Shown here in pieces: positions 1 to 64,000 of a DNA stretch of 64,000 nucleotides (positions are counted from its first letter, which is position 1; every line of letters begins with the position of its first letter). The position numbers were made by a program, and so were the translations under genes. This DNA comes from Pseudo-nitzschia pungens (taxonomy: Eukaryota > Bacillariophyta > Bacillariophyceae > Bacillariales > Bacillariaceae), in NCBI GenBank assembly GCA_037355855.1, contig CM074759.1, positions 186,001-250,000 on the forward strand, read 5' to 3'. A model generated the notes under the pieces. That model had not been told where the DNA came from. It did not search any database and saw only the letters and a list, made by a program, of their open reading frames with translations.

Positions 1-771
1 GATTTTGGACTACTAGTGGGTGTCGCTTTCGCTTGTGACGCCGGCGCCGGCTGTACAGCTGCTCCCCAGAATCGAAACAGGCCGCGAATCGCTCCTCTGA
101 TGCCAGTAGATGGAGAATGTGCTTTGAACCAACTTCTAACTCCTTCTAGAAGGAAAGTTACATTGTCAGGGATGAGTTGGGTTATGTCCAAGAATGATTT
201 TGAGTGGTTGCTTGGTTTCGCTTGTGACGCCGGCGCCGGCTGTACAGCTGCTCCCCAGAATCGAAACGGGCCGCGAATAGCTCCTCTGATGCCAGTAGAT
301 GGAGAATGTGCTTTGAACCAACTTCTAACTCCTTCTAGAAGGAAAGTTACACTGTCGGGAATGAGTTGGGTTATGTCCAATGATTTTGGACTACTAGTGG
401 GTGTCGCTTTCGCTTGTGACGCCGGCGCCGGCTGTACAGCTGCTCCCCAGAATCGAAACAGGCCGCAAATCGCTCCTCTGATGGCAGTAGATGGAGAATG
501 TGCTTTGAACCAACTTCTAACTCCTTCTAGAAGGAAAGTTACACTGTCGGGGATGAGTTGGGTTATGTCCAATGATTTTGGACTAATAGTAGTGGGTGTC
601 GCTTTTGCTTGTAATGCCGGCGCCGGCTGTACAGCTGCTTCCCAGAATCGAAACAGGCCGCGAATAGCTCCTCTGATGCCAGTAGATGGAGAATGTGCTT
701 TGAACGAAGTTCTAACTCCTTCTAGAATGAAAGTTACAGTGTCGGGGGTGAGTCCTACTAGTAGCAAATAA
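1..771. repeat. Four-copy in-phase tandem repeat, units of 186-198 bp
   Basis: Four near-identical units start at 1, 196, 382 and 574, each beginning with GATTTTG. The first three are 195, 186 and 192 bp, all multiples of three. Each carries the 12-bp palindrome GCCGGCGCCGGC. The last unit is the most diverged and runs out near 771. The array may continue beyond the left edge. Indels that keep the reading frame suggest coding selection in at least one frame. Confidence 0.9.
1..771 (+). CDS. Partial repeat protein of unknown function (strand uncertain)
   Basis: The plus frame is open from position 1 to a TAA at 769-771. It encodes about four 62-65-residue repeats, each with the words FACDAGAGC, RPRIAPLMPVDGECALNQ and LTPSRRKVTLSGMSW. 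The first unit has no upstream start in the window, so the gene would be partial at its 5' end. The minus strand is also open across all four units, from about 850 down to 1. That frame has no Met, but it reads as a plausible amphipathic segment (IPDSVTFLLEGVRSWFKAHS) alternating with a Pro/Ala/Lys/Ser linker. Differences between units are synonymous or not about equally often in the two frames, with a slight lean to plus, so I cannot settle the strand. No family recognised. Confidence 0.4.
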   Translation, partial: DFGLLVGVAFACDAGAGCTAAPQNRNRPRIAPLMPVDGECALNQLLTPSRRKVTLSGMSWVMSKNDFEWLLGFACDAGAGCTAAPQNRNGPRIAPLMPVDGECALNQLLTPSRRKVTLSGMSWVMSNDFGLLVGVAFACDAGAGCTAAPQNRNRPQIAPLMAVDGECALNQLLTPSRRKVTLSGMSWVMSNDFGLIVVGVAFACNAGAGCTAASQNRNRPRIAPLMPVDGECALNEVLTPSRMKVTVSGVSPTSSK

Positions 772-2515
772 TTCCCAAAAAAGTTTCCAAAAAATTTTTC
801 GTTCTTGGGGGGTTTGGGGAGCTGCGCTCCCCATTTGGGGGGTATCCCCTATTTGACTTTGCTTTGCAAAATTTGGCTTTGCTCGTTGAAAAGCAAATGC
901 AAAAAATAGCAAAATTTGCTTTGCCTTAAAAATAACAAAGCGTGCCCAATCGCTAGTAAAGACCTTACCGTAGGTAGAGAATTAGAATATTGGTCACTTT
1001 TAAGTACTCTAAGGTTCTTACTACTAACCTTACTTATTGAAGTACTTTTTTTTTAAAAATAGTGATTCCAAAAAAAAAATTGACGGCTGGAACGCATATA
1101 ATAGAACCAGATTGGCGCGCCGTAACGGACAAATGAATGTATTTGGCATCTGAAATTTAACGGTCGGGGTAGGTTCTTGACACATTAAAAGATCGAGTTT
1201 TGAAAAGTTGAAAAGTGTTTTACCTGTATGCAGAGTTGATAACCGCAACTCGTACCAGGTCTTGATCGTCACCACAAGAACGATTTTGATAACTCAGACA
1301 GCATGTCTAATACGGATCAGATGAACTGCGGGTCTGTATAATTGTTTTGTATCGCAAGATGTAAGGTTAACGTACAACTCCCCCTCAGTCAATGATAAGA
1401 AAATAATGGAATGCTACACGTAAGGTTACGAGCTGAAAAGAGTGCATGCACGCTCAGAAATTGTCTGCGGTTGGAAGAAATAATGGGCAATTGAAGGCTT
1501 TTTCGAGTCGCATTTGCTGAACTTCTTTTTAAAATACTGTATATCATAACTTACGACGTACTTGAGAGACCACAAGATGCGATGACTGGATTGAGATCGC
1601 GTATCGAACCGAGGAATAAAATGATATTATTTGAGATCACAGATCTTATTCCACAATTACGGTATCGATCAGAGCAGTCTCCGCAAATATGCGACCATAC
1701 AAACCTTTATTATGATTTTATCCTACGAAGTGTCTTCAAGCAAGCGTCTGTGCAATCCCTTGAAAATTGAAAATTGTTGCTTCAAACATTGCCCTCGTTG
1801 AAACTATTAAACGCCTTTCAATCTTTTTTATTGTTCTGGACTTGAAAATTAATGATTCATCCAATGACGGTAAAGGAAACAGAAATAACATCTTTTATCT
1901 CTAGATATTGATTTTTAAAAATACTATCAAAACAATCGTTATCATCGTTTACTATGGACTGAAACCTCAACTAAGAGTATCATGATCCTAATCAAGTCCG
2001 ATTATCCATTATATCTGTTTCGTGTTGCAATCGAATAGTGGAATTAAGTTTGATTTATCCTCGATACATTATAAGTAATCTTATTAGGTAAACCTTAGAA
2101 CTAAAGGCGAGTTAGTCATCCGCTAACTCAACAAGCCAGATTGATGATCTATTTTTTTTGGTTTTTAAAAAAAACCCATATGGGGAGCCTGGAACGCTAA
2201 TACGACAAACGAAGTCGAAGGGAACGCAGATACGGTACGGTATTTCGAGTCGAAATTCTTTTGTTGGTAACTTACGCTAACAGGGTAAAAAACCAAAATA
2301 TGGATAAATTCGCTTTGATCTCCGATCTCTTCCTTATTCGACCAAATGAAGCCCCTTTACAACATACGGTACGAATAATAACACTTTTTCACGTCAAAAC
2401 ATATCGGTGCATAAAACTGAATAACTTACTTGTACAACACAACGCATTATCTTACTGCATTAGGTCCGACACACGAAACTTCTTTACTACAATACACTTC
2501 ACAAACGAATTCACC
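772..2515. other. Intergenic stretch, no gene seen
   Basis: An AT-rich spacer with short ORFs that look random. It contains a short GC hairpin at 815-833, alternating TTTGCTTTGC/GCAAAGC words at 850-945 and a GTAAGGTTAC dyad at 1420. The final ~250 bp before 2516 are probably promoter and 5' UTR of the next gene. Confidence 0.6.
815..833. other. Perfect 8-bp hairpin with 3-nt loop
   Basis: TGGGGAGC (815-822) and GCTCCCCA (826-833) are exact reverse complements around the loop TGC. It lies about 45 bp after the repeat ORF and resembles the pair of hairpins at 11490-11532, which share the GC-TNC-GC apex. Confidence 0.7.
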
Positions 2516-3589
2516 ATGGCCTCTACTTACCCTCAAGTCATCCATTGCTACGAAGGAAACGAAAATCGCAGTTACGCCGTGGTAAATGCCACGTGCAGAA
2601 GCAATCATCCCCAGTTCCTTGCGCAAATCCTCAACAACAGAGCAGCTACTCTCATCGCCAAAGGAAATTTCGAAGACGCAATATCCGATCTGGCATCGGC
2701 GTTGGAGCTCGCAAAATCGGACATGTCCTACTGGGCAGAGAATCCTGCCTGCCCTTGCAAGTGCTGCAGTCTCGAATCATGTCTCATGACCGCACTCGAA
2801 AGAGATCATGACCACGAAGACGATCACCACGAAGGAGCTGGCCGCAAGAGAAGACGGTCGAGTTTTTCCAGTACATTGAGCGACTTCGACCTTGAAGACA
2901 TGGACTTTGACGACGACGACGACGACGACGACGAAAGTGACATGGGGGACTTTGAAGATGTTCACGTTCACGCCGCCACCAGCTACAATACTGACAATTT
3001 CAACCACCACGACCACCGCCAAGAAGCAATTTCTCCTCCGACCTTGGAGCGACTATCTCCACTGGAGAAACACCAAGACGAAGGATTTATCTATTGCCAG
3101 GCACTGCGCGTGAATCAACGCTGCATAGGCGAGGGTCATCACATGGGTGAAACCCTGCTGACGATTGTCTTGTTCAACATTGCCATCGCCCATCACTTGG
3201 AGGCAGTAAGCTTGCCTACCACAACTCCCGCCGAAGCCGAGGCTTCCTGGACGATGATGCAAAAGGCGTCCAAGCTCTACCAACTCGCCTACGAACTGCA
3301 GACAAAAAACTCCGTGCGAGAACACGAAAATGGCTTTGACAACGCCAACCGGAGCGGTGGCCCGGTATCGCTGCGGTTCATGATGCTCGTAACGAACAAT
3401 CTCGGGGAAATCCATCGCCTTGCAGGCAACAGTGCCAAGCAAAAGATGTGTCTGCAGCACCTATGGAGTGCCATGATGTACATGTTTCACAACTGCGAAC
3501 GTGTCGTTCTGACGCAGGACGAACAGGATGGATTCTTTCACAACCTAACGCCACTCATCACGCCTCAGGACTGCGCTCCCTGTGCCTAA
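2516..3589 (+). CDS. Acidic TPR-like protein, diatom-type hypothetical
   Basis: The start is the ATG in CACCATGGCC at 2516, which has a strong Kozak-like context; the frame stays open upstream to 2261 but that part looks like leader. The product is 357 aa. An N-terminal helical segment (about 48-75, LNNRAATLIAKGNFEDAISD) has the spacing of a single TPR helix pair. It is followed by a Cys cluster (PCPCKCC), a long acidic run (D8 near 135) and a His/Asp-rich linker. The C-terminal half again has TPR-like helices (LLTIVLFNIAIAHHLEA, LMKASKLYQLAYELQ, LVTNNLGEIHRLAG). I recognise the general style of TPR-like proteins abundant in diatoms but no specific function. Likely intracellular: no signal peptide or membrane segment is seen. 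Confidence 0.8.
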   Translation: MASTYPQVIHCYEGNENRSYAVVNATCRSNHPQFLAQILNNRAATLIAKGNFEDAISDLASALELAKSDMSYWAENPACPCKCCSLESCLMTALERDHDHEDDHHEGAGRKRRRSSFSSTLSDFDLEDMDFDDDDDDDDESDMGDFEDVHVHAATSYNTDNFNHHDHRQEAISPPTLERLSPLEKHQDEGFIYCQALRVNQRCIGEGHHMGETLLTIVLFNIAIAHHLEAVSLPTTTPAEAEASWTMMQKASKLYQLAYELQTKNSVREHENGFDNANRSGGPVSLRFMMLVTNNLGEIHRLAGNSAKQKMCLQHLWSAMMYMFHNCERVVLTQDEQDGFFHNLTPLITPQDCAPCA

Positions 3590-4984
3590 AGACAACGAAG
3601 ATCGAAGAACGTAAATAGTCTTGCAAACAATCCGACTTTTTGATCTTTTGAACAGTCACACGAGTACTATTTAAATTAAAATTCTACCACAACTTTTACT
3701 TCAAGTATCATTGCCTCCACACGTACTATTCCATTGCAACTGCCATTTTCTATAGTTTCTACATCACCACTGTGCCTGCCAGCAACACAACTGAGGTGTG
3801 GTGCATCCGGAGACCATGATGTCGGAATGTGCTAGAGAACGGCATACGGAACATCACACTGCCGCTGCCACCCGGTACGCGTACCGTACTGGCTCGAATT
3901 GATTGACTAGAAAACACATACATCCATTTGGAGACCAAGTAGAGGTTGAATAAATATAGCTATCGCTTTCCACATCGAGTTATTCATCGGCACAAACCGA
4001 GATCCAATCGAGAAATAACAGACGGTTCGGGATTGATTCGACAATGAATCGATTGATTTCATTCATTGCAGCTCCAAAGGAAAGAATCGAGAATAAAAAA
4101 AAAACCAAGCGAATGAATGAATCGATGAATTCAACAATTAATGGTGTCTTCTTTAATTAAGCAATCAATCAATCCTTGTTGGGGAATCATTATTTTAATT
4201 CATAATTAAAGTTTTCTCAATAATTTGAGGGGGTTATGATGGATCTATTTGCATTCGGGAACTCATCCATCACCCATCCTAAAAAGAATGTTTCATGAGA
4301 CCACAATTGAGAAACCGAGAACAAACCAACAAAATCACTCATCACAGGTGGCGTACGAGGTAAGGTTTAGTACCGGCACTCTGTTACAGTAAATCTTAAT
4401 CGTCGGCTTCATTTTTTCCAGTTCTACCCGTTCCAACGGTAATAGCCTTTCCAATTTTTAATAATATGCCTTCTATAAAAATCAGGAAAAGCAGCAACAC
4501 GTCATTAATGCATCAAAGAGAAAGAAGCTCAAGAATTCTTTCATTGAATGCATGGGACTGTTGAATTCAAGATTTCCATCCCAACAAGGGGCACAATTGA
4601 ACGTTTGGTAGCACCACTAGTATAACTCCTTTTATCCGGTGTTGGTACTTGTACCTTAGTAAGGTTACGTATTGCACGAATTGTTGTTCCTCTCATGGGC
4701 CGATTTATGCTTCATAAGAGGTTCTATCACGGACTAGTACTAGTAGTACTCGTATTGCATGGATGCATCGTTCATAGCAGCGAGCCACCAGCAAAGTCGA
4801 ACGACGAAAAACTCCATGATCATTTTCGTGGCACTAGTAAGGTTACCACCAGCATTCTTTGCACCAAAGAAACGATATTGATTAGAGGTCTCCGATGATT
4901 GATTGAAGGCATCATCGCAGTAGGCCGGCACGAGTGTTGCTGACAACAAAATCCAGCATGGAGGTTTCCTGGCACCACAGCCAA

Positions 4985-5575
4985 GGATGATAGTGCTGGT
5001 AGTAGTAGTACTGGTGGTACTAGTAGTATGGTGAGTTGCTGTTGCTTCTTGTTGTCATGAGTCAGTCAGTAGTGCATAGCACTACTAGTACTACTAGTAG
5101 TAATGCTATAACTACTACTAGTACTAGTAGTAGTAGTACTAGTACCACCACCAGTAAGAAGGATGATGGCAAGTCCAAATTGCAAGAAGAAGAAGTAGAA
5201 GAAGAAGTAGGTCCAAGATGGTTGCAGTTCTTTCTTTGCTACTGGCTCCTCTCTCTGTGGTGGTGTGAGTGTTGTGTTGTGTGTGTATGTATGCTTGCCT
5301 ACTACTACATACTTCGTGGTACCAAAGAAAACAAACCAATCAGCTTCTTGCTCCTCCACCATTACGCTGTTTAACTCTCCATGCTAGTACCTCGTAGTGG
5401 TAATAGACAGCAGCAGTAGTACAAGAAGAGCAACGTATTAGCAATACGTCCTTCTTGTAGTACTACTACAACTACTAGTACTACTACTTGTATGATTACT
5501 ACTAGTACTAGTAAAGTTACTGATATATCGATACTGATACAACAACTACTAGTAATAACAAGCCTTACCGCGATA
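4985..5575. repeat. TACTAGTA trinucleotide microsatellite cluster
   Basis: Runs of ACT/AGT triplets switch orientation at CTAG, giving many short perfect palindromes such as ACTAGTAGTACTAGT. ORFs across it are low-complexity Ser/Thr artefacts on both strands. Similar clusters occur near 19.2, 35.1, 59.0 and 60.1 kb. Confidence 0.8.
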
Positions 5576-6196
5576 GTAAAATTACTGGTACGAGTATCAG
5601 CAGCCGTACCGTACGTACCGGTACGTACCGTATCGTTCTGTATTCATTCTGAGCCAAGATAGTTACGTACTGAGTAAGGTTACGGTAGGGTTGGGGATGT
5701 TAGAACCAGAAAATGAATTGATTCGAATGAGTCGACTCACCCCTCGGATGTCAACCCAAGAACATTTTTGCCTATTTTCGTCCCGATCCGGCGTCGCACA
5801 TCGCATCGCATCTCCCATCATACAAGCAAGGTACATGAAGTAAATCCTTAGTGGTACCTGGTACTCGTAACCTTGTACGTAAAAGTTACTTGAAGCGGTA
5901 CAGTAATTATTCAATACGCGTACAGGTACGAATAAGGTTACATTACAATCGCATTCTTGCGTTGTACCGGTAATTTACGATTGTTTCTGAGAATGAATTG
6001 TTGACTGAGAGGATCGACAATGAGATTTTTAGGATTTACGAAGTTAATCTTACCGGTACAGCAAGATTAGAAGTAAGGATTAAAAAATAATTTTAAATGA
6101 AAAAAAAAGATTTTTTGTTGCTCCCTTGCCCTTCTTTTGGGCCGTCCGTACGGTAAAGTAAGTCTTAGTTACTGTACAACCTACCGGCATAAAAGC

Positions 6197-6231
6197 TTAC
6201 GCTTTCATAAAATATAATCGTGAAAGCGTAA
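6197..6231. other. 11-bp perfect inverted repeat (hairpin)
   Basis: TTACGCTTTCA (6197-6207) and TGAAAGCGTAA (6221-6231) are exact reverse complements with a 13-nt AT-rich loop. It lies about 280 bp before the recombinase ATG. It could be a recombinase or regulatory site at the left side of the element; no function is shown. Confidence 0.6.
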
Positions 6232-6514
6232 CTCACACCGTCTGTCATTCTACCCTATCGATGAGCTGGTTCCCTCCTCCCCTAAGTCTTAAGGATAGAG
6301 CTAAAAGAATTATGTGTTTAAATTCCCATCATCAGCACCACCGAAAGCCGAAAAAAAAAACAAGACAAGACGAAAGAAAACACAAGACGATCATCGATTG
6401 AAAACAACAAGGACGACATCGATTGAAAACAACAAGGACGACGACTGTTGTTATTACAAACAATAAAACAACAACAAACAGGAACGTTGAGTTACAAGAG
6501 CAACGTGAACGACA

Positions 6515-9500
6515 ATGTTTTTCTTTCGTCCAAGGCGCAAGGGAGACAGTTCTTCCAACAGAAATACATCACCAACATCCACTATCAGTAATTCAAAATG
6601 CAATACAACTACAACCGCAACAACCAACAGCGATTCCAACAGCAAAGTCGATTCAAACAACGTCAGTTCAAACAACGTCAGTTCAAACAACGTCAGTTCA
6701 AACAACGTCAGTTCAAACAACGTCAGTTCAAACAACGTCAGTTCAAACAACGTCGATTCACACAACGTCGATTCACACAATGTCGATTCACACAATGTCG
6801 ATTCAAACAACGTCGATTCAAACAATGTTGACGATTCAAACAACAACGTCAATTCAAACAACCTTGATTCAAACAACGTCAGTTCAAACAACGTCAATTC
6901 AAACAAGAACGTCGATTCAAACAATGTCGATTCAAACAACGTCGATTCAAACAACGTCGATTCAAACAACGTCGATTCAAACAACGTCGATTCAAACAAT
7001 GTCCATTCAAACAACGTCGATTCAAACGTCGACAATGCAAATGCCACAGACATTAACGCTGCAAACACGAGCATCGGAAACACAAACTATGTGGAAGAAA
7101 CCAACATTCTAGACTCAAACGCTGTGGTTATTGTTGACAACGCTGACAACATCAGCAATGTAGTCAACAGCAACATTGAAGATCCAGACAATAATATCAA
7201 CGTTGTAACAGCAATTGTAACGCCAAACAAAAGGAGCAAGGTGATGAATCCATACACACGCGCATCCAGAGAAGCAGAAAAAAAAAGATTGAGGGCACTT
7301 AACAAAAAAATTGCTGCGAATGGTGCAGCGCCAAAAACAGCTTCAAAAACAGCATCAAAAGCAGCGCCAGAGCCAGCATCTAATAAGAAAGGAACTGCAA
7401 ACAAAAGCAACAACATACATGGGACTGTTCAAAGCCTTTGCAGTAGGGATATTCTACACAAGGACAACCACGACAACACAGCTATCAAACTGTATAATCA
7501 ACTCAAGGAAGTTACAGGGCATGGCCAGCTCAAAAACTTCGAAGATTTGACCTACGTTGATATTGCAAATGACAATGTGGTCTACATCATCACTGACCAT
7601 TGTAGACGACTTGCTACAACGTTCATCCCAAAGGGGTGGTCAAAAGAAGAAGGGTGGAACCAAGAGAACCCTGAAAGGCTCACATTCAATACCATCATAA
7701 AGTATGTGGAGCCATTGTTTCAAATTCTTCAAAATTGTTTTCCAAGGCATCCAAAATTGGTTAGTCTGAAGGAGGGTCAATCTTGGTGGTCTACAGTCAA
7801 AGCCAATCTCAAAAAAGGATACAACAAGGAAAAATTCAAAGGTGTTGATGAAGAGTTTGACCCAAAAACAGCAACTCTGTACATCATAAACAAGCCAATA
7901 CTCACACGATATCAGTTTGGAAAAATGCATTACATTGAGAGGGCTGATTTGTTTCACATCAATGACAGCTTGATGAAAAATGCTAAACAACTTGGATGTC
8001 GCAACTATGAGCACAGAGCCCAGCTTCTCACTAGTGCTCTTGCTGTAAGTAGAGGAGGGGAAGTTAAATGGATGAGATTCTCATTCTTTGTTTATGACCC
8101 GAGGTTTTCAGTGATTGATACAAGTTGGTGTGAACTCAAGACAGGAAATTTCTATGCCATGCCAATGGTGAATCATGCAAATCCTGCAAACTTTCAAGTG
8201 GACTGGCCTCATGCAATGGCATGTGCCTTTGCAGTTGATGATGATATTCTGAATCGCAAATGTGAGGTGAATCGTGATTTTGTATGGCCAAAGTTACACC
8301 AAATTTCAGATAAGACTGTTGCAACTCTTTTGGGACGTATTGCAAAAAAACACCTGCCATCTGACATGCCAGATGATATGAAAGCAACATACACATCTAA
8401 AATGTGGAGAAAGGGTGGAACAACACTACTTTCTTTTCATGATCAAGTGTCTCCTGAAAATGCAACTGCAAGGTCTGGGCACAAAATGGCAGGCAACCAC
8501 TATGACACTTATGTTTCCAACGCAGGAATTGGTTTGACATTGCCTTCAGCAATGGCTTTGAATGAGTATTCTGACTGCAGAATGATCCCAACCCCGGCAT
8601 CTTTTGATTTGCTTCCTCTACAAGATAGACCTGGAATTGTTTTGGTTTCAGTGATCATATCTGAGTTTCTTCCATCCAACTTACCAGACTTTCAAAAAGA
8701 GGGGAGGTTGTTTAAGGTCCTTGAAAATATGACAGCAAGTGTGATCATGTCGTATAATCACATGGTTGAGCAGATGGGCCACAGTGATCCTGTGATCCAC
8801 AAGTTGGAGAACATTTTCAAGCGTCGGGATGAGCTTGGTCTGGCTTTGCTCAGGAAATGGTCAACTTGTATGTGCTCTGGCTTTATTGCATCAAATGAGA
8901 GACCAAAAGTGGTGGATGCTGCAACAGCTCCACAGATTGTTGATGCATTAAATCAACTTGGTAACAGTGTTTCCATGATGAAACAAATTCAACGTGATAC
9001 TGTCCAGTTGGTTGAATCACTCAGTTCCAAGCTGGCTGCTGTAACAGATGAGCTTGAGAGAGTTTCTGATGAAAACAGGAAGCTGAGACAAGCGATACAG
9101 ACACCACCAGGTTCACCATCAAAACAACAACAGCCTTCACGGATGGTTGGAAAAGATGATGACACCTCTGTTTTTGTGGACTCAAAACAGCAACATCCTC
9201 CTCTACTGGTTATGAATGTGGGAGATTTGGGTAGAAATCCAATTGCAAAACAAAATATAAGTGGTGTGACAATTCAAGACTGCATTAAATTGCTCTTTGA
9301 ATCCCCAAAGCATCCAATCAAAAATCATGTTCAACCCAATGGGACATTTATGTTTGATACACTGGATTTACCATTTGGAATGAAGGAGAAGAGCAAGTAT
9401 TACTCTGCAATGGAAGTGGTGTTCCTTTCATGCAAGCCTAAACAACTCCAGCAATTGAGGACTGAAGTGCCATTGGATACAGATATTGATGACCTTGCAA

Positions 9501-9799
9501 AATCAGTCCAAGACCAAGCAATGTTGATGATGTTTCAGCTGGAACAGGGATGTGCCTCAAAGACAACTGCCAAAAGTTCTGAAAAACAAAAGCCAAAGAA
9601 AAGGAGAAGAAAGAACCCAGACAATCCAAGTCAGCAATTGAAACCATTTCTGTTAGGATTTGGAAAGAGGGCACTGAAGTACAAGAAAGAAGAGTGTGGA
9701 TCAAAGACGTGGAGAGAGAAATCAATGTGGAAGTGTCTCAAGTCCAAAAACTTTCCAATGCCTTCAATGCTCCCTCAGCAGGAGGATGGTACTCTGTGA
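6515..9799 (+). CDS. Tyrosine recombinase (Crypton/phage-integrase fold) with Asn-rich N-terminus
   Basis: A 1094-aa single-exon ORF. Residues 20-200 are Asn/Val/Ser/Asp repeats from a 15-bp DNA repeat. A basic segment (240-300) follows, then a helical core-binding-like region (310-430) and a catalytic domain (about 470-680). Visible catalytic signature: Arg513 in SRGGEV, Lys542 in ELKTG, Lys629-x-x-Arg632 (KMWRKGG) in place of His-x-x-Arg, His656 in SGHKM, and the likely nucleophile Tyr666 (DTYVS; Tyr663 is the alternative). The spacing Arg632 to His656 (24) and His656 to Tyr666 (10) is close to XerD-type enzymes. A coiled coil at 800-860, an unassigned domain at 900-1010 and an NLS-like KPKKRRRK near 1026 complete it. 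The gene is more AT-rich than its neighbours, which suggests a mobile or transferred origin. It faces the RusA gene, with stop codons 57 bp apart. The exact element class is inference. Confidence 0.85.
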   Translation: MFFFRPRRKGDSSSNRNTSPTSTISNSKCNTTTTATTNSDSNSKVDSNNVSSNNVSSNNVSSNNVSSNNVSSNNVSSNNVDSHNVDSHNVDSHNVDSNNVDSNNVDDSNNNVNSNNLDSNNVSSNNVNSNKNVDSNNVDSNNVDSNNVDSNNVDSNNVDSNNVHSNNVDSNVDNANATDINAANTSIGNTNYVEETNILDSNAVVIVDNADNISNVVNSNIEDPDNNINVVTAIVTPNKRSKVMNPYTRASREAEKKRLRALNKKIAANGAAPKTASKTASKAAPEPASNKKGTANKSNNIHGTVQSLCSRDILHKDNHDNTAIKLYNQLKEVTGHGQLKNFEDLTYVDIANDNVVYIITDHCRRLATTFIPKGWSKEEGWNQENPERLTFNTIIKYVEPLFQILQNCFPRHPKLVSLKEGQSWWSTVKANLKKGYNKEKFKGVDEEFDPKTATLYIINKPILTRYQFGKMHYIERADLFHINDSLMKNAKQLGCRNYEHRAQLLTSALAVSRGGEVKWMRFSFFVYDPRFSVIDTSWCELKTGNFYAMPMVNHANPANFQVDWPHAMACAFAVDDDILNRKCEVNRDFVWPKLHQISDKTVATLLGRIAKKHLPSDMPDDMKATYTSKMWRKGGTTLLSFHDQVSPENATARSGHKMAGNHYDTYVSNAGIGLTLPSAMALNEYSDCRMIPTPASFDLLPLQDRPGIVLVSVIISEFLPSNLPDFQKEGRLFKVLENMTASVIMSYNHMVEQMGHSDPVIHKLENIFKRRDELGLALLRKWSTCMCSGFIASNERPKVVDAATAPQIVDALNQLGNSVSMMKQIQRDTVQLVESLSSKLAAVTDELERVSDENRKLRQAIQTPPGSPSKQQQPSRMVGKDDDTSVFVDSKQQHPPLLVMNVGDLGRNPIAKQNISGVTIQDCIKLLFESPKHPIKNHVQPNGTFMFDTLDLPFGMKEKSKYYSAMEVVFLSCKPKQLQQLRTEVPLDTDIDDLAKSVQDQAMLMMFQLEQGCASKTTAKSSEKQKPKKRRRKNPDNPSQQLKPFLLGFGKRALKYKKEECGSKTWREKSMWKCLKSKNFPMPSMLPQQEDGTL
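6645..7030 (+). repeat. 15-bp minisatellite inside the recombinase gene
   Basis: About 25 copies of a 15-bp unit of the type GTCAGTTCAAACAAC or GTCGATTCAAACAAC, encoding NNVSS and NNVDS pentapeptides. Copies are homogenised in blocks, first GTCAG then GTCGA, which indicates recent slippage or unequal exchange. The reading frame is kept throughout. Confidence 0.9.
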
Positions 9800-9856
9800 A
9801 AGATTATATTTAAGGGAAACAAAACTTCACACTATATAGTAGATAGACATTCAAAA

Positions 9857-10441
9857 TTATTCTTCATCATCCATTGTCAGGTCAATGATTTCATTGACGC
9901 TGCTTCCATGATTGTCTGGCACCCACAAATGGCCATAGTCCTTTGGTCTCTCGTCAGTAGTTTTTTTAATCCGGAGCAAAGTAAGTCCCTTGCCACAATT
10001 TACTCCATACGTCTTTAACACTTCCAACTTTACAACTTGTTTGTCATTTTCACAGAGTGAAACACCATCTTTGTTCTTCAACTGCAAGCAGTCCAGTACA
10101 AACTTTGCCAAGTTGTCAACGTCATTTGGTATAGGACCATTCCTCAAGGGGAAAATGAACTCAGCTTTTACCTTTATATTGTTGTTGCCGAATGATTTTG
10201 CAGCAACACCATGTAATGATTGGGCTTTGGAGATGGCGTCAACAAACTGACGTTGTACCTTCTTCTGTGCATTGAATCTGTATGCCTTCCCAGGGCGTCC
10301 TCCGCTTCGTTTCATTGATTGAGGTTTCCCAATCACGGTCACAAATATACCTTCTTCTTTGCTTGTGAATGGCATGGATTTGATTGCATCAAAATGGGGG
10401 GGGGTGTTTGTGGCTTGTTTTCGTGTGAGAGGAGGAGTCAT
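9857..10441 (-). CDS. RusA-family Holliday-junction resolvase with C-terminal SIM-like motif
   Basis: The first in-frame ATG is at 10441, giving 194 aa; the open frame extends four codons further only with TTG. The fold signature is that of RusA endonucleases: VIGKPQSMKR near the N-terminus, AYRFNAQKK, a strand KVKAEFIFP, then PNDVDNLAKFVLDCLQ, and later ENDKQVVKLEVLKTY. Asp107, Asp109 and Lys113 match the D-x-D-x3-K spacing of Escherichia coli RusA Asp70/Asp72/Lys76, and Asp133 fits Asp91. Known family activity: Mg-dependent symmetrical cleavage of four-way junctions. The last residues, EIIDLTMDDEE, match a SUMO-interaction motif (hydrophobic core plus acidic tail), unusual for a phage-type enzyme and suggesting nuclear adaptation. 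The gene is convergent with the recombinase, and a tandem array fills its upstream region. Confidence 0.85.
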   Translation of the reverse strand: MTPPLTRKQATNTPPHFDAIKSMPFTSKEEGIFVTVIGKPQSMKRSGGRPGKAYRFNAQKKVQRQFVDAISKAQSLHGVAAKSFGNNNIKVKAEFIFPLRNGPIPNDVDNLAKFVLDCLQLKNKDGVSLCENDKQVVKLEVLKTYGVNCGKGLTLLRIKKTTDERPKDYGHLWVPDNHGSSVNEIIDLTMDDEE

Positions 10442-10497
10442 GTTATTCACCAATGAGATCTAAGTCCACCGGGCGTTGATTGTAGATGGATTCGTTC

Positions 10498-10930
10498 GGT
10501 CCAACGTAGATCGATTTGTTCGTTCGAACGAACGTAGATAGATTTGTTCGTTCGGTCGTTGATAGATTTGTTCGTTCGGTCGTTGATAGATTTGTTCGTT
10601 CGGTCGTTGATCGTTGATCGTCGATCGGTCGTTGATAGATTTGTTCGTTCGGTCGTTGATAGATTTGTTCGTTCGGTCGTTGATAGATTTGTTTGTTCGG
10701 TCGTTGATCGTTGATCGTCGATCGGTCGTTGATAGATTTGTTCGTTCGGTCGTTGATAGATTTGTTCGTTCGGTCGTTGATAGATTTGTTCGTTCGGTCG
10801 TTGATAGATTTGTTCGTTCGGTCGTTGATCGTTGATCGTCGATCAGTCGTTGATAGATTTGTTTGTTCGGTCGTTGATAGATTTGTTCGTTCGGTCGTTG
10901 ATCATTGATCGTCGATCATCGATCGTCAAT
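10498..10930. repeat. 24-bp minisatellite with higher-order structure
   Basis: Units of GTTGATAGATTTGTTCGTTCGGTC (24 bp) are repeated about fifteen times. They are interrupted at intervals of roughly 96-120 bp by GTTGATCGTTGATCGTCGATCG, so a higher-order period exists. It lies directly upstream of the RusA gene. ORFs of the type SLIDLFVR through it are repeat artefacts. Confidence 0.9.
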
Positions 10931-11489
10931 CGTTGATTCATTCGACGGATTAAAACGTTAGTTTAAAACGTTTTAGAGAGAAGAAAATGCTGTTTGTTAG
11001 ATGCTGGTGGGGGACTGAGGACAACGATGTATCACATTATTTGCTGCAGTTTTTGTACCTTTGTGTGGATGAGTGTGGTTGTTAATGGAGTGTTGTTCAG
11101 CGTCGTCGTAAATCAAGTTCGATCCTTTTTTATTTTAATGAACGAAAGGTGAATTTATTTCTCGAGAAAGGTGAATTTATTTCTCGAGCGGCGCATATTG
11201 TTGTGTAGTAATCGTTTGGTCGTACACCTCTTTTTTGTTGCTTAGATTCAAATCTTTTACTTATTGCACCCTTTTTTTGATGCTTATGTTGTATGTGCCT
11301 TAATACTGAAAATCGCTGATAATTTTTGATATTTCTACTTAAGAGTAACAAGCTCGCTGGAAAAACAGAAGGGGTCCCTAGGAAATTGAGCAAAAAATTG
11401 AAATGAACCTCTGGGATACCAAGGGAATTTTCTGTGAATGAGTCTCGTTTTCACAACTCCATCGTGAACAGGAATTTTCCCTGGAGGAG

Positions 11490-11532
11490 CGCCGGCTTCG
11501 CCGGCGTGAACGATTCACGCTCCGCGTGAATC
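11490..11532. other. Two adjacent perfect hairpins with 3-nt loops
   Basis: First hairpin: CGCCGGC (11490-11496), loop TTC, GCCGGCG (11500-11506). Second: GATTCACGC (11512-11520), loop TCC, GCGTGAATC (11524-11532). Both have a GC-TNC-GC apex like the hairpin at 815-833. They may be remnants of a small mobile hairpin family or an RNA 3' end. Confidence 0.7.
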
Positions 11533-11598
11533 CGAAAAAATTCCGATACAAGTAATTTCTGGATGGATCCAACGAATAAACAACATCGTTATTGTTGT

Positions 11599-11640
11599 GT
11601 AAGATTACTCGTACGGGTAACCTTACCGGTACCGGTACGA
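11599..11640. promoter_or_regulatory. GTAA-NN-TTAC dyad cluster upstream of the 1798-aa gene
   Basis: GTAAGATTAC at 11599-11608 and GTAACCTTAC at 11617-11626, followed by CCGGTACCGGTACG. They lie about 220 bp before the ATG of the next gene. The palindromic form fits a dimeric DNA-binding site, but this is inference from recurrence in spacers. Confidence 0.35.
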
Positions 11641-11839
11641 ACACATACAAATACTTTGTGATACTACGGTAATTACACGTACGAGTAGATGGCCAAGGAT
11701 CAGCGGCCCTTTATGCGTTGTACGGTACTCACCTCTTGGTGACTACACTGAACACGTACCGGTACAGCCCAAACCCGGAAACCGAAAGAGTACTCACAGT
11801 GGTTACTTCGGTTCCAAACCCAACAATTTCCATTCCACG

Positions 11840-14800
11840 ATGCAGCAACAACCACGGGAACGGGAAGGGCAAGAACAGGAGCATTTACGGGAGCAGTGGC
11901 AGCAGGAGCAACATCGACATCGACATCGATGCAACAGCGGTGATTCTGCACTCTCGGCGAAGGCGAAGGGAATCATCGATCCCATCCACTTTCTGACCGC
12001 TGCTCTGCTGTTTGATAAGGACCATGTTTCTGCTTCTGTTGGGCAGTCGCAGTCGCAGTCCCAATCACAAGAAAAACCACAACCACAAACACAAACACAA
12101 ACACAAATACGCACAAACACCACCACTGCCATTGTCGCAAAACTCCTTCCCCTCTTCCCATCCCGGACCCGAAACGAGCTGGAGGCAGCTGTTCTCCGCC
12201 ACGTTCCTGTTTCCGCGAACAGCACTGAACAACCAATCGCAAGAGTTGCAGCAGTATCGTCATCATCGTCATCAGCAACATCTGCTATTGCTTCCTCTTC
12301 TACCTCCGCTTCCGAAACTACAGCACACTCAGATGGACACAAGTCAGCAGTGAATTCTCTAGATTCGAGGATTTGCTCCCCGGAGAAGCAGACCGCGGAT
12401 TGTCATTCCAACGGGGCTGACAAGGCCGCCGATGATGACGATGACGATGACGCAAACGTCCTGTTCGAATCGGTTCCGGAGGGAGGACTGGTCCTAAAAC
12501 AAGGGCATCCCGGCAACGAGACCTACGACTCCCTCGTGCGCAAGCACCGCGCCTTTGTCACTCACTGGAACCGAACCGCAAACGAAGAGGCAGCGGCAGC
12601 GGCTCATCTTTGGAAGTTCGACGCTGATGTTGATGCGGTCGCAGCAACGAAGCGAAAAGGCAATGGCAACACTAACAATAGCAGCAACAATAACAGCAAC
12701 AATAACATGGCGAGCGGCAACACAAGCACCGAAACCACCGCCATCAACACCCCCGTTGATGCGGAACGCTTGCTGCTGCTGGCCCGTCTAGTGGTGTCCG
12801 AGACTCCCGGAAGGTTCTTGAGGAGCCAGCCCGAGCAAAAACGTGAAATGAGCAACAAACACAAACTTGAGGGCGAACACGAACACGAAATGGCAACCGA
12901 GAGCGATCGGGGGGCCCTGGAGATGGGGCCGCCTCTGGCGCAGTCGCAGTCGCAGTCGCAGTCGCAGTCGAAACCACCCTCTACGCCACTGCAAACGCCA
13001 CTTCCACTTCCAACGCCAACCCCAACACCAACTCCGAGTGGGACCCCTTCCTCCCAAAGGTCCGGGTGCGATCGGTGGGTGGACATGGGAAACGACGACG
13101 CCGTGGAGGTCACGGTTTGGGCCCTGGCGCTCGGGCCGCCGCGGGCATTCTCGCTCCCGAAGACGAAGCCACAGGCACTGCCACTGCCGCAGTCTCGGTC
13201 AACGATGCCGCCAGCGCGGAGTGGGATCTCTTCCTCCCCGGGGTCCGAAAGGGCACGAATCTCACCGGCATTGTCCGCCACCGATCGGGATGTTCCGGTT
13301 CCGTCTCATCCACCTCCTCCTCCTCCTTCACCATCGGCGACCTCCCCATTGCGCGAGAAGAAGCCACCACCTCGAACACCGCAACCCTCACACGGACCAC
13401 CACCGGAACGCTCAATGCTAGAGCCACAGTCGCAGCCGCAGACCCAGGACCTGGTGCAGCCGAATGCGGAGCCGCTGACCCAGCCTCGGGCAGAGTCTCA
13501 AATGCAAACCCAAAGGCAGACACAGACACAGACACAGACACAGACTTTGGTGAAGCCGCATGCTCAGGAACAACAGGCAAACGCTGAGGTGCAGCCGCCG
13601 ACCAAGCTGCAGACCCAGCCCCAGCCCGAAACCCAGCCGCAGGTACAGCTGCAGGTGCAGCGGCAGACCCAGCCTCAGGTAGAGTCTCGTGTGCAATCGC
13701 AATCCCAGCCGCAGACCCATCCTCGGGTGCGGTCCCAGGCGCAGTCCCAGCCACAGACCCAGCCGCAGGTACAACCGCAGACCCAGTCACAGACCCAGCC
13801 TCAGGTTCGGCTACAGGAGCAGCTGCAGCTGCAGACCCAGACATCGGTGGAGCAGGTACAGGCTAAGAAACATATGTATACTCAGCCTCAGAACCAGCCA
13901 CAGGTGAAGCGTTGGGTAAAGCCTCAGGTACAGCCGCATAACGAGACTCAGACGCGGTCGCAGCCAACACGGAGTTTAACCCCTTCTTCCCCGGGTTCCG
14001 GAAAAGCACACATATCTACATCGTCCACCAATCGGAGTTGTCGGACTCCTCCCCCTTCTCCGATCGAGTCCTCCATTTTTCGCGAGAAACAATCGCCTCC
14101 TCGTACTTCTTTGCAATCATCCAATGCTCTAGGCGCGGAACCGGGGGTCGGAGCCGGCAGTGACATCGTTGTTCGGGATTCGGAGTCGACGACGAAAGCG
14201 AAGACGACGACAACGACGACTGTCACTACCACCGCACCTACTGCTTCCAATCATCCTCTGCCCGAGAATTTGGCATCGCGGCAGTCTTCCGGCCAACGCG
14301 TGGCTCCGGTGTCCGCAACATTAACTGGAAAGGGCGATGCAATCTGGGAACCGAAATTTGTTTGTCGGCGGCCCATTCCTCAAACGAAGAAACCACCGCC
14401 CAACAGCAGTATGAGAAGCAGCGTCGATCCGTTTGTGGAAACAATAGTAGCAGGTGTTGCTGGCACCGGTGCTTTGCGGAACCGTTCAGCATTGGAGACT
14501 CAACACAGTGCTCCTGGGGACGAAACTCCACCGTCAAGACAAAAACAAAAACAAGAACAACATTCCATCCAAAGTATAGTTCGAAAGCCTCCTGCGTTTC
14601 AATGTTCCTCCGGCTCAAGTCACCATGACGGTGGTGATGGTGATGGTGATGATCCTATGGCTGCCGTAGCTGTAACATTCAGCACCGCAAAAAAACAGCA
14701 ACTGCCGAACGATTTGTCACAAGATCTACGAAGGGAGGTTATCGGCGTCGACGATCGAGTCCGAGATCCTCTTCCATCAGATTCGCAACTGTGCTCGAGC

Positions 14801-17236
14801 GTTGACAACCAAGGGGGATCAGAGCCGCCAGACACAAAATCTGCTTCAACGACCCATGGGGCTCGTCCTGATACCGATCGAGGTCTGCTACCTTTGAACA
14901 AAAAGCGAAAATCCGATGCAACGATCGACTCGGTGGCCGGAGCTATGCCAGTTCCCAGAGCTAAAGGGTCTGTCCGTCTCGAAGGAACTGTGGTGTCAAA
15001 TTCTAGGTCCACTACGCTTGCGGTTCGTCCCGATCATGGTCTGCCACCTGTGAGCAAAAAGCCAAAACCCGATCAAAAGAACGATGCGATGGCCGGAGTC
15101 GTGCCAGTTCTTGGAACTGAAGGGTCCGTCCTTCTCGAAGGAACCGAGCAATCCGATTCTAAACAAAAACCCGTTGCAACGATCGATGTGATGACCGGAG
15201 CCGCGCCAGTTCTTGGAACTGAAGAGTCCGTCCTTCTCGGACGAACTGAGGTATCCAACTCTACGCCCACCGCCCTTAGGGTTCGTCCCGATCATGGTCT
15301 GCCACCTTTGAGCAAAAAGCGAAAATACGATCAAAAGACCGATGCGATGGTCAAAATCACGGGAACCCACGAAAATCAAGTCGCCGTCCTTGCCGAGGAA
15401 ATAGACCGCGAAGCCGACAGGAACAGCAGAATCACCACCAACAAGTCCAACCACGATGCCGTTCTGTCGAATCCGTCCAATGCCCCCCGAAGCAAGGTTG
15501 CCGTGGAAATCCCGACCGTATCAAAGAATCGTCCATCCCCCTCCCCCTCCAAACACGGTTCTGGATCCGATAAAACTAACAGCAACAACATGACCAAATG
15601 TCTTGCATCTTTCAACAAGTTGGGAATTTCTGAGTTGTTGAACGACAGACGCAGCCGATCGAGGCGTCCCCCGCTCAAGTACAGCTCCGAGTACATTGGT
15701 GAGGCTGCCGCGGAGGAGGAGGAGGAGTCATTGTCGTCGTGCTCTTCCTCGTCGTCCTTCCAACTCTTGCCCACCAACGATAACGATCCTCCTCATGGGA
15801 GAAAGAGGATGTTGACGAGGGCGACGACGACGACGATGACGAAGGAGAATCTGAACAACGCCACCCAATCGTTCGGTGCCGCTGCAAGCGTGAACGCGAA
15901 CCGAACGAGAAACAACAACGCCTGCTCCCTCGGAGTATTGCGACCTACCCCGTTACGGGACACAGCTGCCGCTGTTGCGATTCGGTCCATTTTCTGCGGA
16001 ATGGAGTCCACCAGCGAGCAAGCCCGCCACGGTCACCTGGCGAAACTGGTGTGTTGGTGTGATTCCCACGAGGAGAAACGGGTCGAACAAAGCCAACGAC
16101 GTTCTCATCGCCAACGAACGCTAACAGCAACAAGAGCAGCAGCAGCAGCAGCAGCAACGACAACAACGACAACAACGACGCTAAGGACCGATGAGTTTTG
16201 GTCGAGATTTATGGATCCGCGGGATTCCGGACTCGCAAAAATGCTGCTCCATATTCAAAACCACCGGAACGATTGGTACGCGGTGGTGCATTCCTGTGCG
16301 GTACTCAGGTTTTGCTATTTCTACTCTCCCTTGAAAGTCTCCAAAGAAATTCTCGAGCGAAACGGCCTTGAACTACTGTTGAGCGTAAACAAAACATATC
16401 AAACCCAAGTCTCCCGCTCGTTGACGAGCAGCAGCGGCAGTAGCAGCAATGTCATTTGCATCGACTTAATTGACGACGGCGACGGCGACGGCGACAATTT
16501 GCACGACAAAGAGGAAAGAATCATCAAGGAAGCGCTGAACACCTTAATTGTTGTTTGGGGAGCAATGAGAGATGTAACGGCTTTGAACAACCAGCTACTA
16601 TTTTCAAGTCTTACAAGTGCCGGTGCCACCTTGAACAAGGAACACACGAGACAAATCATCGAAGGCTGCTTTGAAGCTCTCGTTTTTTTGAACCAACTTG
16701 GGGATCGCGAGACCCATCGTGCTTCCTTCATCCTCCGACACGTTTTGGAAACGCTCACCGACGCACTTACCACAACCGAAGCACGAGGACAAGCATCAGA
16801 TCCTCCGTGCAACACAACACAGTGGAAGACCGCCATCGCGTGCTGCCTCTTGGCCCTGAAAACCGATAAGTCCCAACGCTGGAGAGCGGAAGGAAGGGCT
16901 GGACGCTCGTTCTGCCGAGCGGCCGTGTCGTTCTTTTTGCGGTGTTATAGAAACGCTGCAGATGACAACGGTCGTTTCGTCACTAGTGTCCAGGAAAACG
17001 AACAGGTAGTACTATTTTGTGTGGATCGCCTCCGACGATATCCTCGAAAGATACCAACGATCGCTTTCAGTGAGCTGCTGGTCTTGTGCCAGGTTCGCGA
17101 CAAGAAATTCGTTAGAGAACGATCGGGCCTCCGTGCGGTGTTGACCGGCATTATCGAGTCCAAGGACGTCAAACTTCAAACGGTCAAACTCTTTGCGAAC
17201 ACATTGCTAAAGGATTTTACCGAGAAAACGAATTAA
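11840..17236 (+). CDS. Large Gln/Pro-rich, probably nuclear protein with helical C-terminus
   Basis: 1798 aa in one exon from the ATG at 11840. Residues 1-950 are low-complexity: QSQSQSQ and QTQTQT runs, Pro-rich blocks and repeated segments of the form PSSPGSGKAHIS. At about 1010-1170, three to four imperfect repeats carry RPDHGLPPLSKKRK, an NLS-like core, and GSVLLEGTE. From about 1450 the sequence becomes ordered and helical (DEFWSRFMDP, AVVHSCAVLRFCYFYSP, EALNTLIVVWGAMRD, ASFILRHVLETLTDAL, ELLVLCQVRDKKF), resembling armadillo/HEAT-type solenoids. A SIM-like VICIDLIDD followed by acidic residues lies near 1537. I do not recognise an orthologue; a WAPL-like or other chromatin role was considered but is not supported by any diagnostic motif. 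Likely nuclear by inference from the NLS-like repeats. Confidence 0.75.
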   Translation: MQQQPREREGQEQEHLREQWQQEQHRHRHRCNSGDSALSAKAKGIIDPIHFLTAALLFDKDHVSASVGQSQSQSQSQEKPQPQTQTQTQIRTNTTTAIVAKLLPLFPSRTRNELEAAVLRHVPVSANSTEQPIARVAAVSSSSSSATSAIASSSTSASETTAHSDGHKSAVNSLDSRICSPEKQTADCHSNGADKAADDDDDDDANVLFESVPEGGLVLKQGHPGNETYDSLVRKHRAFVTHWNRTANEEAAAAAHLWKFDADVDAVAATKRKGNGNTNNSSNNNSNNNMASGNTSTETTAINTPVDAERLLLLARLVVSETPGRFLRSQPEQKREMSNKHKLEGEHEHEMATESDRGALEMGPPLAQSQSQSQSQSKPPSTPLQTPLPLPTPTPTPTPSGTPSSQRSGCDRWVDMGNDDAVEVTVWALALGPPRAFSLPKTKPQALPLPQSRSTMPPARSGISSSPGSERARISPALSATDRDVPVPSHPPPPPPSPSATSPLREKKPPPRTPQPSHGPPPERSMLEPQSQPQTQDLVQPNAEPLTQPRAESQMQTQRQTQTQTQTQTLVKPHAQEQQANAEVQPPTKLQTQPQPETQPQVQLQVQRQTQPQVESRVQSQSQPQTHPRVRSQAQSQPQTQPQVQPQTQSQTQPQVRLQEQLQLQTQTSVEQVQAKKHMYTQPQNQPQVKRWVKPQVQPHNETQTRSQPTRSLTPSSPGSGKAHISTSSTNRSCRTPPPSPIESSIFREKQSPPRTSLQSSNALGAEPGVGAGSDIVVRDSESTTKAKTTTTTTVTTTAPTASNHPLPENLASRQSSGQRVAPVSATLTGKGDAIWEPKFVCRRPIPQTKKPPPNSSMRSSVDPFVETIVAGVAGTGALRNRSALETQHSAPGDETPPSRQKQKQEQHSIQSIVRKPPAFQCSSGSSHHDGGDGDGDDPMAAVAVTFSTAKKQQLPNDLSQDLRREVIGVDDRVRDPLPSDSQLCSSVDNQGGSEPPDTKSASTTHGARPDTDRGLLPLNKKRKSDATIDSVAGAMPVPRAKGSVRLEGTVVSNSRSTTLAVRPDHGLPPVSKKPKPDQKNDAMAGVVPVLGTEGSVLLEGTEQSDSKQKPVATIDVMTGAAPVLGTEESVLLGRTEVSNSTPTALRVRPDHGLPPLSKKRKYDQKTDAMVKITGTHENQVAVLAEEIDREADRNSRITTNKSNHDAVLSNPSNAPRSKVAVEIPTVSKNRPSPSPSKHGSGSDKTNSNNMTKCLASFNKLGISELLNDRRSRSRRPPLKYSSEYIGEAAAEEEEESLSSCSSSSSFQLLPTNDNDPPHGRKRMLTRATTTTMTKENLNNATQSFGAAASVNANRTRNNNACSLGVLRPTPLRDTAAAVAIRSIFCGMESTSEQARHGHLAKLVCWCDSHEEKRVEQSQRRSHRQRTLTATRAAAAAAATTTTTTTTLRTDEFWSRFMDPRDSGLAKMLLHIQNHRNDWYAVVHSCAVLRFCYFYSPLKVSKEILERNGLELLLSVNKTYQTQVSRSLTSSSGSSSNVICIDLIDDGDGDGDNLHDKEERIIKEALNTLIVVWGAMRDVTALNNQLLFSSLTSAGATLNKEHTRQIIEGCFEALVFLNQLGDRETHRASFILRHVLETLTDALTTTEARGQASDPPCNTTQWKTAIACCLLALKTDKSQRWRAEGRAGRSFCRAAVSFFLRCYRNAADDNGRFVTSVQENEQVVLFCVDRLRRYPRKIPTIAFSELLVLCQVRDKKFVRERSGLRAVLTGIIESKDVKLQTVKLFANTLLKDFTEKTN

Positions 17237-17562
17237 ACTGATTATTTTTGTGACCCAACGGAAAATTGCACATAGTCTAGCACTATTGATTGTACAGTCG
17301 ACATGTGCAGAGCAAATCAGGATTCGATTATATGATGATTATTTTAACACTTAGTTCTGCACAGTGTGTGCATGTGTGCACGTATATTGAGTGTAGAGTA
17401 AATAAATTATGAATATTGACTTGGACACCAAGTGCCCGGGCCTGTGTGGTTCGATTTGACTTGAACAGCACGTTATCAGGCTTGTCTACTTGGATTTCCC
17501 ATTTGATACGGATGGTTAAGAGGAGCGAACAGATGATTTGACGAACTTGCAGAGTTGTCTTA
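17237..17562. other. Short convergent intergenic spacer
   Basis: 326 bp between two convergent genes, presumably both 3' UTRs. No ORF, hairpin or repeat of note. Confidence 0.6.
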
Positions 17563-18225
17563 CTAATTTGTCTCGCTATCCCTTTCTTCGCACTCCCATT
17601 TTCTGATAAAGCTTACTGACGAGCCTGGGGGCGCCTGTCGAAGCTTGCACTTACAGTCAAGAACTGGGCCTGAGGGAGAAGCAAGATATGAGCAAACCAC
17701 CGATGCGAATTCGCATTCGCTCTGCTCCACGACACGCTCCTCGGGGCACCAACTGAAATTGGGAGGTTTCGTTACGGCGGGGACGGGAGCTGGTGTTGGG
17801 TAGGTCTGGATGCATTTTTCGCTCCCGAAGCACCGAATGCCGCATTGAAATGTGCCGTCTTTCCCGCTGTTTTTCTCTTTCTTTTTCTTGTCGTTTGAGT
17901 CTCTGACACATGCGCATGACCAGAAGGTATTTTCCACAACATTGGCATCAGTAGCCTCAAGAACGGGATAAAGGCACTGCTGATTCCTGGGCGAACAGGT
18001 GTCGCCAGTCGCGCTAGGAAGAAACCCACATGTTTCGTCGTTCGAAGCGAGGGCGCCAACCGTGACGGTGACACCATCTACGGATATATAGTTAAAGACG
18101 GGGCTTCTTTTGGACCTCAACAAACTCCGTTGTTGTGGCAGTAAGGAGGTTGTTTCCTCAGCAGACTCGGCAAAGACAGCAATGGGAGCAACAAGTGAGG
18201 AAATAAAGAAGCTGGTGAGTTTCAT
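17563..18225 (-). CDS. Secreted Cys-rich protein, unknown function
   Basis: 220 aa from the ATG at 18225. The frame is open further upstream, but this Met begins a clear signal peptide (MKLTSFFISSLVAPIAVFA, cleavage likely before ESAEE). The mature chain has about sixteen Cys, including CACV, CGIRC and CKC pairs, in two blocks joined by a Thr/Pro linker (TYPTPAPVPAVTKPP) and a Lys-rich loop (KKKKEK). This is the build of an extracellular disulfide-rich protein, but no known family is recognised. The gene is convergent with the 1798-aa gene. Confidence 0.75.
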   Translation of the reverse strand: MKLTSFFISSLVAPIAVFAESAEETTSLLPQQRSLLRSKRSPVFNYISVDGVTVTVGALASNDETCGFLPSATGDTCSPRNQQCLYPVLEATDANVVENTFWSCACVRDSNDKKKKEKNSGKDGTFQCGIRCFGSEKCIQTYPTPAPVPAVTKPPNFSWCPEERVVEQSECEFASVVCSYLASPSGPVLDCKCKLRQAPPGSSVSFIRKWECEERDSETN

Positions 18226-20043
18226 TTTGGTTAAAACTGTTCTTAGACTTTTTAGTTTTATTCTCTCGGATGTTCGATTTATGACGAGTCTGGATGAACA
18301 CCGGTACACTTCGTGTGTTGTGTCAAGTCGTCACTCCTCACTCCAAAACTGAAATAATACAGGAAGCAGGACTCTTTGAGAAGACCGCTGCGAGCACTTT
18401 CAATCATACTAAAGATATTTCCTCATGTGGAGGATATAGCATGACCTGGGCTGTCCTATTCTTCTCCAGCACTTTGTCCACCGATATATCAATTTCTGTT
18501 GTGATGAAAGAGCTTGAAGTAAAATGACATCGAAACGTGATAAGAAAAACCGTGACAGGACCTTAAAGCTATTATACTGTTTTGGATATTTTCAATTACT
18601 TAGAAAGGTTGGAAACCAATGATGAACTTATGATACCCCGTTGGTGCTTGGCACTCTCTAGCACGGGCTAGAAATTTGGAAAGAAAAATTGTTGTGTCAA
18701 AAAATGTGGCGCGAAAATGAATTTGCTCTAAAATACGCCATTGTTCTTTCTGGCAATAGAGTTGAGGTTTGACAACTGTTGTGGAGTTTTCTTTCATTGT
18801 TTCCTAAGGGGTATCTCAGACGAAATGTATGACACGAGCATGGAGGGCCCGAGCATGCTCTGTGCTCCGTGACCCAGCTAAATAAAAGTATCAGTAGTTT
18901 GATGTTTCGAGGCGGGAGACGTAAATACGGTATCAACGTTGACACGTTCGGAGTAGAAAGAACAACAAACTTACAGAAATCTTTGTACGTTGAACACCAC
19001 TTTCAGGATCTACTGTCATGTATCAAACTCCGTGTAACCCTACGGTAAATTACTCGTAACAGTAAGATTATGGTAAATAAAGATTGATTGATTGATTTGA
19101 TTGAAAAGATTTTTTCTTCTCTCGGTGTTCTTCTTTTCGACACGACAGAGTTGTTTTGATTGAGGTGATCTAAACAAAACCAACTCAAGGGGCAGACACA
19201 ATCTAACCACCAGCACTAGTAGTACTACCTACCATAACTACTTTGGTTTCAATGGTGAGGTGGTAGTATTCCAAAGTCATGATACCAGAACTCCTAGTAT
19301 TTCTTGTTCTTCTAGTACTAGTACTAGTACTATGATTCACTATTACTACTAGTAATAATAGCACGGCGCCATAGTTTGTCAAGAAGATTATACTACTACT
19401 GAGTGCATTTGAAAGGCCAGAGTTGCTATCCCGTACGAAAAACACTGGATGATAGTACTAGTACTAGTAAGTACTGGTGGGTATTCCATCATCTCTCTTC
19501 TTCACTACTACCATTCAAAACATATGCTTTAGTACCTCAACTTCACCAATTTCTATAGTACATTATTCATAGTACGATGGGGATGGAATGTAATGTAAAC
19601 AATTACCGATACTACTACTAGTACGAGTAGTAGCTACTACTATTCTCTCAATCTTACGTGATGCAGTTGCAGTGGAATTGCTGCTTCGTCTGCAGAGAGG
19701 CTCTGAAATCAAATCAGTAGAATGATCCAATCGCGGTAGCGTATCTTAGTAATAGTAGCAATTTCCAAGGCCGCACTCCTTGGCTGCCAATGTACAGTCG
19801 CATGACGTGCTATCATGCTGGTTTTCGTCCATTCCCCCGAACAGAAATGCAGAATCTCTGCAACGACGAGACCAGGTGTGCTATTCAGTGCAAGAATGGG
19901 TTTTCAAGAACGTGGATATCGTTGCGACAACAGCTCGCCTTTATTTCTTTGAGAAGGAAACCCGATGGCTACACGCACCACATGGATGAACAAGCACTTT
20001 TGCATCAATGCTTCCCTACTTATTTATTTCTGTATGCACTTAG
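18226..20043. other. Intergenic region with microsatellite
   Basis: No supported gene in 1.8 kb. Contents: a GTAA/TTAC-rich stretch at 19030-19080 followed by GATTGATTGATT, and an ACT/AGT microsatellite cluster at 19205-19645. Short ORFs at 18294-18527 and 19780-20317 have no recognisable domain. Confidence 0.5.
19205..19645. repeat. TACTAGTA trinucleotide microsatellite cluster
   Basis: Three sub-blocks (about 19205-19335, 19455-19475 and 19605-19645) of alternating ACT and AGT triplets with CTAG turns, the same type as at 4985-5575. Confidence 0.75.
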
Positions 20044-23000
20044 TTATTGTGACATCGAAGAAGCGGCGGCACCGCGAGCCGCATCACCTTCGCCTTCCAC
20101 ATCCGCCGTTGTTCTCGCACGGTGCAGCGCTCTGCGCAGTACGATCGACAGCGCGATCTGCAGCGTCGATCCCGCCAGCCGAACCATGCCGGCAATCCCC
20201 TTGACCCGAAAGAGACACCGGCGAACGTGGGTTCCCAGCAAGAATCGTGTGACCTGTTTCGTCCGCTTGGCCTGCTGCTCCCGGAGCTGCAGGCACTCCT
20301 CCGACACGGGCCGGTAATCAGCGGCGTCTTCCTCCGCCGGCACCGATGGTGATTGCTGCTCCAACGATTCATCCGGAGTTTTGTCTTTGTTTCGGTTTCG
20401 TCGAAACACGGAAAACAAGTGCTTGTTCAGAAATCGCTCGGTTCCCAGTTTCACAATGGGTCGTCCCTCCCTCGACCCTAGCTTCCAAATGAGGTCCGGC
20501 GTGTCTAGATCCCTAAGAACCTCCCTTAGAGCTTTTCCCTCGGTCGATCCCAGCAGCGTGCCAATAGCGTCCTTCATGGCACCCTGTCGCGCTTTGGCGT
20601 ATTCCCTCTGTTTGCGTTCCTTTTCTTCGGGCGTTGTAGCGGCGGCTACCGCCGGCGTGACGGTTGCATTACCCGATGTGGCTGCCAGTTGGTGCATAGA
20701 GGCCATCTCTGTTTCTGGGGGTGTTGATCCAGCAGACGTTGTTGTTGCTGCTGTTTCCGCTACAGCGGCTGCTTCTGATTTCGATGCAGCCTCTTGCTGC
20801 ATTTCCAACAATTCCATGAAGCGTTCCCATTGAACCTTGTTGTCGGGTTTGAGAATGGTCGATCGCAAGGCCTGCTGTCCCTTTTCGGTGGACGGGGACA
20901 GCGACCGTCGCACTACCCACGGCAGCGACATTTCGTAAATATTGAAATCGGGATCGACTTGCGCTGCAATGATACGTGGAATAAATGGTTCGGGATCGAT
21001 GAATGAATAAATCGTCACGAGAAAAGACAATATAAGATAGAATTCGATTGGAACGAGGCAATGATTCGGTGAAAACAAAACACGAGATTGCGATTCTGAT
21101 CATGCCCGAGAGCACAAGGAATCCATCGTTGCTGCAAATCCATCCCGATTTTTGTGATGCGATGGGATGGGATGCGATGTATGCGAAACTCACCGGCAAT
21201 CCCCTCGAGCGTCAAAAACGTCCGGATCAGCAGCAGGACGTACGGCGGTGTAAAGACGAGCCAGTTGGGAGAAATTTTCTTGTTCAACACGGTTGCCAGT
21301 GCCCCGAACCGGGTAAGTCCCCCCTCGGTGGTGGTCATGTGTTTCTCGAGGTCGGCTGCCAGCTCGGCGTGACCGTATTGGGGATCGACCTTCCACAGCT
21401 CGGCCGTGCTGTGCCGGTGCATAATGGGCCGAGTGATGAACCCCGTGTCGGAAAAGGCCTCCGTAACTTCCCCAAAATCGGTGGCCAGTAGCGCCTGTAT
21501 GCCCCGGGCAAAGGCCTCCATGATGTCTTGTTCGACGTCCGACATGAGTCCAAAGTCCAAAAAGACAATCTTGCGATCCTCGTATCGGAACAGCAAGTTG
21601 CCCTCGTGGGGATCCGCGTGGACAAATCCCGTCAGGACCATCGAGGCGGTGCAGGCCTCGACGGCCATGCGCGTCAGCGCCAGCTGCTGCTGCGGTTCTA
21701 GGGATTCCAGGTGGTCCCCGAGCACAAATTTTGTGGCCAGAACCTTGGGCGTCATCAGCACGACCTCGGGTGTGTCGACAAAGCCCAAAAAGTCGAGGGA
21801 TTTGCGGAACTTGAGCGAATTGGAGGCCTCCACTCGGTAGTCGAGTTCCTTTTGGATGTCCCTCGCCACCCGGTCGATGACGCTGGAGACGGTCCCCTCC
21901 GGCCCCAAGGCCCGGACCTCCTCCTCCGTCATTCCGGTCTCGAACGTATGGGGAACGTCATCGCCGCTGTCGCTTCCGTTTCTGTTCCAGATCTCGGTCC
22001 AGTCGATGAACGTGTTGCGGATCTGGCTGGCGATCCGAAAGCACTGCGTGTCGATTGCCAGGACCGACAGCGCGTCGGGTCGCTGTACCTTGAGGGCCAG
22101 GTCGACGCCGTCCCAGGTAGTCGCCTTGTAGACCTGTCCCAAAGAGGCGCTGGCGATGGGTTCCGGGGACAGGTGCTTAAACAGAGGCTTCGTGTTCTGG
22201 CTGCTGTCGTTGTCGTTATCGTTGTCGTTATCGTAGTCGTTGACGCCGCCACCGTCCAGATTGGCGGCAAGCGGCCCGTCCCAGTACTCCAGGGATTCCC
22301 TAACAATCGCCATGGCCAACTCGTTGTCAAAGGGAGCCGTCTGAGTCTGGAGACGCTTGAGGGCCAGACAGGCGTCCTTGCCGACCATGTCCGGTCGCTG
22401 GCTCAGTGTCTGTCCCAGCTTGACGGCGAGGGGTCCCAGCGAGGCGACGGCCGCGCACAGCTTGATCGAAGCGGCCGTTTCCTCCTCCGCGATAGTGGCT
22501 TTCGCGGATTCGTCCTCGTCGCCGAGCTCGAGGAGCTGCTTCTTCCGCTCCCGAAAGGCCTTCCAGTCGGCCTGCGCGGTGTACAACGTGCGAATCACGG
22601 TGCCAAAGCGCTGGGCGATCAGCTGCTTGCGCTTCCAGCCCGACTCGAAGAAAAAGGGCCTCAGGACGTCGTCCTCCATGTTGGTCTCCCTCAACGGCTC
22701 GTAGTCTCGCCACTCGTCCAGCAGGTCCGAGGTTCGGGAGGAAGAGGAGGAAGGAGCGACCGGCAGTTGCTGCTGCTGCTGCTGCTGCTGCTGCGACCGC
22801 TTCCTCCCCCTCCGATCGGTTCCCCCCTGTCCCTCGAGGAGCATTCGAATCACCTCTTCCGAGTTGCGGTCCGTCTCGATCTTGCTGCGGCTGTTGTTGG
22901 CAGCGATGCCGACATCGGGCGTGGACGGGGGAGCGGCTTGGTGTTTGTTGTTGGCAGTCTTGGTTGTAGGGATGCGCGATCGCCTCGGGGTGGTCACCAC

Positions 23001-23165
23001 CATGGAATGAACCCCGTTATCCATACGGCACAGCATCAACATCAACGTCAACAGCATCATGATCATTACCGATGTGATGCATGCCACCGACGGCTTGGAT
23101 ACGGACGAAAGCCGAACCGACCTTTTCGTCGGCCTCGTTTCACGATTTCTATGACACCTTGTCAT
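20044..23165 (-). CDS. ABC1/ADCK/UbiB-family atypical kinase (ABC1K), one intron
   Basis: Exons 21195/21194-23165 and 20044-20963, joined across a 230-nt intron (20964-21193, donor GTGAGT, acceptor TTGCAG). The junction gives LEGIA-AQVDPDFNIYE, the expected conserved family sequence. Product 963 aa from the first in-frame ATG (23165). Motifs in order: KxGQ (AVKLGQTLSQRP, about 247), Ala-rich nucleotide loop (IASASLGQVY, about 335), ALKVQRP lysine, ELDYRVEASN, HADPHEGN catalytic loop (about 514) and LDFGL (about 535). These are diagnostic of ABC1 kinases, which support ubiquinone or plastoquinone/tocopherol metabolism in mitochondria and plastids. The N-terminus has a hydrophobic signal-like stretch (ITSVMIMMLLTLMLML) then a basic Ser/Thr region, so plastid import is possible, but no clear ASAFAP motif is seen. 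The tail after 690 is Ala/Glu-rich. Confidence 0.92.
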
Positions 23166-25577
23166 GATTGTTGTGATGCCCCCGATATCGATATCGTAGT
23201 CTGCAACCGCAATCGATGAAAACAGTTCTGGCTCGTTCACAATCCCTGGCGTATGTAAACTTCGTGAGTTCAATGTTCACAAGAAAAGAGCTGTGTCGTT
23301 ACAATCGAATAGAAGTACTCTTTATGTAGGGTTACCGTGCGGTTCCGGCACAAATCGATGTTCGGAGGGAAAAAAGTTCATGAAAAAAAGTACAAGCAGG
23401 CGGTGAGTGAAGAAGGTGATTTGCCATTATTTCACATTTTCGCCAGAAAACTGGGAATCATACTCAAAAGCACGTATCGGCACCGTCTTAAAAATACCAT
23501 TTACGGCGGACTCGTGTGCACGGAAGACGAAGACGTACTCGAACGTGTCAGAATCGTCATTGCAATTGAAGTTGAAAACAAGATTTTGATTCGCCGAGAA
23601 GCACATCCTTGTTCGTTCCGAATTCGTCCAGTTCCACAGAAAGCGTGCGAAAAGCGAGCACAGAAAACAAAACAGATTATTGCAGCTATGAATATTTTAT
23701 TGGGTGCATTCCATCGATGATATCGTAAGATTACTAGCGTAGTACTCGTACAATTATTTTAATCTTACGCTTGTCACCCCTGCAAAAGAGTACCGTAATT
23801 CACGCTCGAGGTGCTCCAAATCAATCCAAAAAATCGGTATTTTGTATTTTTCCAATGACAATAACTATACTTTTTTTACCTTTTTTCATTATTTTAAAAT
23901 TACGTGTAATTATTTTAAAAAATAAAAAGCAAACGAGGAGTCGCAGAACACATTTTGATTGCTCCTTATGATATGGTGTATACTAAAGGTATGTTAATAT
24001 CCTCATTCTCAAGAAAGTAGAAGTTCCGAAGTACAAGTAAGATTAAGGTTTACGGTACGAAGTACGAAGCAGGGGTCATAATAAGAAGGGGTGTGCCACG
24101 ACGTCTGTCCGTCGTCCGTGTTCGACGTACAAATACTAGTAAAAAAAAAATGGCACTCCATATTCCATGTGTGGTCCAATTTAGAAAAATTTCCCTCAAC
24201 CTCAATTTTTTTTTCCACTTTCACTGCATAATACTAACAAAAACTATTACACTTCAATCTATAACAACTCCATCAAAAATTGTAACAAAACAATATTTGA
24301 ATATTGTATCTAGCCCAATTTTTTACAAGGATCATGAATATGTAACTGCTTTTCACTCTAGATGGATGGAAGATAAAGTAATTTATTTGGATGGATGGTC
24401 CAAATTTTGGTTCCAAGTGGAAGCTTTTAATTGAATAAAAATAAAACGGATGACGGACGGACGATCCGATTTTGTACTTTATATTCCAGGTGGAAGGCAC
24501 AGATCACTGGTAGTTTGAATCAGCAATATCAGACAGCAGATGGATGTAAACTGAAAAAGGTACTTACTACTTGACTCTCAACTATATACGTGAACTGCAT
24601 ATCAAATTTAAAAGTTGGAGAGTGATTGGAAGTGTACTTGGTAAGTTGCTTTATCAGGTACACTTTTACTAGTGATATGCAGTAAATTATGAGAAAAAAA
24701 AAATTGACTGAGGGAAATTTTTCTATTTTGGACCACACATGGAATATGAATTGCCGATTTTTAGTGATCGTGGCGTACCCCTTCTTATGACCCCTGGTAC
24801 GAAGTACTTCGTAATCTTCAGATTGATACATATCTATCGTAGATACCGGTACGACATAAGAGATACTCACGAGGTGCGAGTCAGCCACGGACGGTTTCTG
24901 CGCGATGATCGATAAGTTAATAACCGCATTGCGGAAACGTGTCTATTTGGAGTTAAATTTCCGTTATTAACTATTTTTTACGCAGCTCATTTTGTTCTAG
25001 AACTTGTTTCGTTCCATATGTAACTCGGAAACGAGAGTGACGTGTTCATTCATTTATTTTGGGATTTTGGGGATGCAGCAATGTTTCGTCTAACTCGTTA
25101 CGGAACTACACAACCACGACATACGAACCGTATTTAGAAACGAGTAAATTGATTGGTTGCTTCTGACTCATTGACAGTCCAAAAAACGGGTTTAGACATA
25201 AGTCATTAAATTCGGACAGTGTCGATTGATCACAACATCACACGCACGATATATCTTGCGGTACTCGTAAGCCCGGTTCAGACTGATACACACTTTTTGC
25301 AACGGGAAATGGAATCTTGTACCATCTACTACTTCGTAGTTTGTATCACTTATCACTCGCATGCTTTTTGTACGGTAATTACGGTAAGTAACCTTACCGG
25401 CGTTTGACCTGTTCTAAAGGGTATCTGAATCCTCCCCTCGCCGACTTCGAAAAAGCACGGTTCGTCTCGAAACTGACAGACGTCACAATCGTGTCTCTGG
25501 ATCTTCAGGAAGGAACAAACTCCATCCATCACGAATTGATCAATCCACCGGACAATCCATCCATTCACAGCGTTCCC
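23166..25577. other. Divergent intergenic region carrying a MITE
   Basis: Spacer between divergent genes. It holds a GTAAGATTAC dyad at 23725, the hAT-like MITE (24070-24796), TACGAAGTACTTCGTA palindromes near 24800 and a GTAACCTTAC dyad at 25388, 190 bp before the DOMON gene start. An ORF at 23337-23720 starts with GTG and has no domain, so it is not called. Confidence 0.6.
24070..24796. mobile_element. hAT-like MITE, 727 bp, with TIRs and 8-bp target duplication
   Basis: The ends are inverted: left CAGGGGTCATAATAAGAAGG, right (reverse complement) CAGGGGTCATAAGAAGGGG. Similarity resumes inside after a ~45-bp insertion in the left arm (CATATTCCATGTGTGGTCCA, GAAAAATTTCCCTCA, poly-T, ACTGCATA), so each arm is about 110-170 bp. 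The 8 bases on both sides are identical, GTACGAAG (24062-24069 and 24797-24804). An 8-bp duplication plus CAGGG termini is the classic hAT signature. No transposase ORF is present, so it is non-autonomous. Confidence 0.88.
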
Positions 25578-28338
25578 ATGAAGATTTCCAAATCTACACT
25601 CTCCGTCGCCCTGGCCGTTGCGGGCGTCGGCCCCCTCGCTGTCGTCTCGGCGGAATCCCCGGGCAGCAATGGGCTGCCTCCTCACCATCCTCCTGTCCAA
25701 CAGCAGGCGTTGCTGCATCCCACCCTCGCCAAGTTCCGACCCCAGCTCCGCTGTCCATACGCACAGGAATGGCTCTCCAAGGGAGCCCACAAGGCCGCCA
25801 TTGACCTGGGACTGACCACTCCCGAAAAGGTTGCGGAGGCTACCAAGCAGCACGGCCAAGCCTCGAGGGGCAGCGAGCACCGCCGCCGCCTGGAGGCTTC
25901 CGCAATGGGAAGCTGCAACTACAACAACGCTTGGTCCGGTCCCACCTGCATGGAATTTCGAGGCACCGGATGGGACGAAACCCTCATGAACGAACGCTGC
26001 GGTGTGGAACAGGACAGTTCGTTCGCCACTGGCGGGGACGGGTGCCCCAGGCCCCAAGACCTGGCCGGTTGGTGCCTCAAGGAGACAACCGTCTCGTTGT
26101 CCGACGCTTCCACGATCGAGGCCACCTCTATGATGATCTCGGGGATGGCCGACTGCGCCGGGAACAAGATGGCCTGCGAGACCTTTGTTGGCGGGACCTT
26201 TGAGGCCGCGGACGCCTGCGCCGAAGGGAGCAAGACTCCGGGAGGCGGAGGAATAATGGGAAGCAGCGGATTCGACCTCGCCGATCTCGGGGAGGCCGTC
26301 ACGGTGACCGGAGACGGAAAGTGTTTGCTCGCTCCCGGTACGTAGGAGTTGTTCGCGCGCGCGCTCGATGCGGAGACTTTGTGACGACGAGCTGTCGTGA
26401 TGGCTGGTTTCGGCGGAGTCGCATTGGAAAACCAGAATGGTTCGAATATTGGAGTGCTTGCTCATTCCGTGGATTCTGTTTTGAATCTCGTCTCTCTCGT
26501 TTGTTTGGTATCGACCGTCTTGTACCACTGCCTGGCATGTTGGTGATGGGCACGGATGGTGTTTTGGATTGAATGTCGCGACAGGCGCCATTGGTGCCGC
26601 CCACCAGGCCGGATACTCGAACGGATATTCCCCGGCATGCCCGGGAACCCCCGGCGAGGGATCCCCCTACATGTGGCCCATGGCCTGGGCGACCGATTTT
26701 GACACGCAGTCCATGGCCTTTGGCAACGACGAGGTTATCTGGCGCAGCCAGGGACGCACATTTTACCGCCTGGACAAGAACTGGAAGCGGTCTGACACGA
26801 CCTATTCCAAGGGAGTCCTCCGGACCGTAGGACAGGGCCCTTGCGCGGACATCAACGAGGATGAGAGCGCGAATGCAGTCATTGCCTGCAACAAAGACTT
26901 CGACTTTTCAAAGGGCGATCCTTTGACGACCATGATCCACCGCGGATCCAAGATGTATTTTATCGAGTGGAAGAACAGCACGGACGTCAAGGTGGGAGAG
27001 ACGGATCCTTCCCTCATCGAAACCTGCAACTATATGGATCTGATGGTCGTCGGAAACATTCGCCCCGACTGGTTCCTGGACAATCGTGGAGACGACACCG
27101 ACGTTCAGTACCTTGGTGACCAGCACGTGTACTACGCGGATGGCAACGTTCCGCGACTCGTCAAGCAGTGGCGCAAGAAGGATTTCGCCTCGCAGTACTT
27201 TACCATGTCCGTCACCGGGAATCCGCGCTCCAACCCCAAGAGGAGGATGCTGGTCCAAGAGGACGCCGCCACTTCGGAAACAGACGGCGTGCACTGGCCC
27301 CTCATTCTGAACATTCCCGGGGAGGGATTCGGCGACGACATGCTGCAGGTTTACACGAACCACGAGCTTTTGGACGACGACGACGACGACCTCTTCTTGC
27401 TCATCGAAAACCTCGAGGAGAGTGGTGGATCCTGTCCGCTGATCGGTGGTCGCGACTCGGGTTCCGTCGGGCCTCCCCAGCTCGAGGTACACGTGCCGAG
27501 CAACCTAGAGGTGGATGCTAATTCGTGGTTCACCAACGTTTACACCTTCAGCCCGGTCTGGCAGGCCCCCATGAAGGCCGTTCCGAGCGATGAGTCCGGA
27601 GAAGGAGCCTCTGCCATGGCCGTAACGGAGGAGGGCAGGGTCAAGGTCGAGTCCTGCTACGATCCTTCTTCGCAGTCGGTCAAGCTCTCGGTCGAGTGGC
27701 AGGGCATCCAACCGGTCCCCACCGACTCCGGTTCCAAGCTTCCGTGGGTCTCCCTGGGATACCGTGCCGACGAAAGATGCGCCATGACGCCGATGGGCGG
27801 TGGCAACACCGAGATTGTCTTTGTGGGCCAAGCACCCAGCGAAGAATCCCCCAAGGCCTACATCGGAAGCCTGGTGCCGGAAGCCCAGCGCCTGGACCAG
27901 ACCGCCATCTCCTCCGTGTACGAGTCCTTCTGGCCCCTCGCCGAGGCGACCGGCTATTCGGGCGTGGAGCTGGCGTCACCCCTTGCCGATATCGATCTCG
28001 ACAGCGACATCAAGATGGAGCGATCGGCACCGTCGTCTTTCCCCGACGACAGCATCACGCTCTCGTTCTCCAAGAAGGTGGACGGCAAGCCGGAAGTGAT
28101 GCACCTCATGTACGCCATTGGCATGTCCCATCGTCTCGGGATCCACACTTCCCGGGGCTGCTTCGACGTGGTCGAATTCCCCACGTGTCCCGCTGGTTCC
28201 TCCTCCGCGAGTGCCAGCGTGTCGTCCGCGTCCGCGGTGGAGACGGACGCCGAGGAGAGTAGCTCGTCGTCCACCATGTCGACCAGCGCTTCCTTCTTCG
28301 GAATTGCTGTCGGTGTCCTGTCGTATTGGTTCCTGTGA
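25578..28338 (+). CDS. Secreted, probably GPI-anchored DOMON-domain protein, one intron
   Basis: Exons 25578-26337 and 26585-28338; the 247-nt intron has donor GTACGT and acceptor CGACAG, and the split Gly codon restores the frame (LLAPG-AIGAAHQAG). 837 aa. An N-terminal signal peptide (MKISKSTLSVALAVAGVGPLAVVSA) is followed by a Cys-rich region with repeated CNYNNAWSGPTC and GDGC elements and an acidic D5 run near 510. The C-terminal domain (about 560-765) shows DOMON features: WVSLGYRADERCAMTP, then MERSAPSSFPDDSITLSFSKK and MHLMYAIGMSHRLGIHTSRGCFD, matching the family's closing strand with HxxRG. DOMON domains bind haem or sugars outside the cell. The end is a Ser/Ala-rich stretch plus a 16-residue hydrophobic tail with no following charge (ASFFGIAVGVLSYWFL), typical of GPI addition. 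Confidence 0.85.
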
Positions 28339-30475
28339 AGGGATTGGAACATTTGAGCGGTGGATGGATGGATGGATGGGTGACTATTTTGGTCTGTCCG
28401 TATATCTATATTATTGGACGATTGGCACGCCCTGCGAGGAGATGATTCCTAGTTCTTTCGGATGCCGCATTCGAATTCCGTTGGGCAGGAGGGAGAGACG
28501 GGAGACGCGCCCCGTGTCGATCGAACGATGCGTTTGGTTAACGCTGCGGATGACAGTATCATCCTGCTGGTATTCCTCAAGGACTGGCTCCGCACTGTAT
28601 TTATTTATTTGACAATAGCAGTATGTACTACTATCATTTGGATTTGGATCGCATGGTGTAGTATGTATCAGGCACAACAGTTTTGTATTTACATACTTGT
28701 ATAATACAATATTCTTCTACTTCGTAATCCTTTTCTAGACAGTGTATTGTTTTGCGTTTTTTCCAAGAAGAAGACCGTTCGGGAATCTTTTCAAGGTATT
28801 TGTTGGATGCCAATCCAGTGATCGGAAGGAGACATATCAAAATTGGGTTGGAAACAATGATCCACAGGCATAGCACGAACGTGATCGATAACACAACGGC
28901 TGCAAGTCTCAGCAAGACCAACACCAGTGCCCTCTATAGTTGATTATCAGCGATACCTACTGGGATGGTGACCACAACATGATTCTTGATACGAAACGAT
29001 CGGGACGACAACGAGTACCGTGTGGTATGTATGGATATATCTGGTATGGATAATGGATACAAGTACTACTACGAACGAACGTTCGGGTCCATCAAAGAAA
29101 GGAAGAACGCCTACCGGTGCTCCTTCGGACGCTGCAAACATTCGACTTTCAAGTTTTTGGAGATATTTCCTGTGACGACCAACGAAAAGTCCGAACCGAA
29201 GGTTGTCCGAGTTCCTAAGACAGCATGATTTTTTAAATCACAAAGGCTTAAACAGCGAATGTGACGCATTTTGGAATTGATATAACCTTCACGTTGAAGC
29301 AACACTTGTCAAAGCGATATTCAACCAAAAAATGACGGAACACAGGCACCCCTACCGTACATACCAATCTTACATGGCGCATGTTTGGAACGTCGGTTCG
29401 AAATGGCGCCTCCAGAGCCATCGTAATCCACTTTTCAGAACATTCTCTTCGCTGAAAATATCCGAAGGCACATTCCAAACCTCTACATAATCTTATAACA
29501 GTTTGTGAGTCGGTCCGTATAATAGCCCAGAATATCCGATTCGGGATCCACTGCAGGAAAATGAGACTTGCCTCGTTGTATCACATCGTAACCGACGAAG
29601 TCTCCTGCCAATTACTTTATTCTGTAAGGGTATCGAAATATCAAAAGCTGCAACGTAGGGGCCGAAATTCGTCTTTCCGTAAGTTTGCGTTGGGTGTCAT
29701 GTTGCGCTTTCCGTAGAATATTACTACTATTATTACAGAAGCGCAGAATCCTCCACCGATTACGACTTGGAATGTTATGCGCGATGATCGATCGAGTTAA
29801 CTTTTACAAAATTCATTCATGCATCCTTCGTTTGTTCATTTTTATTCATCGAGACTTGCTTCGGTCTTCGCTTTTGCGCCATTCCACTTGAAGAACCAAA
29901 ACCGGAACAGACAAACATATACAAACAAGCACATATTAGCACATTATTTATATACTCCTATACTCACCCATTGTCACTCTACCACTTGGTGTCATAACTT
30001 CGCATCGCATCGCATCGCATCGCATCGCAGCGAAACGCATCTTGGTCGATCCAGTGGAACAACAAAAAACCCAAAGAAACAACAACTACACGTACGGTAC
30101 CGTACCGTATCTCCACTAGAAACCACGAATCTCCAAAAGCATACATACCGGCGTGCACGGAGCGTTCCATTACCACCGTTCGGTTCCTTTCATCATTTCC
30201 ACCACGCGTATCTCATTTCGATACCAATAAATCTGAACGGATCGAAACGACACGATCAAGTTCATCCATCCCCGGCAGCAAGCACCGACACGTTACCCGC
30301 TACCCATTACCCGCTACCCATTAGCCATTACCTACTCAACGGATAAAGAACTACCCGCTTACTGATTGATTGATTGATCCACACCCAAATATCGTATTTG
30401 TACGTGCACTACGCGATCCATCGATCTACATCCACATCACGTACCACATACCACATAGTCCTACCACATCACACC
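28339..30475. other. Intergenic region, no gene seen
   Basis: 2.1 kb between two plus-strand genes. It contains GGAT repeats at 28362, GCATC repeats at 30001-30030 and CGGTACCGTACCG near 30095. The ORF at 29819-30346 is an open His/Thr-rich leader-like stretch without any domain; it probably belongs to the promoter and 5' UTR of the RING gene. Confidence 0.5.
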
Positions 30476-31561
30476 ATGAGACACCTCGAATTCATTCCGC
30501 CCCATTTCGACCCACCAACCACTCCCGGCGAGCAACCGGACCTATCGACTCTACCGAATCTACCTCTAACAGAACTACCAACACAAGTACCCATCCACCC
30601 CAACCAGAACCACCTAGACAGGCTGCGACAACGAAAGGACCAGTACAACGAAGAAAGCAGCAACAACTTTGGCAGCAGCAACTACCAAAACATCAAGATC
30701 AACCACCCCGAACTCCTCCACTCGCTCCTGCCCATGGTCATGGGGCTGTATCTGGCACTGCTGCTGTTCCTCTACCTCATTCTGAGACACGCCCGGGGAG
30801 AACGGGAGCGCGAGGAGGGAATCAACATCCCGCAACAGGTGTCCCGAATGAATTCCGAGCAGCGACGGGAGTATTTTGGGTATCTCTTTCGGGCCAACAA
30901 CACCCAGCGCACGCTGCGGTCGGAGCAGATCAAGATTCGAACCAAAAACAAGGGATGCAATGGACGTGGAGATGGTAGTGGTGATGGTGATGATGATGAT
31001 GATGAGGAAGCACAACGGCGAGAGATCGATGTCGAACAACCCTCCTCCTCTACTTTCGAAGACAGCGAGAATGACAATTACAACGACGCCTCGGTCTGCT
31101 TGTCGCTGAGTGACGGTGACAGCGACGACAACGACAGCGACGACAACGACAACGACGCCAACGCCGACAACGACAACCAGGATACGAACGGGGACAATAG
31201 CAGCAAGAGAAACAAGAGCCGCAACAAGAACAAAAAGAAAACGATCCCCAAGACGGCCTCCTCCTCCTCGAAGATTCCCGGCGAGTGCGCCATTTGCCTC
31301 GAAATCTACAAATCGGGAGACCGCGTCGTCCGGTCCGAGGACAAGAGCCGGTGTCCGCACGTCTTTCACAAGGAGTGCCTGGTGGAGTACCTGGCGATCA
31401 ACAAGCAAAAGCACAACGATCCGGAGCAGCAGCGCAAGGGCCGGGAGGCGCCGCCCAAGTGCCCCATCTGCCGACAATCCTTTTGCGCGCTGCTGGCGCC
31501 GCCGCCAAAGCGGCGCCGGAGCCGGTCGTCGTCGACGCGGGGGAGATCGCGCAAATCATAA
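30476..31561 (+). CDS. Single-pass membrane RING-H2 finger protein, putative E3 ubiquitin ligase
   Basis: 361 aa from ATG 30476 (ACACCATGAG context); the frame is open upstream, but this is the best start. One transmembrane segment at about 84-105 (LLPMVMGLYLALLLFLYLIL) is followed by a basic stop-transfer RHARGERERE. A long acidic Asp/Asn/Ser linker (about 165-250) and a Lys/Arg block precede the RING-H2 domain from Cys271: CAICLEIY, then RCPHVFHKEC, then a long loop and CPICRQSF. The C-x2-C, C-x-H-x2-H-x2-C, C-x2-C ligands are all present. Such proteins pass ubiquitin from E2 to membrane-associated substrates. The tail is Arg/Ser-rich (KRRRSRSSS). The loop between ligand pairs is longer than usual (AINKQKHNDPEQQRKGREAPPK region). 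Confidence 0.88.
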   Translation: MRHLEFIPPHFDPPTTPGEQPDLSTLPNLPLTELPTQVPIHPNQNHLDRLRQRKDQYNEESSNNFGSSNYQNIKINHPELLHSLLPMVMGLYLALLLFLYLILRHARGEREREEGINIPQQVSRMNSEQRREYFGYLFRANNTQRTLRSEQIKIRTKNKGCNGRGDGSGDGDDDDDEEAQRREIDVEQPSSSTFEDSENDNYNDASVCLSLSDGDSDDNDSDDNDNDANADNDNQDTNGDNSSKRNKSRNKNKKKTIPKTASSSSKIPGECAICLEIYKSGDRVVRSEDKSRCPHVFHKECLVEYLAINKQKHNDPEQQRKGREAPPKCPICRQSFCALLAPPPKRRRSRSSSTRGRSRKS

Positions 31562-32986
31562 CCATCAAAGCAATAATGACAATAATAATGATAAGAAGAA
31601 GAAGAATAGTAGTTCATAGCAGCGGCAACATACAGTGGAAACGGGCAAACAACCAACGAGTACCGACAACAACATTAACAACCGGGGGGAACACAACGCG
31701 CAAGGAATATGAGTATCATAATATATATTATTACAATAATAGAACAAACTATTATACGGTATCGAAAAAACTCTAACGTATATAAAAAAATTGAACCACT
31801 ATTAAAGTGGGAGAGCATTCATTCCCTTTGTTCGAAGAATCTTATACCCAATACAATGATAGAATACTAGGCTCGCGCATTCGAAACAAAGTGCTCGCAG
31901 CTGGGTGGGTTGGTGAAAGAATCGAAATCGTTTCGTGCCGCGTCCCGTCTCGTCTTTCTTTTTGTGTCTTTGCTATGAAACGCACGTTCCGCATGGTAAT
32001 TACCTGGCACGATGGTTTGTCGTGGGCGAGAGACGTTTCTGCGGGCGCAAGATACTCGCTCCCGTTGGCTGCCGCCGTTCGTAGTTTGCAGGCGAGGCCG
32101 ACCGAGGCGAGACCGTCCGTGCTGCGTACACTTCCGTACGATCCGGTGTTCTCCAGCTCCGGATTCGTTGGGCCGTCGCTCTCCTTCTCGGAGTACAGTT
32201 TCGGCTCGGTATCTTTGCCGTTCGTAGATTGTTTGCCGGTGAGCAAGGAATACAGAAGGCGACGTTGCCGTCTACTGCAAACAGAGTGTGAAGTATTGTG
32301 AATTCGCTGTGGAATGATTGTGATTCTAAATTCTTATTCTAAGGACACGTACACGTACACGTACAAACGTACACGTACATACATCAAAACAAGGGCATTC
32401 TCTCGTTTCTCGCCGGAGTCGATTCCTGATTGATTGGTTGGTTGGTTGAAACGGAGTGTGATCTGGTTCATCCGGAGGGAGAGAATAAAGATACATAGAC
32501 GGTTTGGTAATGTAACGCGGGACGCAATGGAACCTCTTCAGGATTGCGACCGTGTTGGTAGCTCCGGTAGGTATAAGATGGCGCTTTGGAACACCAGGAA
32601 TACAAAACGTCAACGCAATTCGTTGAATGTTTTGCGCTGCGGCTCACTTATCCAATTTGGCAAAGGATGGAACCGAATTCATTACAGTTTGTCGAGGTGA
32701 ACAGAAATCAGCTGGATGTGTAGTGGGTTGCATTGGGTTGCATTGCATCGCCTCCATTCTTGTTCCAGAAGAGAGAGGAAGGACCTAATGATCCTATCCA
32801 ATCATCCTCTTCCATTCATACCTTGATCCCCGTGGTCACGGTGCCGCGTGCTTTCTTGCTGATCGCCAGAGAGGCATTTCTTTCATATCTTCATCCATCG
32901 CTCGTTGGTTGTGAGTCGGGGATCGCTCGTTCGATTGACCCCCCTCTCCATGCATTTGCATTTGAAACAAACGCGCAAACCATCGG
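31562..32986. other. Convergent intergenic region
   Basis: No supported gene. Open frames on both strands at 31807-32301 lack domains. It has a palindromic hexamer repeat of ACGTAC at about 32343-32382, and GGTTGGTTGG and GGGTTGCATT simple repeats near 32440 and 32725. Confidence 0.5.
32343..32382. repeat. ACGTAC palindromic hexamer repeat
   Basis: About six copies of ACGTAC with one insertion of AA. Each unit contains the self-complementary core GTAC or ACGT. Confidence 0.75.
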
Positions 32987-33400
32987 TCAATCAATAGCCT
33001 CCGCATCGAGAACAGGTAGATCCTTCGTTGCTCCCAACACTCCAAAGATGATGATCACCATGGTCAGAAAGATGATGCAAACGTAGATCAGCTGGCGACA
33101 CGCCTCGATGTCCACCACCAGGGTTCCGTTGCCGGAGGTCCTCCTCACCATGGCGGAGGTGAGCGCCGAAAAACCCTCCGGTTCGTCAGCATCAAAATCG
33201 TCATCGAAATCGTCAGCATCATCATCATCATCATCATCCGTTTCGCTGCATGCTTCCACGTCGGAAACATCCAGAGAGCCGTATCCGACCTCGGGCATGG
33301 ATCGGAGGGGAGCGCAGCCCACCACAACACCACCGACGCCATTTTCGTTGGGATCGGGCAGGGACTCAAAGGGAAGGGGCTTGCGGCCTTTCGGGGACAT
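32987..33400 (-). CDS. Small acidic single-TM membrane protein, unknown
   Basis: 137 aa from ATG 33400. Residues 1-50 are polar with Pro/Gly (KGRKPLPFESLPDPNENG). A dense Asp run (about 53-72) follows. A C-terminal transmembrane helix (LIYVCIIFLTMVIIIFGVLGA, about 104-124) ends with a short acidic tail (TKDLPVLDAEAID). The layout is that of a tail-anchored or type II membrane protein. No family recognised. The + strand frame overlapping it is a shadow of the Asp run. Confidence 0.6.
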   Translation of the reverse strand: MSPKGRKPLPFESLPDPNENGVGGVVVGCAPLRSMPEVGYGSLDVSDVEACSETDDDDDDDADDFDDDFDADEPEGFSALTSAMVRRTSGNGTLVVDIEACRQLIYVCIIFLTMVIIIFGVLGATKDLPVLDAEAID

Positions 33401-35803
33401 GCTTTGTTCGTGAGTGCGGGCAGGATTTCTCGTCGGACGTGTCTCTATCGATTGGGATGATTCCTTTTTTGTGCGGATGGTCGATTTTCTTCCTTTTCGA
33501 TTGGGAGATGGGAGTTTCGAAGATTGCTTCCGGGGCAGTGGTTCTCTGCTCCTTGTTGCTGCTTAGGATTTGTAGTATTGTTCCGGAGTACCGCACCCTA
33601 GCTGCCTTGGTTTCGCAGTATTGTTTTCGGGGGGTGTGGTTCTCTTTTTCGTCTCCTGCTAATGTAATGTCTCCGGGGTGATGGTTCTCTGTTTGAGTGC
33701 TGCTAACTGGTCAGTATAGAGGCCAGAGGAGCCAGTAACTCGATGTTTCACCAGCAACCAGAATAAGAACAACCGCAACAGAGACAACGACAAGAGTACC
33801 AACGTCTCGCTTTACAAGTGACACACCGACACCGCTCAGAGATACAGATACACCATTTTTGTTGACAACTGTTCTTCTATATGGAACGCCACACAATCTG
33901 TTGGGGATCCAACTTCTGTAATATTGTAGAATTGTTTTTTGTCCACCGATGGTTTGTGAAGGGCGAAAAGTCAATCTCGAGACTACGAGTGCAAGTACTG
34001 GTACGGGTATCCAGTACACAAGAAACAACCATCTGGAAGGTGGTCACATTATTGTGCACATCTGTCGAATGTTGCTTAGTGCAGATGGTCTCGTTAGTTC
34101 ATTATTCGTATTCTTCTGTTCTATTTTTGAATCGCGACCCGTATTCCATCGGTAGTTTGGTTTCCTCAAATTCCGAACCGAAGGAAAATCGGGAACATCT
34201 TCGGGAAGAATTGCACAAAGGAATGCCTATTAGTTCATGGGAGTTGTATGGCACATGCGTCGCACACTCTGATTGGTTCCACGTCATATTGGAAGTATCC
34301 AACGAGCGATACGGGTGGGTAACTTAAATGTGAGTACCAGTTGCTTTCGAAAATACCGTCTCCTCGAAGAACAAAGAAGGAGTCACACCAGAACTTCACT
34401 TCATTCGCCACGGACTAACCTTACCGGTATGAATAACCGAAATCCGAACAATTTTAGTTCTTCGCTAGACCGCGTACTAAGAATTTCGACGTAGGAACAA
34501 TAAGTGTTCCGATTCAGTCGTGATCTTTAGCAGGTTCACGACTCGAGCCCCCAAACTCGGCGGACGGTTGCATTCCAACAGAAAAGCCAAGATGAATTTG
34601 ATTAAGTAACTTACTGAGATGATGAGATGATTCAATCATTCTTCCCCTTCCTCTCCTCTCAATCAATGTTTCCTTCGAGAGTGCGTCTCAACGTCGTCTC
34701 GTTACTAGAAATAGAACAATCAACGCCAGAGAGTGATTTCGATGATGTCACCGCCATGATTATTACTTCTAGTACTTCTTCGTAATACGAAGTAAGCCTT
34801 AAGATTTACGGTACGAAAATCGAAGTATTTTTATTTTTTTGTCCCATCGTCTGTGAGGCTCTCAGGACAGTGACATCAGTCGTGATAAAAACAGTTAACA
34901 ATGTCAGCAGTACCTTAGGAGTAGATGCGTACAAGCATGATGTCCCCCTAATGAATACGAAGTAGAAGTACAATTAATGATCAGGGAGAAGTAACGATAA
35001 GAACGAAGAAAACTACGTGTACTTCGTATTACGTAGTACTACCATACGACAAATAATAGTACTACTAGTACTATTACTATTACTACTACTACTACTACTA
35101 ACGTTTCGTGTTCTTGAACATCATGTCATGAAAGTGCGTAAGCAATACCATAGAAAGAAGTAAGGTCTTAGTACAACAGAAAGGACGCTTGTTATACTAC
35201 ACCAAAGATTACAAATTCTGGATACTGCATGGTGCCATCCTAGAAGAGTTTAATTGCCATGATGGTGTGCATACTACTACTAGTAGTTAGTCTGCACCAA
35301 CTTGTGATAGCTGGTACTAGTAGCTTTTAGGAGGATGAAAGTCAGCGTACTGAAGTGACTTGCCTAACTACTAGTATTACTACTAGTAGTATTACTACCT
35401 GTGACCCTCCATCCGAAGGAGGTGATAACAGAAAGGCATGAAAGCATATCAGATCACTTCCATAGGTCAATCATCTAATCTTCTTGTTTCTAGCAGTAGA
35501 TGTCAGTGACCCCAGAATCCCCAGAGGGAATTTTGCAATTAGTATCCCCAGTTCACCAAAGAAGATGACCCATGTAGTATGAAGAACAGCAAGAACAACC
35601 ACCACAACAATTTCTCAAGCTTTGCTATTGTGAGAGACTCATTGCAATTTAAATTAATTGATAGAAGGAGCGTGAGAGGGGCGACCCTTGGTCATGTAAA
35701 GCATTTGTCATGGTACGTGTTTAACACAGCATCTTGGCATTGGATGGATAGAAGACGAAGCTACTTTCGATGGATTTCGAATTCGCATGCTTGCATGCTC
35801 CCA
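33401..35803. other. Intergenic region with microsatellite
   Basis: 2.4 kb without a supported gene. Contents: ACT/AGT microsatellite at 35045-35405, TACTTCGTA/TACGAAGTA palindromes near 34780 and 35020, and assorted short ORFs (for example 33881-34327) with no domain. Confidence 0.5.
35045..35405. repeat. TACTAGTA trinucleotide microsatellite cluster
   Basis: Blocks of ACT/AGT triplets around CTAG at about 35050-35100, 35270-35290 and 35370-35400, the same type as at 5 and 19 kb. Confidence 0.7.
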
Positions 35804-38659
35804 TCACAGGCACCTTTCCAAAAACGAAGAAATCCGCTCCTCCATGAAGATCTTGTCATCGAGTCCTCGGGGAACGTGGCGCTCATCTGGAAAGAGCAGG
35901 AGCTCGTATTGCTTTCGGCTCTTGATCAACGAGTTGATCAGACGAGCCGTGTGGCGAAAGTGGACGTTTTCATCGATCAGCCCGTGGACCAACAAGAGAC
36001 TGCCATCGATCCGGTCGACGTAGGGCATGACCTCTGATCGCGCATAACCGTCCGGATTGGAAGCCGGGGTTCCCATGTATCGCTCGGTGTAGCAGGTATC
36101 GTATCCGTCCCAGCTCGATACCATGGCTCCGGCAACAGCAACCTTGAAGACATCGGGACGCTTGGCGAGGCACATGGCACTCATGTATCCTCCGTAGCTC
36201 CAGCCGTAAATTGCCACTCTCGCAGGATCGACAATGCCCTTTTCGACCCAGTGCTGGACGGCCGCCACCTGGTCCTCCACTTCCAGGTTTCCCATGTCGT
36301 AACGAATTGCCGTTTCAAAGTCCAGACCCCGCCTGGCCGACCCGCGGTTGTCGACCTTGATAACGGCGTATCCCTGGGCACGCAGCCGCTGCGCACGCAA
36401 ATCCACCGTCATTCCGTAACTGTCCGTGACCATTTGCGCGTGGGGTCCACCATACACCGAAACGACCGTTGGGTAGGGTCCCTCTCCGTAAATCTCCGGA
36501 TCGGGTTTGTAAATGGCGCCGTGTAACGTAGCGGATGGTTTGCCGGAAGCGTTGTCGTTTTGGGCAATACTGGAGACATCGAACCACTCCGGAGCCGGAA
36601 GGGAGAGCTCATGGACTCGGGGATCGGTCTTGGATCCATCGTGGAGCATTCGCAGAATCGATCCGTCTTCCAGCGACCGGACCGCCACCTTGTGATGTTC
36701 GTTGATGGAGGACCAGGAGTCGACAAATATACCCGTCTTCGTGTTGATCGCTAGAACGTTGTGCACTCCACCCTCGGGAGTGATGCGGCGAACCTTTTCT
36801 CCGTCCCCGTAAAAGTCAATGGAAGTGCAGTAGAGATGCGATTCCTTGGCACCGTCCTTGGTACCGGTGAAGTAATACGTGTCGCGCTGCTGGTCGACCA
36901 TGTCGGCCGTGCAGACGTCGACCATCCACTCGTCATTGTCCGGATTTTCGGGATCGAGCGTGATTGGGACGATCATGTTCCCGCTGTTGCTGTCGTGCAG
37001 ATACAAATGGCGGAATCCGGTATCGCGCTCACTGGCCCACACAAAGCCTCCAGAGGGGAGAGGGACCAAGATGTCGTGGAGGTTGTGCCAGGCACCCTCC
37101 TTGGCGGTTTCGCGAATCAATTCCTTCCCCGGAATCGGTCCCTCGCCATCACCGGTGCCATCCACGTCGAATCGCAAGACGACCAGTTCGGTTTGCTCGC
37201 GGTTCATGACCTGGACGTACAGGTGCTGGTCATTCAAGAATGGACTCGTGACTCCCCACTGGACCCGGGCAAGGTACATGTCCTCTCCAAAGGGAGAATG
37301 AATATCGAGCCACTGGACGTTGTCTTCGTTTCCTTCGCTGTCCAAAACTCCCAGTTTTACCTTTGGGTTGGGCATGCCCGCAAATGGATACCTGTGGTCC
37401 TCCTGTCTGGCCGGATCGGCCTGACCCTGGTGCATAATTCGATAGTTGGGAATGTGCGACTCGTCGCTCTGCTCAAAGGCGATGTATTGGGAATCGGGCG
37501 AGATCCAAAACCCCTCGTTCCGGGACATTTCTTCCATTGCGATGAAATCCGCGAGACCGTTCACGACGCCTCCCGCGGCATCGTGGGTGAGCCTGATGGG
37601 AGGGGGGATCGTCCCATCTGCTGGAGCCTCCGTGGGTGCCGCGTACAGCTCGTTTTCGCACACAAATACTACCATGGATCCGTCGTCGCTCACGTGCGGA
37701 TCGATTACGCTTCCGGGCAGTACCGAAGAATCGACAATCTGCACCAATTCGTTGTTGTTTTCGCCTTCTCTCAACACAAAGAGATCGTTTCCAATCGGAC
37801 ACAAGAGAACCTTCTTGTTTGCACTGTATTCGAAATTAGTGATCCCGGTTTCCAGTTGCCGCGTGCGTTCCCGGCGGAGCTTTTCTTCCTCCGACAGTGT
37901 GTCCTCCTGACCGACTCCTTCGGGTGGCTTGGCCAGCTCGGTGGTGACGTCGTCGGTGTCTTCCACTGCAATGATCCCGTCGCGAATAAAGGTTCGTTTC
38001 CACAACCGTTGCGTGAGGCCCGCATCGCCACTGCCGGCTCCGAGATAGATCAGGCTCTCGTTGTCGGCCCCGAATCGGATTTTGGTCGGCGCTCCCGCGC
38101 GGGACAGAAAGGCACGACCAGGATATTTGGCAATGTCCTCAAATGTGATGGAATCGGTTCCATCGGGAGTGGGAAGTGCCTCCTTGGTGGGGAGGTAGCT
38201 GCTCTGCGTTCCCTTGTTGTTCATTGGTTCTGCGCAAGTGGAGGGAGTGGCCGACAAGCGAGTTGCAGTAGTGGTCGCAGACGACAAGTGCGGAACCGAA
38301 AATGATGTTCCGACCGAAAGAAATGCAAGCAGTATCACCGCAAAGTAGCAGCAAGAAAAGGAAGCGGACGATCTAGTGGTTCTCGTTGTGCGTTTTGTCG
38401 TGTGGATCCTCCATGTATTCAATAATGCACGTTGCTGGCGTTGCTGCTGCCGTGACCGCTCGCAAAGACTATTGGTGCAGATAGGGAAAACATGATGTTG
38501 GCACAAAAATAGAACATTTCTTTCACGTCAGGAATGAATGAATCGAATCGAAACCACCGCCGGATATGTGAACCAAGGAAGCAATGCGTACAATACAATG
38601 CATATCTAGACGCGATACGATACAATTGCATACGGCACCATACTTCATACTTACTGCAT
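35804..38659 (-). CDS. S9 family (DPP IV/prolyl oligopeptidase-like) serine peptidase
   Basis: The long frame ends at 35804 and has no ATG before the N-terminal hydrophobic segment; its upstream limit is a TTG at 38506. A start at ATG 38659 followed after two bases by a consensus donor (GTAAGT, 38654-38649) and an acceptor AATAG before 38468 restores the frame. This gives a 5-nt coding exon, a 186-nt intron and an 889-aa product; the splice is inferred. Hydrophobic SFSCCYFAVILLAFLSVGTS is followed by FSVPHLSS and a Ser/Thr/Arg-rich stretch, like a diatom plastid bipartite presequence. A beta-propeller-like region is followed by an alpha/beta-hydrolase with GWSYGG (Ser759), HGLIDENVHF (Asp834) and DERHVPR (His866), the complete triad. 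S9 enzymes release dipeptides or cut after Pro. Confidence 0.9.
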
Positions 38660-38724
38660 TTGTGTTGTCGTGTCGAAACCAGTCCTTGATCTACGTTGAT
38701 CTCCTCCAATCTTCGCTTCAGTAC

Positions 38725-39250
38725 TGGTAAGTCTTACCAAAGAGCGTTGATGAAAGATATTATTGTGATCAATATGATGAAATAATAATTGGATCAGAAA
38801 TCAAGGTGGGATGGTGACGCACGGTAGAAGTGAATAATGATGTAAAGGGTACCGTAAGGTTTACAAGTAATCTTACCGGTACATTACATCATAATCTTAC
38901 TGTAATGTTACGGAAGGTTTACGCGTCAAATGGATAACATCATCATCTACCAAGTAGCGGAAATGCAGGTACGAAGATACGAAAGGTTTACGAGTGCCTG
39001 CATAACCTTACCTTTACGTAATTTACCTGGGATGCAATTCGTGATTCATTCGTAAAACATGTACTGTGTTGTACGTAGTTAAAAATGCAGGAGAGGCCCC
39101 CATTTATTTTTTACGAAGTACTTCGTACGAAGTAACCTTACGGTAATCTTACTCGTAAACTTTAAAAATTAATTACTGTATTTTTTAAAAAGTAATGTTC
39201 TTAGTACGAGTAAGATTACGTACCGGTATTTAGTATTTACCGGTAATCTT
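38725..39250. promoter_or_regulatory. Dense cluster of GTAA/TTAC palindromic words
   Basis: Perfect dyads GTAATCTTAC (38867), GTAACCTTAC (39132), GTAATCTTAC (39143) and GTAAGATTAC (39210) lie among variants such as GTAAGTCTTAC, CGTAAGGTTTACAAG and ACCGGTAATCTTA, and the palindrome ACGAAGTACTTCGT. The cluster starts about 65 bp from the S9 peptidase start and could be its upstream control region, but the same words occur in most spacers. Confidence 0.35.
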
Positions 39251-39445
39251 ATGCTGCGATACACACAACAATGTAAGTACCAGTACGTACTATTGCTGAT
39301 TACGTACTCGTACATTGGCATACACGTAACTACCACAAGGCACGTGTACGAACCAGCATACAGAACAAGAGTAATTACCGGTACGAGGATGATTGATGAC
39401 TCTCTCACCCATTACCCACCTTGAACCTACCGTACGGTAATTACG

Positions 39446-40040
39446 GTATCGTCTAGTCGCGGCATTGCCCAAAATCGAAGCTATCGCTTGTCCTTTTTGC
39501 AAAAATTGTAACTTCTAAAGTATTAAACCAATAGCAACAAGTAATGGCTCATTAGAAAGCTCTCGCTCTCCTCTTTCCATAGGTACTACAAAATTCTTAT
39601 CAGCTGTCCCCCGGTTCTACGTCCCCAACTACTAATTTCTACTGAAACCCAGGGACAGCTGATAGGAATTCTGTAGTATATGGTTTTCTATACTTCAGAG
39701 GTCCTCTTCTTGTTGAAAATACTCAACCAAGTATACACATGGGAACACATGAATGTAAAAGTTACCTTCGATTTTGGGCATCCAATTTCTACGTATTTTT
39801 TGTACTAGGTTGACCCATTTGATTTAAAAAAATTGGGTCTTCGGCGCACCTCTTTTGTCGGTTAGGTTGTTTTTGGCGCACCGGAATCTCTTTCCGAAGA
39901 TGAGTAATATTTGACTAAAAAGATTAAAAATGTAACTTCGACTGAAATAACAATTTTTTAGTCGAATGAGTCTCATGTAGAAATTAGTACCAGAAAGGGA
40001 TGCCCAAAATCGAGATTTTTATGCCGCGACTAGACGATAC
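39446..40040. mobile_element. Composite inverted-repeat element (candidate MITE/foldback), about 595 bp
   Basis: Outer inverted repeats of 20 bp are exact: GTATCGTCTAGTCGCGGCAT at 39446-39465 and its reverse complement at 40021-40040. The sequence GCCCAAAATCGA occurs next to both ends in direct orientation (39467 and 40002) and once inverted in the middle (about 39766), so smaller inverted modules are nested. No transposase ORF and no clear target-site duplication was found, so the class is open. Confidence 0.6.
39578..39683. repeat. Nested hairpin with 27-bp arms
   Basis: Left arm 39584-39610 and right arm 39652-39678 pair at 25 of 27 positions; both centre on TATCAGCTGTCCC in reverse-complement form. 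Flanking CCATA extends the arms slightly. The loop is about 41 nt. It lies inside the larger element at 39446-40040. Confidence 0.75.
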
Positions 40041-41284
40041 TGTACCTTATGTAATCGTTGCCTTCCTTGTACGGTACTGTACGAACATCACTCTCAATTA
40101 CTACTACTTCGTACCGTACCTCACAACTCATCAGGTGAAAGCTCACAACTCAAACGTTTCCAAAAAACTAATCGAAGCACAAGTACGAAGTAGAACGAAC
40201 GTACCGTACATACTAATCAGGTATGTATCTCAATGTAATGATTCTGAAGAACATTTTTTCTACTTTGTAGTAAGGTTTACTCAATGACAAAAATATCATC
40301 ATCACGAAGTGTGAGAAACAAACGAACCCCAATTATCAAGAACTCTGATTATCGTTCTTTGTTTTCAATGATATGCACAGAGCTTTGGAATAAATCCGAA
40401 CGATCATAGATGCTTTTGTTCTTTTTTAAAAATCCTTAAGTTGTACTACCAGAATGGGGCTATTAAGTGAGGCTTTCACACTCAAGTATCCCACTCAATA
40501 TTCTGTCAATCCTTCCCTTTTCGATTTCCAACAGAAAATCAACATCCTTGATATGCGTTATTACCGTTTGGTCTCGTTCAGAGAAGGAATTTGTTTTGTC
40601 ATATGAGTAAGTGATCAATTCTCTTATGCGTGTACCTGGTAATGTGAAATACTAATATAGGTGGACCTGACGAGATTAATCTTATTTTTATGGAATCCTC
40701 ACCTTTCTGGGTGACGTTTTAAAAAAATGAACCATACAATTATTATATCTGCATAAATCAGGTCGTAATGCATCACAGTTCGTGGAGGTTCCCAATACGG
40801 CATGCAAAACGAACCGATCACACCCAATTTAGCTTAAAAGGAAACAAAAGAATGATGACAAAAGTTTGTGTGGGACGGCGTTGTCTGCATTGCTCAACCT
40901 CCCGCTATGGGCTTACGTGTCTACCAATTCCCGTATGGGTGGGACTCAATTTCTCCCGTTGCGTACCACCGGATCTCGCTTAAAAAAACGTAGGGTTATG
41001 TTGAGGAGTGTGTGGTGCTTATCGAGTGGTATGAATCTGTCATCTGTCGTCTGTCGGACTGAATTTTTCACATCCAACCGACGACAATAGTATCCGATGC
41101 TTGTGGCGGAACGCTTTGTAGCAGATTGAATAGCATTGTATGGGCAAGAGGATGGAGAAGTTTCGCTATTGTACAACAGTTTATATAATATGTTACCGAA
41201 ATGATTTCTAAAACTATCGTGTTGAATTTTGTTAATGAAAATCTCATGAGAGACATGGCTCCTCACTTTCCCCCGGCCCCAGAT

Positions 41285-41800
41285 TTACAGTCCATTGCAC
41301 TCGCTAGATCTCTTTGCAAGGCATCTGTTGTGAAATGTCGTGCCATTGCAGATGATTGTCCTCATGGGCTTGTCAAAGCACTTTTCGATGAAGGAGCACT
41401 CGTCGTCTATTTCCCATCCGTCCAATTCTGCGGAGCAAACGTCGTTGTAAATTTTCATGACGACTTGGCCGTCGTCGTTTTGCTTCTTGCATTTGAGAGG
41501 ATAGTATTCGGCAGAGTCGCAGTTCGACGGGCTTGTGATGGGGGAGGGCGACACCGGCTCGATTTCCTTCAGAAAGATGTTGTGGTTACAACCAGACAAG
41601 AGATTGCGGAAGGCGTTCGTTGTGGATGAATACGCTTTCGAAATTTCCTGCAATTCACTTTCAATGCTGCTCGAAATGGAATCGTACGTAGGGAGACCTC
41701 CTCGGAGAGAAGAGGGCGATGCCGCAGCAGATTGAATAACGATTAGCATTACAAGGAAGAATTTGGTTTGCTTTGGGGTCAAAATTGTCTTGGGGTTCAT
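41285..41800 (-). CDS. Small secreted Cys protein with Kazal-like motif
   Basis: 171 aa from ATG 41800. The signal peptide (KTKFFLVMLIVIQSAAAS region, cleavage near residue 28) is followed by a Ser-rich helical segment (about 37-65) and a C-terminal part with ten Cys. Near the end, IICNGTTFHNRCLAKRSSEC resembles the Kazal core CGxDGxTYxNxCxL...C, and an earlier stretch, LKCKKQNDDGQVVMKIYNDVC, could be a second, weaker copy. Kazal domains inhibit serine proteases. The first Cys spacing deviates, so the assignment is tentative. Start choice is supported by the signal peptide. Confidence 0.65.
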   Translation of the reverse strand: MNPKTILTPKQTKFFLVMLIVIQSAAASPSSLRGGLPTYDSISSSIESELQEISKAYSSTTNAFRNLLSGCNHNIFLKEIEPVSPSPITSPSNCDSAEYYPLKCKKQNDDGQVVMKIYNDVCSAELDGWEIDDECSFIEKCFDKPMRTIICNGTTFHNRCLAKRSSECNGL

Positions 41801-43240
41801 TTTTGTGGCTGTGGAGTCGATGATTGATTCTGTGGCTTGGGTGTATTTGGATGGTATCGGTTGTTTTGTTTTGGTGTTTTATTATTTTGTTTTGTGTTCG
41901 GTACTAACCTCAAATTTTAGATTATGGGAACAAAACCTTGCTCTCCCACGACATGGATTGATATATCGTTGAACAAAGATCCCAATGAAAAATAGATAAC
42001 CTTGATAAGGATCCCATCAGAGTTCTACGTGAACAGTGATTGTGACCCTCAACGCATTATGACTCCTCTGGTTCAACATTGAGGAACAATTCTGAATTGT
42101 AACTTTATAAGCCTGTACCGTGGTCCGAACCGTTACTGGTTGTTTTAAGTTTTCTGATAAAACTAATTATTTTGTTCCTGAGCAAGAACAAACGGGGAAT
42201 TTTCTCACTTAAACGGCACGAAATCGGCATGCCTGAAATACGATAGATCCTGGCGATCTGTGATCCCGAGCGATAGTGTTTTTGCAATATGCAAATATTG
42301 GCTGCCGTCGAGAGTACGGTATCAATGACGAAAAAAGAGCCAAATACTTAACCCTTAAATTCATTCCATTGGACCTGTGTAAGTTCGTGTTGGGATAATT
42401 TTTTAATCGTCAAAACGGCATGCAATAGATCGAGGTCATTGAAATATTTTATCAAGAATTTATACATGTTCCAGGCATATACAAAAATAGTTTCGATGGT
42501 GTAGTTCTACCGAGTCCGGGCTCCTCTTCGTCTTCAGGCGTACCAAAAAACTTTCATGGGAGGCTGCTGCGTCTATCCCCACAGAAAAGTTTGAAGCTTC
42601 ATTGGAATTTTCTCCCAACTCATACGAGTAAGACCTTACCACTATGGGCCTGCTGGTTCGGTTATTTTCAATCAAAATACCTATGACTTCGTTTTTCGGG
42701 TGTCCAACTTGAGATGGGAGCAACAGAACTACGACTAGCACTTATAACCCGTTATGATCGGTATCCATCACACTTGGTGGGACAAAGGGACGGTGAGTAA
42801 CAAGGGTGCCTTGATATTGAAACAGGATCGCCATTTTTCCCGCTCATGGTTCGGAAAGTGCATCACAATATCAAACGGGACCGTTGACATTTCTCAGAAG
42901 CTATCTCAACTGCCTTGAGCAAGGATCCCTGACATAAACTTACTCGAAATCAGAGATGAATGCAAAGAAAAGACTAATAACAAGATGATCCCCACAGCAT
43001 GAATTGGACATTTCGCTGAAATCCTCAGTCGAAGAAACAGTAAGATTAATTATACCAATAGCTTTATACGATTGAATGAATGATACACATAGTGCTACAA
43101 AGAGCCTAGGGGTATTGAATAGCTAGATTGAAAGTATGAAGACTACAGTCATCCGAACCCAAACAGTTACTCGAATCGTACCGGAGGGATTTATTCTTTT
43201 GTCGAGACAGAATCCATGCCTTCGGATCGGTGTCGGCTTA
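41801..43240. other. Intergenic region, nothing recognised
   Basis: 1.4 kb AT-rich spacer with only short random ORFs and one AAGACCTTACC-type word near 42628. It presumably includes the promoter of the Kazal-like gene and the 3' UTR of the channel gene. Confidence 0.5.
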
Positions 43241-46200
43241 CTACAACTCGCGCTCAGGACGCGTCTCTCGGGACAGTAACCCGTGTTTCAACTGTCGTTC
43301 CAGGGATGCGTTGGACGGGTATACTTCCTTGTCGCGCAGCTCTGGTTGCTGGTACTGGTTGGTCAGGAACCTCATGTCCATCGGACCATCCATGTTGTTT
43401 CGGCGATCGGCCTCGACACAGATGGCACCCGGCAAGAAATTGGCCACGTCAAAGTGTTTCTGGCGGATATAAATGTTGAAGAGCACCGTGGCGAAGAGGA
43501 GCGGGAACATCAGTGACAATGCCACGGGAGCTTTTTTCAAGGACAGAAAGCCTACGATAGTGACCTCGGCAATGATTAGGGAGACCGGAACAATCTGCAT
43601 GAACTGAATCCACAGCTTGCCCCCACTATCTGGCAGCGTAGGGTAGACAAAGATAAATTGGTTGCGGTAGATAGCCCCCATGAACAAAAAGCATGAAAAG
43701 ACAAAGATTGATGTGATGGGTGCTAGCGTCGCATAGACAAAAAAGACGACGAAGAAAAAGACGATTCCAGAAAGTATGTCAGCGTGATAAAATTGCAAGG
43801 GGTCGGCGAGAGGTCGCAACCCCAACCAGGTGGTGCGCCGTTCTTCCTCTGTCAATCGGGGGCCCACGAGGGATCGGGCAATGGCAATGGCGACCGGTGT
43901 CACTCGCAACAACTCCAGGCTTAGCGAGGTACCAGTTTGAATCAGCATGATTTGGATGAAGAACGAGGAGCGGTTTGGAAGCGAATTTCCGAGCTGTGCG
44001 GTTTGTGAACCACAGTCCGGAAAGAAAAAAGAATTGTGTCAGAGATGCTTGTGAGAAAACAACATTGATCAAAATAATGTGAAACAATAAAATCAAAATA
44101 TCGCGATATCGTCCGAAATCGAACAATGATAACAACGACAACAACGACAACGACAGCAACTCACCAGCGAAAAAATTTGCTTCGGATTGTCTACGATCGC
44201 CGAGAGTTCCGAGATGAGACTCCCCGAAATGGCGGTGACGAAAAAGTTCTGGATGATCATAAAGGCACTGAGCTTGCTGAAGAGGGAGGCCTCCACGAGT
44301 GCGCTGGACACGTGTCCCTCCAGTCCCGAAAGAGCCTCAAGGATGACCCTGAGTAGCGAATTGGCCACGACAATCATGAGAGGCGAGACCTGTGCCAGGA
44401 GCGACTCCAGCCATTCGTTCTCGTCCAGGACCTTGCGGAGCTGAGGGATGAGCCCCGTAAGTCCCTCCACCGAGGACAGCGTTGAGATGAAGGTGATCAC
44501 AACGGTCCAGAAGAGGCATAGGGTCGTCGTTAGTCCGGTGCTCAGAAGGAGGCCAAGCTGAAGCTCCTGATGGGTCTTGCCGACGTTGTTCCAATTTACG
44601 TCGCCGGCCCCGGGTGCCTCGAGGACCTCCATTCCAAAGACCTCGAGGTCGCTGGAATGAAAGATCTGACGCGCCACCTGGCAGGCCTTGAGGCTGGAAA
44701 AGCTGACGAATCCAGCCGTCAGGGGAGCCCCATCGTCGGCCTTGTTCAAGACTAGAGACGCCGCCTTTTTCGCTGTTTGGCCTACCAACTGCATGCCCCC
44801 GTTGGCGATCGTGCCGACCACTTGGGCCTTGTGACGCACCTGTGTCGTTGTTTTGTTGGCGATCTCGCCCACCATGTTACCTATTCGTTTTTTGGCGGGA
44901 CCTTTGACCCGGTCACCTACGTTGTTTTCGGCGCCAGTGGGTTCACCTGCTTCTACCTCGATGGGTTCGGATTTGCCACTGCCTTTGTTTTTGCTGTGGC
45001 TCTTGTGTAACCTGTTCGAGATGGTGTAAACCTCCGAGCTGGTCATGGTGAGGTCGTCGACGTCGGCAAAGTTGGGATCTTGTCCGACCGCGTGTGGGAT
45101 GGTGAGGTACGCCGCAGCTGATTCCTTGCCATTGGTCGAGTCGAGGGAAGGATCGATTGATTTACTATCGAAAAAGGCGTCGGCAGTCTGCCGCTTTTTC
45201 CAGAGGTTTCGCTGCGGCGTCTGCAATAAATTGATGTTGCTGCCATTGTATTGCTCGTCAGTGTCGTCTCCCGCGTCGCTTCCCTCCAGTAGGACCGGAT
45301 TCTGGTAGTCGTCGGGGCTGTAATCCTCCACTGGGTTTTCCAGCTGGCACCGGCGGTCAATGCGCTCGATGGCCGTCGTCACGTCTCGGTTCAACTCGGC
45401 GAGCTCACCGAACAGCGAATCGACGAGGGGTACCTCGTGCCCGGTGGTTTCATCGATGGTTTTGGGGATCTTGTTCTGCACCTCCTCTATGTTTATGGTG
45501 TGCTCCAGCTTGGTCAGGAGGGCGGCACGCTTGCCGACCAGCTTTGTTAGCTTGGGGATCTTGAGGGCGACCCAGGCTCTCGTTGGGTTCCTGCGCTGGC
45601 GGCGGGTTAGCGGCGTAACTTCCTCGTCGACCCGCGAACCAGCGCCAAAGCTGAAATCTTCCAGGTGCGAAAAGTACTCCACTAGCGCCCGGGAGGTTCG
45701 ATACTCCTCCGGCAGGTTCCGAACGTACACGGTGTAGTTTCGAGGGATCGGTCTGGTCAGAAACTCGTACCGAAATTGGTAGAACCATCGAAACTCGTCC
45801 AGATACGAGACCATGGTGTAACCAAAAATCAGATAGGCAGCCACCACCGTGGCCATGAAGTAGCCGATGCCCTCCGTGCCCTCGGGAACGTTGGAGGTGT
45901 TCAGCTGCTCGACGCCACTGCTCGTGGTGTCTGCAATGGCGTAGACCGGCATGAGCAGAAAACAACCGATCAAGCTCCCCATCAGGGACAAGCGTGCCCC
46001 CCATTCCAGAACCCGGCAAAGGCAGAGTGCGTCCATGCCGCACTCGGCACTGAGTTCCGAATCGGACACGAACCAAACCTTCCATATCCACGAGACAAAG
46101 CCTCCCGTGGAGTCCGGGTTCTTGGCTCTCGGATTAGGCTGCACCTTGTCGTGGTCCCGGATCCAACCGCTCCGCAAGTTGTAGGCCTTCGGGTAGAACT

Positions 46201-46624
46201 TGCGGAGAACGCAGTACAAGAGCACGCAAAACACAAAAAAGGTTCCGTAGATGGTGACGGACTGCTTGATGATTTCTCCGTCCGTTTGTCCCTTCTGCCA
46301 GTCGTCATTGGCCCCACCAGAGGTGTTTTCCGCGGCTCCCATGGCAATGTCGCGAATGGTGGTGCGGTTACCATGGGATTGGAGACTGCGGATAAAAGGC
46401 GAGGTATCAAAGGCCTCGGCATTATCATCATCAATGCTCGAAGCAATGTTGAGCTCGTAGTTCTCCAATTCCATCGACAAGGAATCATCGTCGTTCAAAT
46501 AAAAAGTGTCATATTCCGATTCCCACTCGACGGCGCTTTTTGATGGATCGCCCAGGTATTGAAGGCTAGAAACCAACATTGTCGAAAACGCCTCGAACAG
46601 AGGGCACTCGATGATCTCGTTCAT
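43241..46624 (-). CDS. OSCA/CSC1/TMEM63-like calcium-permeable channel, one intron
   Basis: Exons 44165-46624 and 43241-43993, with a 171-nt intron (43994-44164, donor GTGAGT, acceptor CACAG). The phase-0 join gives KQIFSL-LGNSLPNRSSFFIQIM, which is the conserved family stretch around a pore helix. 1070 aa from ATG 46624. TM0 at about 122-142, TM1 212-230 and TM2 253-275 precede the cytosolic RNP-like domain beginning YTVYVRNLPEEYR (298). A long charged linker (about 400-600), then ACQVARQIFHSS and the APGAGDVNWNNVG segment lead into the RSN1-type multi-TM region at the C-terminal half. Known members are mechanosensitive or hyperosmolality-gated cation channels or lipid scramblases. The N-terminal 110 acidic residues are unusual. 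Confidence 0.92.
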
Positions 46625-48253
46625 TTCACGTGGGAAGCAATGCCGATGCTGCGAAGGATGGATTGAATGGGATCGGATAGGAATCGGTCGGTTGGGTTTT
46701 CGATTGGCAACAAAATTGATCGTGTTTGCCGGTAAAGGATCTTGGTAATGGTACTAGAATGCCGTGATGATTGCAGGGTTTGATTGATAACAGTATATAC
46801 GGCAGCATCATCCGTGGGTCGGAAAACCAGAGGGAGTGGTAGACTGGCTCGTCGGGAATTCGTAGTTGTGGTTCGCTTCGCGCTTCGCTTCGATTGATGA
46901 CTGCTGCCGAAGGAGACCAATCACGGGATCGTAGTCGCTTGGCACCTGTTCTGTACTGTACTGTACTGTCTTCTATCGATGAAGTCGTGCGATGCTGCTG
47001 CGACCTCTCCTTTCGCGTTGGAGGTGACTGTCGTTGTTCCGTTGTTGGTTGTTGCTGCCTTTTGGATTGAGTTTGGTGGATGAATGATTGATTCATTCGT
47101 TCCAAAACAGCTTCGAGCTTTTACGGATGTGCATTTTGAATTTCAGTACCTTACCTTTACGAGCAACGGTCGTACACTTCAGTACTTCGCAACGCGTTCA
47201 CCGTGATGTCGTTACAGAACACATTGTGCCTTAAAGTCTGCTAAATTCAATCAACGGAAACTCGTAAATAAGCCTTCTGGCTTTGCGCGGATTTTCCATT
47301 CCCAAACAACGGCAAGATCATAAAAAAATAATAATAATATATGCTTGTTGGTTGGAGTAACCTTACCGGTACATGATATTTTTTGTAAAAAAATTTAGGA
47401 GAAACAAAAAATGTCGATTTGGTAATCACTCGTTGATAGGAACAAGATTTGTCCACAAACCCTTAGTAATGGAAAGTATTTATGGTGATGAGTTTGTGAT
47501 CAAGAAGTTTAGCAGTTTGTCTCATCAAAATTGTCTTGAAACAGGTTGAGGAACAGACATGGGAACACAGGGAAGACAAAAAATACGGAGGGAGATTGAG
47601 ATTTTTATTTGCCAAAAAGAAGTGCTGCGAGATGAGAAACCAAGTCTGCGAAGCCGAACTACCGAAACATCAAAAAACCTTCTTTGTATCCAAGAATTGT
47701 GATCATCAATTTTTGTAGGTCAGTGCTCTAATGAATCATCAATCATCAATCAACCATCAATCAACCATCAATCAACTATCAATCCATCGTACCATGACGG
47801 ATGATTGGGGTGCTTGTACTACGTGTAGGCCTACAAAGGTATCGGCACGAACAGTCGGACTTCTATGGGTTTTGCATGGGAAGTGCACGACTGAAAACGT
47901 CGACACTTGGTGTTCCATCGAAGCGGGAAGGGACCGTTCCATGTTGAACTGAACTTAACTGAACTGAACTGAACTGAACTGATCACCCGACCATCGATAG
48001 TACCGTACGGAATGGCAATGAAATAGAATGGATCATGCGTTCCAATGAGAGACTGCAATACGGCGAACCGAACAGTGTGCTTGGTGTTGTTTCTCACTGT
48101 TCTGATATTGATTGATCGGGTTGCCTCAAAGTATGTGATGAATCATCGTCACCAAAAAGTAAGAATGGTTCGAGTTCACATCCATTATCACTCCATCAGA
48201 AACAGAAACAGAAACAGCAAAAAAAGCACTAAACTGATACTGATACAGCTGCG
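46625..48253. other. Divergent intergenic region
   Basis: Promoter region of the two flanking divergent genes. Contents: a TACTG pentamer run near 46955, a GTAACCTTAC dyad at 47357, ATCAACC-type repeats at 47728-47790 and an AACTG pentamer run at 47945-47983. An ORF on the minus strand (46626-47105) directly upstream of the channel gene is judged leader sequence. Confidence 0.5.
47728..47983. repeat. Two simple-sequence tracts (ATCAACC and AACTG)
   Basis: ATCAATCATCAATCAACC units at 47728-47790 and about seven AACTG pentamers at 47945-47983, both in the spacer before the 48254 gene. Confidence 0.7.
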
Positions 48254-49447
48254 ATGCCTCGACCTATTCATACGGGCACAACCGACGGAACGGCGTCCTG
48301 GTCTCCCTCGTCGCCACGTACCAGCGACCACTCCACCACCGGCGACGAGCGCGATTCGGAGCGCGCTAGAGTAAAGCTGGAACGCGTTTTTGCGCACAGG
48401 AACGACTTTCCTCCCCGGCTTCGGGAGTGCATCGACCGGGCCCTCGGCGATTACCACCCAACCGATCCAAACAGTCCCCCGCCACAGGAACAACAACTCC
48501 TGGCGAGGATCGAGGGACGGCTCTCCGATCTGCTCTGGGAAAACCACACCTATCAGAAACTCGATCCCTCCAAGGGATTGAACGTTTCCCGCGACACCGA
48601 GGCGCAGGTGGAGACGGCCCTGCGGTTCTTTCCGAGGGTGCTGTGCGCCACCAACGAGGACGGGCTGCTGCCGATCCGGGCGCAGGTCACCAACAAGCGG
48701 CAGGTCTGCAACGTCCGGGCGGTGCCCTTTGTACCGGTCATGGCCAGGGTCGGCATCGAGTCCGGCGTCTTTGCCGATTGGGAGCGGGGGGGACTCGTCG
48801 ACACCTACGACGATGGCAACGACGACGGCACCGACGAACACGGGAACCACTATTCGCTCTATTGGAACGTCCTGGAGGCCCTCGCTATCGGACAGCACCA
48901 CGCCACCTACCCCGGGAAAGAACGCCAGCGGGCTGTCGACGAAACGTGCCTCGCGGTCCTTCAAAGGCTTCGGGTCATGGGATTGTTTCGCAAGCGAGAC
49001 ATTGCCCGGTATCACCTGGTCCACCGGACCGTCTCCCCCGGGTTGGGCCTGCTGGAAGGTGGGTTTCGCTGGTTGGTGGACTGGGACCCGGCCTCGGTTC
49101 TGGTGTACTGGAAGGGCTCGCTTCCCATCCACCACGCGGCCTACGACTACACCTGGCACTCGATCAACCGGGAGCGCTTCCGGACCATCTTTGCGGTTGG
49201 CCTCGAGAAGTTTCCGACCGAGATGGGCGGATTGTTCCACGAGGACGCCAACGGGATTACCCCCTACCGGCGGATCGGGTGGGCCTGCGGCCGGGAGACC
49301 CTGGAGGTCGTCTTTGCACACTTGGACAACTCGGTGGACGCCCTGCTGGAATGCCTGGTGTTTGCCGCGAGCGAGCCCCAGGTGCACCTCGACGGCGTTG
49401 TCTTGATACTGCAGCGGGTGCTGGAGCTGGAGCCGTCCGTGCTGTAA
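48254..49447 (+). CDS. Ankyrin-like protein of a diatom-expanded family
   Basis: 397 aa from ATG 48254. After a Ser/Thr-rich N-terminus, a helical domain shows the motif series I associate with a large diatom family: ATNEDGLLPIRAQVTN, then VPFVPVMARVGIESGVF, GGL, LAVLQRLRVMGLFRKRDI, GFRWLVDWDPASVLVYW, LPIHHAAYD, GLFHEDANGITPYRRIGWACGRE. The pattern N-x-D-G-LP...HHA and NG-x-TP is ankyrin-like (helix-turn-helix with beta hairpins) but degenerate. Probably protein-binding and intracellular. No enzyme motif is visible. Function unknown. Confidence 0.75.
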   Translation: MPRPIHTGTTDGTASWSPSSPRTSDHSTTGDERDSERARVKLERVFAHRNDFPPRLRECIDRALGDYHPTDPNSPPPQEQQLLARIEGRLSDLLWENHTYQKLDPSKGLNVSRDTEAQVETALRFFPRVLCATNEDGLLPIRAQVTNKRQVCNVRAVPFVPVMARVGIESGVFADWERGGLVDTYDDGNDDGTDEHGNHYSLYWNVLEALAIGQHHATYPGKERQRAVDETCLAVLQRLRVMGLFRKRDIARYHLVHRTVSPGLGLLEGGFRWLVDWDPASVLVYWKGSLPIHHAAYDYTWHSINRERFRTIFAVGLEKFPTEMGGLFHEDANGITPYRRIGWACGRETLEVVFAHLDNSVDALLECLVFAASEPQVHLDGVVLILQRVLELEPSVL

Positions 49448-50800
49448 AGGGTCGGGTCGGGGAATGCCTCCTCGGACGCGAACACGGACGCGAACACGAT
49501 GAACACACACTCCTGACGCCGCGGACCCGCGTCGCTTATCACAGTCACGGAGGAATCTTTGTTTCTTAGCCCAACGAATCAATCAATCAATCATCCGTGC
49601 CGGGAGTTCGTTGGAGTGCAAAGGAAGGTCGTTTCGACGGGTCGGGAAAGAGGCTCCAACCCTTCCCTTCAGAAGGTGAATCCATCAAGCCAGTAAAGCA
49701 TCCAATCAATACCAATACTACCGGTATTGTACGGTAGAATCGGAAATCGGACATGGGTCGAAACCACACTTTTGAAAAGTGTGAATATACACTTTTTTAA
49801 CTTTGCTACTAATACTTACACTCCTACCCACGGAAACTACAAACAACAACCCAACAATCCCAACCCCAACAACAACAACAACAACAACAACAACCCCAAC
49901 CCCAACAGTGTTAAGAGTGGTGCGGTCGAGGTGCAAGTGTTTCGGTGATTCGATTGCTGGAGAAGAAGAAGAACATGGGTAATGTATGTAAGGTTACCGG
50001 GTACGGTACCGGTAGTTTAAAAGTGTGGGTAAAAAGTGTGGATTAGACCTAAAAATAAGTGTGTTAACGAACGGGTAAATTACCTGGGGAATCGGAACCA
50101 CCACCCGGCCTACGTACCACCCGTATGTACGGTATCGTACACCAGAGATGCCATGGATCTGCTTGTCATTTTGATATGATAGATACAAGACATAGGATCG
50201 TGTATTGCCCCCGTGCGACTTATCAAGATCCAACACTGGTACCTTAAAGGAGAAGAATACCGTTTTTCACAAATAATGCGATTACACCATTCGATGGGAT
50301 GTCGATGGGATGTCGATGGGATGCTGATTGGACAGGATGTCAGTAGAATGGGACACAAATGAGATGTGGCTACCGGGGTGGACAACCCGAAGAAGTTAGA
50401 TTAGACGACAGACGACCATAATGGAATGGTTGGAGTGAAGCGATGAGAGACGATTGTAAGGTTACTCGTACAGGTAATTACTGGTAAGGTTACTGGTACG
50501 GGTGCTTGATGCTTTTCACTAGGATCGAATCAAATTTAGGGGATAAATTATATAAGTTACCATGACGGGGCGACAACAGTCAAAACGGACGACCGAACTT
50601 GTGGGACAGCAAGACGCTTGTTCTTCTTTGTTTTGAGGCATGTTCGACCGCATTCGAATGTCGCAAGCTTTGTTCCGTATGCGGATCAGAATGTTCCGAC
50701 TTAAAGCTCCGTCTAATCGTGATTTTCATTGCGGATCGAGGAATGTTCACGAGCTGTTCATTACAGTCCCATGCCGTTCCGAGATTACCTGTTAGTCGAC

Positions 50801-51235
50801 ATGTTCCGGCAGAAAAGAGTTGAGACCAAATACATCACAACACAGCACAGAAACCTTGTTTCAGAATCGGAGATTGCGACCGATGTGTTCCATCGAGCAG
50901 GTTCGCGCTTACCATACTAGTTCCTATGTTGTGGAAACGGTGACTCGATTTGAGACGACATGTTCCGGCAGAAAAGAGTTGAGACCAAATACATCACAAC
51001 ACAGCACAGAAACCTTGTTTCGGAATCGGAGATTGCGACCGATGTGTTCCATCGAGCAGGTTCGCGCTTACCATACTAGTTCCTATGTTGTGGAAACGGT
51101 GACTCGATTTGAGACGACATGTTCCGGCAGAAAAGAGTTGAGACCAAATACATCACAACACAGCACAGAAACCTTGTTTCGGAATCGGAGATTGCGACCG
51201 ATGTGTTCCATCGAGCAGGTGCGCTCACGAAGGTA
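50801..51235. repeat. 159-bp tandem repeat, about 2.7 copies
   Basis: Copies begin with ATGTTCCGGCAGAAAAGAG at 50801, 50960 and 51119; spacing is exactly 159 bp both times and the copies are nearly identical. 159 is a multiple of three, so an ORF with a 53-residue repeat passes through (50820-51347), but no start context or domain supports it. Confidence 0.92.
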
Positions 51236-52009
51236 TCTTGAGATGCGATCCGTGCAGACGACGGCTCCGCCGAAGAATCACCCGAGATGGAAACCGAGAC
51301 AACAGCCATTGTTTGTTGGGCGCTATTCAATTCCAATCATACCATAGATTCGGGATTGGCACGAACCTCGTTCCGTCTCCGCAATCAAGGCAAGAGCGAT
51401 TGGATAAAATACAAAATACGGTATTTGATTCATTCATTCAGTCAGTCAGTCATTCATTCAATAATTCATGCGTCAATGGTCCTGTACAGTATGTCTTCGG
51501 ACGCGAGCATCGAATGGATGGCTCCCACCCAACACGAGTAAGGTTACCTAAAGAAGCGTTCCATGGATGGATCTCCACCAATCCATGAAAGCGGCAAAAC
51601 TCTGCGTTCGTGGCTCGTATACACACCACGAGACATCCTATCGAAGAGACCGCAAAACGGACGCGACAGAATACGGGTACGAACTGTACACGTAATGCAT
51701 GACTCGATGCAAAATGATTGGAATAGAGTATTCAAAAGGCAAAGGATATGCGGTATTCATTCGCCCCGAGTTGTCATGGTGGAGTGGCGTGCTATCGTAG
51801 AACACACAAGAGCTTCATGTTTTAATGCTGTAGGAATCATCGAATGAATTGTCCGTGCATGTTTTGCGTGTTTGGGACCTGCTCCATCCGATAATGGCTT
51901 TCTGGTCGAGTGCTTGTAGAGTCGTCGACTGCGAGAACTCGGATGGATGGAACGAATGCAGTGATTGAAACCATCGCATCCCCACGCTTTTCGTTTGTTT
52001 GTTCCATGC

Positions 52010-52620
52010 AAAGATATTGTTGGATGGATCTTCGTCACGTGTAGCTTTTGTTTCGTGCCTCGGGAAACCGCGCACCGAAAGGCCGGCATTTCTTTCATCC
52101 TAGTAGTAGTGGTGGCTTTGACCCCTTTTGAAATTCAATGCATAGAGCGAATATAGTGTCCAAGAGCCTGGCAACGAACGACCATTCCACGGTATCACCA
52201 CAAGGTAAAGGTCATTGGCGTGGATACGGATGCGCACCAAAGGCCGTAACCTTTCATCCAGGGAGTTGAAGCTTCGGCCCGTTCGGAAAGTCAAGGGGTA
52301 GATCAAATAAAGCAACCAAGAGCCTGGCAAGGGACGAACATTTCTCGGTATTACCACCAGCAAAAGGTCACCGGCATGGATACGGATGCGCACCAAAGGC
52401 CGACATTCCTATCATCCAAGGAGTTGTAGCTTCGATCCCTTCGGAAAGTCAATGGATAGAGCAAATAAAGTGCCCACGAGTTTGGCAACGGGTGACCATT
52501 TCTCGGTATCTCCACTAGCAGAAGGCCGACAGTTTTCCCATTCTCATACATTGCAAATGGGGACGGAAGCCTCACATGACTGCGTCCACCATTTTTCTTC
52601 GGAGTTCCTATCGTAATGTG
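52010..52620. repeat. Diverged tandem repeat of 156-158 bp, about four copies
   Basis: The words AGAGCCTGGCAACG, GATACGGATGCGCACCAAAGG and TTCGGAAAGTCAA recur with periods of 156 (52161 to 52317) and 158 bp (52317 to 52475), with much more divergence than the 159-bp array at 50.8 kb. A partial earlier copy starts near 52010. Confidence 0.8.
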
Positions 52621-53568
52621 GGACTCGATATCGCTTGCGCCCCGAAAGATAAACCAAACAGCCATAGATTGCGAATTCATAAGCTTGCTCCTGTTGCTTC
52701 AACCCGAACGAAGACGGGAACCTTCCGTTCTTATGCAAGCATTGCTACTACAAACTCAGTACCCATGGTCGAAGTCCGAGTCAGTGATGCGTCAAGAGAA
52801 GGAACTTCCCTCGAGATCAGATAATGGGCGTGGACTCTTGTAACTGACACGCGATGCAATTTCCTTTAGTTATTCTTTTTCTTGGCAATCATACGACCAG
52901 AGTTGGAGCATGGGCAACTACAAATTTAGGAAATACGTGTGTGCTTTGTTCGTGGTAAAGGTTGGTTCCATATCGTTTGTTCGGGAAGCGATAGCGTGTG
53001 TTTGGAGGAATGAATCGCGTGACGACGAGGCTCAGGTTGTGTGAGCTTCCAGAAAATTAGGTCTAAATCTGTAACAATTTCGTTTAACTCATAAATGTTG
53101 TGAATTTCTTGGTTGCCATCTTGTTTTTAAGACTCGAAAAGATACATTAGAACAAAGTTCTTAGCTTTGAAAAGGTATGCATTACGAAGCATTATTTACA
53201 GTCGTGCGTTGTAAGTGATCGCACAAAATTGTTCGGATAGATTTCATGTTTCTTACTTCTTTACGGCCTAATTTGTCAGAAACGCGAAATTAGCTTCCCG
53301 GTGGGGTGAACACCGAAACAAAATGGGAAAATTTGGATTTTGCAATGTATTCTTCGTTTGAAAAAAGCCAACAATGTATGTCCACAACAGGTTACCTTTC
53401 CACAGCTAAACGGCGTCAGCTGGCATCCATTGGTACTTTTCGATCGATTGGAATAGCGGTATTGAACATACACCCAGCAACGACCATCGCTTGAAATAGT
53501 AACAATCTTGAATTTTGGCAACAGGAAGTGAAACACAGTCGGCAGATACCCACCGAGTTGAGACAAGT

Positions 53569-53649
53569 ACAGCAACAGCAACAGCAACAGCAACGTCATC
53601 ATCATCGACAACAACAACAACAACAACAACAACAATAACAATAACAACA
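53569..53649. repeat. CAG/AAC trinucleotide tract in the leader of the SAP-like gene
   Basis: CAACAG repeats, then CATCAT and ACAACA triplets, end 11 bp before the ATG at 53660, so the tract would lie in the 5' UTR. Confidence 0.8.
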
Positions 53650-53659
53650 AATTCATACG

Positions 53660-54724
53660 ATGCATCATCGAATTCTTGGGGCCGTAATATTGGGTGTGGC
53701 CAATTTTTGTTCGGTGGTTTCAACGACTACGTCCTTGCCACCACCCTCTGAATCACTCTCCGCGTCGCTCTCTGAAGATAGAGCCCGCAACTTCCGGGGG
53801 AAACGACGACAAATCCACGGAGAGCACAAGGTCCTTGGTGTTGTGACTCGTGCGAGAAAAGTTGTAAGTTCCGAAAGCAAGCGGGACAGAAGTTTGTCGG
53901 GGGAAATGTCGAAAGACGACAACAACATATTTGTGCGCTCCGGCACGAGCTGCCACTGTGGTTCACCCGCCAGTGGACAACGGCACGGTGGTATCTTGGC
54001 AGGCCAGAAATACCGTCCCTGCCTCTGTGATCGCGCCGAAACCGATGGAAATGAAACCAATGCGAGTAGTGATGACGAGGGAAGCAAGGTCTCCGAAAAT
54101 GGTAAAGGAAAGGGGAAAAATGACAAAAAGGGTAGCAAGGCATCCAAGAGTGCAAAGAGCAAAAAATCAACGGGAGAGAAGGATTGCGGTGACGATAGTA
54201 GCGACGAAAGCAAAAGCTCCAAGAGTGCGAAAGGGAAGAAGCATGAAGGAAGAGGGGTCGATGCCAGCCAGGGAAATAAGACTTCCGGGGGTTCCGAAGT
54301 CAAGGGGAATATCAGGCGCCACAAAGGTTTGGAAGACACGAAAGTCGATGGTATGAATGTCACTAGAAGTAGTGCCGATCATACAAAGCCCGGGGTGTTT
54401 ACTAGTACTAACATCACTTCCCAAGCCTTGATCGCCAATGATATTGGAAACAAAAGAACATCAAAAGCGTCGGCTTCTGGTAGACGTTCCACGTCAAAAA
54501 CATTTGTTGCCGTTTCGGTTTCGGTTTCCTTTTTGCTCATCTACGTGTGGAACCATCGGGGAAGGGCGTCGCAAGAAAATGAGGAAACCACGTGGCAAGA
54601 GCAACAGCAACAACATGAACACACCAATCAAGAGATACAGAACAACCTACACGAAAGAAATGTTGAAGACGAGTACTTGAGCGATGCGTCCTACTGTGAT
54701 GAAATGGAGGTAGTAATTTTGTAA
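53660..54724 (+). CDS. Silaffin/SAP-like secretory membrane protein, candidate silica-cell-wall protein
   Basis: 354 aa from ATG 53660. The signal peptide (MHHRILGAVILGVANFCSVVS) is followed by a basic region with RGKRRQ and RARK sites, a Cys patch (SCHCGSP, PCLCD) and a long Ser/Lys/Gly/Asp-rich stretch (about 140-220). That stretch contains SKASKSAKSKKSTG and SKSSKSAKGKKHEG, the K-x-x-K spacing typical of silaffins. One transmembrane helix at about 279-297 (TFVAVSVSVSFLLIYVW) is followed by a polar cytosolic tail ending DASYCDEMEVVIL. This matches the layout of silicalemma-associated proteins (signal, Ser/Lys-rich lumenal region, TM, short tail). The role in silica deposition is inference from architecture. 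Confidence 0.7.
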   Translation: MHHRILGAVILGVANFCSVVSTTTSLPPPSESLSASLSEDRARNFRGKRRQIHGEHKVLGVVTRARKVVSSESKRDRSLSGEMSKDDNNIFVRSGTSCHCGSPASGQRHGGILAGQKYRPCLCDRAETDGNETNASSDDEGSKVSENGKGKGKNDKKGSKASKSAKSKKSTGEKDCGDDSSDESKSSKSAKGKKHEGRGVDASQGNKTSGGSEVKGNIRRHKGLEDTKVDGMNVTRSSADHTKPGVFTSTNITSQALIANDIGNKRTSKASASGRRSTSKTFVAVSVSVSFLLIYVWNHRGRASQENEETTWQEQQQQHEHTNQEIQNNLHERNVEDEYLSDASYCDEMEVVIL

Positions 54725-55289
54725 TGCACAACTGCGTCAATGAGGCAAGTGAGGGGGGAAAGCTGATACCGCTATCGCAAATCTCAGCTAATGTTTGGTG
54801 ATACCGGTACTAGTACTGTAGAGTTTTCGTAATGGGCAGGATTTACGATCATCTAATCACGTCAATTAAAAACTCTTTGGGTGAATGTTTTTTCAAGTTA
54901 AAGACAAAAGGTGTCGAGTGTAATGCGCGCATGTGTTTACCATGATTCCACTTCATACTATTTTCCATCGTATGATTTATTCATCCATAATCTCGTCTTA
55001 TTGATTACGTGTAGTAGATGAGCACAGAGAAGATACAAATTGCAAACCAGAAAGATTGTGCTTCGTCTTCCTCTCCTTTTTTCCTTGTTTTCATCCATTC
55101 GGTAAAGCAATAAGTACACGTAGATGAGGCATAATCACATTATTTTGTTGCGCAATTGCAGCATTACATATTACTTGTATATCTACTACACGTACATTGA
55201 TGTCATTCGAATAATAAATAAATAATAACATACTTCGTACTTGTACTCATTATTCGACTTTGATACGGTTACGTTGTGTACGCGTACGA
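54725..55289. other. Convergent intergenic spacer
   Basis: 565 bp AT-rich spacer between convergent genes. Only TACGTGTAGTAG/CTACTACACGTAC palindromic words (55010 and 55185) stand out. Confidence 0.5.
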
Positions 55290-56354
55290 TTATTGTCTCA
55301 TGGCGACAACTTTCGTCATGTCCGCAAAATCCTTGACGAACCAATCGGCTTGATCCTTGACAGCCGGCCGTTCAACAACTCCCCCAAATCCAACAAAGGC
55401 CCTAGCAGGTGGCTTTGCCTGGGCGTCCGTGGCACCGTCGCCCACCATTACCATGTTTTCGTAGGAAAATTTTTCTTTCAATTGCTTCAGAGCCTTGGGT
55501 TTGCCCATGTCCTGCGAAGTGGGCTCGTTGGGATCAAACCCGGCGTACTTCCCTTCCGATCCGTATTCGAAGTTGATGGTGTTGGCGACAATGTTTGCGA
55601 TCGGGATCTTGAGAATTTCTGCGAGTGGTTCGATCATGATGCGGAATCCCCCACTGACCAAAAAGACATCGACGTTTTTCGAGTGAAGGGTTTCCACCAA
55701 GGTCTGGAGACCGGGAGTCAACTCGAGAGGATGGGCCTCCAGACAGTCCAGGATTTGCTTTCTGGAGGGTTTCAACAAATCCAGGCGGGCCTTGAGAGCG
55801 TCCTCGAACTTCATGCCACCCTCCATGGCGGCCGCGGTCAATTTAGCGACTTCTTCGCCCTTGCCCAAGAAGTCGGCCAACACGTCGATGCCTTCTTCGT
55901 TGATGACCGTGCTGTCCACATCGAAACAAACGGCGTCGGCTTCGTAGAGAGCGTGCATGGCGTTGGCAATGGCATTTCCCTGTAGATTTTCGCCTCCGAA
56001 ATACTCGAGCAAGAATTCGGGGGTGACATTCTCGGGTACCGGGGTGTCACCTCCAGAGAACATGCTGGCAACCTGACCGAAAAATGTTCGTCGCTGTGTT
56101 TCTTGTTGTTGCTGTCGTCGTCGTTGATGTTGTTGCTGTTGTTGTTGCGTTTCTGTTCGGAACGAATTTCCCGCGGTATAGTAGGACGCGATCGAGTTCC
56201 CAGAGGCTCTGGAAACCGTGGATGCTGCCCTTCTCGTTGTTGTCGTCGCCGCAAGTCTTACAAACGACGAAGCTGATCTTCTCGAGGCGATCATTGCTAT
56301 AACTACTACGGTTACGAAAAGACTGGAAGAAGCGTTCGGCTTGAGTGCTTTCAT
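55290..56354 (-). CDS. serB: Phosphoserine phosphatase (HAD family), organelle-targeted
   Basis: 354 aa from ATG 56354. HAD motif I is CFDVDSTVINEEG (nucleophile Asp145, acid Asp147), motif II SGGFR (Ser234), motif III Lys286 and motif IV MVGDGATDAQ (Asp306, Asp310), followed by ARAFVGFGGVVERPAVKDQADWFV, a stretch diagnostic of eukaryotic-type phosphoserine phosphatase. The reaction is the last step of phosphorylated serine synthesis: phosphoserine to serine. The first 110 residues are not part of the enzyme: a hydrophobic segment (LFVTVVVIAMIAS) followed by SASSFVR and Arg/Ser/Thr/Gln-rich sequence suggest import into plastid or mitochondrion; SASSF is a loose ASAF-like motif. Gln runs (about 70-85) are encoded by CAG/CAA slippage. 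Confidence 0.93.
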   Translation of the reverse strand: MKALKPNASSSLFVTVVVIAMIASRRSASSFVRLAATTTTRRAASTVSRASGNSIASYYTAGNSFRTETQQQQQQHQRRRQQQQETQRRTFFGQVASMFSGGDTPVPENVTPEFLLEYFGGENLQGNAIANAMHALYEADAVCFDVDSTVINEEGIDVLADFLGKGEEVAKLTAAAMEGGMKFEDALKARLDLLKPSRKQILDCLEAHPLELTPGLQTLVETLHSKNVDVFLVSGGFRIMIEPLAEILKIPIANIVANTINFEYGSEGKYAGFDPNEPTSQDMGKPKALKQLKEKFSYENMVMVGDGATDAQAKPPARAFVGFGGVVERPAVKDQADWFVKDFADMTKVVAMRQ

Positions 56355-57089
56355 TCAAATCTTGGTGAAGATTTGACGAGTTGGAATACCAAAGTCTGGG
56401 CTAGAAGACAGCAACCGCCGCGTCTGGTCCGAAGGAGCTGGAAGGGATCAAATAATAAGAACACAAAGTAAGTACTGGTAATCACAATACCAAAACGAGA
56501 GAAGTTCAGGAAACAAGCATTACGCGTCAGTGTCTGCTTTGCACTTTCTGTTTTCCAAATTTCGCTTCACGGGTGATGTGTGGCGGAAAAGCATCAACTC
56601 CCGACACGACAAAGGGTGAAAACTGCGACTGGCGATAATTAGACTGATCCGACTACCCAATCTTCGGGACTTCGGAGCATGGGTGCAACAAAAGGTAGGA
56701 CCTAATACTCGTAAACCTTACTCTTGTCATTCATCAGAGAACAAAAAACGTAAGAATTTTAATCAGTCATGGATAAGTTACTTGCTGGTAAATACGGAGT
56801 AATTTACCGGTACACGGGTAAACCGGTAGAAGTATTCTTACTCGTAGTCGAAACATACCTGCCCGTCGACCGGCATGACGTCATCGGCACGAACAAGCTA
56901 ATTTACTCGTAGATGAAGGGAATGACACCGAATCTTTTGTGTCAATCGGAGACGACCGTTTGAACAAGGCCTTTTCCGACGAGATTAGGATACCTTACCA
57001 ATACACCCACCCTACCGGTATGGCACCGGCGACAGGTTTCTCTCGTCGCCGTACCAGCACTGGTACAGTTTAGAACCCCAACAACAACC
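56355..57089. other. Divergent promoter region
   Basis: 735 bp between the phosphatase and the plastid precursor gene. It contains GTAAACCTTACTC (about 56710), AATTTACCGGTACACGGGTAAACCGG (about 56800-56826) and other GTAA/TTAC words. No ORF. Confidence 0.5.
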
Positions 57090-58081
57090 ATGAAGCTCTT
57101 CAACATTTTGCTCGTTGGCCTTGTTTCCTCGGCGGAAGGCTTTGCTCCCAAGACTCAGGGGGCCTTGTCGTCTCGCCTCCAAGCCGAAATCGGGGACACC
57201 GGCGTCGCCTTTGAGAACGTTGCCAGAGAATGGCGTTGTAAGGTGCGTGTGTGTTTTGGTGTGTGTGTGTGTGTGTGTGTGTGTGGCATGATGAATTGTT
57301 CGCTGCAATGGGATAGTTCGACGGTGGGATTTGATGGCGTTTCGTGATTGATCTACTATTTGCCGGATGGCATCGAATCAAGACCCGTTTCGAATGAACT
57401 GCTGGCACAGAATGAATCGAGGAGCCATGCCATCGAGGGAAAACTGCTTTCGAAATTTCCTTGCGCGGAAATGGCACGGGTCCTTTGTGGAAACATTCTA
57501 ATCTGTCATTCCTTCCTTTGCAAGAATTCTGTTCTGCTTGGATCGGACCGAACGGAACGGAATGGAATGGTTTGGTTGATTTCTTTCTTTTTTTTTGGAC
57601 ACGATCTCGTTCCCTGAATACCGAAAATCAACACATGGGTTTTGTTTGGGAAATGATGCGAAACCCGAATACATGCATACAATACCCACCGAATGATATC
57701 CCCGTAACAATGCGAATGAACAACGCTAATGGGGACGCGGATCCATTTATTTGTGCAACAAAAAAAAAAAACCAAAATATTCCATAGTACTCCCCCGGTC
57801 CCTCGGGCGGACCCGGTGATTCCGAAAGTCTCAAGGCCTGCCAGGCCTTGCTGGACGAATACCTGCCCCAGCTCAAGGCCCTCCCCAAGGCCAGCATCAC
57901 GCGTCAGGTCTGCGGTGGCTGCCTCGATTTCAAGGTTTCTATTGCGCAGCCCCTCGAGGAACACGGTGCCTGGGCCGAAGCCGAGTACAATCCGCTGGAG
58001 GAAGAATTCATGGCCAAGCTCAAGGCCATTGAGGGGACATCGCTGCACGAGACCCAGGAAATCACCTTTGAGGCGCTGTGA
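57090..58081 (+). CDS. Small plastid-targeted protein, one intron, function unknown
   Basis: Exons 57090-57242 and 57788-58081; the 545-nt intron has donor GTGCGT, a (TG)n tract near its start and acceptor CATAG. The phase-0 join reads NVAREWRCK-YSPGPSGG. 148 aa. The N-terminus MKLFNILLVGLVSSAEG is a signal peptide and is followed by FAPKTQGALSSRLQA: Phe at the cleavage site and FAP are the diatom plastid-import hallmark (ASAFAP-like). The mature part has SLKACQALLDEYLPQLKALP, then RQVCGGCLDFKV and an acidic end (HETQEITFEAL). The CGGC pair could bind a metal or form a redox pair. No family recognised. Confidence 0.8.
57255..57285 (+). repeat. (TG)n tract within intron
   Basis: About a dozen GT dinucleotides directly after the donor site of the 57090 gene's intron. 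Confidence 0.85.
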
Positions 58082-59243
58082 GAACGCAAGAAGGGTGGCG
58101 CAATGACCGATTGATTCGCGCATGTTTTATTGCTTCAATGGTCAACGATCACCATGATGCAACACAATGATCACTGAAATGACGATTGCTGTTGTTGGTG
58201 GAGTCTTCTTTTGGGTACCATAAGAGTCCGGTAGGATGCAAAAGTTGTATTCCTTTTTACAATTATAACCTCTTGCAGCTCCTCGTAGTCAAAATTTGAG
58301 TTGAAGATGTTAATAGATTCGCTAGTAGCACTTTCACGCAAGTTGCTTTAACAAGTGCCAGTGATGTTCGATGCAGCAGTCTTACTACTATCTATCATTA
58401 CAGAAGTTTAATAGACGAACGTTCGAAACGATGGCTTGCAGAAGAAAAAGTAATGATAGTGCGTACAGGGACGTGTACCAAAGTGTGTCGAAACCAAATG
58501 TTGATGGGAATGTGCTTGCACTTTAAGTGGCAACAATAGATGCATTCGTTCTCCTGGAGGACTTCGTACATGTTGTTTCGAACTATGTAAACCATATTCC
58601 TGGGTGGAATCGACCCACCGATCTCCTTGGTATAAACAACAAAACGCCATCACCCCTAGAACACAACAAGAGCTCGCCTCCATGTTCTGTATCAATAGTA
58701 ATAATCCGACCGTTTGTTACATGCATCTGCCGTTGATCCTCCAACGATGTTCAATTTAATGTTGGTTTGACTCTTTTTTCACAATTATAGTCAAACTACT
58801 AGTATTTAGATTTAGATTGCATATGAATCAAACTAGTTGGGCTGTGCCCTTGGAATGAACCTCCAAATAACAGATGTGAATATAATGTCACCGAAAATGA
58901 TACTAAGCTTCATTCCTCAAAAAGCAACTAATGCTGTAGCTGTTCTTACTACTGGAAGAATGTCACTCTTCTACAAAGCTGAGGAGGTTCCCTCCGCGTT
59001 TTTTAATGTCAGGAATTTGAAATCTTCTGCCTACTACTACTAGTACAACTAGTACTACTAGTATTACTAATACTGGTGTACTAGTGCAAAATCCAACTAC
59101 CCGCAATCTACTACAGAGGTGCGGATTGTGAAAGAGGTGCAGATTGGTTTGCAATAGAAGTGCGGATCGGTTCACGCGATAGAGTGCGGCTTGGTGACGG
59201 TTGAAATATCAGGATCACCGTCGATGTTGGTAAGGCGAAGTCT
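58082..59243. other. Intergenic region before tRNA-Glu
   Basis: No gene supported. An ACT/AGT microsatellite lies at 59030-59085, and repeated GTGCGGATTG/GTGCAGATTGG words at 59116-59170 make a short diverged tandem repeat. Confidence 0.5.
59030..59085. repeat. TACTAGTA microsatellite
   Basis: ACTACTACTAGTAC units with CTAG turns, the same class as the clusters at 5, 19 and 35 kb. Confidence 0.75.
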
Positions 59244-59315
59244 TCCGATATGATGTAGGTGGTTAGCATACTTGCCTTTCACGCAGGATACCAGGGTTCG
59301 AGTCCCTGTATCGGA
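59244..59315 (+). tRNA. tRNA-Glu (UUC)
   Basis: 72 nt cloverleaf. Acceptor TCCGATA/TATCGGA pairs fully; D arm ATGT...GCAT; anticodon arm CTTGC-CTTTCAC-GCAGG with anticodon TTC; T arm CAGGG-TTCGAGT-CCCTG. CCA is not encoded, as expected for a nuclear eukaryotic gene. No intron. Confidence 0.93.
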
Positions 59316-59730
59316 ACGTTTTGCAGAATGCGCCTTTCACGTGGGTGCATTCTTACCGCATCGTGGAGTGTCAGTTTTGCATCCCGAAAGCAACCTCAAC
59401 AGGGAAGTTTTGCGAGATGTACAATATACAATTGAATCCAATCAATAACGAGCCAAGCGCTGCACCAAAGTGAGATCTCGCGCTTCCAGTTCCGAGGAGA
59501 CGTTGTGAGTTCGCACTGCACTCAAATCGTCATTCCATGTTCGTACGTTTTAGTTCAACCGGCTGAAAATGGCATCGTGGAAGCAAAGGAATACCATCGA
59601 CAGCAGTATTTCCACTCTCCTCGCAAAAGTTTTGGAGGGTTCAGTTCTTTGTTGAAAAAAGAGATATGTTGTGTATGATGCCAGGTTCCTCCAGCTGGCC
59701 TTGACATATGTTTCCACAAAAAAGAGAGCC
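59316..59730. other. Spacer between two convergent tRNA genes
   Basis: 415 bp without an ORF or repeat that I can support. Confidence 0.5.
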
Positions 59731-59802
59731 GGACGATATGAGGATCGAACTCATGGCCTTGCGATTAACAGTCGCACGCTCTACCAACTGAGCTAATCAT
59801 CC
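59731..59802 (-). tRNA. tRNA-Asn (GUU)
   Basis: On the minus strand, acceptor GGATGAT/ATCGTCC (one G-U pair), D arm GCTC...GAGC, anticodon arm TGCGA-CTGTTAA-TCGCA with anticodon GTT, T arm ATGAG-TTCGATC-CTCAT. CCA is not encoded and there is no intron. It faces the tRNA-Glu gene across 415 bp. Confidence 0.94.
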
Positions 59803-61394
59803 TTTGGTTTCTGGCTTGTGGCTTTAGGTCTCGGGTTTTGTTTATTACCTTTCATCGACATAGCACAGAAGATAGTTTCACTATTACTAATTTTAGAAGA
59901 TTACTGCACTTCGTAAGGTTTACCGTATTCTTCAACTCCTTTGAAGCCATCATTTTTGTGTTCATCGTTTCGTTTCATAATTTGAAAGGTATTGGCAGTT
60001 ACTCAGTTTGCTTCCGACTTTTATCTCACCACATCAAGATAGGTTTGTTACGGGCTACAGTATTTGTATGTTGTATTCCGGCTGCAGTAGTAGTACTACT
60101 ACTAGTACTACTACTAGTACTACTAAGAATTCTTGTTTCTTTTTCATTCAAATACCACCACCAGTGTTTGCTGCCACCTACTACCAGTGTGGATACGAAT
60201 AATCACCATATGGTAAACCAATACTGCAAGTATGATACCATGTGTTCAACATAGAGAAAAAAGAGTCAGCACTTGTTTACCATGAGCACTGCTAACTACC
60301 ATTACATCAGCAGAATATCAGAAACACTTCTTCTTGCATTGGCCAACAGGCGCCAGCACGCAACCATACTACTATGGGTGGAGTACTATTTTCTCCAGCA
60401 TCGCCGAAACCAATCTCTGCCGCTCTCAAAATACGATGTAGGGCACCGATATTTGTATGTGTTGTGTGGGGGAAAGTATGTAGTACTATTGGAGGCAGAT
60501 GCATCACTGCTTCAGTTTTGGTGGACTAAATGGCCGGAACATGAAAGACCTGTCCAGCCGAAGCGAGATCAAATCCTAGTCAGAATGCACTAGTACTGCT
60601 GTACTGGAAGAAGAAGACCCAGAATCGCATCAGGCTCTGGAAAAGCAGGCATCGCAAGTGCTTATCCAAATAGCTGGGCCAAAGCCAACAGCAAGTAATC
60701 CTTGTCTCGCAATGAAGTCGCCGCGGCCATGCCGAAATCATCCTTATTCTAAAACAGTTTCTTCAGCTCAAATAATACTGATCCTATCTACTACTATGTG
60801 TTACAACCCTCGGACAAATCAAATCATGTGTTACCACCAACTCATACAAACTGTACTGGTCAGTACGACTTTGTGAAGATTCGACGAGATTCAAGTGGAT
60901 CGGGCTCTCTAGCGGAAGTCTCGTCAATCCAGGATTCAATCGAGCAGAGCGAGATGGACTGTTTGCGTCTTCACTCTAGTACGCCACATCAAGAGCTCGA
61001 GTAACGCACCTGTCAAAGAACCTCCCGCTGTGCTTTGCTCCGCGGGTGGTACTACAACACGTACTGAATGCGCCCTCCAGAAGAATACACCAGGGAAAAA
61101 GTCGCAGAGACACGGACCATGCAGGATTCCGCCGGCTGGAATCGGAGATCTACTGGAGGAAGACTCTCAACGGCATTGCGCAGCAGCCACAATGTACCAT
61201 CGAACACTGCTGCGACCTCGTAATAAATTCGAGCAAGGCCGCGGAAGGCATTCGCAGCACCAAAGTCTGTTCAGGAACACCCGATCCAAACCACCGGGGA
61301 TTGTGACCCAGAAGAGGTGAAGTGTCGTCCGTGTGGTGCTCGTGATTGTTCGGATCCCTTGCATCTCGTGTTCTGAATCCAAAGCCGCTTTGGT
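59803..61394. other. Intergenic region, possible gene remnants
   Basis: No gene supported. An ACT/AGT microsatellite lies at 60085-60128. Sequence at 60850-61320 has coding-like composition in two frames (for example FRRLESEIYWRKTLNGIAQQ at about 61130), which could be a decayed exon, but no start, stop or family supports a call. Confidence 0.4.
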
Positions 61395-61644
61395 CTAGTG
61401 CATAAATTCCTGGACCGCATCAAAGACCAGCCGCTGCAACCGACGGTTGCCGAGAAAGTTTGTTCCCCGATCTTTCCCTTCTCTCTCGTTGCCAGGGTCG
61501 TTTGTGTTTTCGTCGACCAGTCCCACGCGGCCGCTCGTGGAGTTGTAGACCAGGAGGGCTTGCTCGCAGAGCGGACCACCCGTTCCAGATTTCGCTCCCA
61601 CAAAGAATCCGGTCGGATAAACGTCGTCCCATCGGAGCACGGCC

Positions 61645-61714
<70 letters not shown>

Positions 61715-63437
61715 GGTTGCTGCGGCTCTTGCGAATCTTGTGGTTGGTGTTGCGGTGCACATCACCCTCCTCCATGGGGTCGTTCAGCAGCGCCCGCACC
61801 AGGAGGGCGCCCCCCTCGTCCGACGTCTTGGCAATTTCCTGGGCCCTGAGCCACGCAAAGACCCGGGGCAGTCGGCACAGCCACAGCTTGGCGCGAAAGG
61901 CGAGCGTCCGGCCAGAACCCGGGACGTGCTCCAGTTTCATGGATTCTTCGGTCATGCCAGGCGATACGATTCCGACGCAACAATTTTTGTTCTCGTCGTT
62001 TTGTTCGGAAAGGGAGGCCGCCAGGGCCTTGAAATACAGGACGGACATGGCATTCATCTCGGCGTACTCGCTCTCCCAGGAATCACGAGCGTTCTTTGTT
62101 GGGGTCGTTTGTTCGTCGGAATACGGCATTGGCTGCTGCATCTGCATCTGCATCTGCATCTGTATCTGCTGTTCTGGCGCGAGCAGCAGTCGCTTTCGAA
62201 TGGACGACTCGTCCTCGACCTCCTGCTGAAGGCCGGGAACCGGAATCCCCATGCGCGGCAATCCCCTGGCCGCTTCGGTTCCCACAACGACCACCCGCAG
62301 CGACGGCACAACGGTGGCGTCGCATTCGTGCCTGGCTCCGCCTTTGACGTCGGCTTCCACCCCTCGCAGTGAGACCACCGTGTTCCTCCTGGCCAGGGCC
62401 GCGTCGACAAAAATCGCGTTCGACAGGAGCTTGAATTCGGCCAGGGGGGACGTCCGCGCGTCGACGTTGCTCCGATCCAAGACCTCGGGACAGCACCCAT
62501 AGGGATTCAGCACAATGCCCCGGATGCGGATCCGGATCCGGACATTTTGCCTCCTCGTTGTTGTCGTCGATGTTGCTTTTGTGTTTGCGTTTGCGTTTGC
62601 GCTTGTGTTCGACTCTGCTTGATGAGCACAGAGGGTGGCAGCGATCCGATTCAAGCACTCCTCCGCCGATGCCCGAATGGCCGGTCCGTTCCCAAAGGGA
62701 TCAAACGAGAGGTAGGTGGTGTCGGAGAGGAACCACACCGAGTCCCCCACTGGTTGCAGAGCTGCCACAGTGCCCGTTCTCGCTTCGGACGGCTCTGGAA
62801 GCGGTGGACAGCACACGAGGCAGATCACGGTGTTCGTTTTGGATTTGGATTCGGATTTGGTTTTGGATCTGGCGTCACTCGCCGCATCGGGATCGGTGGT
62901 TTGGGTTTCGCTTTGGCTGCCATCCTCCGAGACGAAGAACTCTCCATGGTCCAAAGAAGAAGACGACGACGACGACGACGACGAAAAGCGCCTGACCAAT
63001 CGGTCTGCGGTGGCTTGGCCGATTGTGTTTCCGGATGGATTCACCACAATGTACGCATCGTAGTTGTTGGTCGTGCTCGCAGCAAGATGAGAATCCGCAT
63101 TGGCATCTGTATCCGTATCCGTATCCACACCCACACCGGCATCCGTATCCGTATTCACACCCACATCGGCATCCACATCGGCATCCTCATCGGCATTCGT
63201 GGCAATCATCGCAGCGACAGCGGCCGACGAGCGAGTCGGCGGTTGGGTTGTGGACCGATCATTAGATGATGTTGTTTTTGTTTTTGTTTTTGCTGTTCTT
63301 TCTCTGGAGAATGCGGCGATCGGTGGATCCTCGGATGTCCAGCTTGGCAGTCCGTGTGCCCAAGCATTCCGCCGAGACAATAGAGGCAGCAACAGAGTCG
63401 AGATACAAAGTGTGGTCAGCAACCATGGCAGTCGCAT
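61395..63437 (-). CDS. Diverged SDR-like secretory-pathway protein with low-complexity insertions
   Basis: 680 aa from ATG 63437. Signal peptide MRLPWLLTTLCISTLLLPLLSRRNAWA. Residues 80-120 are a DTDTDAGVGVD repeat. YDAYIVVNPSGNTIGQATADRLVRRF (about 125-150) has the shape of a Rossmann GxxxGxG start, but its glycines are partly replaced. Later, IVLNPYGCC, LLSNAIFVDAAL, YAEMNAMSVLYFKALAASL and VGIVSPGMTEESM match the order of short-chain dehydrogenase elements (NxG strand, YxxxK helix, PG-T loop); Asn stands where the catalytic Lys is expected in the first Tyr motif. The insertions QMQMQMQM and NDNDNDND come from hexamer repeats. Closest known families would be retinol dehydrogenase or POR-like SDRs, but activity is doubtful. 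ER, plastid or secreted location is open. Confidence 0.65.
61646..61716. repeat. GTCGTT hexamer repeat inside the SDR-like gene
   Basis: About eleven copies of GTCGTT/GTTGTC in register, encoding (Asn-Asp)n on the minus strand. Since six is a multiple of three, length changes keep the frame. Confidence 0.9.
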
Positions 63438-64000
63438 CGTGTGATCCTTGCTCCGTTATGACACGACATGCCTGGAACTGGTAGCTTGGGATTGGGTTAC
63501 GGTACTGTACGTCCAGGAGTGAGTCGTTGTCTTTGCTCGGGATGAGACCAGATTGTGCTGTCCGCTGTCTGTCGGAATCAATTTTCAGTCATCAGTCTTT
63601 CAAATCTCACATCTCAGATCTCAGATCTCAAATCTCGGATCGAGAACTTGTACGGTAATTACCGTAATACGAGTGCCACCACGTAACTTACCGGTACTTG
63701 TACGATGTGGTTGCCAATGTGAGGATCTGAGGATGAATCCCTAGTAACTAGTGAATAACCCATTTCCTTTACCTGTACAACCAATTCGTTAAATACCGTT
63801 ATCTCGGGATGATTCATTCGAACCCCTACCATTAAGACTTACTCGTAACTTACTCTTACCGGTACCTTTATCGAATGCTTCGTAAGACTTACTCGTAAGT
63901 TTACCGTACGGTAACCTTAGCGAACAAGGACTCTCTCAAAGATGGTGATTCATTCATTCATTCCACGTAAGATCTCAATCACACCCTTTCAGCTCATTCG
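63438..64000. other. Terminal intergenic region with GTAA/TTAC words
   Basis: It holds CTCAGATCTCAGATCTC repeats (63605-63640), then GGTAATTACCGTAATACGAG, TAACTTACCGGTACTTGTACG, GACTTACTCGTAACTTACTC and CGTACGGTAACC between 63650 and 63915. No gene is seen before the window ends. Confidence 0.55.

Follow-up and report, generated by a model that had tools for sequence, protein, structure and literature searches.

Two intact open reading frames (ORFs) with a foreign composition converge on each other in a eukaryotic and probably algal genome, within the 64-kb window, which is the whole stretch of DNA that was analysed. The first (6515..9799, forward strand) is a putative tyrosine recombinase gene that encodes 1094 aa in one open frame. 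The second (9857..10441, reverse strand) encodes a RusA-family Holliday junction resolvase, as identified by Pfam PF05866, phrog_140 and alignments. This ORF ends at 9857 and yields 194 aa if the ATG at 10441 is the start, or 198 aa if the TTG at 10453 is used. The stop codons are separated by 57 bp (9800-9856), and the ORF coordinates bear out the convergent arrangement reported in a preliminary description of the locus. The same description considered both genes intronless and more AT-rich than their neighbours. Each reads as a single open frame without an internal stop, which suggests that both are intronless, and their GC contents are 0.41 and 0.43, compared to 0.49-0.635 for 11 other long ORFs in the window.

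The genes are embedded in a block of approximate extent 6150..11550, whose non-coding stretches are weak in host intergenic words. Such words occur immediately to the left and right of the block and are absent from the non-coding regions 6061-6514 and 10454-11606. One bin in the left flank (6300-6449), however, scores as host-like by this measure, which counts against the block. The boundaries are uncertain by several hundred bases, and the left edge more so, with the ends expected near 6060-6515 and 10920-11610. No further ORF longer than 124 aa is present in the block, minisatellite frames aside. No second copy of any part of the block was found within the window. What matched were host-type words at the outer margins of the block and, for the genes, a small number of 15-29 nt stretches attributable to chance. 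The Rfam search returned two tRNAs and nothing else.

Three non-coding features stand out. Close to the block's left boundary is a 35-bp inverted repeat (6197..6231) with perfect 11-bp arms and a 13-bp AT-rich spacer, which matches loxP in size. None arose in 500 shuffles of the 616-bp flank, and the other four of the five window-wide repeats with arms of 11 and spacers of 5-15 are simple TAG/TAC repeats. The window contains no second 35-bp site, other matches to the arm (two mismatches at most) occur in it at the number expected by chance, and the site pattern has 0 matches in IMG/VR. This repeat may serve as a recombination site or an operator. An iteron-like array of a 24-nt repeat (10482..10917), with about 15 copies and a higher-order period of 97, immediately precedes the start of the RusA gene. 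All 12 matches to the repeat (three mismatches at most) fall inside the array, compared to 0 expected. Finally, two adjacent hairpins at 11489..11532, recognized by DNA folding and as an inverted pair, form a candidate right-end structure. The DNA fold of 11400-11560 has a z score of -4.2, which was equalled by 0 of 200 shuffles.

As judged from its sequence, the 194-aa protein is clearly a RusA-type DNA-junction cutter with complete active-site residues. It matches PF05866 with 28 bits (cutoff 22.8, E 3.6e-6) and phrog_140 with E 9.8e-9, and its relatives P0002 and P0003 score 30.6 bits and 22.7 bits against PF05866, the latter barely below the cutoff of 22.8. The four signature residues named in the preliminary description (D107, D109, K113 and D133) are present, are invariant in all three proteins, and correspond in the alignment to the catalytic residues D70, D72, K76 and D91 of the E. 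coli enzyme. There is no family match in NCBIfam, a sequence search of PDB gave chance matches only, and the nearest phage RusA was found by tblastn at E about 1. The protein thus shares its Pfam and PHROG family and the four catalytic residues with the RusA proteins of phages and of the E. coli prophage DLP12, but differs from them in its eukaryotic locus, its longer N-terminus, its conserved IDLT tail with acidic residues, and the adjoining gene of recombinase type. The C-terminal IDLT tail is kept in all three RusA proteins and resembles a SUMO-interacting motif; in the 194-aa protein the tail reads NEIIDLTMDDEE and is a candidate for such a motif.

Assignment of the larger protein depends on a signature of few residues. 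R513, K542, K629, R632, H656 and Y666 are all present at the positions named previously, and the resulting pattern R-K-KxxR-H-Y is invariant in three of three homologues (the window protein, P0001 and P0004). Its spacing is 29/87/3/24/10, compared to 28/88/3/23/9 in Cre, and the context of the residues also fits (R-x-G-E, K-x-x-R and S-G-H...T-Y). A signature invariant in three homologues arose in 4 of 20,000 column shuffles, whereas 202 of 3000 shuffles of one sequence yielded a signature, which is therefore not rare at that level. The first catalytic His position is occupied by Lys (K629) in all three proteins, and Lys is tolerated at this position in tyrosine recombinases. The order and spacing of R-K-(H/K)xxR-(H/W)-Y are held in common with Cre, lambda Int and XerD. 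However, there is no detectable overall sequence similarity to these proteins, K stands in place of H, and 428 aa follow Tyr666, compared to the 14-19 residues that follow Tyr in the three reference proteins. The C-terminal part is conserved in P0001, whose gene lies on a contig of up to 6773 nt. Residues from about 43 to 171 correspond to a 15-nt minisatellite (NNVDS-type repeats).

Searches with the large protein reached no Pfam or NCBIfam family cutoff, found nothing below E 0.26 in PHROG, and yielded no sequence match in PDB. Family matches anticipated for both proteins were therefore obtained for RusA, which lies above its Pfam cutoff, but not for the recombinase. For profile comparison, 42 of 80 IMG/VR loci were selected manually, with preference for longer matches and with some near duplicates omitted; three were lost because of a stop or an unknown residue, and Cre, Int and XerD were added to give an Xer-type set of 42 sequences. 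Profile-profile alignment with hhalign against this set did not score above shuffles (60 each). A block profile with flexible spacing, made from 40 sequences (the same set without Cre and Int), finds R513, K629 and H656 but misplaces the Lys and Tyr anchors, and 11 of 300 shuffles score equally high. When single sequences are used, 9 of 12 unrelated window proteins outscore the large protein, and other places are picked when each relative is examined alone. This second test is weak either way, because one anchor is also missed in Cre and in Int, which served as positive controls. Both profile tests count against the recombinase reading, the block profile weakly.

Structure prediction adds little in either direction. 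Two AlphaFold2 models made from three sequences have mean pLDDT values of 37.7 and 35.4, which denotes low confidence. The first places the Lys at the end of a strand and the Tyr in a helix, but this placement carries no weight because the second model has no strands. A Foldseek search with the first low-confidence model gave no match at E ≤0.001, and matches are meaningless at such pLDDT. The earlier assignment of this protein as a tyrosine recombinase is supported by the invariance and correct spacing of the signature, whereas family libraries, profile comparison and AlphaFold2 gave nothing. We conclude that the 1094-aa protein is probably a tyrosine recombinase, with the signature as its sole support.

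The two genes also share an unusual composition. The GC content at four-fold-degenerate sites is 0.28 for the recombinase gene (unique part, 346 sites) and 0.35 for the RusA gene (79 sites), and both deviate in the same direction from the 0.55-0.84 observed for 11 host genes. These host ORFs were chosen by hand, leaving out overlapping frames, an ORF made of tandem repeats (1-771) and an ORF of 344 aa that overlaps another one, and their starts were assigned mechanically. Raw GC content is weak evidence, since the host non-coding DNA adjoining the block is also at about 0.40-0.42, and the four-fold-degenerate sites separate the block genes from the host genes better.

Both families are rare. 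Among 5.8 billion proteins, the recombinase has two relatives (P0001 and P0004), as does RusA (P0002 and P0003), and therefore neither gene resembles a widely kept housekeeping gene, within the sensitivity of the search. IMG/VR scans, two started from one protein and three from an alignment, revealed no viral relatives, and two GTDB scans with alignments revealed no prokaryotic relatives; eukaryotes are not included in these scans, which can miss relatives because each starts from 2-6 short peptide patterns. There was likewise no match among the plasmids of PLSDB, which are mostly bacterial.

That the genes belong to one foreign block is a view supported by their shared outlying composition, by the short distance between their convergent ends and by how rare both families are, and the lack of host-type words in its non-coding parts supports this view weakly. 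The preliminary description had proposed a single element, and this proposal is supported to the extent of one block; mobility is hypothetical, as the window shows neither a second copy nor an empty site nor a terminal repeat above chance. Recurrence of the recombinase-RusA pair elsewhere is likewise hypothetical, the pair being known from one locus. With a probability of roughly 50%, we interpret the block of about 5.4 kb as a two-gene Crypton-like mobile element with a RusA partner, for which this is the single known locus.

Tyrosine recombinases act as tetramers, within which they resolve their own junctions, and RusA is a bacterial and phage enzyme. For the element considered here, the large protein would excise the block as a circle and reinsert it via exchange at a short core site, for which the 35-bp inverted repeat is a candidate. 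Four-way junctions would arise from strand exchange, or from replication and recombination of the circle, and the element's own RusA would cut them. Its IDLT tail might recruit the enzyme to SUMO-marked repair sites in the nucleus, and the 24-nt array could serve as binding sites for the recombinase or for replication proteins. If true, a phage-type junction cutter with a SUMO-binding-type tail would provide a different route for completing integration or for replicating the circle after excision, RusA would be at work in a eukaryotic nucleus, and a role for SUMO in the mobility of the element would be directly testable. We more tentatively suggest, and with some doubt, that the block represents a eukaryotic DNA transposon of a new class, one that brings its own recombinase and its own RusA, with the latter tied to SUMO by the conserved C-terminal motif and with junctions both made and resolved. 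Among the matches listed from the open-licence literature (titles and beginnings of abstracts), there was no description of a eukaryotic element with a recombinase and RusA.

Among the closest known systems is CryptonS, a group reported from oomycetes and the diatom Phaeodactylum tricornutum in the accessible portion of PMC3212892. According to this text, some members encode a second protein, a C48/Ulp1-type (SUMO-type) peptidase (PMC3212892). Compared by description only, CryptonS elements and the block are each organised around a single recombinase (putative here) whose C-terminal region is conserved, in stramenopile hosts (probably so here), whereas the second protein is RusA here and a peptidase there (PMC3212892). 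Neither Cryptons nor our block encode a DDE transposase or reverse transcriptase, given that the block has no additional ORF above the size noted. In contrast to the R-H-R-Y residues of Cryptons, the large protein has R513, K629, R632 and Y666, with Lys for His in all three homologues. Cryptons have direct terminal repeats of 4-6 bp, mostly TATGG in CryptonS. Neither TATGG nor CCATA occurs in 5900-6515 or 10454-11700, and no terminal repeat above chance was found between the flanks, where the longest repeats are 12 bp direct and 10 bp inverted and 200 shuffles reach 13 and 14; with the element ends placed approximately, short repeats could escape such a comparison. DIRS and Ngaro retroelements differ in that their recombinase is accompanied by reverse transcriptase and RNase H, which are absent here as judged by ORF sizes and Pfam analysis of the large protein.

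Other explanations for the locus have to be weighed against a two-gene element. The genes could be neighbours that were acquired or have evolved independently, one being a recombinase element or its relic and the other a horizontally acquired RusA serving in host recombination repair. Convergent genes at short distances are common in compact genomes, and just one locus has been seen. A eukaryote-type tail conserved in three RusA proteins would suit a host function, and the contigs that encode P0002 and P0003, no longer than 806 and 994 nt, show no linkage. However, the same outlying composition and similar rarity of the two genes argue against chance neighbours, and a host repair gene should have many more relatives. 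We therefore regard this explanation as rather unlikely. Still less probable is that the large protein is an unrelated lineage-specific protein that mimics the signature, which would reduce the locus to a RusA gene and an orphan gene. The family libraries, profile comparison and models that fail to support a recombinase fold are in keeping with such mimicry, as is the frequency of the signature in shuffled single sequences, but its invariance in three homologues, Cre-like spacing and fitting context make this very improbable.

The block could also be an algal plasmid or virus-like element integrated in the nucleus, in which the array would act as a replication origin, plasmid integration or resolution would fall to the recombinase, and RusA would deal with the junctions left by replication. 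The iteron-like array and the AT-rich genes would agree with this proposal, as would the diatom plasmids pCf1 and pCf2, which encode site-specific recombinases according to the accessible portions of PMC2873285 and PMC9235467. However, the plasmid recombinases in these texts are of the serine type (serC) (PMC2873285, PMC9235467), and tyrC is Xer-like, yet the Xer-type profile does not match the large protein. Moreover, the ORF content leaves no room for capsid or polymerase genes, and the mostly bacterial plasmids of PLSDB gave no match. We consider this origin improbable, and a two-gene mobile element remains our preferred reading. Compared by description only, the pCf1/pCf2 and plastid serC/tyrC systems resemble the block in having site-specific recombinases on diatom mobile DNA (PMC2873285, PMC9235467), but these are serine recombinases or the Xer-like tyrC, and no RusA is described in the accessible portions. 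Integrated traces of these systems are reported in plastid genomes (PMC2873285, PMC9235467), and pCf1/pCf2 hybridise to chloroplast and nuclear DNA, according to a title cited in PMC2873285.

The recombinase and RusA genes lie where the preliminary description had placed them and form the convergent pair it reported. The larger ORF (6515–9799, + strand) comprises 1094 codons and the smaller (9857–10441, − strand) comprises 194, both with no internal stop, and 57 bp separate the two stop codons. Both genes are more AT-rich than their neighbours, as had also been claimed: four-fold-degenerate positions have a GC content of 0.28 in the recombinase gene (unique part) and 0.35 in the RusA gene, versus 0.55–0.84 for 11 host genes of the window. 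The first part of the large protein (residues about 43–171) is encoded by a 15-nt minisatellite, and because of this N-terminal region the recombinase comparisons used the sequence from residue 240 or 296 onward. Pfam matches were obtained for six of the eight other window ORFs scanned and two had none. The matches (ABC1 kinase, RING finger, dipeptidyl peptidase, RSN1-type channel and HAD phosphatase, with TPR below the cutoff) point to an ordinary eukaryotic neighbourhood.

The large protein is probably a tyrosine recombinase, a reading to which we assign a probability of about 0.85 after weighing seriously the negative family, profile and model results against it. Database searching yielded two relatives, P0001 (894 aa, 48% over the core) and P0004 (596 aa, 41%), and the six signature residues proposed earlier (R513, K542, K629, R632, H656 and Y666) are invariant in all three homologues. 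Such invariance across three sequences arose in 4 of 20,000 column shuffles. In the single sequence, a similarly spaced signature arose in 202 of 3000 shuffles, and therefore offers little proof alone. The residue contexts fit this enzyme family, with R-x-G-E at the first Arg and S-G-H...T-Y at the His and Tyr. The spacing is 29/87/3/24/10, compared with 28/88/3/23/9 in Cre, 23/73/3/22/9 in lambda Int and 24/72/3/23/9 in XerD, as measured on database sequences in which the residue letters were checked at what we take to be the signature positions.

Several results weigh against this reading. Searches of Pfam, NCBIfam and the PDB gave no match for this protein. An hhalign comparison with 42 Xer-type sequences performed no better than shuffles. 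In a block-profile test, a score equal to or above that of the recombinase was reached by 11 of 300 shuffles and by 9 of 12 single proteins unrelated to it; its Lys and Tyr anchors were missed, although the positive controls Cre and Int also lost an anchor. AlphaFold2 models, built from an alignment of three sequences only, reached mean pLDDT values of 37.7 and 35.4.

The RusA identity of the small protein was borne out by a Pfam RusA match above the curated cutoff and by alignment of D107, D109, K113 and D133 with D70, D72, K76 and D91 of E. coli RusA (K-12 record), which we take to be the catalytic residues of that enzyme. It also matches a PHROG family of RusA-like resolvases (E = 9.8e-9); no NCBIfam family was matched, and comparison with PDB sequences gave no chain match beyond chance. 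Two relatives (P0002 and P0003; 59 and 57% identity) were found among 5.8 billion proteins, one passing the Pfam RusA cutoff and the other falling short by 0.1 bit, and the four residues are invariant in all three proteins. The low frequency of both families in the protein database fits a single element, within the limits of a search tool that needs shared short words, but does not bear on gene linkage. Scans of viral and prokaryote collections yielded no relatives, a result with little bearing on eukaryotes.

Beyond the RusA domain, only scattered residues are common to the three tails, up to the C-terminal ends, which read EIIDLTMDDEE, EVIDLTLDHSSSL and EVIDLTE. The I-D-L-T of the RusA tail is the same as the (I/V)DLT core of SUMO-interacting motifs, which occurs as VIDLT in PIAS1, as stated in passages of one report (PMC4907222). 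From this likeness we infer that the tail might have a SUMO-type function.

The limits of the block carrying both genes (about 6150–11550) were drawn from words such as TACTAG, TAGTAC and TACCGG that are abundant in host intergenic DNA of the window. The host-word score averages 0.16 in host intergenic DNA (lower quartile 0.06) and −0.02 in host coding DNA, where these words are also scarce, and so it is uninformative for the coding parts of the block. Within the non-coding stretches, the two bins of 6150–6449 score −0.17 and 0.09 and the seven bins of 10500–11549 score between −0.10 and 0.05, after which the value climbs to 0.41 at 11550–11699. These limits are approximate because the word profile was built from this same window and the bin at 6300–6449 falls within the host range. 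A search of the block flanks for terminal repeats gave none above chance, and a BLAST comparison of these flanks with the remainder of the window gave matches at 6035–6060 and 11607–11653 only.

Several non-coding features lie within the block. An 11-13-11 inverted repeat occupies 6197–6231, and none of 500 shuffles holds one. Directly upstream of the RusA gene, tandem repeat analysis revealed an array (10482–10917) of 24-nt repeats, GTTGATAGATTTGTTCGTTCGGTC, with GTTGATCGTTGATCGTCGATCG-type units interspersed among them and a period of 97. Two hairpins are predicted at 11489–11532 (fold of 11400–11560, z = −4.2). None of these three features was found again elsewhere in the window. The block also includes two identical 22-bp copies in direct tandem order (11144–11187).

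Starting from the active-site residues, the RusA tail and the gene arrangement, which are the observed parts, a chain of events can be proposed. The recombinase would pair and exchange strands at a short core site, leading to excision of a circle. Exchange between unlike sites, or replication of the circle, might produce four-way junctions, and the element's own RusA, which the SUMO-type tail may direct to repair sites in the nucleus, would cut them.

Fungal Starships have a tyrosine-recombinase captain. The nearest described kind found for the recombinase and RusA block is the CryptonS elements, attributed to oomycetes and one diatom in the relevant passages of PMC3212892. Also known are diatom plasmids with serine recombinases and plastid genes that encode a tyrosine recombinase of the Xer type (PMC2873285 and PMC9235467). 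Among the matches listed from the open-licence literature, no description of a recombinase and RusA pair was found; those joining the two terms concern, by title, phages or a bacterium, apart from one on a eukaryotic virus in which RusA is matched through the name of an author, and the one joining RusA, resolvase and diatom is on a phage. Among listed matches with part of these terms, the word RusA occurs in papers on a deer, cyanobacteria, phages and the sex chromosomes of Rumex.

Elsewhere in the window, an ORF of 1798 aa without a Pfam match (11840–17236) contains a SUMO-motif-like stretch, VICIDLIDDGDGD, and its C-terminal part may resemble cohesin release factors of the WAPL type. At 1–771, a unit of about 191 nt is repeated four times in tandem and stays open in frame on both strands; this may be a satellite or the end of a gene for a repeat protein. 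Neighbouring tandem arrays are present at 50797–51224 (period 159, 99% matches) and 52070–52525 (period 156, 77% matches), and tRNA genes for Glu and Asn lie on opposite strands at 59244–59317 and 59730–59802, with 412 bp between them.
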